DNA of 43,608 bases. Origin: a virus. Under the pieces are notes generated by a model. It worked only from the letters and a program-made list of their open reading frames with translations, was not told the origin of the DNA and made no database searches. A program made the translations under genes and the position numbers. This document shows positions 1 through 43,608 of this stretch, piece after piece. Location: positions 1 through 43,608 of the IMG/VR virus record IMGVR_UViG_3300020057_000060; one strand, written 5' to 3'. Within the stretch, counting starts at the first letter, position 1, and the number at the start of each line of letters is the position of its first letter.

Positions 1-2
1 GC

Positions 3-143
3 ACAGGTCCGCATGGGGATGTGTGCGGCTGCTCGCGTTTCCCCGAGTGTCTTCGCACGTGGTCTATGGAAGAAATGGGCGACTCCTTTGACCACGAGAC
101 ATCCGAGGCGAATTATGGCGCCGAGGCTCGCTATGGCGAATAG
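3..143 (+). CDS. C-terminal part of a truncated small Cys-containing protein
   Basis: An open frame enters from the left edge and stops at TAG 141-143. Its product has a Cys-rich stretch (VCGCSRFPEC) followed by an acidic, Tyr-containing tail that ends EARYGE. The stop overlaps the ATG of the next gene at 133 by 11 bases, the compact spacing used throughout this region. If the window ends are joined, this frame is exactly in phase with the gene truncated at the right edge (43449), giving one protein of about 100 residues. No function is recognised. The call rests on frame continuity, composition and neighbour overlap, so it is moderate only. Confidence 0.45.
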   Translation, partial: TGPHGDVCGCSRFPECLRTWSMEEMGDSFDHETSEANYGAEARYGE

Positions 144-657
144 CCCCACCGTCGACGCGGTTCTGGCCCGGCTCGCCGCGATTGACCATGGCTGCACGCG
201 CGCGCTTGGTCGTGTGTGCGGCGGCCCCGGCGAGACGCATCCGAGTAGCTGGTGCCGCGCCTGCTGTGCGCGGGCGCTCATGGCACACGTCGCCACGCTC
301 CTCGATGACGCGGCGTACCACGCGGACTGCCGCCCCAACCGCCTCGCGGCCGAAGCGGCACAGGCGCGGGTGCTGGAGCTAGAGGCGCAGGTCGCCGCCC
401 TCACCGCCACGGAACGTGCGACCGCGGATGCGTTTATCGCCTACCGCGATCACCCACACTGCACCTCCGCCACCGGCTGGTGTCACGTCTGTGCGAGCAA
501 TGCCCTCGCCACCCTCGTGGCGCTGCACGCGAAGTGGTGCGTGACGCGGATACGGGCGCGAGCAAGCGAGCCACTGACAGCGGCGAGGACGTTGCTGATC
601 ACTGAAGCACGAGAGGCCGAGGCGGCATTGCTCGCCTGGACCGAGGAAACCCCATGA
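133..657 (+). CDS. Small protein with duplicated CxxC zinc-ribbon-like modules
   Basis: The product is 174 residues. Two similar modules are visible, one around WCRACCARAL and one around WCHVCASNAL, each preceded by a His/Pro stretch, which suggests an internal duplication of a metal-binding knuckle. Between them lies an Ala/Leu/Glu-rich helix that could form a coiled coil. I chose ATG 133 because GAGG at 123-126 sits six bases upstream and the start overlaps the previous stop; in-frame ATGs also exist at 13 and 115. The gene ends in an ATGA overlap with the next one and carries the C-terminal ETP shared with its neighbours. The function is unknown; such small zinc proteins are common in phage accessory regions. 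Confidence 0.6.
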   Translation: MANSPTVDAVLARLAAIDHGCTRALGRVCGGPGETHPSSWCRACCARALMAHVATLLDDAAYHADCRPNRLAAEAAQARVLELEAQVAALTATERATADAFIAYRDHPHCTSATGWCHVCASNALATLVALHAKWCVTRIRARASEPLTAARTLLITEAREAEAALLAWTEETP

Positions 658-998
658 CCACCGATCTGCAGAAGGTCGTCGCGTGGGCAGAAGAGAACCC
701 CCGGACGGCCGAGCGCATTGACCTGGCCGCACACCTCGCCACCGCCACGTGGTCAGAGCAGTGCTACCTCGCTGTCGAGGATCACACCGTAGACCTGCAC
801 CAGCACATCGCGCACCTCATCGCGGCCGGGGACGCCGTCATCGCTAGCCTGCGCGCCGCTGCCGCCCGATGCGGGACGTGCGCGCACAGCGAAACCGTGT
901 CGCCCTCTGTCTCGCATCTCTGGTGCCACGTCCATGATCAGGCGCGCGCCCCCAACGACGGCTGCCGGCTGGGCTACGCGCCGAAGGAGACCCCATGA
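654..998 (+). CDS. Small mosaic protein, repeated N-module plus CxxC module
   Basis: The 114-residue product has a helical N-module containing WSEQCYLAVEDHTVD and a C-terminal module with CGTCAH, a later WCH and DGC. That spacing resembles a small zinc-binding fold. The N-module recurs almost unchanged in the gene at 1426, and the underlying DNA is about 93% identical over 120 bp. The gene overlaps its neighbours by ATGA on both sides and ends in PKETP, because the codons for that tail contain the ribosome-binding site of the next gene. No enzymatic function is recognised. Confidence 0.65.
   Translation: MTTDLQKVVAWAEENPRTAERIDLAAHLATATWSEQCYLAVEDHTVDLHQHIAHLIAAGDAVIASLRAAAARCGTCAHSETVSPSVSHLWCHVHDQARAPNDGCRLGYAPKETP
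744..863 (+). repeat. 120-bp direct repeat, copy 1
   Basis: This block matches 1459-1578 with 8 differences in 120 positions by eye, and no gaps. It encodes the shared helical module of the genes at 654 and 1426. Most differences are single silent or conservative changes, suggesting a recent duplication or gene conversion. Confidence 0.9.
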
Positions 999-1429
999 CC
1001 CCCGAGCAGATCGAAATCCTCTACGAACTCCAGACCGCCGCGCAAGACTACGCTCGGCTCTCCGATTCGTTCCGCCACCGGGCTACCTACGACCTCGCGT
1101 GCTACGCGGGCGACCACCTCGACGACGCCAGCAGAGCGGGGCGGCACGCCAGCCGCTACCGACGTGCGGCTGAGGCCCTCGTCGCGCTCACCACGCCAGC
1201 GGCTCCCGCGCCCCTACGGACGACCGAGCCCCTCCCCGATGTGGAGGATTGGGCCGACGGAATTGTGGCGTGTGCATTCCTGCAAGGCGTGAGGCCGGCA
1301 CTCAGGAGACCCACGAGTGCCGACGACGCCGTGGCGCAGATCCTACGCGCTGAGCGGGGCGCGATCGACTGCCCGTTCTGTGGTGGGCTCCTCCCACAGC
1401 CGACGATCACGCCGAAGGAGACCCCATGA
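995..1429 (+). CDS. Small mosaic protein with C-terminal CPFC motif
   Basis: The product is 144 residues, with a helical N-terminal part, a TTPAAP linker and a C-terminal CPFCGG zinc-knuckle-like motif followed by PKETP. The linker DNA (CACCACGCCAGCGGCTCCC) recurs in the gene at 1758 and partly in the gene at 1426, so it may be a recombination joint between interchangeable N- and C-modules. It starts in an ATGA overlap with the preceding gene behind GAAGGAG. The function is unknown. Confidence 0.6.
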   Translation: MTPEQIEILYELQTAAQDYARLSDSFRHRATYDLACYAGDHLDDASRAGRHASRYRRAAEALVALTTPAAPAPLRTTEPLPDVEDWADGIVACAFLQGVRPALRRPTSADDAVAQILRAERGAIDCPFCGGLLPQPTITPKETP

Positions 1430-1761
1430 CCACAGACGAGAGGATTGCGATGTTGGCGGCCGCGTGGTCAGAGCAGTGTTACATCGCTGTCGAGGATCAC
1501 ACCGTAGACGCTCACCAGCACATCGCGCACCTCATCGCGGCCGGGGACGCCGTCATCACTAGCCTGCGCGCCGCCGCCGACCATTCGTCGCCAGCGGCTC
1601 CCACGGGCACCTGCGGGACGTGCGCGCACTTCTTGCCGTGGGACCGCGCGACGCTGACCGGCACGGGTGATTGTCACCATCCGGCCTACAAAGGCCGCCG
1701 CAACGGCATGCCGGACGACGACGGCTGCATCAAGGGCTACACACCGAAGGCGACCCCATGA
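1426..1761 (+). CDS. Small mosaic protein, paralogue of the gene at 654
   Basis: The 111-residue product shares its first half (WSEQCYIAVEDHTVD module) with the gene at 654. It then has a SSPAAP linker and a zinc-like module CGTCAHF, a later DCHHP and DGCIKGY. The C-module resembles the protein truncated at the right end of the window (CKDCTHW, then VCRNP, then YGCALW). It starts by ATGA overlap behind GAAGGAG and ends PKATP. This is probably an early accessory protein; no function is recognised. Confidence 0.65.
   Translation: MTTDERIAMLAAAWSEQCYIAVEDHTVDAHQHIAHLIAAGDAVITSLRAAADHSSPAAPTGTCGTCAHFLPWDRATLTGTGDCHHPAYKGRRNGMPDDDGCIKGYTPKATP
1459..1578 (+). repeat. 120-bp direct repeat, copy 2
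   Basis: Second copy of the block at 744-863, in the same position within its gene. See that entry for the comparison. Confidence 0.9.
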
Positions 1762-2081
1762 CCCCAGAGCAAGCCATCGCCGCAATCAAGGGCAACTGGC
1801 CCGATGAGTACTACTTGACGCTCCGCGAGGCGCTGACCGTAGCCATCGCCGCGCTCACCACGCCAGCGGCTCCCCCTGGGGATGAACCTCCGGTGACGGC
1901 CTATCGCTACGCCATGCCGGACGACGAGGGGCTGCCACTACTGCTGTGTGCGTGCGGGCAAGGCTACGCGGCGTGGGAGCAGACTATCGGGGTGGAGGCC
2001 GAGTACGCCAGACCGATGCCGTGCTGCGGCCGGCGACTCTACTGGCGGCAACGCATCGACGTGCTGGAAGCCCCAGCTTGA
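1758..2081 (+). CDS. Small protein with CAC and CCG cysteine pairs
   Basis: The 107-residue product has a short helical N-module, the TTPAAP linker shared with the gene at 995, and a C-terminal half with LLCACGQGY and MPCCGRRLYW, which could form a four-Cys zinc site. ATG 1758 is chosen because it overlaps the previous stop and follows the cassette junction CCGAAGGCGACCCC; a longer in-frame extension upstream would run over the previous gene. Its TGA stop lies inside the -35-like TTGACA of the promoter candidate that follows. The function is unknown. Confidence 0.6.
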   Translation: MTPEQAIAAIKGNWPDEYYLTLREALTVAIAALTTPAAPPGDEPPVTAYRYAMPDDEGLPLLLCACGQGYAAWEQTIGVEAEYARPMPCCGRRLYWRQRIDVLEAPA

Positions 2082-2106
2082 CAGATACGGCATTGTCGTA
2101 TTACTG
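2078..2106 (+). promoter_or_regulatory. Candidate sigma70-type promoter
   Basis: A perfect TTGACA at 2078-2083 is followed, 17 bases on, by the poor -10 candidate TTACTG at 2101-2106; TATTAC at 2099-2104 is an alternative with a short spacer. It lies at the start of a non-coding leader before the gene at 2171. The strong -35, and a palindrome filling the spacer, support a regulated promoter. No transcription data exist. Confidence 0.4.
2085..2101. promoter_or_regulatory. Candidate operator, 17-bp near-perfect palindrome
   Basis: ATACGGCA-T-TGTCGTAT has seven of eight positions symmetrical about the central T. It lies between the -35 and -10 candidates, where a bound repressor would block RNA polymerase. 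The binding protein is not known; the helix-turn-helix protein encoded at 2694 is one possible candidate, as is a host repressor. Confidence 0.4.
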
Positions 2107-2111
2107 TGCCT

Positions 2112-2140
2112 CTGTCGACGGTCGCTTGTGACTGTCGACG
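2112..2140 (+). repeat. Paired CTGTCGACG direct repeat in the leader
   Basis: CTGTCGACG occurs at 2112-2120 and 2132-2140, with starts exactly 20 bases apart (about two helical turns). Each copy contains the palindrome GTCGAC. The pair lies between the promoter candidate and the gene at 2171, so it could be a second regulator site or simply a leader repeat. Confidence 0.4.
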
Positions 2141-2170
2141 CCGGCCCGCGAGGGCAGAGAGCAGGATGAC

Positions 2171-2389
2171 ATGAGCAGCATGAGAACGAATCTAACAGCA
2201 GGCACCCGCGTCACCCTCGCACTCGACGGGGAGACGTTCGAGGCGGTTGTTGAGTCGACGGCCGTTCGCTACTCTCGCCATCTTGGCGCAGATGTTACCT
2301 TCGTCACGTTCCATGAAGCGGGCGATGTCACGGCCGGCCTCACCTTCACCCTCGACGAATTCACAGACGCGATCCACGCGGCCGACTAG
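2171..2389 (+). CDS. Small hypothetical protein, beta-rich
   Basis: The product is 72 residues, with alternating hydrophobic strands (TRVTLALDGETFEAVV, then VTFVTFHEAGDV) and a final helix. It may be a small single-domain beta barrel, but no family is recognised. It is the first gene after the promoter/operator candidate. AGGA at 2163-2166 is only four bases from ATG 2171, and a second in-frame ATG lies at 2180, so the start is not certain. A hairpin follows the gene. Confidence 0.55.
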   Translation: MSSMRTNLTAGTRVTLALDGETFEAVVESTAVRYSRHLGADVTFVTFHEAGDVTAGLTFTLDEFTDAIHAAD

Positions 2390-2402
2390 ACGAGTCTCCG
2401 CT

Positions 2403-2427
2403 CTGCCTAGGGCGCTGTCCTGGGCAG
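2403..2427 (+). terminator. Intergenic hairpin, possible terminator
   Basis: CTGCCTAGG (2403-2411) pairs with CCTGGGCAG (2419-2427) in a 9-bp stem with one G-U pair and a 7-base loop. It lies 14 bases after the stop at 2389. No T-run follows, so it may instead be an mRNA-stability or attenuation element. Confidence 0.35.
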
Positions 2428-2459
2428 CGACGGACACTCGGCTTTCAGGAGCACAGACC

Positions 2460-2690
2460 ATGACAAGACAGGCTATGGACGCCGCTCTCCCCCGCACCGT
2501 CGTCACCTACGCGCTGGCGTATGGCCGCACGTCGATCACGCTCTGCGCCTTGCACGCGACTTCCGAACAGCGCCTCGGGCACGTCCAGCATGGGGCTCGC
2601 AAGGGCTACTGCGACGCCTGTGAGCAGGAGTACCTCGCCCTGATCGATGCCGACGCCGGCGACTTCCTGCCGACCACGGAGGCGCAGTAG
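2460..2690 (+). CDS. Small protein with CALHA and CDAC motifs
   Basis: The product is 76 residues. Two possible metal-ligand clusters, CALHAT and YCDACEQEY, are separated by about 24 residues and suggest a compact zinc-binding fold. ATG 2460 is preceded by AGGAG (2447-2451) at eight bases, much better than upstream in-frame starts. The leader CACTCG...AGGAGCA resembles those before the start at 3680 and the ATG at 3851. The next gene begins three bases after the stop, so the two are probably co-translated. The function is unknown. Confidence 0.6.
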   Translation: MTRQAMDAALPRTVVTYALAYGRTSITLCALHATSEQRLGHVQHGARKGYCDACEQEYLALIDADAGDFLPTTEAQ

Positions 2691-2693
2691 ACC

Positions 2694-2891
2694 ATGACGG
2701 CCCAGACCCCGTGGCCGCCGCCGCGCATCCGCGCCCTCCGCGCCGAGCTGGCCGAGTCCACCGCGATCTTTGCCAGCCGCTTCCACCGGTCCAGCCGCAC
2801 CATCGAGGACTGGGAGCAGGGCCGGCGCCGGCCTGACGCTATGGTCATGATGAGCTTGACGCGTCTCGCCGCCCGACGACGTCCCGTATGA
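2694..2891 (+). CDS. Short XRE-like helix-turn-helix protein
   Basis: The product is 65 residues. Residues about 12-58 fit a Cro/C1-type helix-turn-helix: RALRAELAES, then IFASRFHRSSRTIEDWEQGRRRPD, then MMSLTRLAARR. The pattern of an S/T-rich turn, W-E-x-G-x-R-x-P and a following Leu helix is characteristic of XRE-family DNA-binding domains. It lacks any further domain, so it is a minimal regulator, possibly of the small-gene array. It ends in an ATGA overlap with the next gene. Its operator is unknown; the palindrome at 2085 is one candidate. Confidence 0.65.
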   Translation: MTAQTPWPPPRIRALRAELAESTAIFASRFHRSSRTIEDWEQGRRRPDAMVMMSLTRLAARRRPV

Positions 2892-3097
2892 CCGACGACC
2901 AACTCAACGCCGAACTGCTCGCCCGACGCGTGAGGCTCACGAAAGAGGCCAGCACACAAGCCGTCGAACTCCGCGCTCGGCAGCTCTCAGGGCAGCAGGC
3001 AGTCGGCCCCTGGGCTCCGGCAGCGCGGCTCGCCAAGCCACGGCGGACCAAGGTGAGGGCAGGGACGCTGGTGCAATGGCGCCGCGTGCGAGCTTAA
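2888..3097 (+). CDS. Small basic hypothetical protein
   Basis: The product is 69 residues and strongly basic, especially near the end (RLAKPRRTKVRAG and QWRRVRA). An acidic first helix (DDQLNAELLARRVRL) precedes the basic region. It overlaps the helix-turn-helix gene by ATGA, so the two are likely co-expressed. It could be a nucleic-acid-binding or partner protein, but that is speculative. The 165 bases after it hold no gene that I can support. Confidence 0.5.
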   Translation: MTDDQLNAELLARRVRLTKEASTQAVELRARQLSGQQAVGPWAPAARLAKPRRTKVRAGTLVQWRRVRA

Positions 3098-3262
3098 CCA
3101 GTCAAGCAATCCGGCTCGATACCACGATTCGCCTGCGTGGACTGCTCGAATCACACGCTCAAAAGAGTGGGCAAAAAGGGAAGTGGCCAGAAACGGCACG
3201 CCTTCCTCACTGGCGCCGCGCCTGGATGATGCCCGTCGAGCACCCGGAGTAGACTGCCCGAC

Positions 3263-3502
3263 ATGGCCATCCTCGCCCCCGACGGCACGCCCGCACGCCC
3301 CGCGAAAAAGCTCCTGACCCCGTCATGGATGATCACGGAGGCCGTGAGGCGCATACGGCAAGAGCTGCAGATCGCCCGCGCGTGCCGACTCGCAGAGCTG
3401 CGCCGGAGCTGCGGCGCGGACGAGCGCGACGACATCGTGTCCATCCGCATCCCGCGTGCCCACCCGTTCGACACAACGGCTGAACGCAAGTCGCTACTCT
3501 GA
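3263..3502 (+). CDS. Small basic hypothetical protein
   Basis: The product is 79 residues, with a Pro-rich start, a basic amphipathic helix (TEAVRRIRQELQIARACRLAELRR) and an Arg-containing C-terminus. The best ribosome-binding site, GGAG at 3246-3249, is 13 bases from the ATG, longer than ideal. Composition fits coding in this frame, but no family is recognised. The following 177-bp gap holds a perfect 6-bp hairpin (GGCTCG/CGAGCC, 3577-3594), a repeated GTGCCAGCC, and the start leader of the next gene. Confidence 0.45.
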   Translation: MAILAPDGTPARPAKKLLTPSWMITEAVRRIRQELQIARACRLAELRRSCGADERDDIVSIRIPRAHPFDTTAERKSLL

Positions 3503-3679
3503 ACGAAATGCTTCCCGTGCCCACCCGTGACGCTTTCCCCCCGCCACCGAAGCGGGGCATACTGGCCCTCTCCGGTGGCTCGCTCGCACGAGCCGTCGGA
3601 TGTTTGCCCGTCCGTGGTCGTGCCAGCCAAGCGCCGGTGCCAGCCACGGCCGGGCCTTTTCACTCGCTAGGAGCAGGCG

Positions 3680-4285
3680 ATGTCCGCTGACTACACCGCC
3701 GTCGCCATCGCCCGGCTCGCCCTCGAGGGCGCGTTGACGTGCGGGGTGACGACACGCTACGCGCCAAGCGGCACGCAATGCCGCAGACCGTCGGCCATCC
3801 CGTGGCAGAGGCGCCCACGGCTAGGGACTTCCACTCGTCAGGAGCAGACCATGAACGCACGAGACACGATTCGGTATCGCACGGCGGAACTAGTGCGGCG
3901 CTTTATCGTTCAGCTCTCGGCCCTCGACCATTACCAGGCCCGACGCCTGGCGGAAGAGCTCGCCATGAGCATCGACTTGTTGCACGCCGAAGAAAAGGCT
4001 AAGGAAAATGCCCCCTCCCCACCGTCTGGACACCCGTCACAGACGCCTGGCGTGCCCGGCACCTGGGTCTGGACGCCGGAGGCCGAGGACAAGGGGACGC
4101 CCGAGCAGCCGCGGTACATGGGCAGCGAGGCCGTCCGGTTGGCCGCCACGAACGCGGCGCAGATGGTCATGGCCCCCGACTTCCGCCGGCTGTTCCCACG
4201 CTCCGCGCTGGCGGTCGTGCTCGACCACCACGACCTCCCGACCCCCAGCGCGGTCATCATCCTCCCCGACCCGACGGCCCGATGA
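3680..4285 (+). CDS. Hypothetical protein just upstream of the large terminase
   Basis: From ATG 3680 the product is 201 residues. A second in-frame ATG at 3851 (144 residues) has an equally good ribosome-binding site; both are preceded by AGGAGCAG at the same distance. The first roughly 27 codons look coding, the next 30 less so, so an originally separate leader gene may have become fused. The clearer part has a helical region (TAELVRRFIVQLSALDHYQARRLAEEL), a Pro-rich linker and a C-terminal domain with LAVVLDHHDLP. It overlaps terL by ATGA, the usual place for a small terminase, but I see no DNA-binding motif and do not call it one. Confidence 0.55.
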   Translation: MSADYTAVAIARLALEGALTCGVTTRYAPSGTQCRRPSAIPWQRRPRLGTSTRQEQTMNARDTIRYRTAELVRRFIVQLSALDHYQARRLAEELAMSIDLLHAEEKAKENAPSPPSGHPSQTPGVPGTWVWTPEAEDKGTPEQPRYMGSEAVRLAATNAAQMVMAPDFRRLFPRSALAVVLDHHDLPTPSAVIILPDPTAR

Positions 4286-5736
4286 CCATCGAAGCCGTCC
4301 AGCGTCTCCATGCCGCCACAGCGCGGCTCGTGGCGCTCGAGGGCTGCGAGCTGTACACCTACTTCCCGGAGTCGGGCCCCGTCCGCCGCGAGCTGTACCC
4401 GCGGCACATGGACCACTTCAAGGCGGGCGCGCAACACCGGCAGCGGCTGTTCATGGCCGCGAACCGGGTTGGGAAGACCCGCTCAGGCGCCTACGAGGTT
4501 GCCGCGCACGCCACTGGCGAGTACCCGGACTGGTGGACGGGCCGCGTCTTCCCGCACCGAATCGACGTCTGGGCCGCCGGCAAGGACACCGGCACCACCA
4601 AAAACATCTTGCAGAAGGCGCTCGTCGGCGCGGTAGGCGAGGATGGCACCCTCTCCGGGGGCGGGATGATCCCGCTCGACCGGGTGATCCACGCCACCCG
4701 CAAGCCGCACAACCCCGGCGCGCTCGACACGGTGTGGGTGAGGCACAACGACGGCGGCACGAGCATCATCCAGTTCAAGTCCTACGAGCAGGGAAGTAAA
4801 AGCTTCGAAGGCACGGAGCAGCACATCGTGTGGTTCGACGAAGAACCTCCGCTCGACTGCTACGCCGAGGCGGTTGTCCGCACCATGACCACGTCGGGCC
4901 TGATGATCACGACCTTCACGCCGCTCCAGGGCATGAGCGACGTCGTCTCGATGTTCGTGTCACCGTCGCCCGAGGCTGCGCAGTATCTCCATCTGACCAC
5001 CGCCGGGTGGGACCACGTCCCGCACCTCGGCGAGGCCGAAAAGGCTGAACTCCTCGCCACGACGCCACCGTTCCAGCGTGACGCGCGCAGCCAGGGCATC
5101 CCCCAACTGGGCTCCGGCGCCGTGTGGGCCTTCCCCGAATCAGAGCTGCGCGTCCCCAACTTCGAGATCCCGCCCCACTGGAACAAGTGCTTCGGCCTGG
5201 ACGTGGGCGGCGGCGCGAAGGCGACAGCCGCGGTCTGGCTCGCGATCGAACCGTCCGCCGGGGGCCGCGTCATCGTGACCGACAGCTACAAGCGTGAGAG
5301 CCCCGAGCCCGCCGTGCATCTCTCCGCGATCCGCGCTCGCGGCGAGGGCATCCCCGGGTCTGGCGATGCGGCGGCGCTCATCGTGACGGCCGGCGACGCC
5401 GAACAGCTGATCCGCGTCTACCAGCGTGGCGGCCTCGACCTCGAGCTGGCCGACAAAAGCGTCGAAGCGGGCATCGCGTCGGTCTGGCAGCTCTTTTCCG
5501 ATGGCCGCCTCAAGGTCTTCGCGAGCTGCACCGAGTGGTGGGACGAGTGGCGCATGTATCAGCGCGACGCGAAGGGCCGCATCGTGAAAAAGAACGACCA
5601 CTGCATGGACGCCACCCGCTACGCGATATACTCCGGCATCAAGCGCGCGCGGCCGGTGACGACCAAGGCCCAGCAGCGGCGCGTCGCGTTCAACCGCGGG
5701 CGCCAGGCCGGCGGCGGATCGTGGATGGGCAGCTAG
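4282..5736 (+). CDS. terL: Terminase large subunit (DNA packaging ATPase/nuclease)
   Basis: The 484-residue protein is the packaging motor that docks on the portal, pumps DNA into the procapsid and cuts the concatemer. The ATPase domain shows a Walker A-type motif MAANRVGKTRSG (residues 58-69), Walker B IVWFDEE (182-188) and a coupling motif ITTFTP (209-214). The C-terminal RNase H-like nuclease is marked by GLDVGG (around 305-310, first catalytic Asp) and the late HCMDATRY (around 440-447). Length and order match the P22 gp2/Terminase_6-type family. It starts by ATGA overlap with the preceding gene. Confidence 0.95.
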   Translation: MTIEAVQRLHAATARLVALEGCELYTYFPESGPVRRELYPRHMDHFKAGAQHRQRLFMAANRVGKTRSGAYEVAAHATGEYPDWWTGRVFPHRIDVWAAGKDTGTTKNILQKALVGAVGEDGTLSGGGMIPLDRVIHATRKPHNPGALDTVWVRHNDGGTSIIQFKSYEQGSKSFEGTEQHIVWFDEEPPLDCYAEAVVRTMTTSGLMITTFTPLQGMSDVVSMFVSPSPEAAQYLHLTTAGWDHVPHLGEAEKAELLATTPPFQRDARSQGIPQLGSGAVWAFPESELRVPNFEIPPHWNKCFGLDVGGGAKATAAVWLAIEPSAGGRVIVTDSYKRESPEPAVHLSAIRARGEGIPGSGDAAALIVTAGDAEQLIRVYQRGGLDLELADKSVEAGIASVWQLFSDGRLKVFASCTEWWDEWRMYQRDAKGRIVKKNDHCMDATRYAIYSGIKRARPVTTKAQQRRVAFNRGRQAGGGSWMGS

Positions 5737-5745
5737 GAGCAGAAG

Positions 5746-5994
5746 ATGACCGCACGAGTCGTCGCCACCCTGAAGAGGCTCGCCCACGCGTGGCACCACC
5801 CCTCGCATACCACCGCGGTGGCCCACGAGGACGATGCGGTCGTCCTGATCTGGTGCCAGACCTGCCGGGAGGTATTCTTCGATCGCATCCACCCGCCACG
5901 CACCGCCGCCGGCGTCATGGAGAAGGCCGCCCGCTCGGGCGCGCTGGCCCAGGCGGGACGCGCGCAGTCCCGCAGGCGGAGGCGCCGTCGATGA
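5746..5994 (+). CDS. Small CxxC protein with poly-Arg tail
   Basis: The product is 82 residues. A middle segment, VVLIWCQTCREVFFDR, has a CxxC motif in a strand-like context, and the C-terminus ends with seven consecutive Arg, suggesting nucleic-acid contact. The start has AGGAGCAG upstream, the leader motif used at 3680. It ends by ATGA overlap with the next gene. No family is recognised. Confidence 0.6.
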   Translation: MTARVVATLKRLAHAWHHPSHTTAVAHEDDAVVLIWCQTCREVFFDRIHPPRTAAGVMEKAARSGALAQAGRAQSRRRRRRR

Positions 5995-6251
5995 CGTTCA
6001 CCTGGCGTGGCATCCCGTCTGACCTGTGGTCGGCGCTCGTCGCGCGGGCGGCGGCCGAGCGCATCGGGATCGCGGCGATCGTCTCGCGCGCAGTGCGCCG
6101 TGACCTCACCCCGGAGTGCGGCATCTGGGTCGTGATGGACCAGCACACGCTCGTCAGTGCCCACCTGACCGCCGAGGCCGCGAGCGTGGCGGCCGTGCGC
6201 GTCGACGCGGCGACGGTGGAGCGCGTCCCGCTCGACAACTGGCTGACGTGA
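5991..6251 (+). CDS. Small ribbon-helix-helix-like protein
   Basis: The 86-residue product has an N-terminal segment reading as strand plus two helices (FTWRGIPSDLWSALVARAAA, then RIGIAAIVSRAVRRDL). This fits the ribbon-helix-helix pattern of small phage DNA-binding proteins. The C-terminal half (GIWVVMDQHTLVSAHL) looks like a short strand-helix extension. It overlaps both neighbours (ATGA upstream, TGATG downstream). A regulatory role is plausible but unproven. Confidence 0.5.
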   Translation: MTFTWRGIPSDLWSALVARAAAERIGIAAIVSRAVRRDLTPECGIWVVMDQHTLVSAHLTAEAASVAAVRVDAATVERVPLDNWLT

Positions 6252-6832
6252 TGGGCGCCGCACCAACCACCGCCCCCGCGATGCAGATCATCCAGATCTT
6301 CGACGACGTCTTGCCTAACCCGCACGCCGTACGCGCCGCGGCGCTGGCGATGCCCCGGCGTTCGGTCACGTTCGGCGACGACACCTTCCACGGCATCGCG
6401 GAGCAGGCGACCATCGACCTCCTCGCGGCGCTCGATGCGCTGGTGCCCAGCTTCACGCCCACGCTCTCGTTCACCAGGCAGAGCCCCCGCGGCCAAGTCG
6501 AACCGAACTTCATCCACTCCGACGCGATGATGGGCGACCTGACGGCCATCTACTACATGACCCCGGTGGACGTCGCGGGCGACGGCACCACGTTCTGGCG
6601 CCACCGGCACTCTGGCGCGATCGATGGCGATTGGAATATCACGGTCATGCGGAACCGCCGGCTGTGGAAGCCGTGGGTCCGCGTCTCGGCCAAGTTCAAC
6701 CGGCTGGTGCTGTTCAAGTCGGACCTGTTCCATTCGCGGAGCCTCGAGGAGAACCACGGGGAGGGCGATGGCGCGCGCCTCACGCACGTCGTGTTCGGCA
6801 CGCTCGAGCCGCCGGTGATGTGGGGCTGGTGA
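6251..6832 (+). CDS. DUF6445-like 2OG-Fe(II) oxygenase
   Basis: The 193-residue protein shows the iron-binding triad of the 2-oxoglutarate/Fe(II) dioxygenase double-stranded beta helix: His89 and Asp91 in FIHSDAM, and His161 in LFHSR. Arg176 (GARLTH) is in place to bind 2-oxoglutarate. The arrangement, and the start DDVLPNPHAVR, resemble the DUF6445 family found in bacteria and phages. Members of the superfamily hydroxylate proteins, nucleic acids or small molecules; the substrate here is unknown. It lies between terminase and portal genes and overlaps both neighbours by one base. Confidence 0.8.
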   Translation: MGAAPTTAPAMQIIQIFDDVLPNPHAVRAAALAMPRRSVTFGDDTFHGIAEQATIDLLAALDALVPSFTPTLSFTRQSPRGQVEPNFIHSDAMMGDLTAIYYMTPVDVAGDGTTFWRHRHSGAIDGDWNITVMRNRRLWKPWVRVSAKFNRLVLFKSDLFHSRSLEENHGEGDGARLTHVVFGTLEPPVMWGW

Positions 6833-7071
6833 TGACTCTCACGCGCCGCCGCTTCCTTGCCGCGACGACCGCCGCCGTCGCCGGCGCCGTGTTCGACCCA
6901 GAGCGCGCCCTGTGGATACCGGGCCAGCGGAGCTACTTCGACATCGTGCGCCCGCAGCACGCCGAGTGGCCTCGATTACGGCGTCTCCGCCAAGGGGACG
7001 TGATCACCCTCTCCGGATACGAAGGCACGTTCGTCGTCACCAGCGTCGTCACCAGCGATGGCCGCCGCTGA
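6832..7071 (+). CDS. Small protein with Tat-like N-terminal signal
   Basis: The product is 79 residues. It begins [20 protein letters not shown], matching the twin-arginine signal pattern (RRxFL, then a hydrophobic Ala-rich segment). The remaining 55 or so residues include a beta-rich end (GDVITLSGYEGTFVVTSVV). Short proteins with Tat-like leaders occur in phage structural regions, but their role is not known to me. It starts one base inside the preceding stop and ends in a TGATG overlap. Confidence 0.65.
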   Translation: MTLTRRRFLAATTAAVAGAVFDPERALWIPGQRSYFDIVRPQHAEWPRLRRLRQGDVITLSGYEGTFVVTSVVTSDGRR

Positions 7072-7214
7072 TGCCGTCGTGCGCCGTCCGCGACTGCGGG
7101 AATCCGGACTGCCACCTATGCGAACTGAACCGGCAGTGGGTCCGAGACGCGCTCGCCTTGCCGCCGCCGCCGCCGCGGAAGACGACGCCACCACGGAAAG
7201 CGTCAACGCGCTGA
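7071..7214 (+). CDS. 47-residue Cys-rich peptide
   Basis: The product begins MPSCAVRDCGNPDCHLCELN, with four Cys in about 15 residues, a likely zinc knuckle. It then has a short helix and a Pro/Arg/Lys-rich tail. It starts in a TGATG overlap with the preceding stop, which supports translation by coupling. The function is unknown. The tRNA gene begins 22 bases downstream. Confidence 0.5.
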   Translation: MPSCAVRDCGNPDCHLCELNRQWVRDALALPPPPPRKTTPPRKASTR

Positions 7215-7236
7215 CGGTTTCGTGTATGCTCTGGGT

Positions 7237-7311
7237 CGCAGGGTAGCTCAGTGGCAGAGCGCCAGGCTCATAACCTGGAAGCCGCGGGTTCAATTCCCGC
7301 TCCTGCAACCA
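7237..7311 (+). tRNA. tRNA-Met (anticodon CAT), initiator-like acceptor
   Basis: A 75-nt cloverleaf with encoded CCA. The acceptor is CGCAGGG (7237-7243) against TCCTGCA (7301-7307), with C1:A72 unpaired and a G7-U66 wobble. The D stem is GCTC/GAGC, the anticodon stem CCAGG/CCTGG with loop CTCATAA (anticodon 7269-7271), the variable loop AAGCC, and the T stem GCGGG/CCCGC with loop TTCAATT. The C1:A72 mismatch and CAACCA end are hallmarks of bacterial initiator tRNA(fMet). The anticodon stem has two rather than three consecutive G-C pairs, and position 11-24 is C-G, as in elongators, so the decoding role is ambiguous. tRNA-Ile2 (lysidine-modified CAT) is a less likely alternative. Confidence 0.95.
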
Positions 7312-7319
7312 ACGCCCAA

Positions 7320-7781
7320 ATGAGCCGCCCCTTCAAGCGCATCGAGAGCGAGTATTCGCCGCAGCAGATCGCGAAGCTGCACATCCGGCAGGTCATCGAG
7401 GGTATCTGCGCCGACGACCTGATCCTCTGCGAAGTCGTCGCCCAGGGTGAGAAGGTGTGGCGGGCAACGATGCGGGAAGCGTTCGCACCAGTCATGGACC
7501 TGCCGGACGAAATCTGCGACAGGGCCTATCTGTTTTTCTGCGGCGCGGTGCAGGCGCGGTTCACGCTCGACCAGGATCACGCGGAGGCCATGCACCTGGC
7601 TGGCGCGTTCCTCGACCAGGTGGAGCCCGTGACCCCGCCCACGCAGGCCGAGATCGACAAGTCGTGGGTCATCGAAGAGGCGAGCCACCCGGACGCGATC
7701 CGCCAGCAGTACGGCGACAAGTCCCCGCAGCAGTGGCTGGACGAGGCCATCGCTGACGGCCACGACAAGGGGATCGACTGA
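7320..7781 (+). CDS. Hypothetical protein between tRNA and portal gene
   Basis: The product is 153 residues, mainly helical and acidic (EVVAQGEKVWRATMREAF, then RFTLDQDHAEAMHLAGAFLDQ), with no recognised family. ATG 7320 lies eight bases after the tRNA CCA end; a longer in-frame reading would overlap the tRNA and is rejected. It ends in an ATGA overlap with the portal gene, suggesting a packaging or head role. No strong ribosome-binding site is visible inside the tRNA end, so translation may depend on tRNA processing or be weak. Confidence 0.65.
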   Translation: MSRPFKRIESEYSPQQIAKLHIRQVIEGICADDLILCEVVAQGEKVWRATMREAFAPVMDLPDEICDRAYLFFCGAVQARFTLDQDHAEAMHLAGAFLDQVEPVTPPTQAEIDKSWVIEEASHPDAIRQQYGDKSPQQWLDEAIADGHDKGID

Positions 7782-10549
7782 TGGCCACCACTCCAGGGCG
7801 CCGGCCCCCGTCGCTCCCCCGCATCGATCCGGTTGAGGGCACCAACAACGCCTACGGCGTGGACATGGTCAGCCGCGGCAGAGGCGACTACGACGCGATC
7901 GTGGAAGCCGGCGGCGACCCAGACGCGACCCCCGTCACGCCCGACGAGATCGCCCGCGCCGACGCCCTCCGCAAGCGGCACGCCCGCGCTATCCGCAACT
8001 TCAAGACCTCGAGCAGCGCCGACGAAGACCAACGCCGCGCCGAACTCGACGACCTGAAGTACGCGCGCGCCCGCCTCGAGGACCACTGGACGGCTGGCGA
8101 CATCACGCGGCGCAGCGGCGAGACGAATGGCGAGTCTGGCAAGCCTGGCTACGGTCGCCCCATGCTGGTGCTCGACAAGCTGGCCGTGCCGAAGCGGCAG
8201 ACGATGAACGAGGCCCGCAACGCGCGCCTCAGTATCCGCATCAAGGCGAAGGCGGGCCGGGCGACGAAGAAGAACGCCCAACTGGTGCAGGACGCGGTGC
8301 GGGCCATTGAAGTCGACAGCCGCGCGCACATCGCGCGCGACTGGGCCCTCGACCGCGTGATCACCTGTGGCCGCGGCTACTACCGCATCGAAACGAAGTA
8401 CGCCAACGACAAGGACCGCGACCTCGACATCGTCGTCAGTCGCATCCTGAACCAATTCGCGGTCTACCCGGACCCCTGGCGCAAGGAGCCGGACGGCTCG
8501 GACATGAAATTCTGCCTCATCACCGAGGACATCCCGACACGGGACTATCCAGACCGCTACCCGGACAGCAAGCTGGCGCTCAAGATCCGCAAGGCGCTCG
8601 ACGAGCAGACCGATGGCGAGATTCTGGCCGGGTCGGTAGTGGAAGACGGGACCGACGCGCAGCACGAGGGCGGCGCGCTCACGGGCACCGGCGACACGCC
8701 GCCCGGCTGGATTACCGAGGCCACCATCCGCGTCGCCGAGCACTTCTATGTGGAGTACGAGCGCCGCACCAAGCTATGGGTGCCGACCAGCCAGGGCCAT
8801 CAGGAGATGTGGGCCGACGAGATCCCGCCGACCGTCCAACTCCCGCCCGACGTCCTGAAGCGCGAGATCGTCACGCCGGTGGTCAAGTGGGAAGTGCTCA
8901 ACGGTGAAGAAATCCTCGACGAGGAGCAGTGGCCCGGCCGCTTCATCCCGATCGTGGAAGTCGTCGGCGAGGAACACAACGTCAACGGCGAGCGGACCTT
9001 CAAAGGCATCTACACCGTGGGCAAGGACGCGAATCGGTCCTACGAGTATCACCGCTCGGCCCAGGTCGAAGCCGTGGCGCTCGCCCCCCGCGCGCCCTAC
9101 ATCGCCGCCGAGGGCCAGACCGAGCTCTATCCGGAGTGGGACACGGCGAACTCCGAGAATCACTCGGTCCTGGTCTACAAGCCGACGAGCCACGACGGCC
9201 ATCTCATGCCCCCGCCGCAGCGCAACACGTCTGAGCCGGCGATTCAGGCGATCACCATCGCCGCGCAAGCCGCCGACCAGGACATCAAGGACATCACCGG
9301 CCGGCACGAAGCGTCCCTCGGCCAATACTCGAGCGAGCGCAGCGGCAAGGCGGTGCAGTCGCTCCAGCAGCAGGCCCAGGTCGGCAGCTCGCATTTCCTC
9401 ACGAACCTGGCCGAAATCTCGATGGCCTACGAAGCGCGCATCATCGTGGACCTCCTGCCCCACATCTACGACCGCCCCGGCCGCGTCATGCGCTTGCTCG
9501 GTGAGCGCGACCAGGAGGAGTACGCGATCGTCGGCGCCCCCTTCGTCCAGACCCCGGACGGGCCGCAAGCCGTGCCGGTCCCCCCAGGCATGCCGCCGGA
9601 GGGCATGGTCGGCCAGTCGGTGCAGATGCCGGGGATGGCGAAGCCGCAGCGCACGAAACTCTACACCTTCGACGCCGACGCCGATTACACCATCGCCGTG
9701 GGCGTCGGGCCAAGCACGCAGAGCGCGAAGGACCAGAACAGCGAATCGATCCGCGCCATCATGGAAGCCGCCCCCGCCCTCGCGCCGCTCATGGCCGACC
9801 TGCTCGCCTCGCAGATGGAAGGCGACATCGCGGAGCAACTGTCGGCCCGCATCAAGGCGGTGCAGCCCGCAATCGCCAACCTGCCGGGCGACGAGGACGA
9901 CGACTCGGGCATGCCGCCGGAGGCGATGGCGAAGATCCAGGGTCTCACCATGCAGTTGCAGCAGATGCAGCAGCAGCTCCAGGAGGCCATGACCGAGATT
10001 CAGACCCGGCGCAGCCAGTACCAGACGCAACTGATGATCGCGCAGGAATCCAACGCCTCCCGCGAGCGCACCGTGCTCGCCACGACGCGCACGCAACTGG
10101 CCATCGCGCAGATGAACGGCGGCGGCAAGGTGGACGTCGCCACGCTGCAGGGCGAGATCGACGCCGCGATGGGCGAGTCGCAGCAGGCGCACGACGTCCT
10201 CATGGCCCGGCTCGAGGCGTCCCTCGAAGCGCAGCTCTCCGAGGACCAGGACCAGCGTGCCGCCCGTGCCGGCGACCGCGACGAGACGCGCGCGGTGCGC
10301 GGCGACGTGCGAAAGGAATTGATGGCCGGCAGCGCGGCGAGTCGGCAGCGCGCCCTTGCCCGCGAGCAGCGCGAGGGCGACGAGCAGCGCGCGAGCCGCG
10401 ACGGCGTGCGACAGGACGTGCAGGCCGAGCGCGCCGACGCGCGGAAAGGCGCCCTCGCGGCAGCCACCGACCGCCGACAGGCCCAGATCGCCGAGGCGGC
10501 CACTGGCCGGGAGGCGCGCGCGACGAAGCCGAAAGCGGCAAAAAGTTGA
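7781..10549 (+). CDS. Portal protein, P22-like, with long C-terminal helical tail
   Basis: The 922-residue protein forms the dodecameric ring through which DNA enters and leaves the capsid. The N-terminal two-thirds fit the P22-like portal family: KTSSSADEDQR, a conserved helix near ARNARLSIRIK, then CGRGYYRIETKY, FAVYPDPWRKEP, and an active-core region around DIKDITGRHEASLGQYSSE. P22 gp1 is about 725 residues, so this one is long. The excess is a Gln-rich helix (LTMQLQQMQQQLQEAM) followed by about 120 very charged Arg/Asp/Ala residues, which could form a long barrel/coiled coil inside the head. It is coupled to the preceding gene by ATGA. Its TGA stop lies in a promoter-like TTGACA. Confidence 0.92.
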   Translation: MATTPGRRPPSLPRIDPVEGTNNAYGVDMVSRGRGDYDAIVEAGGDPDATPVTPDEIARADALRKRHARAIRNFKTSSSADEDQRRAELDDLKYARARLEDHWTAGDITRRSGETNGESGKPGYGRPMLVLDKLAVPKRQTMNEARNARLSIRIKAKAGRATKKNAQLVQDAVRAIEVDSRAHIARDWALDRVITCGRGYYRIETKYANDKDRDLDIVVSRILNQFAVYPDPWRKEPDGSDMKFCLITEDIPTRDYPDRYPDSKLALKIRKALDEQTDGEILAGSVVEDGTDAQHEGGALTGTGDTPPGWITEATIRVAEHFYVEYERRTKLWVPTSQGHQEMWADEIPPTVQLPPDVLKREIVTPVVKWEVLNGEEILDEEQWPGRFIPIVEVVGEEHNVNGERTFKGIYTVGKDANRSYEYHRSAQVEAVALAPRAPYIAAEGQTELYPEWDTANSENHSVLVYKPTSHDGHLMPPPQRNTSEPAIQAITIAAQAADQDIKDITGRHEASLGQYSSERSGKAVQSLQQQAQVGSSHFLTNLAEISMAYEARIIVDLLPHIYDRPGRVMRLLGERDQEEYAIVGAPFVQTPDGPQAVPVPPGMPPEGMVGQSVQMPGMAKPQRTKLYTFDADADYTIAVGVGPSTQSAKDQNSESIRAIMEAAPALAPLMADLLASQMEGDIAEQLSARIKAVQPAIANLPGDEDDDSGMPPEAMAKIQGLTMQLQQMQQQLQEAMTEIQTRRSQYQTQLMIAQESNASRERTVLATTRTQLAIAQMNGGGKVDVATLQGEIDAAMGESQQAHDVLMARLEASLEAQLSEDQDQRAARAGDRDETRAVRGDVRKELMAGSAASRQRALAREQREGDEQRASRDGVRQDVQAERADARKGALAAATDRRQAQIAEAATGREARATKPKAAKS

Positions 10550-10576
10550 CAGCGCCAACCGTTTGACGTGTAGAGT
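10546..10576 (+). promoter_or_regulatory. Candidate promoter before scaffold and coat genes
   Basis: TTGACA at 10546-10551 overlaps the portal stop codon. Possible -10 elements are TGTAGA (10569-10574, 17-base spacer) or TAGAGT (10571-10576, 19-base spacer). The location, just before the scaffold and coat genes, fits extra expression of abundant virion proteins. This is sequence match only. Confidence 0.35.
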
Positions 10577-10594
10577 ATGAGCCGAGCAGGGACT

Positions 10595-11848
10595 ATGGCC
10601 GACACCCCCACCCCGATTGACGACTTCGCCGCAGCCCCCACGGTGGTCTCCGATGACGACTTCGTCATCACCGATGGCGGGCAGATCCGGGAAACGGCCG
10701 AGGAACTCCGCCACACCCTGAGTCACGACACGCCGGCCGACGTGGCGCCAGGCGACGAGACGCCCCCCGGCGAGCGCATCGAGCACGCGGACGGATCGGT
10801 CGAGTCCACCGGCGCCGGCAGCGCGAAGGCCGAGAAGGCCGAGAAGGCCACCGAGGCCGTCAGCAAGCCGAAGCGCACGGTCGAGGGGCGTGTGGCCGAA
10901 CTCCAAAAGGAGATCGCCACCAGGACGCGCGAGAAGCACGACACCATCCGCGAGCGCGATGCCGCCGCCAAGGAACTCGCGGACATCCGCGCCCAATTGG
11001 CCGCCGCCCGCGAGCAGGCCCGCCCCGGCTTCCCGCGCGACACCCCCGTGGTGCCCGCCGACGCCGCCGCCGCGCCGGCCACGCTCCCGAAGAAGCCCGT
11101 CTGGAAGGAATACGACGACGCGGGCAAGGACTGGGACGTCTTCAATGACGATCTCGAGGCCTACCGCGACGCGCGCTCGGCCGCCTCGGAAGGCGTGGTG
11201 AAAGGCCACTTCGCCGCCGAACTCGCGCGCGTGCAGGCGGAGGCGGTCGCCCGCGTCGAGAGCATCGAGGCGCGCGCAGCCGAAGCCACCATCAACGCCG
11301 GCCTGCAGGCCCGCGTCGACGCCGTCAAGGCCAGCACCCCCGACTTCGCCACCGCCATGGCGGACTTGCGCGCCGCGGGGGTCGAACAGACACCGTTCAT
11401 GCGCGACGTGGTGCGGATGCACCCCAAGGGCGCCGATCTGCTCTACGCGCTCGGCAAGAACGTCGAATCCGCGGCGATCCTGCAATCGCTGGACTTCTCG
11501 ACGGTGATGTTCGACGCCATCATGGAGTCGGACGATCCTACGGCCGTGCTGTTGCATCTCGCGGAAAGCAGCGAGACGTTTGAACAGATTCGGTCGCTCG
11601 ATTCGGCATCTGCCGGAAGGCGGATCGCCGCGCTAGATGCGCGCCTCTCGTCCTCGTCCTCGCCCGAACCCCGTGCCTCCGGCTCGCGGCGTTCCGGTAC
11701 GACTGTCTCACGCGCTGCAACCCCCATCCGGCCGGTGGGCGCGAGCAGCAAGGCGTCAGTAGTGGACGACGAGGACGACGAAGGCGAATCCTTCGAGTCG
11801 TGGATGTCCCGCGAGAACAAGCGGGACGCCGATCACGGCCGTCGCTAG
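10595..11848 (+). CDS. Scaffolding-like protein
   Basis: The 417-residue product is acidic and helical, with long charged coiled coils (VAELQKEIATRTREKHDTIRERDAAAKELADI region), and lies between portal and coat genes, where P22-type scaffolding proteins are found. Such proteins guide coat assembly and then leave the procapsid. ATG 10595 is preferred because GAGCAGGG precedes it and the promoter candidate would start RNA near 10583; an in-frame ATG at 10577 would add six residues. The C-terminal part is Ser-rich and then charged. No sequence identity to P22 gp8 is claimed; the call is by position and composition. Confidence 0.75.
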   Translation: MADTPTPIDDFAAAPTVVSDDDFVITDGGQIRETAEELRHTLSHDTPADVAPGDETPPGERIEHADGSVESTGAGSAKAEKAEKATEAVSKPKRTVEGRVAELQKEIATRTREKHDTIRERDAAAKELADIRAQLAAAREQARPGFPRDTPVVPADAAAAPATLPKKPVWKEYDDAGKDWDVFNDDLEAYRDARSAASEGVVKGHFAAELARVQAEAVARVESIEARAAEATINAGLQARVDAVKASTPDFATAMADLRAAGVEQTPFMRDVVRMHPKGADLLYALGKNVESAAILQSLDFSTVMFDAIMESDDPTAVLLHLAESSETFEQIRSLDSASAGRRIAALDARLSSSSSPEPRASGSRRSGTTVSRAATPIRPVGASSKASVVDDEDDEGESFESWMSRENKRDADHGRR

Positions 11849-11918
11849 ATCCTCCACCACCGGCACCTGTCGTCTTTCGGGCGGTTCGCAGCACGCGACT
11901 GCTCCGTAGAGGTCTGAC

Positions 11919-13175
11919 ATGTCCGTATCGAACAGTCTGGTGACGCCGGCCTGGGTCATCAAGAAAGTCACGCAGCGTCTCACCAACACGCTCCGCTTTG
12001 CGGCCAACGTGACGCGGGGCTACGACAGCCAGTACACGATCTCCGGCGCCAAGGTGGGCTATACCGTGAACGCGCGTCTGCCGCAGCGTTACATGGTCAA
12101 CAAAGGCCAGGCGCTCAACCCCGTCAGCGCCAACGAAGAAGTGGTCCCGATCACCCTCACCGATCAGGCGAACGTCGGCATCGAGTTCAGCTCGGCCAGC
12201 CTCCGCATGGAAGTGGACAACTACACCGAACGCTACATCGACCCGGCCGTGGAAGCACTCGGCAATCAGATGGACCTCGACGGGCTGCAGCGGATGTACA
12301 AGCGCGTGTTCCGCACGGTGGGCACGCCTGCCGTGGTCCCCACGACCAACGCGTCCTACCTCGATGCGACCGTGAAGCTCACGGAGGGCTCGGTCCCGAC
12401 CGGCCGTCTCGTGGCGATTCTCACCGCGCAGATGCACGCGTCGCTGGCGAACGCCAATCTGGCGTTGTTCAATCCCGGCGCCGTGATCTCCAAGCAGTAC
12501 CGCACCGGCAAGATTGCCGGCGAAGTGCTGGGCATCAAGGAGTGGTACATCGACGAGAACGCGCCGACGCACGTGGTCGGCCCACTCGGCGGGACCCCCT
12601 TGGTCAACGTGGCGGCGGGCGCGGCCGGCGCCGCCTCCGGCGTGACGTCGCTCGTCACGGACGGCTGGACCGCCGCTGTGGCCAAGCGCCTGAACGAAGG
12701 CGACGTCATCCAGTTCGACGGCGTCTTCGACATCAACCCGATGTCGTACCAGTCCACCGGGCGGCTCAAGGACTTCGTGGTGAGCGCCGACGTCTTCTCC
12801 GACGGCAGCGGCAACGCGACGATCCCGTTCTCGCCCCCGCTGGTTTATGGCGCGAGCAACGCCTACGCGACCGCCACGGGTCGCCCGGCGGACAACGCGG
12901 CCATCACGATCTTCGGCCACGCCTCGACGCACGCGAACAAGGTCACGCGCACCGGCCTGGTGTATGACCCGAACGCCTTCACGTGCGTGATGGCGGACCT
13001 CCCCCTGCCGCAGGGCGTGTGGGTCAGCAAGCGCATCAGCAACGCGGCCATCGCCATGAGCGTCCGCTTCATCAAGGCGTACGACGTCATGACCGACCAG
13101 TCCCCGGCGCGTCTCGACATCCTGTACGGCTGGGCCGCAGTGCGCCCCGAACTCGCCGTGCGGATTCAGAGCTAG
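11919..13175 (+). CDS. Major coat protein, P22 coat family
   Basis: The 418-residue protein is close to the 430 residues of P22 gp5. Family-like features include the start SNSLVTPAWVIKKVTQRL, then TISGAKVGYTVNARLPQRY, the segment VVPITLTDQANVGIEFSSA, VDNYTERYIDPAVEALGNQMD and the end RLDILYGWAAVRPELAVRI. It would build the HK97-fold shell with an inserted domain. AGAGG at 11908-11912 is six bases before the ATG. A 70-bp leader separates it from the scaffold gene. Confidence 0.92.
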   Translation: MSVSNSLVTPAWVIKKVTQRLTNTLRFAANVTRGYDSQYTISGAKVGYTVNARLPQRYMVNKGQALNPVSANEEVVPITLTDQANVGIEFSSASLRMEVDNYTERYIDPAVEALGNQMDLDGLQRMYKRVFRTVGTPAVVPTTNASYLDATVKLTEGSVPTGRLVAILTAQMHASLANANLALFNPGAVISKQYRTGKIAGEVLGIKEWYIDENAPTHVVGPLGGTPLVNVAAGAAGAASGVTSLVTDGWTAAVAKRLNEGDVIQFDGVFDINPMSYQSTGRLKDFVVSADVFSDGSGNATIPFSPPLVYGASNAYATATGRPADNAAITIFGHASTHANKVTRTGLVYDPNAFTCVMADLPLPQGVWVSKRISNAAIAMSVRFIKAYDVMTDQSPARLDILYGWAAVRPELAVRIQS

Positions 13176-13199
13176 CCGACACGCCCCAGTCGCGATCGC

Positions 13200-13236
13200 G
13201 GCGCGCGCGGTGAGGTTCACGCCTCCCGCACGCGCC
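13200..13236 (+). terminator. GC-rich intercistronic hairpin after the coat gene
   Basis: GGCGCGCGCGG (13200-13210) pairs with CCGCACGCGCC (13226-13236) with one mismatch and a 15-base loop. It has no T-run, so it may be a terminator of the high-GC type, an mRNA 3' stabiliser for the abundant coat message, or an attenuator. Confidence 0.4.
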
Positions 13237-13270
13237 GCCTTACCCCAGTTTCCAGGAAGGACTCACGCTC

Positions 13271-13867
13271 ATGGCTATCACTCGCACCACTCTGTCGGGC
13301 TCGGCCTCGAAGGATGCCGACACGTTCTACGTCACCTCGGCCACCGGCGCAGCCGCGGGCACGCTCATGAAGGTGAACAACGAGTACTCGACCATCGTCC
13401 GCGTGGACGGCACCGCCGTGCGCGTTCGCAGCCGCGGCCAGAATGGCGGCCGCGCCATCGCCCACGCGCAGCTCTCGCCGGTCATGTTCGCCCTCGCCGC
13501 GGACCTCGCGCCCTACATCACCGAGCACGGCGGGCTGGCCTCCGAACTCGAGGAAATCACCCTGAGCGCGGACGGGGCGATCGCGATCCCGACGCGCCAC
13601 ACCCGCATCAACATCATGAAGGGCTCCATTGCGGCGTTGACCCTGACGGCGCCCGGCTTGACCGTCCTCGACGGGATCGAGTTGCAGATCCACGGCGTGT
13701 CGTTGTTCGCGCACACCGTCACCCTGACCGCGGGCTTCTACGGCAACACCACGACCTCCGACGTCGCTACGTTCGCGGCCGGCGGCGGCGCGTGCTTGTC
13801 GCTCGAAACCAAGAACGGCCTGTGGGCGGTGAAGGGCGGCGGCACCATCGGCGTCACCTTCGCCTAG
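13271..13867 (+). CDS. Head decoration-like or minor capsid protein
   Basis: The 198-residue product starts with a short beta module (RTTLSGSASKDADTFYVTSATG, then LMKVNNEYSTIVRVDG, VRVRSRGQNGG) that recurs in phage head and tail proteins, followed by a beta-rich C-terminal part (INIMKGSIAALTLTAPG, LEIQ-like strands, LETKNGLWAVKGGG). Its place right after the coat gene suggests a capsid decoration or head-completion protein. AGGAAGG at 13254-13260 is ten bases upstream. The function is inferred from position and the module only. Confidence 0.6.
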   Translation: MAITRTTLSGSASKDADTFYVTSATGAAAGTLMKVNNEYSTIVRVDGTAVRVRSRGQNGGRAIAHAQLSPVMFALAADLAPYITEHGGLASELEEITLSADGAIAIPTRHTRINIMKGSIAALTLTAPGLTVLDGIELQIHGVSLFAHTVTLTAGFYGNTTTSDVATFAAGGGACLSLETKNGLWAVKGGGTIGVTFA

Positions 13868-13885
13868 CGCGGTTCTCGCCAACTT

Positions 13886-13929
13886 GACCGGGGCCCGTGG
13901 GCGCTTCGCAGCCGCCTCGGGCGCCGGTC
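13886..13929 (+). terminator. Strong intercistronic stem-loop
   Basis: GACCGGGGCCCG (13886-13897) pairs with CGGGCGCCGGTC (13918-13929), 11 of 12 matched. An inner GGCG/CGCC stem (13900-13903 with 13913-13916) closes a 9-base loop. It is one of the most stable short structures in the window. No T-run follows. It may terminate, attenuate, or protect mRNA ends. Confidence 0.5.
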
Positions 13930-13968
13930 ACTCGTCCTGTCACCCGCTGCGAACAAGGACGTTCACCA

Positions 13969-14298
13969 ATGGCAGACAAACCCCAGCCGGCGCAGTTCCC
14001 CAAGTGGATGTTTCACGGGGATCACGGCAAGCAGCTCTTCGAGTCGCCCTCGGAAGTCGTGGGCGACGGCTGGTGCGAATCACCCGCCGAGTGCGGCCTA
14101 CCCCCGGCTTTCGTGCCAGCCGAACCCGGCGGGATGGTCCTCACCCCCGTGGGCGCCACGACGCCGGACGCCGATATCCACCACGGCCTGGGCGAGATGA
14201 CCCGCATGAATCGGGCCACGAAGCTGCAGCAGCCGGCCGAACTCATGACGGCGGCCCAGCAGCGCGCCGCCGTTGCCCGCACGGCCGCGAAGCGGTAA
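13969..14298 (+). CDS. Small head-region protein with FPKWMFH motif
   Basis: The 109-residue product starts MADKPQPAQFPKWMFHGDHG, followed by LFESPSEVVGDGWCESPAE. The pattern of a YPKW/FPKW-type motif and a downstream G-x-G-W is one I recall from small phage structural or adaptor proteins. The rest is helical and ends with a basic tail. AAGGA (13955-13959) is nine bases upstream of ATG 13969; an upstream in-frame start would run into the hairpin. The role is unknown, probably virion-associated by context. Confidence 0.6.
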   Translation: MADKPQPAQFPKWMFHGDHGKQLFESPSEVVGDGWCESPAECGLPPAFVPAEPGGMVLTPVGATTPDADIHHGLGEMTRMNRATKLQQPAELMTAAQQRAAVARTAAKR

Positions 14299-14309
14299 AC
14301 GTGACCTCC

Positions 14310-14342
14310 CCGGCTGGGCGGCCCTCGTGACCGCCCGGCCGG
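14310..14342 (+). terminator. Third intercistronic hairpin in the head operon
   Basis: CCGGCTGGGCGG (14310-14321) pairs with CCGCCCGGCCGG (14331-14342) as a full 12-bp stem with one G-U pair and a 9-base loop. It lies between the stop at 14298 and the gp4-like gene. As at 13886, no T-run follows. Confidence 0.5.
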
Positions 14343-14366
14343 ACTCCCGTCCCAGAGAGATTCCAC

Positions 14367-15095
14367 ATGGCCACCACCGCTCGCACGCTGATCACGAATG
14401 CGCTGCGCGACCTGGCGGCCATTGGCGCACGCCAGCCGGTCTCGGCGGACGATCTCGAGTTCGGCCTGACCACGCTCAATGAATGGGTGGGCAGCCTCCG
14501 CACGCAGCGCACGGCGACGTTCATGGTGTCGCGCCACGTCCTGCCGCTCACGGCCGGCGTCGGCAGCTACACGATTGGCCCCGGCGGCGCGTTCAATCTC
14601 GACCGGCCCAACCGTATCGAAGGCGTCGGACTCGTCTTCGACCGCACCGCCGCCACCGTGACCGAGGTCAGCCTGGGCCGCCCCCTGAACCTGTCGGAGT
14701 ATCAGCACGTCGTGGCCAAGGCCCAGACCTCGACGCACCCCTACGGCGTCTACTACGACTGGGGCATGGCCGCAGGCTTGGGCACGATCCGCGTCATCCC
14801 GACCCCCTCCGGCGCGGTGAGTGACCTCGTGCTCTACCTGCCGAGCCCGGTGCAGCGGTTCACCGACCTGAGCACCACCTACCACTTCCCGGACGGCTAC
14901 GAGCGCGCCATCCGTGCACATCTCGCCATCGAGCTCGCCCCAGCCTGGGAGCGCGAGCCCGCCGGCGCGCTGGTGGCCCGTGCCAGCGAGGCGATGGCCG
15001 ACGTGCGCCGCGCCAACCACCGGCCGCGCATCCTGAGCGTGGACGCCACGCTCCTGGGCATCTCGGGCGGCTACAACATCCGGACGGATCGCTAG
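14367..15095 (+). CDS. Head-tail adaptor, P22 gp4-like
   Basis: The 242-residue product starts with helices (ARTLITNALRDLAAIGARQPVSADDLEFGLTTLNEWV) typical of P22 gp4-type tail accessory factors, which bind the portal after packaging and close the head. A middle beta region (LPLTAGVGSYTIGPGG) is followed by a helical C-terminus (DGYERAIRAHLAIELAPAWERE). P22 gp4 is about 166 residues, so this is an enlarged version. Its position between coat-region genes and the gp10-like gene matches P22 order. A ribosome-binding site CCCAGAGAGATT precedes the ATG. Confidence 0.82.
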   Translation: MATTARTLITNALRDLAAIGARQPVSADDLEFGLTTLNEWVGSLRTQRTATFMVSRHVLPLTAGVGSYTIGPGGAFNLDRPNRIEGVGLVFDRTAATVTEVSLGRPLNLSEYQHVVAKAQTSTHPYGVYYDWGMAAGLGTIRVIPTPSGAVSDLVLYLPSPVQRFTDLSTTYHFPDGYERAIRAHLAIELAPAWEREPAGALVARASEAMADVRRANHRPRILSVDATLLGISGGYNIRTDR

Positions 15096-15098
15096 CCG

Positions 15099-16550
15099 AT
15101 GGAGTACCCGAGCTTCGTCGGCGGCTCTTACAAGGCGAACAACCCGTTTGCCGCGAACGAGCTGACCATCAACTGGTATCCCGCCCCGCTCGAGTCGGAG
15201 GGCGCGCTGGCGCGCTGGCATCTCGTGCCGACGCCGGGCGTCGCCGTCTGGCCACGGTTCGACTCCGTCGGCCTGTCTGGGCCGGGCCGGGCCTTCGGGT
15301 TGTTCAACGGGCGCCTCTTCGCCGTGCTCGGCTCCGCCTTTGTGGAGTTCGTCAACGGTCTGCCCGGCGGCATCATCTCTACCTACGGCACGATCGCCGG
15401 CACGCCTAACCGCGCGACGATGGCCTACAACGGCACCGGCGGCCATCAGATCCACATCACGGGCGGCGGCATTTCGTACATCTTCGACACCGTGTCAGGC
15501 GTCCTCACGCTCGCCACCAACCAATCCCCGAGTGGCATGGCGTCGAGCACGGCCATGCTGGACGGCTACTTCTTCATGCTCGACCAAGCCGCGAACACCG
15601 TGTATCAGTCGGCGTTGCTGGACGGCAACCTGTTCAACTCGCTCGACAAGGCGCAGCGCATCGTGGCGGATGACCCGTGGCGCCAGATCGGCGTCCTCGG
15701 CAAGGAACTCTTCCTCCTCGGCCAGTACACGTCGGAGGTCTGGTACGGGGCCGGCACGTTCCCCTTCACGATCGCGCCGCACCCGTCCGGCGCGATCGAG
15801 ATTGGCATCGCGGCCGACTTCTCCCTGGCGAAGGTGGGCAGCAGCCTGTTCTGGCTGGCGCAGACGCGGAACGTGCGGGCGCAGGTCGTGCAGGCCGACG
15901 GGTTGCAGCCGCAAGTCGTCTCCGACTTGGCGGTGCAGGCCGCGATGGGGCGCTACGCCCGCATCGACGACGCGATCGGCTTCGCCTTCGCGGACGTAGA
16001 CGGCCACGAGTTCTACGGGTTGACGTTCCCCTCGGGCGACACGACGTGGTGCTACGACCTCATGACGCGCCGCTGGCACGAGCGCCGCACCTGGTATGCG
16101 GAGCAATCCCGCTGGGGCTGCTGGCGCCCGCTCTACCACGCCCGATTCGATGGCCAGAACCTCACGCTCAGTCTCGACAGCCCCGACCTGCTGCAGCTCG
16201 TGGACACGCTCGGGACCGACCTCGACCGCCCCGTGCGCCGCGTCCGGCAGGCGCCGCACGTCACCAACCAGCTCGAGCGCATCTACTTCTCGCGGTTCCG
16301 GCTGCATCTCTACGCCGGCCAGGGCGCGATCAGCGGCCAGGGGACCGACCCCATGATCGAGCTCCAGGTCTCCAACGACGGCGGCGAGACGTTCTACTCG
16401 GAGGGCTACTCCGGCGCCGGCCGGCTCGGGGAGTACGACCGCTTCCCGGAGTGGGCGCGCTTGGGCTCCGCAGAAAATCGCCAGTTCCGCATCGAGACCA
16501 CTGACCCCACGCCCTGGCGCATCGTCGGCGCCTACCTGGACGCCAAGTAG
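15099..16550 (+). CDS. Packaged-DNA stabilisation protein, P22 gp10-like
   Basis: The 483-residue protein matches the length of P22 gp10 (about 472). Characteristic segments include YPSFVGGSYKANNPFAANE, ELTINWYPAPLESEGA, PGVAVWPRF and, later, FPSGDTTWCYDLMTRRWHERRT, followed by strands of a beta-propeller-like fold. In P22 this protein plugs the tail machine below gp4 to hold DNA in. It begins three bases after the preceding stop. Confidence 0.85.
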   Translation: MEYPSFVGGSYKANNPFAANELTINWYPAPLESEGALARWHLVPTPGVAVWPRFDSVGLSGPGRAFGLFNGRLFAVLGSAFVEFVNGLPGGIISTYGTIAGTPNRATMAYNGTGGHQIHITGGGISYIFDTVSGVLTLATNQSPSGMASSTAMLDGYFFMLDQAANTVYQSALLDGNLFNSLDKAQRIVADDPWRQIGVLGKELFLLGQYTSEVWYGAGTFPFTIAPHPSGAIEIGIAADFSLAKVGSSLFWLAQTRNVRAQVVQADGLQPQVVSDLAVQAAMGRYARIDDAIGFAFADVDGHEFYGLTFPSGDTTWCYDLMTRRWHERRTWYAEQSRWGCWRPLYHARFDGQNLTLSLDSPDLLQLVDTLGTDLDRPVRRVRQAPHVTNQLERIYFSRFRLHLYAGQGAISGQGTDPMIELQVSNDGGETFYSEGYSGAGRLGEYDRFPEWARLGSAENRQFRIETTDPTPWRIVGAYLDAK

Positions 16551-16552
16551 CC

Positions 16553-17161
16553 ATGAGTCACGTGCCGCCCTTCCCGAGCCGCGACGACGTCATCACCACC
16601 CAGGCGCCGCGCAACCGCTTCACCAAGCGGATCGCGGACTGGCTACAAGCCGTGGTCGATAGCGTCGAGACGCTCGACACGCGCGCGTCGAGCCTCGTCG
16701 CGCAGGACGCCGCGCTGCTCATGGCCGATGTCGCCCTGGTCGCCGCTGTGGCGGCGTTGCAGCCCGCGACCGGCGTCTGGACCCCGGCGCTCACCTTCGG
16801 CGGCGCCGCGGTTGGTCTGACCTACTCCGACCGCGGGGGCTGGTGGGCGCGTCTCGGCAACGTCGTCACGGTGAGCGGCCGCATTATCCTGTCGGCGAAC
16901 GGCAGCAGCACGGGCACGGCGACGGTCGCCGGACTGCCGGTCGCGGCGATGGCCGCCACGCCCAATCCGAACTACACGGGCGCCGTGCTCTCTGGCGCCA
17001 TGGTGGGCCTGACCTCCGGCGTGCTCGCCCGCGTGCAAGGCGGCAGCACGGTCATCGACCTGCTCGACACGGGCACCACGGGCGTGGCCGTGCTCGACGA
17101 GTCCAACTTCGGAGCGACGAGCGTGCTCACGTTCGCGTTCTCCTACTTGGTGCAGCCGTGA
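16553..17161 (+). CDS. Needle-position tail protein, helix plus beta knob
   Basis: The 202-residue product has a helical N-terminal third (RFTKRIADWLQAVVDSVETL, then ALLMADVALVAAVAALQ) and a beta-rich C-terminal domain with WTPALTFGGAAVGLTYSDRG and WWARLGNVVTVSGRIIL, a module common on phage tail and fibre proteins. It directly follows the gp10-like gene, where P22 carries the gp26 tail needle, a trimeric coiled coil with an optional knob. A needle or tip role is therefore inferred; sequence alone does not prove it. It overlaps the next gene (GTGA). Confidence 0.65.
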   Translation: MSHVPPFPSRDDVITTQAPRNRFTKRIADWLQAVVDSVETLDTRASSLVAQDAALLMADVALVAAVAALQPATGVWTPALTFGGAAVGLTYSDRGGWWARLGNVVTVSGRIILSANGSSTGTATVAGLPVAAMAATPNPNYTGAVLSGAMVGLTSGVLARVQGGSTVIDLLDTGTTGVAVLDESNFGATSVLTFAFSYLVQP

Positions 17162-17601
17162 CGACCATCCGCCACGCCGAACCGGCCGACCTGGCGCGCA
17201 TCGTGGAGATGGGCGAGACGTTCGTCGCGTCGTCGCACTTCCAGGATCTGGGCCCCGCCGACCCGCACCGGATCGCGGCGCTCACGCGGACGCTGGCCCA
17301 GCACCCCGACGGGTGCGTCTTCGTGGCCGAGGTCGAGGGCCGCGTCGTCGGGATGCTGGCCGGGCACATCCCCGTGCATCCGATGCTCGACGTGGTCATG
17401 GCGTCCGAGCTGGTCTGGTGGGTGGACGTCGCGCACCGCACCGGCCGTGTTGGGCTGCGCCTCCTGACCGCGTTCGAGGGCTGGGCGCGGGACCACGGCG
17501 CGTCCCATGTGCAGATGATCGCGCCGAACGAGAAGGTGGCGGCGTTCTACGACCGCCTCAAGTTCGAGCGCGTCGAAATTGCGTACGCGCGGAGGGTGTG
17601 A
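17158..17601 (+). CDS. GNAT family N-acetyltransferase
   Basis: The 147-residue protein starts at GTG 17158, overlapping the previous stop. The GNAT fold is visible as TIRHAEPADLARIVEMG, CVFVAEVEGRVVGMLAGH (strands 2-3), the acetyl-CoA-binding strand-turn-helix VWWVDVAHRTGRVGLRLLTAFEGWA (88-112) and the C-terminal N-x-x-V-AAFYDRLKF. The pyrophosphate loop departs from the classical R/Q-x-x-G-x-G/A, as in several phage-borne members. It would transfer acetyl from acetyl-CoA to an amine; the target is unknown. It sits among virion genes, in the position of P22 gene 14. Confidence 0.85.
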   Translation: MTTIRHAEPADLARIVEMGETFVASSHFQDLGPADPHRIAALTRTLAQHPDGCVFVAEVEGRVVGMLAGHIPVHPMLDVVMASELVWWVDVAHRTGRVGLRLLTAFEGWARDHGASHVQMIAPNEKVAAFYDRLKFERVEIAYARRV

Positions 17602-17602
17602 A

Positions 17603-18178
17603 ATGGGTGTAGCCACGTCGATTGTCGTCGGGGGGATACTGTCCGCAGGCGGGGCGATCGGATCGTCCAAGATCAACGCGAGCGCCGCCAGACGCGCGCA
17701 GCGGTCGCAAGAACGCGGGAATAGCGCCGCGATGTCGATGGAGGAGCGCGCCGAGGCGGGCCGCCTCGAGGAAGCGCGCCGCGTCGAAGATCAGAACCAG
17801 CGCAACTGGGAAGTGGAACAGTCGCGCGAGCAAGAGCGGTATCAGCGTGGCCGGGACGACTCAAGCCGCGCGGAAGCCGCCGACAGCGCCCGCTGGTCGT
17901 GGGACCAGCGCCGCCGCGAGCCCTACCGATCCGTGGGCCGTGGCGCCGTGCGCTCGCTGGCCGACCTCGCGGGCATCCAGGGCATCGAGGGCGAGGCCGC
18001 CCCAGACTTCTCGCAGGGCTGGGATGCCGCGTCGATGTCGCCGCAGCAGACCACGCCTGGCTTTACCCCGCCGCCGCCCGGCCCGCGCAGCCTCCCAGGC
18101 GACCCGCGCATCGTCTCTCGCGCGCCGGGCTCGATCTGGAATCCGACCATGGCGGATCTCGTGACGGAGCGCCAATAG
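17603..18178 (+). CDS. Ejection-type internal virion protein (P22 gp7 position)
   Basis: The 191-residue product starts with a Gly-rich hydrophobic segment (MGVATSIVVGGILSAGGAIGSS) followed by a long charged helix rich in Arg/Glu/Gln and a Pro-rich C-terminus. A glycine-zipper-like start and a helical body fit small phage DNA-ejection proteins that enter the membrane. GGAGG at 17591-17595 is seven bases before ATG 17603. The next gene follows without a gap. The call is by position and architecture. Confidence 0.65.
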   Translation: MGVATSIVVGGILSAGGAIGSSKINASAARRAQRSQERGNSAAMSMEERAEAGRLEEARRVEDQNQRNWEVEQSREQERYQRGRDDSSRAEAADSARWSWDQRRREPYRSVGRGAVRSLADLAGIQGIEGEAAPDFSQGWDAASMSPQQTTPGFTPPPPGPRSLPGDPRIVSRAPGSIWNPTMADLVTERQ

Positions 18179-19240
18179 ATGAACACGATGGACACGCTGG
18201 GCCTGAGTCCGGAGCACGCCGACCGCTGGGCCTACGACCGGCTGTTGAAGCGCCCGCAGCCGCCGCAGCAGCCCTACGGCGCGCCGCCGATGGCGCCGCC
18301 GATGGCCGCCCCCAACACCGTCGTCCCGCCGACGTCGCCCGCCCCGCCGCTCGCCGGCGCGCAGACGAGCTACACCGGTGGCGGGATGACGCCGAACGCC
18401 GGCGCGAGTCCGCGCGACCCGCGTATCGATGCGACGGCGGACGAGCAAGCCGCGTGGGACCGCGAGTACGCGGCGCTCCCGCCTGGCGGGTCGATGAATC
18501 GTCAGCGCCCCGGATCTGGCGCGTTGGCTGGCGGAGGCACGCCGGGATCAGGCTTTGGCCCAGGCGGGGCATCCAATCCCGGGTACCGCGGCCCTGGCAG
18601 CCCGGGATACAACTACGGCAACAACCCGCCCCCGGGCACGCCCCCGGGCACGTCTCCGTCGGGACGGACCACGCACGCCTACACCGGCGGCGCCTTGGAC
18701 TACTACGGCACCGGCGACATCCAGAACGTCGACCACATCACCCGCGGCGACGTGGGAGTGACGGCTGGCTTCACCGAGGTCGGGCTCAACGGCGACCTGA
18801 GCGTCCGGGGCAGCAACACGATCAAGAACGTCAACGGCCGGTTTTTCAGCAACCTGCCGGCCAAGCCCTCAAGCATCCCGATCTTGTTGGCGAAACCGGA
18901 GTTCCGCGCGCTCTTCCCGAACGCCAAGCAAGTGGGCTTCGACAAGATCGATTACGGCGACGGCAAGGCGGTCGACGTGCTCGAGAAAGCCGACCCGAAC
19001 ACCGACACGGCCACGGCGTGGGCCTGGATGCCGGAAAGCACCGCCGTGTCCCCGACGGCGGGCAGGGGCTACGCGACCTGGCTATCAGCGCAGGCGCCCC
19101 CGGTACCCCCGGGCACGCCCCCGGGCACGCCGCCTGGTGGTCCTGGCGGTCCTGGCGGCGACGGCATCAGCGACGAAGCGCGGCGTCTCCTCGCCCGCGA
19201 CCAGCAGCAGCGCCCGAATCTCTCGGATCTCGGTATCTAG
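18179..19240 (+). CDS. Pro/Gly-rich virion protein
   Basis: The 353-residue product has a short helical start, a Pro/Ala/Gly-rich region (LKRPQPPQQPYGAPPMAPPM), a mixed domain near LLAKPEFRALFPNAKQVGFD and IDYGDGKAVDVLEKADPNTD, and a second PPGTPPGT tract near the end. PPGT repeats occur twice, about 160 residues apart. The segment VGVTAGFTEVGLNGDLSVRG may be a short beta module. It lies in the ejection-protein block; no family is recognised. It starts directly after the previous stop. Confidence 0.6.
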   Translation: MNTMDTLGLSPEHADRWAYDRLLKRPQPPQQPYGAPPMAPPMAAPNTVVPPTSPAPPLAGAQTSYTGGGMTPNAGASPRDPRIDATADEQAAWDREYAALPPGGSMNRQRPGSGALAGGGTPGSGFGPGGASNPGYRGPGSPGYNYGNNPPPGTPPGTSPSGRTTHAYTGGALDYYGTGDIQNVDHITRGDVGVTAGFTEVGLNGDLSVRGSNTIKNVNGRFFSNLPAKPSSIPILLAKPEFRALFPNAKQVGFDKIDYGDGKAVDVLEKADPNTDTATAWAWMPESTAVSPTAGRGYATWLSAQAPPVPPGTPPGTPPGGPGGPGGDGISDEARRLLARDQQQRPNLSDLGI

Positions 19241-19252
19241 GACGGTCCCCTC

Positions 19253-20293
19253 ATGGCCTACCCCAACGCACAAACGTCCTATGGCTCCACGGCGCCCACG
19301 GTGGCGCCCACCGGGGCATCCACGGTGGCCGGCGGCGTCACGGTGTCACACGCGAACCCGGGCATGAGCACCGCCGGGCCGAGGCGGACGCCCACCGGGC
19401 CGCCCGTCTCCGTCGGCGCCACCCCTGGCGCACCGAGCAGTTGGCAGTTCCAGGGCATCAACCCCACCGACTCACGTACTGGGCTCCAGACGTTCGAACA
19501 TCTCAGCGGCATCCAGGGCACGCCCCTGACGACCGCGCAGCAGCAAGAGGCGGCCCAGCACATCAACTACACCGATCCCACGGGCGCGGCGTCGATCACC
19601 GGCGAGAACTACAACCGGCTCATGCAGCTCGCCGCGCAGCGGTCCGGCGGGGCCTACAACCCGTACGCGGCCCCGGCGTCGACGGGCGGGCCGGATCCCT
19701 ACCCCACCGAGGGGCCACTGAACCCTGACCCCTACCCCACGGCGACCGTCGAACCCGCGCCGACGATCAACGCCCCGCGCTACCAGCAGCAGCAGTTCAC
19801 GCCGCCGACGTTCGATGAGATGGTCGCCAACGACCCGACCTACGCGCGCCGGCTCGGCGAGGGCCTCGGCGCGATGGAGTCGCGCGCCGCCGGCCGGGGG
19901 ATGCTCGGCACCGGCACGCATCTCCGCGACCTCAACACCGCCGCGCAGGACTACGCCTCGAACGAGTTCCGGAGCTTCTACGACCGCCGGGCCGGCGAGT
20001 ATGGCGTGAACGCGGGCGAGCGCCGGTTCGGCCACGAGGCCGACGCTTCCGCCACGCAGACCGAGTACGCGCCCCGCTTGCTGTCATGGAACCGCCAGCA
20101 GGACGAGAACTCGACCGGCCGGCAGATGACCTACGATCGGAACTGGCAGCGCGAACTCTACGGCCGCGACGACGCCTGGCGGCGCTCGCGCGCGGGCGAA
20201 GACGATAGCCGCTTCCGCAACCAGGACATGTGGCGCTACCGCGACGAATCCGAGTCGCGGCGTCGCTTCCTGGCCGAACTCGGACAGCGGTAG
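19253..20293 (+). CDS. Internal virion/ejection-like protein
   Basis: The 346-residue product has a low-complexity Thr/Pro/Gly-rich first half and a clearly helical second half (FDEMVANDPTYARRLGEGLGAMESRAAGRGML, then LRDLNTAAQDYASNEFRSFYDRRA, and Arg/Asp/Glu-rich helices). The helix around YARRLGEGLGAMESRAAGRG resembles segments I recall from podovirus ejection proteins. The strongly charged C-terminus could form a coiled coil. It follows the previous gene after 12 bases. It probably forms part of the ejected protein set; no activity is visible. Confidence 0.65.
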   Translation: MAYPNAQTSYGSTAPTVAPTGASTVAGGVTVSHANPGMSTAGPRRTPTGPPVSVGATPGAPSSWQFQGINPTDSRTGLQTFEHLSGIQGTPLTTAQQQEAAQHINYTDPTGAASITGENYNRLMQLAAQRSGGAYNPYAAPASTGGPDPYPTEGPLNPDPYPTATVEPAPTINAPRYQQQQFTPPTFDEMVANDPTYARRLGEGLGAMESRAAGRGMLGTGTHLRDLNTAAQDYASNEFRSFYDRRAGEYGVNAGERRFGHEADASATQTEYAPRLLSWNRQQDENSTGRQMTYDRNWQRELYGRDDAWRRSRAGEDDSRFRNQDMWRYRDESESRRRFLAELGQR

Positions 20294-20302
20294 AGGGTTC
20301 TC

Positions 20303-21913
20303 ATGGGCATCGGACCGTATCAGGCGCGACCCTACGACAACAGCCGCGGCATGTCGCGGATGGCCGACCTCGCGCTCCACCGAGGCGAGATCGAGGCCGA
20401 AGGCGCGCTCCGATCCGGCCAAGCGTGGGCGAGCGGCGTGCAGCAGGTCGGCCAGATCGCCGGCAGGACGATGGCGGACTTGGCCGAGTACCAGGACCAG
20501 AAGCCGATCCGTGACGCCGAACGGCAGCGGGCGAACGAGTCCCTGCAGAACAGCCGTCGCAAAGGCGAGTTCAACGAGGCGTTGAAGGAGGCTGGGACCA
20601 GGCCGCCCGACGAGGCGATCGAGTTCTTGCGGACGCGCGGCTTCGCGCCTGAAGCGTCGGAGATGGCGAAGGAGCTGGCCGAGACGCGGAAGCGCGCCAT
20701 CGACACCAGTGTGGCGAACCTCGCGCTGACCAAGGGGACGCTCGATCAGGCCCTCACGTTGCTCGGCAGCGTGCGCGAGGCCCCGGACCCCGGGGCGGCC
20801 TACGCGCAGTCGCTCCCGAAGATCCAGGAGATGGTGGGCGCCGATCTCGCGCAGAACCTCCCCAAGACGTACGACCCCGCGAGCCTCGACAGGGTGATGG
20901 CGTGGGGGATGTCCACGACAGCGACGCTCGACAACAACGCGAAGTTGCTGGCCCAGACGCGGACGACGTTCAAGGATGCGGCCGACCGCGAGGATCACTT
21001 CACGAAGTCCCTGAGCCAATATCTTCCCACCGTGACGACGGCGGCCGACTGGACGGCCGGGCTCCGCTCGGCCGAAGAAGCCGGCGCCCCCAAGATCGCG
21101 CTGGACAAGTTCGCGGCCACCTACTCGCCGGAGGCCGCGGCGCGGGCCGCACAGTTGACCCAGCCCCGCCGGGCAGACGCCCCGTTGGGGAGCGCCGCGG
21201 ACATCATCGCGGGCGAACAGACGCGTCTGGGCCGGGATCTGAACACGGACGAGAAGCTGGCGCTCGTGCGCCGGCAGGGCACCGCGGATCGCGCGCCGAG
21301 TACCGCCGGTGCCGGCGGCTTGACGCAGGTGCAGATCAACGCCGCGACCGGCCGCCGAGACACCGCGATCGCGGCCCTCAACCGGGAACGCCGCGACGCC
21401 GACGCCACGCTCACCGACGACATGTACGGCGACGAGCTCCACCGCATCGAAGCGAGCTACGCCCAGCAGATCGGCCAGCCGCCGCCGCCGCCGCGCCTTG
21501 GCGTGCAGCGCGGCGAGCCCGGCGCCCAGTCGTCCGCCGAGATGTCCTTCGAGGAGCAGCAGAACCAGGACTCCACCAGCATGGCGGACCTCGCGACCGC
21601 CCCGCCACTCCGCGCCGCCGGGGGCGGGGCCCCACGCCGGCTACCCGGATTCCCGCAGAGTGACCCCTCGAACGCCGCCGCCCCGCCACCGGCGCGGCCC
21701 TCGGCGCCCCTCGGTGCGGCGCCCGCCACCGCCGCGCGTCCGCCGGCTCCACGGGCGCAGGCGGCACCGCCTTCGGCTTCCGGCCAGATCACCGTCCAGA
21801 CGCTCCCAGACGGCAAGTTCGCGGTGAAGCTGAACGGTCAGCGGATCATCGCCAAGAGCAAGGCCGAGCTTGACAAGTTCCTGAAGGCCAGCGGCTACGA
21901 GATGTCGAAATAA
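20303..21913 (+). CDS. Internal virion protein, helical, with C-terminal module
   Basis: The 536-residue product is helical for about 400 residues (RTMADLAEYQDQKPIRDAERQRANESLQ, KELAETRKRAIDTSVANLAL, SLPKIQEMVGADLAQNLPK), then Pro/Ala-rich, and ends in a small beta-helix module (ITVQTLPDGKFAVKLNGQRI, then AELDKFLKASGY). It sits between the ejection-type genes and the giant gene, consistent with a large ejected protein of the gp16/gp20 class. AGAGGG precedes ATG 20303. The next gene starts three bases after its stop. Confidence 0.68.
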   Translation: MGIGPYQARPYDNSRGMSRMADLALHRGEIEAEGALRSGQAWASGVQQVGQIAGRTMADLAEYQDQKPIRDAERQRANESLQNSRRKGEFNEALKEAGTRPPDEAIEFLRTRGFAPEASEMAKELAETRKRAIDTSVANLALTKGTLDQALTLLGSVREAPDPGAAYAQSLPKIQEMVGADLAQNLPKTYDPASLDRVMAWGMSTTATLDNNAKLLAQTRTTFKDAADREDHFTKSLSQYLPTVTTAADWTAGLRSAEEAGAPKIALDKFAATYSPEAAARAAQLTQPRRADAPLGSAADIIAGEQTRLGRDLNTDEKLALVRRQGTADRAPSTAGAGGLTQVQINAATGRRDTAIAALNRERRDADATLTDDMYGDELHRIEASYAQQIGQPPPPPRLGVQRGEPGAQSSAEMSFEEQQNQDSTSMADLATAPPLRAAGGGAPRRLPGFPQSDPSNAAAPPPARPSAPLGAAPATAARPPAPRAQAAPPSASGQITVQTLPDGKFAVKLNGQRIIAKSKAELDKFLKASGYEMSK

Positions 21914-21916
21914 GCC

Positions 21917-24900
21917 ATGCCGACCCGCCCACTTGACCCGTTCGACGTGGCTCGATCGATGGGACTCGCCGTCGAAGACGACACGCCGACGCTTGAGACG
22001 CACGACCAGGACTGGCAACGCCAGTCGATCCTGGCTGGCACGGCTGAGATGCGCCCGCCGACGCCGCGGCCTGCGGCGCGGACGCCGCGTGTGGACCCGT
22101 TTGATGTGGCCAGGACGATGGGACTCACCATCGAAGAGGACACGCCAGACCCCGACCCGTTCGATGTGGCTCGATCGATGGGGCTCACCATCGAAGAGGA
22201 CACTGATACACTCTCGCTAGATGCCGCGCTGCCTTCCGGGCCGACTCGTGCCGACGATCCTCGCCGCGCTCTACCTGCTGCTGGTGTAGACGAGCCGACG
22301 TTCCAGGCGTGGTACGGCCAGCGCGCCAAGACGCTCGGCCTCGACCCCAACCCCGACGCCCCCGAGCAGTCCTACGACTACCGCGCCGCCTTCGCGGCCG
22401 GCGCCGAGCCAGGGCCGGACGGCCACTGGCCATCGGCGTTCAAGAAGCCCGGACACCCCAACGAGGTCGTGGGCGGCTTCAATACCCGCACCGGCGCGCG
22501 CGTGCCTGGCACGCCCCGCGCGTCTCGAGACGATCTCGTGCGCCTGGGCTGGGAACCGGACGCGGCGGCCCGTCTCGACGCGACCCAGGAGCCGAGCGCC
22601 GCCAAGTCGATGGGCGACATCATGGGCCAGGCGACGGGCATCAGCCGCGCCCCAGAGCCCCGTGGCGCCCTGGGGACGTTGGCGGACTTCGGCATGTCCT
22701 TGCCGCGTCGCCTTGGCGTTGACCCAGTCATCAGCGCGGTGAAGGGTGCCATCGGCGCTGTGAATGTGCCGGTGGGATTGGCGGACATCGCGACCGGCGG
22801 TCGTGTGGGTCAGTTCCTCGAAGAGACGATCGGCTTCCGCCCCGCCGAGGCCACGAAGATCCTCTCGTCCTGGTATTCCAAGAAGCAGCGCGAGGGCAGC
22901 GCGGCCGTGCAGGCGGCTGATGGTGTGCTCGCTACCGCCGTGGCCGCACTCTCGAACCCCGGCGTGGTCGCAAACACGGTTGTCGAGTCGGCGCCCATGA
23001 TGCTGGCAGGGGGGGCTATCGGTCGCGCTATTCCGTACGCGAGTGCCGGTGTACGTGGCGCGCTCGGGGAGGGCATCGCCTCTGCCGGGAGCGCGGCTTC
23101 ACACACCAGGGAAGGTTCCGAGGATGGCCGTCTCACGGTGAAGCAGTCCGCCCTCGCCGTCGCGACAGGCGCGGCGACGACCACATTCGGCCTGCTCGGC
23201 AATCGCATCGCGCAGTCGCTCGGTATCGCCGACATCGACACCATGATCGCCGCTGGTGCGGCCAGTCCTGTCGCCGCTCGTGGGCTGGCTACGCGTGTGG
23301 CGCTCGGCATGGTGCAGGAAGGTGTCCTCGAAGAGCTGCCGCAGTCGATCTCCGAACAGCTCTTGGCGAACGTCGCTCAGGACCGACCGATCCTTGAAGG
23401 CGTGGACGAGTCCGCCGTGCTCGGCCTGTTTTCCGGTGCTGTGATGGGCGGCGGCGCGAACATCCGCCGTCCTCGCACGGCCGCCGGCGCCCCGCCAGCG
23501 CCGCCCCTGGCCGACCTCGCATCAGAGGCGCCGCCGGCCGGCCCGTCACCCGCTCCCGTCGACGTGCCGCCGGTGGCTCCACGCGGAGCGCCGCCCGCGT
23601 ACGTGCCGACCGACCTAGAGACGCGCAACGTGCGCCGGCTGATGGCCGAGCCCGGCCGCACCACGATCAGCATCAACGATGTGAGCAGCGCCACGGCCAT
23701 GCGCCCGCGTGAGGCAGGCGCCGCGATCGACCAGCTCGAGCGCGAAGGGCTTGTCACTCCGACGTCGCAGGCGGGCACCTACACGCTCACGCAGCCGGCG
23801 CCAGCCGCAGAGGCACCGCCCGCGACGATGCGCGACGCCCTCGGGCCGCTGCCGCCAGGAGTGAGCGCCGAACAAACGCAGCAGTTGACGGCGCTCGGCT
23901 ATGCGCCTGAACGCGTGGCGGCGATGACGCTGCCCGAGGTGCAGGAGGCGCTCCGGACGGGCACGCCTGCCGTGGAGCGGCGTCAACAGCCCCGCGGCCT
24001 TGTCGCCCCAGCCATCGCTGACCCGATGAGCCCTGAAGGGCTTGTGGCGCTTGGCACGGAGTTCATGGAGAACCCTGCGCGGCAGGCGGATGTGGCGTCG
24101 ATGCGGACGGCCACGCGAGCGGAGGCCCCGCCGAGAGAGGCGACGACTCCGGAAGTGCTCGACGCCGCGCCGGAAGACCGCCAACGTGTCGCGGGCACAC
24201 GTCCTGAAGTCCTGGACCGGGAACGTCCTGACCTCGGCATCGACGCGCGAGGCCAAGAGATAGAGGCGCAGGAGCCCATCCCGCGCCAGTCCTACGAGGA
24301 CGACACACGCTGGGAGGACTGGAAGGCGGGCGACACCCTCAAGCTCGTGGATGGCCGTATCGTCACCGTGGCTCGGGCCGCGGCCGATCCCTTCTCCGGT
24401 CTTCAGGTCACGCTCGACGGTCGTCGCTGGTCCGTCAACCAGGAGCTTGTCGAGGGGCGGGTGGATGCGGTTCCGACCGCGGCCACTACGTCCAAGGCCC
24501 CCTCGGAGACGACCACCGACCTGTTGGCGGTGCTCCAAGAAGAACAGGACGCAATGCGGTCAGGGGCGTCGACTGCGACCCTGAAAGAGATCCGACAGCG
24601 CATCAAGCGGATCACCGTGGCGCGCGATGCCGCCGCGTCAGCGACACCGAACCAAGCGGAGACGCCCGCGCTGAAGGTCAAGGTCGGCACACGGGTCACG
24701 ACGCGCCACGGCGCGGCGACGGTGGCACAGATCGCTGATGGTAAGGCGAAGCTGCAGTTTGCGTCCCCGACGAGAACATCAGGAGCGTCGACCTGGGTAG
24801 ACGCGATGTCCCTCAAGCCGTTCGAGCCGGCGCTGGCCGAGAGCACCCCTGCGCCAGTGCCGGACCCCAAGCCCGCCGCGGAGATGACTGACGAGGAAAT

Positions 24901-27900
24901 GGCGGCCGAGATTCGCGCCCGGTTGACGCGGGAAGCGGAGGCCGAGGCGCCGGTCGCGAAGCCTACCAAAGGGGGCCCGCCGCGGAAGACGCGCGCGCCC
25001 AAGGCTGACCCCGCCGAGACGCAATGGGCGGAGGTGCTTGCGTCGGCACGCGCCGTGGACCCGGACGTCGACGAGACGGACCTGCGGGACGAGTACGACT
25101 TCCGCGAAACGCGAGCCTGGGACGAGGCGAAGGATGCCGCCGACGCCGGCACGCTGGTGCTGCTCAAGGAAATCGCGTCCCTGGGCGGCCTCCACGAGAA
25201 GCAGGGCGGACAGGTCGAGGAGCTGTTCCGGCTCCGTCAGGGGCAGGCGTTCGGGGCGGTCGGCGGCGTCAGGGGCGTGCTCTCGATCGACCCGAAGCGT
25301 GGCCTCGCGCTCGACGACATGCTCGATCAGTTGCGCGGCGATGGCCGCTTCAATCAGATCGAGACGACCGACGACATTCTCGAGTTCATCAACACGGTCC
25401 AGATCAAGGGCGTGCCCAAGCCCACGCCGTCGCTCACGGCGCTCGGCGTCACTCCCGCGACCGCGTGGTGGAAGAATCGCCAGCGGCCCGAGGCGGACCC
25501 GGATGCAGGCTTCGCCAACGACAGCGTCGACCCCGGCAAGGGCGACATCAGCTTCGACGGAGACGCGGCCCCAGCCGCGCCTGACGTCGCGCCCACGGAC
25601 GCCACCACGGCCCCTGGCGTCTGGGCGCCGTTCGCGATTGCCCGCGGGACCGAGGTCCAGATCCGGGACAACACGGAACGCGCGTCGATAGAACTCAAGT
25701 TCGACGGCAAGCCGGACGAGACGGTGCGGGCGGCGCTCAAACGGGAGGGGTTCCGATGGTTCGGCCCCTCCAAGACCTGGTATTCCAAGGCGAAGGACCG
25801 ACGGGCACGGGCTGAACGCGCACTGAACGTCACGCCCGCGCCGGCCGCGCCGGCCGCGCCCGCCGAGCGTCCCGTGTCGTCACAGGACGCGCCGGTCACG
25901 CTGATCATCAAACCGCTGTTCGGATCTGACGAGACGAGCACGGTCACGGTCGGCGGTCCCGCCACGACGTGGGGCCATGCGGCGAAGATGTCGCCAGGCG
26001 CCGAAATGGACTGGTGGGCGAACGCTACTGAGGAACTCGGCGCGGTGCGCGCCAGGGCCGGCGCCATCGGTGCAGGCGTCGTCCTGCGCGTGGACAGCGG
26101 GAGCTTCACGCGCGTCTTGGTGTTCGAGCCCGACAACGGCGGGGGCCGGCAGGTCAAACTCGGCGCCGCGCAAGTCGAACCCGCATGGCGCGACGGCAAA
26201 CTCGTGCCGGAGCAGCCGCGGGAGGCCGCGAAGACGCCGAGCAAGACGGGAAAGCCCCCCACGGCCTGGGACGCAATCGGCACCAACGCGGTTGGGCAGA
26301 CCATCTACGAGGATGAGCGCGGCGTGCGCTCGTACGTCGAGAACGGCGTGCGGCAGACCGAAGCGGTGGCGCTGGCGCCGACGCGCGGCGGGACATCCAG
26401 AACTGGACCGACGCCACGGTCCTCGAGCCGGGCGACCGACTGGACGCTGCTGAAGGTGCATCCGTCCGTGGTCGACACGCGCGCCGACCTCGCCGAGGAA
26501 GCCGGCGCGCAGCAGCGCATCGCCACGAGCCGCGCCGAGTCGCAGGCCGCCAGCAAGGCCGCGCTCGCGGAGAAGAAGCCGGTCACGCCGCAGATCACGC
26601 CCGCCAGGGCGCCAGACGCCGCCGCCGCCGCGCCGGCCGTCGACGCCAAGGCCGCCGCGCGCGCCGCGCGCCGCGCCGCGGTGCAGGGCGAGATTGACTC
26701 CGCCGTCGCCGGCATCAAGGCCGAGCTTCGCAAGTCGGGCTCGACGCTGAGCAGCGGCCTGCCGGTCCCCTCTGACGTGCTCTTGGTGCAGACGGTCAAG
26801 CTCGTGCGCGCCTACACCAAGGCCGGGATCATCGACGCACAAGAAGGCTGGGAGAACTTCCAGGAGGATCTCGGCGCGCTTGCGGCGCAGGCTCGCCGGG
26901 CGTTCACGATGGCCTGGGGGATGGTCCACGGCGTGGCCGAGCCCACCCTTGCGGATCTCGGCCCGCAGGCGCAGACTCAGGGAGAGGCACCCAATGACGC
27001 AGCCCGCGAAGATACCGCCGCCGCCGCCGATGAGCCCGCAGGCCAAGGAGATGGCCCGCCAGATCCGCGTGGACGCACTACAAGCGGGGATGAGCCCGGA
27101 TCAGGCGAGGGAATTGGCGGCGTACACGATGACGCCGGCCGACCCCGAGGATCTGACGCCGTACGAGGGACCGCTGGAACCGACTACCGAATAGCCGACG
27201 ACGAAGCGGTCGGCGCCGGCACGCCCTCGGTCAAGATCCGCAATAACCTGGCGGCAATCGCGCTACTGAAGCAGATCGAGGCCGAGCGCCGCGACGCCAC
27301 GCCAGACGAACAGACGATCCTCGCCCAGTACGTCGGCTGGGGCGGGCTCAATGAGGCGTTCCACTACGGCACCAAGACGTACACGGCGCTCCAAGAGGCG
27401 CTGACCGACGAGGAATACGGCGCCGCTCGCGCGTCCACGCCGAACGCGCACTACACGTCGGTCCCGGTCGTGCGCGCTATGTGGGCCGCCGTGGAACGGC
27501 TCGGCATCACCAGTGGCCGCGTGCTCGAGCCGTCGATGGGCGTCGGCAACTTCTACGGGGCGATGCCGGATGCGCTGCGCGCGTCCACGCTGCGCGGCGG
27601 TGTGGAGCTCGACACCATCACCGCCCGCATCGCCAAGGTGTTGTACCCCGAGACGGACGTGCAGGCGCGCGGATTCGAGTCCGCCCGGCTCCCGGACGGC
27701 TTTTTCGACCTCATCATCAGCAATGTGCCGTTCGGGGACTATGCCGTCCATGACTCGGCGTTCCGCGGCAGGCCCAAGGCGCTCAGGTCGTCCATTCACA
27801 ACTACTTCTTCGCCAAGGCGCTCGACAAGACGCGCCCTGGCGGGCTCGTGGCGTTCATCACGTCGCGCTACACGATGGACGGCAACACGGCCGAACATGC

Positions 27901-30900
27901 GACTGTCCGCGACTATCTCGCCACGCACGCGGACCTGATCGGCGCGGTGCGACTCCCAGACTCCGCGTTCAAGGCGAACGCGGGCACGGAAGTCGTCACT
28001 GACATCCTCTTCCTGCGTCGGCGCACCGCGGACCTTCCTGCGAAGGGGGAAGCATTCACACGGTTGGCCGAGAGCGGCGTCGAAGACCCCAACAGCGGCC
28101 AACCGATCAAGATCAACGAGTACTACGTGGCGCACCCCAGGATGGTCGTGGGCCTCCACACCGCCGACGCCAAGATGTGGCGCGGCGGCGGCTACAACGT
28201 GAAGCACGAGGGGGGCGACTTCGAGGCCGATCTCCGCGCGGCGCTGAACCGATTGCCAGCCAACGCCATCACCTACGACGAAACGCCGACCAAGGCCGCC
28301 ACTGAAGACGCCCGCCGCGAGTCGGTGCCGGCCCCGGAGTTCGTCAAGCAAAATGCCTTCGTCCAGCAGGATGGCCGGCTGTGGGTGAAGCGTGGCGACG
28401 AGATGGAGTCGGTAGACGACCTCCCCGACGCCACCAAGGCGCGGATCGTCGGCATGATGGGCGTGCGCGGGGCGGCGAGGTCCACCATGCGCGCCATGCT
28501 CTCGCCCGAGGCCACCGACAGCGCGATCGTTGCCGCGCAGAAGACGCTGAACACGGTCTACGACGCCTTCGTCAAGAAGTTCGGGCACCTGAACGACCGT
28601 GCCAATGAAGAGGCGTTCGACGAAGACCCGGATCTTCCGCTGCTGATGTCCCTCGAGAAGACCCACGGCCAGGGGAAGCCGCCGACCAAGGCCGCTATCT
28701 TTACCAGGCGCACGCTGTCGCCCCGGAAGGACGTCACGTCGGCCGAGTCGCCAAAGGAGGCCCTCCTTGTCTCGCTGAACAACACCGGGCGCGTCGACCT
28801 GTCGTTGATGGCGCGGTTGACCAGTCAGTCAGAAGACACGGTTGCGGATGCGCTGGCGGGGATCATCTACCAGACGCCTGGCGGCGTGTGGCTGACGGCC
28901 GACGACTACCTGTCTGGCCCCGTGCGGCAGAAGTTGGCCGAGGCCGAGGCCGCGGCAAAGATCGACCCCAAGAAGTTCCAGGCGAACGTCAGCGCGCTCA
29001 CCGCGGTGCAGCCGACGGACCTCGCGCCGGTGGACATCGACGTGCGGCTCGGGTCGGCCTGGGTTCCCCCCGAGGTCTACAGCCAGTTCGTGACAGAACT
29101 CCTCGAAGTCCGTAGAGACGGCTTCCGCATCACCTATGCCGCCCCGCTGGCGGCGTGGAAAGTCGACCCGACCTACGCCAAGGGCACCAAGAACACCGCC
29201 GCCAATGAAACCAGGTGGGGCACCCCGGAGATCCTCGGCCACACGCTGATCGAAGAGGCCATGAATCTCAAGCTGCCGACCATCTACCAGAAGGACGGCG
29301 AAGGGAAATCGTCGGTCAACCAGGAACGCACCGTGGCCGCGCGGGAGAAACAGCAGGCCATCAAAGACGAGTTCGCCAAGTGGATCTGGAAGGACACCGC
29401 TCGCGCCACCATGCTCGCGGACATCTACAACCGCGACTTCAACAACCTCCGGCTGCGGTCCTACGACGGGTCGCACTTGCAGTTGCCCGGGATGTCCGCC
29501 GAGTTGACGCTGCGACCGCACCAGAAGACCGCGATCTGGCGCGTGCTGCAGTCCGCCAACACGGGACTCGGTCACGTCGTCGGCGCCGGGAAGACATTCG
29601 AGATGATCGGCGCGGCTATCGAGTTGCGCCGGCTGGGGATGTCCCGGAAGCCGATGATTGTGGTGCCGAACCACCTTGTGTCGTATTGGGGCGCGGAAGT
29701 GCTGCGGATGTATCCCACGGCCAACGTGCTCGTGGCCACCAAGGCCGATTTCGCGGGCGGGCAACGCCAACGCTTCATGTCGCGCATCGCCACCGGCGAT
29801 TGGGACGCCGTCATCGTGGCCCATCGGTCGTTCGAGTTCCTGCCGATCTCAGACGAGGCGTTCAACGACTACTTGAAGGACCAGATCGCAGAGTACGAGA
29901 GCGCCATCGCCGACGCAGCGGCCGCCACCGGAAAGAAGTCGGCGAGCGTGAAGCAGATGGAGAAGGCGAAGAAGAACCTCGAGGCGCAGATCCGCGACCA
30001 GCGAGACGTAGAGGACCAGGACAAGACGCTGACGTTCGAGGAACTGGGCGTGGACAGCCTCTTCGTCGACGAAGCGCACATGTTCAAAAACCTCCAATTC
30101 GCCACGAAGATGACGCGCATCGCCGGCCTGCCGACCACGGGCTCCGATCGCGCCTTCGACATGCGCTTGAAGGTGCTGCACATCCAGCGCCTCAAGGGCC
30201 GCACCGTGTTCGCGACCGGCACGCCGCTGAGCAACACGATGGCCGAAATGTTCACGATGCAGCGGTACCTGCAGCCGGACGACATGCGCGCGTCGGGCAT
30301 GGCGCACTTCGACGCCTGGGCACAGCAGTACGGGTCGGTCGTGGTGTCACAGGAACTCGCCCCCGAGGGCACCGGCTACCGCTCGCGCACCCGCTTCGCC
30401 CAGTTCTCGAACCTCCCCGAGCTGCTCACCATGTTCCGGCAGGTGTGGGACATCGTCACGGCCAAGGACGTCAAACTTCCCACGCCGAGAATCAAGGGCG
30501 GCACGCCGGAAGTGGTCGCCGTGGAGCCGAGCGCCGCCATGAAGCGGCTGATGCAGAGCCTTGTCGTGCGTGCGGCGGCGCTCCGCGGAGAACCGGTCAC
30601 GGTCAACGGACTGACCTTCACGCCAGCGAAGCCCGATGCCAAAGACGACAATATGCTGATGGTCACAGGGGACGGGCGCAAGGCGGCGCTCGACATGCGG
30701 CTACTCGGCCTGGGCTCGCCGCTCGAGGCGTCCACGAAGGTGCGTGCGGCCGTCACGCGCATCTCGGACATTTACAAGGCGAACACGCGCCGCAAGGGCG
30801 CCCAGCTCGTGTTCCTAGATCAAGGCACGCCAGGAAAGAAGAAGGGGAAAAGCTTCAACCTCTACGCCGACTTGCGCGATCGGCTCGTTCGCGACGGTAT

Positions 30901-33900
30901 CCCGCGCGACCAGATCGCGTTCATCCACGACGCCAAGAGCGACGACGACAAGCTCGCGATGGTCGAGAAGGTCAACACGGGCGAGGTCCGTATCCTCATC
31001 GGGTCGACCGAGAAGATGGGCGCCGGCATGAACGCGCAGAAGAAGCTCGTCGCGCTCCACCATCTCGACGTGCCGTGGCGCCCGTCAGACATTGAACAGC
31101 GCGAGGGGCGGATCATCCGCCAGGGCAACGAGTTCTACGACGCCGACCCAGAGGGCTTCGAGGTCGAAGTGCTCCGCTATGTCACCAAGGAGTCCTTTGA
31201 CGCCTACTCGTGGCAAACCCTCGAGAGCAAAGCCAGGTTCATTGAGCAGGCCATGCGCGGAGACATCACGGTCCGCAGGGCCGACGACGTTGATGGCGGC
31301 GCGCTCACCTATGCCGAAGTGAAGGCGCTGGCGTCCGGCAATCCAATGGTGATCGACAAGGTGAAAGTCGATGCCGAGTTGCGGAAGCTCGAGTTGCTGG
31401 AATCCGCGCACAAGCGGGAACGGTGGCTCACCCAGCGGGAGGCCAGCGACCTCCCGGAACGTATCGAGGGAATCACGCGGACGCTGGCCGGCGTCAAAGC
31501 GATCCTCGCCGCCCGCAAGATCCCGGACACGTTCACCATGACGATTGGCGGCACGACGTTCGACAAACGAGACGAGGCTGACAAGGCGTTTGTCAAGGCC
31601 ACCGACAGCGCGCCCCAGGTCGCCCGCGTCATCGCCACCTACGCCGGGCTGAACATCAGCGCCAGGCGATACAGGGGCGAAGGCTCGGGCGGCACGACAG
31701 TGAACATCCTATCGGTGTACTACGGCACAGGCAGCCACCGCGAAGACACCGGCGACACCGTGCGGTCGATTGAGTTCTCGGTGAAGCACCGCGTCGAGGA
31801 ACGGATCGACTCGCTCGAAAACGAATTGCAAGAGGCGCAGAAGAAGAGCGCCGACGTGGCGGCGTTGCTGGCGGAGCCGTTCGGGAAGACGGCCCGCATG
31901 GCCGAACTCGTCATCGAACAGAAGCGGCTGGCCGCGTTGCTGAGCCTCGACGTCAAGAGCCAGACGCTCGCCTCAGATGTCGAAGACACTGGCGGCGCCA
32001 CGACCGGCACGTCCGAAGACGCGGCCATCGGCGTGTTCGCCCAGAGGAATCCCAGCCAGCGTGTGAGCCTGCCCGTGGCGCTGGTGCCAGTGCGTCAGGC
32101 GGCGCCACTCGCGACGATTCAGGGCGATGTCGCACTACCGGAACTGGTGATGTTCGCCCGCGAGCTTGCGCGCGACGTGCGCGTAGTGCGCGGGTTCCGC
32201 AACGCGCTGTCGGGGGCGAAGCACCGATCGGGGCACCTGATCTTCACCGCGGACCTGTTCAAGCCCGAGAACGTCGGGCAGTTGGCACAGATCGTCGCCC
32301 ACGAAATAGGCCACCTAGTGGACTACCTCCCGACCATGACGATGAAGCGCGGCAACGTCCTCGGACGGCTGCGAACGCTCCACCGCTTCATGAAAGCCAG
32401 CTACACCGACGCTGATGGGCGCACCGTGACCAACCTCAAGGTGCGGAACGAACTCAAGAAGCTCTCCGCTGCATGGCGCCCCTGGCCGGACGCCCACGAC
32501 GAGAAGTACCGCGCCTACCGGGACAGCGCCAAGGAGCTGTACGCCGACGCCATCAGTGTGCTGTTCAACAACCCCGAGCAGTTGAAGTGGCACGCGCCGA
32601 CGTTCTATCGGGAGTTCTTCGCCAACCTGGACCAGAAGCCGGACGTCAAAGCCGCCTACTTCGGGCTGCAAGAGTTGCTGTCGGGCACACGCGAGGAACT
32701 GATTGCCCGCCGCCGTCTCGGCGTACAGGGGATGTTCGCTGAAGCGGACACGAAGGCACTCGACCTCGAGGCGTTGCGCCAGGCCGAGCGCCAGAAGGCT
32801 CGCGGGGACTTCGCCTACCGAATGCGGCTCGAGCTTGTGGACAAGAACATCGCCGTGATCGACCGCATCGAAGCGCGTGAGGCGCAAGGGATCGTGCAGA
32901 ACCCTGACGACGATGCCCGCTACTTCCTCAAGGAAATGCGCCACCTGGGCGCGAAGCAGCACGGGTTCCTCAACCGCACCTTCCAGCCGATGAAGGACAC
33001 CCTAGAGGCGGCCGGCGTCTCGTGGAGCCAGTTCGGGGAAGCCCTGATGTACGCGCGCATCGCCAGCGGCGACCGCACGGACATGGCGAACCCCCGCGGC
33101 CTGGACGTGGCCGCCGTGCCGGAGATGCTGGCGGCCGTCCGAGCCGAGCTGACCGACAAGGGCCGCACGGCGCTCGACGCGGCGCTCGCCAGCTTCCGCG
33201 CCGCCGTCAAGGGCGTCTCCAAAGACGCGTTCGACGCCGGGCTCTACACGCCCGATCTCTACGAGAAGATGGCGGAGAACCCGGCGTGGGCCGCATTCCG
33301 CGTCGTGGACTACATGCACAAGGACGTGACCTCGACCGTGCATCACCAGATCGGCACGGTGAAGGACATCCAGAACCCCGCGGACGCGACGATCCTCAAG
33401 TTGCTCGTGACCATCCGCGCCACCGAGTTCAACAAGATGAAAACGGCGGTGTTCGCCTCGATCCCGGACGAGTCCACGCCGGCCATCATGGGCTTTGACG
33501 GCAAAGGCATGAGCCCGAAGCCGCCCGAGGACGCCGCGCTCGAACTTGTGGAATACCGAGAGAAAGGGCGGCGCAAGGGCATGTATGTGCCCAAGGACGT
33601 GGCCGTCGCCATCAACAATGAGAGCATCGGCGGGAATCTTGCGGTGCTCGAGGCCGTGCGGTTCGCCAACGCCAAGTGGTTCCGCCCGGTGTTCACCGGG
33701 ATCAACCTGTCATTCCAGGCGGCGAACCTCCTCCGCGATCTTCAGCGGACGTATATGAACAACCCGGACGCCACGCTCGGGAGCACCTTGAGGAACTACG
33801 CCAAGGCTGTGCCGCTGGCCCGGCAGCGCGCGTTCGGGCCGAGAACGAAGCCCACCGCCAAAAACCTCGCGGTGGCGAAGCTGCTCGCCGACGCGACCGA

Positions 33901-35353
33901 GGCGCGCATTCTCGGCGTGACCATGAACGACCTCATCGCGGGACGGCCGAAGGAAGACAGCCTCGTCGAAGAACTGTTCTCGCAGCACGGCATCAAGCGC
34001 GCGGGTCCGCCAGCCACCGGCCTCACCGGCCCAGTCATGGAAGTGGTCGACCGCGTCGAGAAGCTCGGCAACTTCATCGAAACGCTCCCCAAGGCCGCGA
34101 GCATCTACGAGATGACCTCGGACGGGCGCCAGATCAGCGACCTCGACGCGGCCGAGCGCGCCTTTATCCGCGAGAAGGTGGGCAGTCCCGATTTCCTGAT
34201 CGGTGGCACGCTCAAGCCCATCACGAACGAAGTGGCCCTCTTCTCGAACGCCATCACGCAGGCGATTCGGGCGGACTATGCCATCGCCACGACCAAGGGC
34301 ACCCGCGCTCCGTTCTGGCGCAAAATGGCCGCAGCCGTGATGGTCCCCACACTCCTGACGTTCGCGATCGAGCATCTGCTGGGCGACGATGACGACGACG
34401 ACACCGGCTGGGGCTACGTGCGGCGCATCCTGCGTGGCGTGAGCGAGTACGACAAGACCAACTTCTACATCATCCCGAGAGGGCTGGACGAGCACGGCAA
34501 CAGCCGCTACTGGCGCATCCCGCGATCGGACGCCGGCCGGTTGATCGGCGGCGTGCTCCGCAAGGGGCTGCTCGCGGCCGGCGGCGAGGTCGAGGTACTC
34601 CAGTCAGCCGCGACCGTCTTCGACTACATCACGGGGCAGGCGCCGGGCCTCACGCCGAGTCTGGGCGTTCTGGCTGATACCGGACGGTTCCTGTCCGGCC
34701 AGAACATCTACGACGACTTCCGCAGCCGCGAAGTGTTCAGCCGGGATGAGATGGCGCTGCCGCTGCCCGAGCGCGCCAAGAAGTTCATCGGCTACGAGAT
34801 CCAACAGGTCGGCCCGAGCGCCATCGGCCGGTTCATCGCCGGAGACGCGCGCCCGCGCGACCTCACCACGGGGCAAGTCCTCCTCGAGATGACGCCCGTC
34901 GCAGGCCGGTTCTATCGGATCTCGAACTACGGCCTGATCGAACGGCTCCGCAAGGCCCAGAAGCCCGTGCAGGCGTCCGAAGCGCGCAGCCGGCGGGCCG
35001 AGACGGCGGCGGTCGCTGGCGCTGTGCAGGCGTATCTCAAGAAAGCGCCCCCGTCGCGGACCCAGGCCGCGCAGGAAACCCTGGCGCGCAAGGTCGTCAA
35101 GGAACTCTACGCAGACCTTCCCCAGCGCGAACAGGACGAGCAGTTCCGAGACGTGAAGAAGAAGATCCGCATGGGCGCGGCCCGTGGCGGTCACGACCCA
35201 GTCACCACGGCAGTGCTGAGCGCCCAGACCACGGCCCAGCGCGTGGCGATCATCGCCGAAGCCTTCCCGTCGGCCGCACGCCGTCGCGCGTGGGTCCAGC
35301 GCGCGGTGCAAGAGAAGGTCATCACCAAATCGGTCGCGCAGGCGGCACAATGA
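21917..35353 (+). CDS. Giant polyvalent virion protein: N6-methylase, DarB-like helicase, metallopeptidase
   Basis: The 4478-residue protein carries, in order: three copies of a [11 protein letters not shown] motif (7-96); [16 protein letters not shown] (about 153-180); hydrophobic segments (about 334-515); a winged-helix-like segment (about 570-616); a [17 protein letters not shown] module (about 1233-1294); an N6-adenine methyltransferase with GWGG, motif [14 protein letters not shown] (1869-1881) and NVPFGDY (1936-1942); an SF2/SNF2-like helicase with VGAGKT (2555-2560), DEAH (2718-2721), ATGTPLSNT (2766-2774) and [10 protein letters not shown] (3061-3070); HEIGH (3462-3466) with downstream Glu3540; and an LPD38-like end with a membrane-like segment near 4133. 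The methylase-helicase pair resembles P1 DarB, a virion-packaged antirestriction protein, but the whole is about twice as long. Burkholderia phages of the Bcep22 type also carry proteins above 4000 residues (from memory). Capsid packaging and ejection are inferred. Confidence 0.93.
21935..22204 (+). repeat. Three copies of an encoded 17-residue motif
   Basis: DPFDVARxMGLxxEDDT/EEDT occurs at residues 7-23, 60-76 and 80-96 of the giant protein (DNA 21935-21985, 22094-22144, 22154-22204). Copies 2 and 3 are almost identical at DNA level and separated by three codons. The motif is Pro-bounded and surface-like, and may be a short docking peptide. Confidence 0.85.
26994..27194 (+). CDS. Small gene nested in another frame of the giant gene
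   Basis: ATG 26994 is preceded by GGAGAGG (26981-26987) at six bases, a strong ribosome-binding site. The 66-residue product (start [19 protein letters not shown], then [30 protein letters not shown]) has normal protein composition. Counting codons by eye, about 80% of its third positions are G/C, against roughly 55% for the giant frame over the same bases, where the giant protein becomes low-complexity (Gly/Asp/Arg/Pro). The coding signal therefore seems to be in this frame. It lies between the N-terminal half of the giant protein and its methyltransferase. A relic of two compensating frameshifts is the main alternative. Confidence 0.6.
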
Positions 35354-35388
35354 GGGCACCGGCGCAGGCCGTGCGAAAGGAACAGTAA

Positions 35389-36570
35389 ATGCCAGGCACG
35401 CTCATGCCGGTTCCCCGGCACCAGTTCTTCGACGGCAACGGCACCCCGTTGGCCGGCGGCAAGCTCCACACCTTCCTCGCTGGCACCAATACGCCGTCGC
35501 CTGTCTACCAGGACTCCGCCTTGACCGTCCCGCACACCAATCCGGTGACGCTTGACGGCGACGGCCGAGAGACGTTCTTTCTGAGCGACGCTGTCAACTA
35601 CAAGATCAATTTGAAGACGGCGGCGCTCGTGGACGTCTGGACCGTCGACAACGTGATGGGCGCGCTCTCAAGCGTCCTGACGGTCACCGCGGCCAATGTC
35701 CGCGGCCTGCAAATCAGCCGCTCCGCCGCCGACGCGGGCCTCAGCATCCAATCGATCGGCGGCACCGGCAAAACCTACGGGATCGTCTCGACCACCGCGG
35801 GCGCGCTCATCATTCGAGACGACGCCGACGGCACGCCGTCGCTCACGTTCCTCGGCAACGACATCACCGCGGCACTCACGGGGCTCTTCACGATCGCTGG
35901 CGGCCTCTTGTCGGTGACGGGGGCTGGCGACCACATGTTCGCTGGCGCCACTGCTGGCGCCAACCGGCTGGGGATTCGGAATACCACGAACGGCGCGGCC
36001 GCGGTCGCGTCCTTCCTGTTGGGGAATGACGCGGCCACCAACGTGGGCGCCCTGTTCGCCTTGAGCAGCGGGTACGTGACCGCCGGCGCCTACGTGCAGG
36101 ACGGGTTGGTGCTGGAATCCACACGAGTGGGGGGGCTCAGCATCTTCGCCTCGCACGTGAGTGGGGCCATTCGCTTCTTCGCGGGCGGGTTCGCCGTCAC
36201 GCCGGCCATTACGATCTCCGCGTCCGGGGGCGTGTCGATTGGGGCGCTCACGCTCACGCCAACGAGTCCCCCGATTGGCACCACGCACAACTGGGCGATC
36301 GGCAACGCGAGCTGCATCCTCTTCATGAGCGGCTTCGCCGCCGCCGATTTCACAGGCATCGCGGGCGGCGTCAGCGGGCGGCAAATCTGGGTGGTCACGT
36401 CACCCGCGTCAGCGGCCTCGCTCACGCTGCGCCACGAAAACGCTGGTTCACTCGCGGCGAATCGCATCACCTGCGCCACTGGGGCGGACATCGTCGTGAC
36501 AGCCACCAAAGCGGTGCAGATGATCTACGACGGGAACAGCAGCCGCTGGCTCGCGTTCGACGTGAAGTAG
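35389..36570 (+). CDS. Tailspike/tail fibre protein with head-binding-type N-terminus
   Basis: The 393-residue protein begins PVPRHQFFDGNGTPLAGGKL, then HTFLAGTNTPSPVYQDSAL, NPVTLDGDGRETFFLSD and VNYKINLKTAALVDVWTVDN. That pattern is typical of N-terminal virion-binding modules of podovirus tailspikes and fibres. The remainder is Gly/Ala/Thr-rich beta structure with repeated short strands (SIQSIGGTGKTYGIVSTTAG, FAGATAGANRLGIRNTTNG), suitable for a trimeric receptor-binding fibre, ending in a compact domain (WLAFDVK). AAAGGA at 35376-35381 is seven bases before ATG 35389. The receptor is unknown. Confidence 0.78.
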   Translation: MPGTLMPVPRHQFFDGNGTPLAGGKLHTFLAGTNTPSPVYQDSALTVPHTNPVTLDGDGRETFFLSDAVNYKINLKTAALVDVWTVDNVMGALSSVLTVTAANVRGLQISRSAADAGLSIQSIGGTGKTYGIVSTTAGALIIRDDADGTPSLTFLGNDITAALTGLFTIAGGLLSVTGAGDHMFAGATAGANRLGIRNTTNGAAAVASFLLGNDAATNVGALFALSSGYVTAGAYVQDGLVLESTRVGGLSIFASHVSGAIRFFAGGFAVTPAITISASGGVSIGALTLTPTSPPIGTTHNWAIGNASCILFMSGFAAADFTGIAGGVSGRQIWVVTSPASAASLTLRHENAGSLAANRITCATGADIVVTATKAVQMIYDGNSSRWLAFDVK

Positions 36571-36582
36571 TAGGACCCCCAC

Positions 36583-36804
36583 ATGGAAGAAGGAGTTGCA
36601 GGATGGATCGCCGAATCGCTCAAGTATGGACCCCTCGGGGCGGTGCTCGTCGCGAGCTACTTCCGGCTCTGGATGTGGCGCACGGACCACGTGGAGGCGC
36701 TCGCCGCCCAGACGGCGCTCTACGAGCGTATCCTCGACTTGCAGACCAAGCGCATCAACGACCTGGCACCCGATCGCGATCCGCTCAGAGCGAAGAGGAC
36801 CTGA
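36583..36804 (+). CDS. Small one-helix membrane protein, lysis region
   Basis: The 73-residue product has one likely membrane segment (LKYGPLGAVLVASYFRLWMW, residues about 13-32) followed by a charged helix (ALAAQTALYERILDLQTKRIND). The location just before the endolysin block suggests a holin-type or spanin-related function, but one-helix phage proteins are very diverse. It begins 12 bases after the fibre stop. No family is assigned. Confidence 0.55.
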   Translation: MEEGVAGWIAESLKYGPLGAVLVASYFRLWMWRTDHVEALAAQTALYERILDLQTKRINDLAPDRDPLRAKRT

Positions 36805-36806
36805 CG

Positions 36807-37007
36807 ATGTGGCGGCGCATGGCGGCATGGGCGACGCGGGTGTGGCGGGCACGGGCGACATACACGGCGACGGGGCCGCCCCGGGTGGAATCGGTCGACA
36901 GTGTGGCGTTCCGCGCGGGCATCACGATAGACGAGCGCGAGGCCGAGGAGATGCAACGGATGCTCGACCATATCAATGCGGCGGCGGCGCGAGGGCGGGC
37001 ATCATGA
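36807..37007 (+). CDS. Small basic hypothetical protein
   Basis: The 66-residue product begins MWRRMAAWATRVWRARATYT, an amphipathic Trp/Arg segment that could lie on a membrane. It continues with SVAFRAGITIDEREAEEMQRMLDHINAA, a typical short helix pair. It starts just after the preceding stop and overlaps the next gene by ATGA, supporting translational coupling. The function is unknown; the location is in the lysis block. Confidence 0.5.
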   Translation: MWRRMAAWATRVWRARATYTATGPPRVESVDSVAFRAGITIDEREAEEMQRMLDHINAAAARGRAS

Positions 37008-37528
37008 CGGCGAGGACGCTCGCCACGCCGGCGGGGTGGTCGGTCGTGGCGATCGCCGTGGCGCTGCTCACGGAGCTGATCCCGCCGCCCGGGAATGCGC
37101 TCGCACGATTCTGGCTCCTGGCCACGCTGCTCATTCGGGACATCCTCGTCGCCAAGCACGCGGCAGCGGAGACGGCGCGCGAGTTGGCGGACGTCAAGTT
37201 CGCCCTCCTGCTCGCCAGCACCGCGCGCTCGAAGGAGTTCGCAGAGGCGAGCCTCCGGTTTGCGGACGTGGCGCGGAAGATGGAGAGCGACAAGACGACA
37301 GCGCGGACAGACCTTGAGGCGCAGACCACGACACTGTCGGCGAAGATTGCCGAGGGCACCAAGGCGTCCAAGGAGGCGCAGCGAGAGGCCAATGACGTGA
37401 ACCAGAAGATCGCGAGCTTGAACAAGCGCCTTGTGGACGCCATTCCGCCGCGCGCGCAGATCGACGACATCCAGCAGACCGGCGAAGAGACGCACGACAT
37501 CGTCCTCGGCGCGCTCAAGGACAAATGA
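37004..37528 (+). CDS. Membrane protein with coiled coil (spanin/holin candidate)
   Basis: The 174-residue product has two hydrophobic stretches near the N-terminus (GWSVVAIAVALLTELIPPP and ARFWLLATLLIRDILVAK) followed by a long charged helix with heptad-like spacing (TARTDLEAQTTTLSAKIAEGTKASKEAQREANDVNQKIASLNKRL). A membrane anchor plus periplasmic coiled coil is the layout of inner-membrane spanins, but two membrane segments also suit a holin. It overlaps both neighbours by ATGA, including the endolysin gene. Confidence 0.6.
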   Translation: MTARTLATPAGWSVVAIAVALLTELIPPPGNALARFWLLATLLIRDILVAKHAAAETARELADVKFALLLASTARSKEFAEASLRFADVARKMESDKTTARTDLEAQTTTLSAKIAEGTKASKEAQREANDVNQKIASLNKRLVDAIPPRAQIDDIQQTGEETHDIVLGALKDK

Positions 37529-38052
37529 CCAGCGACGAGATCATCGCCGGCATCGTCGACCGCGAGGGCGGCTTCTCGGACCATCCCAACGACCGTGGCG
37601 GCCCGACGAACCACGGGATCACGGTCAAGACGCTCGGCGCGTGGCGCAAGCTCGGACGCCAGGCCACGCGCGAGGAAGTGCGGAAGCTCACGGTCACGGA
37701 AGCCGCCGACATTTACCGCCACCGCTACATCCTCGGCCCCGGCTTCGACGCCATCACGTTCGAGCCGCTCAGAGTCCAGGTCGTGGACGACGGCGTGTTG
37801 TCGGGCCCCTACGAGGCCACGCAGACGCTCCAGGAGGCGCTCCGGGTGACGGCGGACGGCGTGTTCGGCGGCCGGACCAAGGCTGCGCTCGCCGGCGCCG
37901 ATCCGGCCGTCATCCACATCCGCGTGCTCAAGGCCCGGCTGCTGCGCTACGCGACGATCGTGCGCGACAACCGCAGCCAGGGCGATTTCATCCTCGGCTG
38001 GACGACGCGCGCGCTCGGCTTTCTCGACGATCACGGACTCCCGTCAAATTAA
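37525..38052 (+). CDS. Endolysin, glycoside hydrolase family 108
   Basis: The 175-residue enzyme begins with the GH108 N-acetylmuramidase signature IVDREGGFSDHPNDRGGPTN, where Glu14 is the likely catalytic acid, and continues NHGITVKTLGAW. The second half (LQEALRVTADGVFGGRTKAAL) resembles the peptidoglycan-binding domain usually paired with this family. It would cut the glycan of peptidoglycan after the holin opens the membrane. No signal sequence is visible, so it depends on membrane proteins next door. It overlaps the preceding gene by ATGA and ends in a TAATG context. Confidence 0.9.
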   Translation: MTSDEIIAGIVDREGGFSDHPNDRGGPTNHGITVKTLGAWRKLGRQATREEVRKLTVTEAADIYRHRYILGPGFDAITFEPLRVQVVDDGVLSGPYEATQTLQEALRVTADGVFGGRTKAALAGADPAVIHIRVLKARLLRYATIVRDNRSQGDFILGWTTRALGFLDDHGLPSN

Positions 38053-38081
38053 TGACAGGTAGTGTATTCTCAGGTCTTCAA

Positions 38082-39551
38082 ATGAACATTCCACATATCG
38101 GTGACGACGAAAAGGGCGAACTGGCGCAGGGCTTTGCGGTGATCGAGTGGCACGAGCGCGCCTCACCTGATGGCGCACGCGTGGACTTGTGCATCCGCTA
38201 CGTCGAGGCGCGCCACGCGGGGCAGGGGCACCACGCGGCGCTGCGTTCGATGAACGCGCTGCTGCAGGAGTGGTACCCCGGCTCGGCGCCGCCCTACGAT
38301 GTGCCGGCCGAGCCCGAGCCCCCTCCGCCCCCTCCGCTCCCTGCGCGTGTTGTGCGCCCCCTGGTGGGACAGGTGAAGGCCGAGGGGCGCAGCTTCGGCG
38401 ATGCCTCCGGGCCGCGCCTCGTGCATGGGTACTCGGACTTCGCGCTGCTGCCCAAGTGGCGCGAGAATCCAGACAAGGCCAAGCGCGAGATCGCCAATGC
38501 CTCGCGGTACCAGCAGTACGTCCGCATCCTCTGGCGGCTGAACGGGTGGATGTGGTCGGGCGAGGGCACGCGGTGGCCCAACAGCGGCCTGACGGTGGAC
38601 CCGATCCGCGATGGCTGGTATGACGACACGCTCCGCGAGGTGTTGAGGTTCTGCCACGAGCAAGGCCTGCGCGTGAACTTGTCCACCGGAGACATGAACG
38701 ACTGGTCCGCGGCGCAGGCCGAGGACGGATTCCGGCGCACGGCTCAGATCGCGGCGTCAGTCTCCGCGGACATCTGCTGGCTCGGCGCTGCGGCCAATGA
38801 GCTGCGCGGCACGATGCGCGGCGGGGAGTCCTCGGCGAACATCGCCCAGTGCGAGTCGCTCATGCGGACCTGGGCGCAGCATTACCCGTGGGGGATGCGG
38901 TCCATCAGCGACCCCTACACGCAGGACAAGGCGGGGATGCGGATGCTGTCCGGCGGCAACTCAACGTGCGCGTTGATCCACGATGTGCGGTGGCAGGCCG
39001 AAGATGCGTTGCGCCGATCGTTCAACACGGTCTACGAGAACTTCCCCGGGAAGCCGGTCGTGCAGGATGAGCCCACCGGGCCGAACGGCTCGCCGCCGCC
39101 CAGTGACTTCGCTCGGCACGTCTACCAGCAAACCGAGGATCACGATGTCCTGCTGGCCCTCTACACGATGCACGTGCTGACCGGGCAGGCATCGACCTAC
39201 TTCAACGACCCGGCGCTCGTGAGTCGTGAGCCTATCGATTCGACGTGGGGCTTCAAGGAATTGCCGGCCGCGTGGCGGGCGATGGAGATTCCCGAGGACA
39301 TCGGCCAGGGCGTGTTGAAGCCGGGGCATCACGACGATGCGCCGCTGCAGGTCGTCCCTGGCGGGTCGCCGCGTGCGGATTCGATGGTGCGAGGCGGCTA
39401 CTCGCTTGGCGTGATCTCCGGGGAGGCCCGCTTCGGCATCGCCGGACAGGCCACCGCCTACCGTGCGGGCGGCGTGCTCTGGGAGCGCCGCGTGTTTCGT
39501 GGAGAACGTGTCTCAGTCCCAGGCGCCACGGTCATTCGCATCGTCCAGTAA
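38082..39551 (+). CDS. TIM-barrel-like glycosidase, possible tail depolymerase
   Basis: The 489-residue product has a small N-terminal domain (LAQGFAVIEWHERASPDGARVDL), a Pro-rich linker, and a large region with a glycosidase layout: YVRILWRLNGWMWSGEGTRW, LREVLRFCHEQGLRVNLSTG, WLGAAANELRG (Asn239-Glu240) and VVQDEPTG (Glu330). An N-E pair followed later by a second Glu fits clan GH-A retaining enzymes, though no exact family is identified. The C-terminus is a beta module. ATG 38082 is preferred over 38052 because the intervening codons are AT-rich and unlike the rest. It may attack host surface glycans or serve as a tail enzyme. Confidence 0.6.
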   Translation: MNIPHIGDDEKGELAQGFAVIEWHERASPDGARVDLCIRYVEARHAGQGHHAALRSMNALLQEWYPGSAPPYDVPAEPEPPPPPPLPARVVRPLVGQVKAEGRSFGDASGPRLVHGYSDFALLPKWRENPDKAKREIANASRYQQYVRILWRLNGWMWSGEGTRWPNSGLTVDPIRDGWYDDTLREVLRFCHEQGLRVNLSTGDMNDWSAAQAEDGFRRTAQIAASVSADICWLGAAANELRGTMRGGESSANIAQCESLMRTWAQHYPWGMRSISDPYTQDKAGMRMLSGGNSTCALIHDVRWQAEDALRRSFNTVYENFPGKPVVQDEPTGPNGSPPPSDFARHVYQQTEDHDVLLALYTMHVLTGQASTYFNDPALVSREPIDSTWGFKELPAAWRAMEIPEDIGQGVLKPGHHDDAPLQVVPGGSPRADSMVRGGYSLGVISGEARFGIAGQATAYRAGGVLWERRVFRGERVSVPGATVIRIVQ

Positions 39552-39582
39552 CCCTCGTCCATATTCTCAAGGAGAAACCCTC

Positions 39583-40311
39583 ATGTCACCCCTTCTTGCC
39601 GACGCGCTCGGTTCCCTCTTCCGCTGGGCGCTGGCCCTCGCGGTCCCGTTTTTCGTCAGCCGTGGTATCTGGACGCCGACGCAGGCCGAGGCGTTCGTGG
39701 CGGGGCTGAGTTTGGCGATGCTCGCGCTGGCGTGGTCCCTCTGGCAGAAATATGGCGCGCGTGCCGACTTCGTGAACGCGCTCGAGGCGCCGGCCGGCAC
39801 GTCTGAATCGACCGTCAAGGCGATGGACGCGCCGGACGCACTGGCCCGGAAGGTGGGCGCCGTCCTGGCGGCTCTGGCCCTGGCGGGCGCCATGACCGCG
39901 TGCGCCGGCAAGACGCCCGCCCACACGATTGCCGACGTCGGCGCCCGGCTCACGCCGATCGCCATCGAGGCCCAGCAGACGCTGATCGCAGCCGAGGCTA
40001 CGGGCTTGCGTCAGGAGTATGTCGCGAAAGCCCAGGTACAGTTCCGCTCCCTGGGCCAGACGCTCCAGAAGCTTGCAGCCGCGCTCGACACATACCGCGT
40101 GCTTTCCCCCAGGAGCAAAGAGCAGGAAGATGCTGGGCGCACCCTGGTCACAATCATCGGCGAAGCCCGGCGGATCATGCGGACGGTCATGGTCTTCACC
40201 GGCGGCTCCGAAGCCCTGGCGACCGCATTGAACCGCAGCTTCGACAACATGGAGAAACTCTTCGACCTCATCACCACCGGACTCGCGCCACTCCCGGCGC
40301 CCACCCAGTAG
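39583..40311 (+). CDS. Holin-like domain fused to a lipoprotein domain
   Basis: The 242-residue product has two membrane segments (about 15-30 and 38-54), then WQKYGARADFVNALEAPAGTSE, a pattern I recall from small holin-like phage proteins. A third hydrophobic stretch ends in a lipobox-like sequence (GAMTACAGK, Cys107, codon at 39901), followed by a helical domain (QQTLIAAEATGLRQEYVAKA). A lipobox normally lies at an N-terminus; an internal ATG at 39823 (Met81) would give a typical 26-residue lipoprotein signal. So this may encode both a holin-type protein and an outer-membrane-spanin-like lipoprotein. AAGGAGA (39569-39575) precedes the main start. Confidence 0.6.
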   Translation: MSPLLADALGSLFRWALALAVPFFVSRGIWTPTQAEAFVAGLSLAMLALAWSLWQKYGARADFVNALEAPAGTSESTVKAMDAPDALARKVGAVLAALALAGAMTACAGKTPAHTIADVGARLTPIAIEAQQTLIAAEATGLRQEYVAKAQVQFRSLGQTLQKLAAALDTYRVLSPRSKEQEDAGRTLVTIIGEARRIMRTVMVFTGGSEALATALNRSFDNMEKLFDLITTGLAPLPAPTQ

Positions 40312-40324
40312 GGCAGGATACCCA

Positions 40325-40612
40325 ATGGCCAAGTCACAGACCGCGAAGACGACCCTCGACACCGTGAACACGTTTGCCGAGAAGCTGTTCCCGACCATCG
40401 GCGCCGCGCTCATGCTGCTCCGGAAGATCCGAGAGGCCGCGAAAGCGCGCCGCGACACGGAGGGCGTGAAGACCGCGGACGAGATCGAGGCCCAGCTCCT
40501 AAGCCAGATCGCCCTGATGCGGTCCGGCGGCGAGAAGCTCGAGGCGGTGGCGGACGAATGGTTCGATAAGCATCCCGAGTTCGACCCGAAGACCGGCGCG
40601 CGCCGCCCCTGA
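40325..40612 (+). CDS. Small helical hypothetical protein
   Basis: The 95-residue product has a weakly hydrophobic segment (FAEKLFPTIGAALMLLRKIR) followed by charged helices (TADEIEAQLLSQIALMRSGGEKLEAVADEWF). It could be an amphipathic membrane-associated or structural protein; no family is recognised. It starts 13 bases after the preceding stop, behind GGGCAGGATACCC. A strong stem-loop begins four bases after its stop, suggesting that it ends a transcription unit. Confidence 0.55.
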   Translation: MAKSQTAKTTLDTVNTFAEKLFPTIGAALMLLRKIREAAKARRDTEGVKTADEIEAQLLSQIALMRSGGEKLEAVADEWFDKHPEFDPKTGARRP

Positions 40613-40615
40613 TCC

Positions 40616-40684
40616 AGCCACGGCGCCGCTGGCTGGGACACGTCGAGCGGGATTCTCCGCAGGCGAGCCGGCGGCGCCGTGGTT
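40616..40684 (+). terminator. Large stem-loop, 19-bp stem, likely terminator or structured RNA
   Basis: Bases 40616-40634 (AGCCACGGCGCCGCTGGCT) pair with 40666-40684 (AGCCGGCGGCGCCGTGGTT) over all 19 positions, including two G-U pairs. The 31-base loop contains a second small hairpin (GCGG/CCGC around a GATTCT loop). A T-rich stretch (CTCTTGTTCTCGGTTTGG) follows closely. It separates the lysis block from the secreted-like tail genes. Confidence 0.6.
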
Positions 40685-40746
40685 CCGGCGCTCTTGTTCT
40701 CGGTTTGGTACGAGTCGTCCAACGCAGTTCCCGAGGTACCACGGCT

Positions 40747-42711
40747 ATGACCATCCGTATGAAAGCAGTGACGCGAACGATCGTCACTCTGCTCCTCCTG
40801 GCGTCCGCTCTCCCGGCCGTCGCGCAAACGCGCCCGGCGAAACTGGACGGCGACGGCCAAGCGTACGTGACCGGCACGCGTGGCATGGCGCAGGCGTCGA
40901 TCTCGGTCGATGGCACCTTCACCGGCACCATCAGCTTCCAAGTGCTCGACGCGGTCGGCAACACCTACGCCGCGAACTGCGTCGCGCCGAACAGCACCAG
41001 TGAGGTCACGTCCACCACGGCGCCCGGCTCGTGGTCCTGCCCTGTGGCGGGCTACACCGCCATCCAAGCCGTGATGTCCGGCTACAGCGCCGGCGCCGCC
41101 CGCGTGTTCGGCGACGCCGCGCCGAACGCCGGTATGCGGCTCGCGGCCGGTGGCGGGGGGTCGAATGCCGCGGCCAGCGCCACGGCCTCGGCCGTCCCGG
41201 CCGCCGCAAGCTACACGGGCATCAACGTCGCCGGCACCCATCGCGGCTGGACGGGCTTCGCGGTGGGGTCCCACTTTGCCGGCTCGATGGCGATTGTGGA
41301 CGCCGCGGGCGCGCAGATTACCTCGTTCGGCGGCGGCACACAGTATACGCAGGACGCCGCGTTGACGGTCGCGTCGACGATTGGCACCATGGCTGTTGGC
41401 CGGGCGAGTGCGGCGGTGCCCACGGACGTGAGCGCGGACAACGACGCCGTGCTGCCGTGGTATCTGCGCTCTGGCGCGATGGCCAGCCAGCCGACCTATG
41501 CGGGGATCTTGGCCGTGGCGGGCAATGGCGCGGCCGGCACGGGGGTGCAGCGCGTCACCCTCGCCAGCGACTCCACGGGCGTGGTAGGGCTCGCCACGGG
41601 CGCGAACACGGTGGGCTCGATGGCGGCGATTACCACCAGTGTGACCCCTGGCACCTCGGCGGCGCATCTCGGCAAGGCCGAGGATGCGGTCGTGGCGACC
41701 GCCGACACCGGCGTGGCGATGCTCGCGATGGCCCAGGCCACGCCGACCGCGACGGCGGCGGATGGCGACTACATCAACCCGAAGACGGACGCCACCGGAC
41801 GCCTGTGGGTCAACTGTGGGGCGGGCTGCTCCGGTGGCACACAGTTCGCCGAAGACGTCGCGCATACGACCGGCGATCTGGGCACCCAACTTCTTGCGGT
41901 AAGGAACGACGCGGGCACGACGCTCGCCGGGACGACGGGGGACTACGCGCCCCTGTCGCTGGACAGCTCGGGCGCGTTACGCGTCGTGGGCAGCTCGGGC
42001 ACGACGCAGTTTGCCGAGGACATCGCCCACACCACAGGCGACGCGACGGTGTTTGTGGGCGCGCTTCGCCGCGACACCACGCCGACCAGTTCCTCCGGCG
42101 CGGCCGGCGACTACAGCGCGATCAACGTGGACGCGAACGGGAGGCTCTACACCAACACGGTGTTGTATGACGCGGCCGGTGCGGCCTTGACGCTGAACTC
42201 GGACGTGATTGAGGACGCGGCGGAAACGGTAGGCGTGTCTGGCCCGATGATCCTGACCGTACGGCGCGACACGCTGGCGTCATCGGCGGGCACGGCCGGG
42301 GACAACGCGACGGCTAACACGAACGCCTTGGGCGCCCTCTATACCCAGCCCACCGCAGGCGCCTCGGGCGGCGCGGACACGCACAACGTCGCCAGCGCCG
42401 CGAGCACCAACGCGACGTCGGTCAAAGCCTCGGCGGGCACCGCCTACAGCATCACCCTGATCAACACGACGGCCGTCCTCTACTACCTGCGCCTCTACAA
42501 CCTGGCGACGGCGCCGACGTGCTCGAGCGCCACGGGCTACGTCACGACCCTGCCGATCCCGGCCTCCGCCACGGGCGCGGGCGTCTCGGTGCCCCTGCCG
42601 GTGGGCATGGCCTTTACCACGGGGATCGCCTACTGCATCACCGGCGGGCCAACCTCGACGGACAACACCAACGCGGCGGTGGGAGTGTATGGCTTCGTCA
42701 GCTTCCGCTAA
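40747..42711 (+). CDS. Surface/tail-like repeat protein with signal-peptide-like start
   Basis: The 654-residue product has a hydrophobic N-terminus (IVTLLLLASALPAVAQ) like a Sec signal peptide with an AVAQ cleavage context; ATG 40759 is an alternative start. The body contains a Gly/Ala/Thr-rich beta region and about five related units of 45-50 residues (about 41340-42350). Two are nearly the same (TQFAEDVAHTTGD and TQFAEDIAHTTGD), followed by GDYAPLSLDSSGALRV and GDYSAINVDANGRLYT. Such D-x-x-G-x-L repeats occur in phage fibre and structural proteins. The C-terminal domain has two Cys-containing loops. A secreted or host-surface role is possible; none is shown. Confidence 0.65.
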   Translation: MTIRMKAVTRTIVTLLLLASALPAVAQTRPAKLDGDGQAYVTGTRGMAQASISVDGTFTGTISFQVLDAVGNTYAANCVAPNSTSEVTSTTAPGSWSCPVAGYTAIQAVMSGYSAGAARVFGDAAPNAGMRLAAGGGGSNAAASATASAVPAAASYTGINVAGTHRGWTGFAVGSHFAGSMAIVDAAGAQITSFGGGTQYTQDAALTVASTIGTMAVGRASAAVPTDVSADNDAVLPWYLRSGAMASQPTYAGILAVAGNGAAGTGVQRVTLASDSTGVVGLATGANTVGSMAAITTSVTPGTSAAHLGKAEDAVVATADTGVAMLAMAQATPTATAADGDYINPKTDATGRLWVNCGAGCSGGTQFAEDVAHTTGDLGTQLLAVRNDAGTTLAGTTGDYAPLSLDSSGALRVVGSSGTTQFAEDIAHTTGDATVFVGALRRDTTPTSSSGAAGDYSAINVDANGRLYTNTVLYDAAGAALTLNSDVIEDAAETVGVSGPMILTVRRDTLASSAGTAGDNATANTNALGALYTQPTAGASGGADTHNVASAASTNATSVKASAGTAYSITLINTTAVLYYLRLYNLATAPTCSSATGYVTTLPIPASATGAGVSVPLPVGMAFTTGIAYCITGGPTSTDNTNAAVGVYGFVSFR

Positions 42712-43420
42712 ACGTGGCGCCGCGGGCGTGATCGCCACGCGCGTGCTGGCCCTCGCCTTCGCGCTGGCCCTCGGCCCGAGCGTGGTGCAGGCGTTCTATC
42801 AACTGCTCACGACCGGCGCGGGCCAGGCGACAGTGTCCGCGCAGAGCGCGCCCGTCGATGCGACGTACATCACGCAGACCGCCAACGGGATTCTCTCCGC
42901 CGAACAAGCCCTCGCCAATCTATCGGACGGGGTGTTGAAGCACGCCGCTGGCGTCGTGGCGCGGGCCGTGCCAGGCACGGACTACGACACCGAACTCACC
43001 GCGCGGGTCACGGCAGATCAAGCGACCTCGTCCTTGAGCTTTGCCGATGTCACTGGCCTGACCTGGGCGGTGACGGCGAATCAGGTCTCAGTGTTCGAGT
43101 GTGCCGGCTCGTATACCTCGGCCGTTAGCACCACGGCCTTGCAACTAGCGATCAACGGCCCAGCCACGCCCACGGCGATGCGCTATGACGTGGTGACGGC
43201 GACCACGGCCACAGCGCGGCACCAGGCGAGCCAGTCCGCGGCGGACGCCAACACGAATCCCGCCACGGGCGGCGCGGCGCTTGCCCTCCCCGTGACGATT
43301 CGCGGGACGCACGAGAACGGTGCGAACGCCGGCACCGTCGCCATCCGTTTCAGGTCGGAGGTATCCGCTAGCGCGGTGACACTCCTGCGAGGTGCCACAT
43401 GTCGCGTTGTCGTCTCCTAG
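42689..43420 (+). CDS. Tail/receptor-type protein with hydrophobic N-terminus
   Basis: The 243-residue product has an N-terminal hydrophobic stretch (VLALAFALALGPSVVQAFYQ) and then ITQTANGILSAEQALANLSDGVLKHAAGVVARAVPG, a segment common in phage tail fibres. The C-terminal domain (FADVTGLTWAVTANQVSVFECAGSY, LQLAINGPATP, VTIRGTHENGANAGTVAIRFRS) matches a jelly-roll-like module I recall from many phage tail proteins. ATG 42689 overlaps the preceding gene by 23 bases. The binding partner is unknown. Confidence 0.7.
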   Translation: MASSASAKRGAAGVIATRVLALAFALALGPSVVQAFYQLLTTGAGQATVSAQSAPVDATYITQTANGILSAEQALANLSDGVLKHAAGVVARAVPGTDYDTELTARVTADQATSSLSFADVTGLTWAVTANQVSVFECAGSYTSAVSTTALQLAINGPATPTAMRYDVVTATTATARHQASQSAADANTNPATGGAALALPVTIRGTHENGANAGTVAIRFRSEVSASAVTLLRGATCRVVVS

Positions 43421-43449
43421 TCCTGCTCGTCCTCTGCGCGCTGCTCTGA
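43399..43449 (+). CDS. 16-residue hydrophobic peptide ORF
   Basis: The ORF MSRCRLLVLLVLCALL begins inside the end of the preceding gene and its TGA overlaps the next start (TGATGG). A two-Arg start followed by Leu/Val could be a tiny membrane peptide or a lipoprotein-type remnant (LCALL). Its coupled position is the only evidence that it is translated. It may be a leader or chance ORF. Confidence 0.3.
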   Translation: MSRCRLLVLLVLCALL

Positions 43450-43608
43450 TGGACCGGTGCAAGGACTGCACGCACTGGGATTGGTCGACACACTACGCCG
43501 CGATGGTGTGCCGCAATCCCGACGCGCCGATGATCATGGTGGTCACGGAAGCGGACTACGGATGCGCGTTATGGTCGGAACAGAAAGAGGCACTGCATGA
43601 TGTCAAGG
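43449..43608 (+). CDS. Small zinc-ribbon-like protein, truncated by the window
   Basis: At least 53 residues, continuing past the edge. The motif CKDCTHW, then VCRNP, then YGCALWSE gives four possible Cys ligands with the same order as in the small proteins at 654 and 1426 (CGTCAH ... C ... DGC). It starts by TGATG overlap. If the window is circular, translation continues through 1-143 in the same phase and ends at TAG 141-143, giving about 100 residues. It probably belongs to the left-end accessory family. Confidence 0.6.
   Translation, partial: MDRCKDCTHWDWSTHYAAMVCRNPDAPMIMVVTEADYGCALWSEQKEALHDVK

Follow-up and report, generated by a model that had tools for sequence, protein, structure and literature searches.

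Why should a phage carry, in one reading frame, both a hairpin of holin type and a signal of lipoprotein type? The question is raised by an open reading frame at 39583-40311 on the plus strand of the window, the whole 43,608-base virus record analysed here, which encodes a product of 242 residues. A preliminary description of this DNA had reported a two-helix N-terminus, a third hydrophobic segment and a lipobox-like Cys107 within this frame, and had suggested that one gene may make both a membrane protein and a lipoprotein. Hydropathy and translation confirm the layout: hydrophobic 19-residue stretches are found at residues 8-26, 35-53 and 91-109 (Kyte-Doolittle 1.59, 1.70 and 1.93), and Cys107, the sole cysteine of the protein, sits at the end of the third stretch in a CAGK context. 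The GC content by codon position is gene-like throughout (0.65/0.53/0.83 in the hairpin, 0.77/0.59/0.90 at the junction and 0.65/0.50/0.84 in the tail). The gene is an in-frame fusion of a holin-type hairpin with a lipoprotein-type signal, and its parts are as follows.

39568-39575, plus strand: Shine-Dalgarno sequence CAAGGAGA of the fused gene, 7 bases 5' of ATG 39583, pairing energy -8.5 kcal/mol
39583-39753, plus strand: N-terminal two-helix holin-type hairpin, residues 1-57, from the PF23987 match and the relatives' alignments
39754-39852, plus strand: linker, residues 58-90; in translation, the matching stretch contains the ends of the stand-alone holins
39823-39825, plus strand: internal ATG (Met81), proposed as a lipoprotein start and judged not to be a real start, pairing energy -0.9 kcal/mol
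39853-39900, plus strand: third hydrophobic stretch (residues 91-106), a putative internal lipoprotein signal (Kyte-Doolittle 1.93 over residues 91-109)
39901-39903, plus strand: codon of Cys107, the putative lipidated residue, followed by Ala; the only lipobox-like match on the window's plus strand
39901-40308, plus strand: mature lipoprotein-like domain, residues 107-242, a predicted four-helix bundle in the AlphaFold2 model

Is the hairpin that of a holin? Residues 7-57 of the window protein match PF23987 (Phage_holin_10, the Pam3 gp28 holin family) with 22.6 bits (E 1.1e-4), under the curated cut-off of 27 bits for this model of 52 positions, which spans the hairpin only. The hairpin proteins of six relatives (L002, L024, L026, L027, L028 and L029) all lie above that cut-off, at 28.9 to 62 bits, and in a further profile scan it was passed by all eight of the relatives' records. 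The window hairpin aligns with four relatives at local-alignment Z scores of 13.5 to 26, none of 400 shuffles reaching the observed score; the hairpin of L045 is linked to it by alignment alone (Z 6.5). No PF23987 match was found in eight other records, comprising six phages picked by terminase likeness together with L045 and L032 records. Because its relatives exceed the cut-off, the window hairpin appears to belong with PF23987 through these clear members, which bears out the earlier view of the N-terminus as a two-helix holin. Its putative role would be to form the holes through which the endolysin is released.

Relatives were sought in eight scans of viral contigs and two of GTDB genomes, with search patterns built on a WSLWQKY-type motif, such that relatives lacking the motif were missed; two raw scans each gave at least 20 stretches. 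The hairpin occurs in at least nine viral contigs beyond the window (L002, L024, L025, L026, L027, L017, L028, L029 and L045), representing seven distinct sequences, with L024/L025 and L027/L017 as near-identical pairs. One of the nine, L002, has the fused form. Its 230-residue protein, 43% identical to that of the window over the hairpin, contains an in-frame third hydrophobic stretch (residues 95-113), Cys115 followed by Ala, and a tail of 116 residues; the gene lies near a contig end and is the sole fused relative found. The other eight contigs encode the hairpin as a stand-alone protein, in genes of 79-105 codons. Those stand-alone proteins that can be aligned (L024, L027, L026 and L028) end 6 to 30 residues past a 'PAGT' point, beyond which the fused proteins continue into the linker and signal, and the stand-alone proteins mostly have two helices, the second being followed by basic residues. 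The fusion is present in two distant phages, and since the two tails are not demonstrably related, it could be that there were two separate fusions, or a single old one that has changed rapidly. Among GenBank phage proteins some searches gave no relatives and others matched only at E 5 or more. No relative was matched among plasmids or confirmed among GTDB genomes, no match under E 0.8 was found among PDB sequences, and none above cut-off in NCBIfam. Directly 3' of the stand-alone holin of L024, an open reading frame (L024:687-797) encodes a basic, amphipathic-looking peptide of 36 residues that could be a membrane-active lysis peptide.

The expectation in the preliminary description that homologues might be split into two genes is upheld, both by these eight contigs and by the separate lipoprotein genes found near the hairpin in three of them. 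In L029 the holin gene (613-930) is overlapped in a different frame by a gene for a 123-residue lipoprotein (902-1273, with an LASC lipobox), whose ATG at 902 has its own Shine-Dalgarno sequence (-5.4). In L027 and L017 the holin is preceded by an 88-residue gene, and that gene in turn by one for a lipoprotein. In four (L024/L025, L026, L028 and L045) of the seven distinct sequences, scans reaching 4.5-5 kb from the hairpin gave no convincing lipoprotein; candidates with tails of fewer than 30 residues or without a start (one in L025, two each in L026 and L045) were set aside as unconvincing, and the hairpins of L024 and L045 are near contig ends. The best explanation is that the holin and the lipoprotein are two lysis-region genes that are kept apart in relatives and have been joined here. 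L002 has a second small lipoprotein-like gene (7608-7946), flanked by the Hydrolase_2 gene on one side and the fused gene on the other, that matches phrog_2155 (virion structural protein, E 1.1e-10).

How good is the signal around Cys107? With a loose lipobox pattern, a scan of the 43.6-kb window in six frames gave a single plus-strand match, Cys107, and nine on the minus strand, where no late genes were seen. When the residues after the hairpin were shuffled 20,000 times for each protein, a hydrophobic stretch with a lipobox-like cysteine arose in 102 cases with the window protein and in 198 with that of L002; since only 0.5% and 1% of shuffles reproduce the feature, it is more than chance. 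The charge, core and cysteine pattern is present, as ARK, then 16 uncharged residues, then Cys107. The cysteine that the preliminary description had seen after the third segment is thus there, and L002, the one other fused relative, has a cysteine at the matching place. Both depart from the lipobox consensus [LVI][ASTVI][GAS]C: the window reads MTAC (A-M-T-A-C, with Met at -3) and L002 reads SGGC (Ser at -3, with -2 also off). The signal is internal to the protein and has no supported internal start, where a lipoprotein would have it at the N-terminus. Alanine after the cysteine points to the outer membrane, and Cys-Ala begins the mature part in the window, L002, L027 and L029. The residue that follows the lipidated cysteine helps to decide membrane sorting, according to one paper (PMC8048626), and a survey of spanins records real deviations from the lipobox (PMC6139136).

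The tail, modelled by itself with AlphaFold2 from an alignment of four sequences, is a predicted four-helix bundle (mean pLDDT 67.9, pTM 0.59); a model of the whole protein reached a mean pLDDT of only 44.6, making a fold search with it meaningless. Against the PDB, the tail model found general four-helix bundles (Z up to 13.5, with 985 chains aligned), as is usual for helical bundles, and against BFVD no match reached E 0.001. For an o-spanin, a compact four-helix bundle would be an unusual shape. Family-profile searches gave no family match for the tail sequence, BLASTP did not match it to the L027 lipoprotein, and no hydrophobic 19-residue stretch of 1.2 or more occurs past residue 109. Homology among the four lipoprotein tails is unsupported, with Z of -1.1 to 2.4 for the six pairs (local alignment, 400 shuffles per pair). 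With no demonstrable homology among these mature tails, it is by position and signal that the window's tail is identified, as a probable lipoprotein domain.

The genes on either side provide the context of lysis.

37525-38052, plus strand: endolysin with GH108 and peptidoglycan-binding domains (PF05838, E 3.9e-21; PF09374, E 2.2e-9; phrog_315 endolysin, E 3.5e-34)
40325-40612, plus strand: downstream gene for 95 residues, with its own Shine-Dalgarno sequence (-6.6), starting 13 bases past the fused gene

The endolysin lies 1.5 kb upstream of the fused gene, and in L002 a Hydrolase_2 gene is found two genes upstream. Genes similar in size to the downstream gene follow the lipoprotein in L029, L027 and L002 (the L002 copy being cut by the contig end). 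The homology of the 95-residue product is weak (Z 3.7 with L027, 1.0 with L029 and -0.4 with L002), and because only one of the six possible pairs reaches 3.7, the others scoring -0.4 to 2.2, we claim for this third gene a shared position alone. The window terminase is nearest to that of EBPR podovirus 1 (46.6% identity), and the 423 phage records that match it are mostly named for Gram-negative hosts, eight being named for Arthrobacter; with a host that is probably Gram-negative, lysis has an outer membrane to breach. This probable host, the neighbouring lysis genes and the lack of any other lipoprotein candidate on the plus strand suggest a putative role for the tail in outer-membrane lysis.

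Several other genes of this region deserve mention. The product of 37004-37528 (174 residues), whose gene overlaps the endolysin start by ATGA, has a hydrophobic N-terminal part and then a long, charged, coiled-coil-like part; it is a candidate i-spanin-like protein or second holin, with no family match of weight in Pfam, PHROG or NCBIfam. Upstream of the lysis genes, 36583-36804 encodes 73 residues, comprising a single hydrophobic stretch and a tail that is charged. Between the endolysin and the fused gene, 38076-39551 encodes about 490 residues that look glycosidase-like by eye, with no Pfam, PHROG or NCBIfam match; its close relatives are found on only two contigs, both ending inside the gene. 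A glycosidase-like gene shared upstream of the holin by the window, L027 and L045 was considered, and no synteny is claimed because the alignments (Z 1.5, -0.6 and -0.9; BLASTP E 0.03 over 77 residues) do not support it.

What, then, does the fused gene make? In the reading that we favour, a single chain would be translated from ATG 39583, and its hairpin would enter the inner membrane with both termini cytoplasmic. The linker would remain inside, and the third hydrophobic stretch would export the remainder as a lipoprotein signal does. Host Lgt would then lipidate Cys107 and host signal peptidase II (LspA) would cut before it. The inner membrane would keep the hairpin and a short third helix, and the other product would be a 136-residue helical-bundle lipoprotein. 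With Ala after its cysteine, the latter would pass to the outer membrane and act there in lysis, in an o-spanin-like role. This proposal follows from the fact that a membrane-embedded signal with a cysteine at its outer end is a substrate of Lgt and then Lsp, as set out in PMC8048626. The topology is firmer for L002, whose linker has six K/R and two D/E, and less firm for the window, because there the charge is balanced (five K/R and five D/E over residues 55-90). Taken from uncut chain to split products, with an outer-membrane lysis role, we rate this account at just short of an even chance. It is a more tentative proposal, and on balance improbable, that the protein is a lysis polyprotein in the full sense, its internal lipobox leading through Lgt and LspA to holin and lysis lipoprotein in 1:1 amounts and making lysis dependent on host lipoprotein processing.

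The preliminary description had instead proposed two starts, with Met1 giving a holin-like membrane protein and Met81 a free lipoprotein. Starting at Met81, Cys107 would be at position 27, preceded by 26 codons, a normal length for a lipoprotein signal, and that part of the proposal stands. The corresponding GTG of L002 (GTG88) lies 27 codons before its cysteine, with a positively charged start (KPGAPK), and the L029 lipoprotein does have its own start within the holin gene. The translation signals argue against this reading. Of 249 ATG/GTG codons inside the phage's largest open reading frame, 84% equal or better the pairing of -0.9 kcal/mol at Met81, and GTG88 shows no pairing, whereas twelve ordinary starts from the cassettes under comparison span -2.6 to -13.1 (L029:1276 left out). 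The n-region that Met81 would provide, MDAPDALARK, has no net charge, and at least one ATG is expected by chance in a 21-codon stretch of the fused gene with P 0.41. GTG98 of L002 pairs well (-7.7), yet would give a signal without positive charge. Since neither Met81 nor GTG88 has a Shine-Dalgarno sequence and an ATG is expected there by chance, a single translated chain is probable, and two starts are unlikely; if two products do arise, they more likely come from a host protease cutting one chain. What survives of the idea of two proteins from one gene is the hairpin and lipoprotein-type signal in one frame, without the internal start as the route. The open reading frame that supplied the background codons (21917-35353, 4,478 residues) presumably encodes a large injected virion protein.

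The main rival to the polyprotein model is an uncut polytopic protein, in which the hairpin and third helix are joined to a periplasmic helical bundle and Cys107 is unlipidated, giving a holin whose periplasmic domain would be regulatory or i-spanin-like. The non-canonical lipobox of both fused proteins favours it, as does a third stretch (91-109) long enough for a membrane helix; we nevertheless find it doubtful, given that the two fused proteins and both kinds of separate lipoprotein all have Cys-Ala following a hydrophobic stretch, and that the window's plus strand offers no other lipoprotein candidate. A three-helix holin, with its N-terminus outside, a cytoplasmic C-terminal domain of 135 residues and an irrelevant cysteine, would agree with the three hydrophobic stretches, which lambda-type holins also have, and with the annotation of the hairpin family as holin. 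It is very unlikely, since the linker charges of L002 place the linker inside and the tail outside, and most stand-alone relatives have two helices with basic residues after the second. Least probable of all, and close to negligible, is an assembly or sequencing error that merged two neighbouring genes: these are metagenomic contigs with only two fused cases, but the contigs are independent, their sequences have diverged, the junction falls at a like place and the coding pattern is unbroken across it.

Holins set the timing of host lysis, whose last step belongs to proteins acting on the outer membrane; a single gene seems to provide the two here. Should cutting occur at Cys107, this would be a lipoprotein signal that functions inside a multi-helix membrane protein, with signal peptidase II serving the phage as its polyprotein protease.

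We conclude that the gene combines known lysis parts in a new arrangement, a holin-lipoprotein fusion; among literature titles and abstract openings, a coverage that takes in few subscription journals, no such fusion and no internal lipobox was found. Residues 7-57 match nearly the entire 52-position model of PF23987; beyond that, the window protein has an internal signal of lipoprotein type and a further 136 residues. Two-component spanins of the Rz/Rz1 type, as described in the spanin survey (PMC6139136), likewise provide a phage lipoprotein near holin and endolysin, as here with a probable Gram-negative host, and their overlapped or embedded genes are paralleled by the overlapping genes of L029. 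The window differs from them in having lipoprotein and hairpin in one frame, a tail predicted to be a four-helix bundle, and a partner i-spanin that is at most a candidate. The unimolecular spanin T1 gp11, in the same survey, likewise has a lipoprotein signal and a membrane helix in one gene. In u-spanins, however, the lipobox is N-terminal and the helix C-terminal (PMC6139136), whereas in the window protein this order is reversed and the tail lacks a membrane helix at its C-terminus, setting it outside that class. Even if the protein is uncut, the holin-lipoprotein fusion joins the known layouts of lysis modules, beside the overlapping pair of L029.
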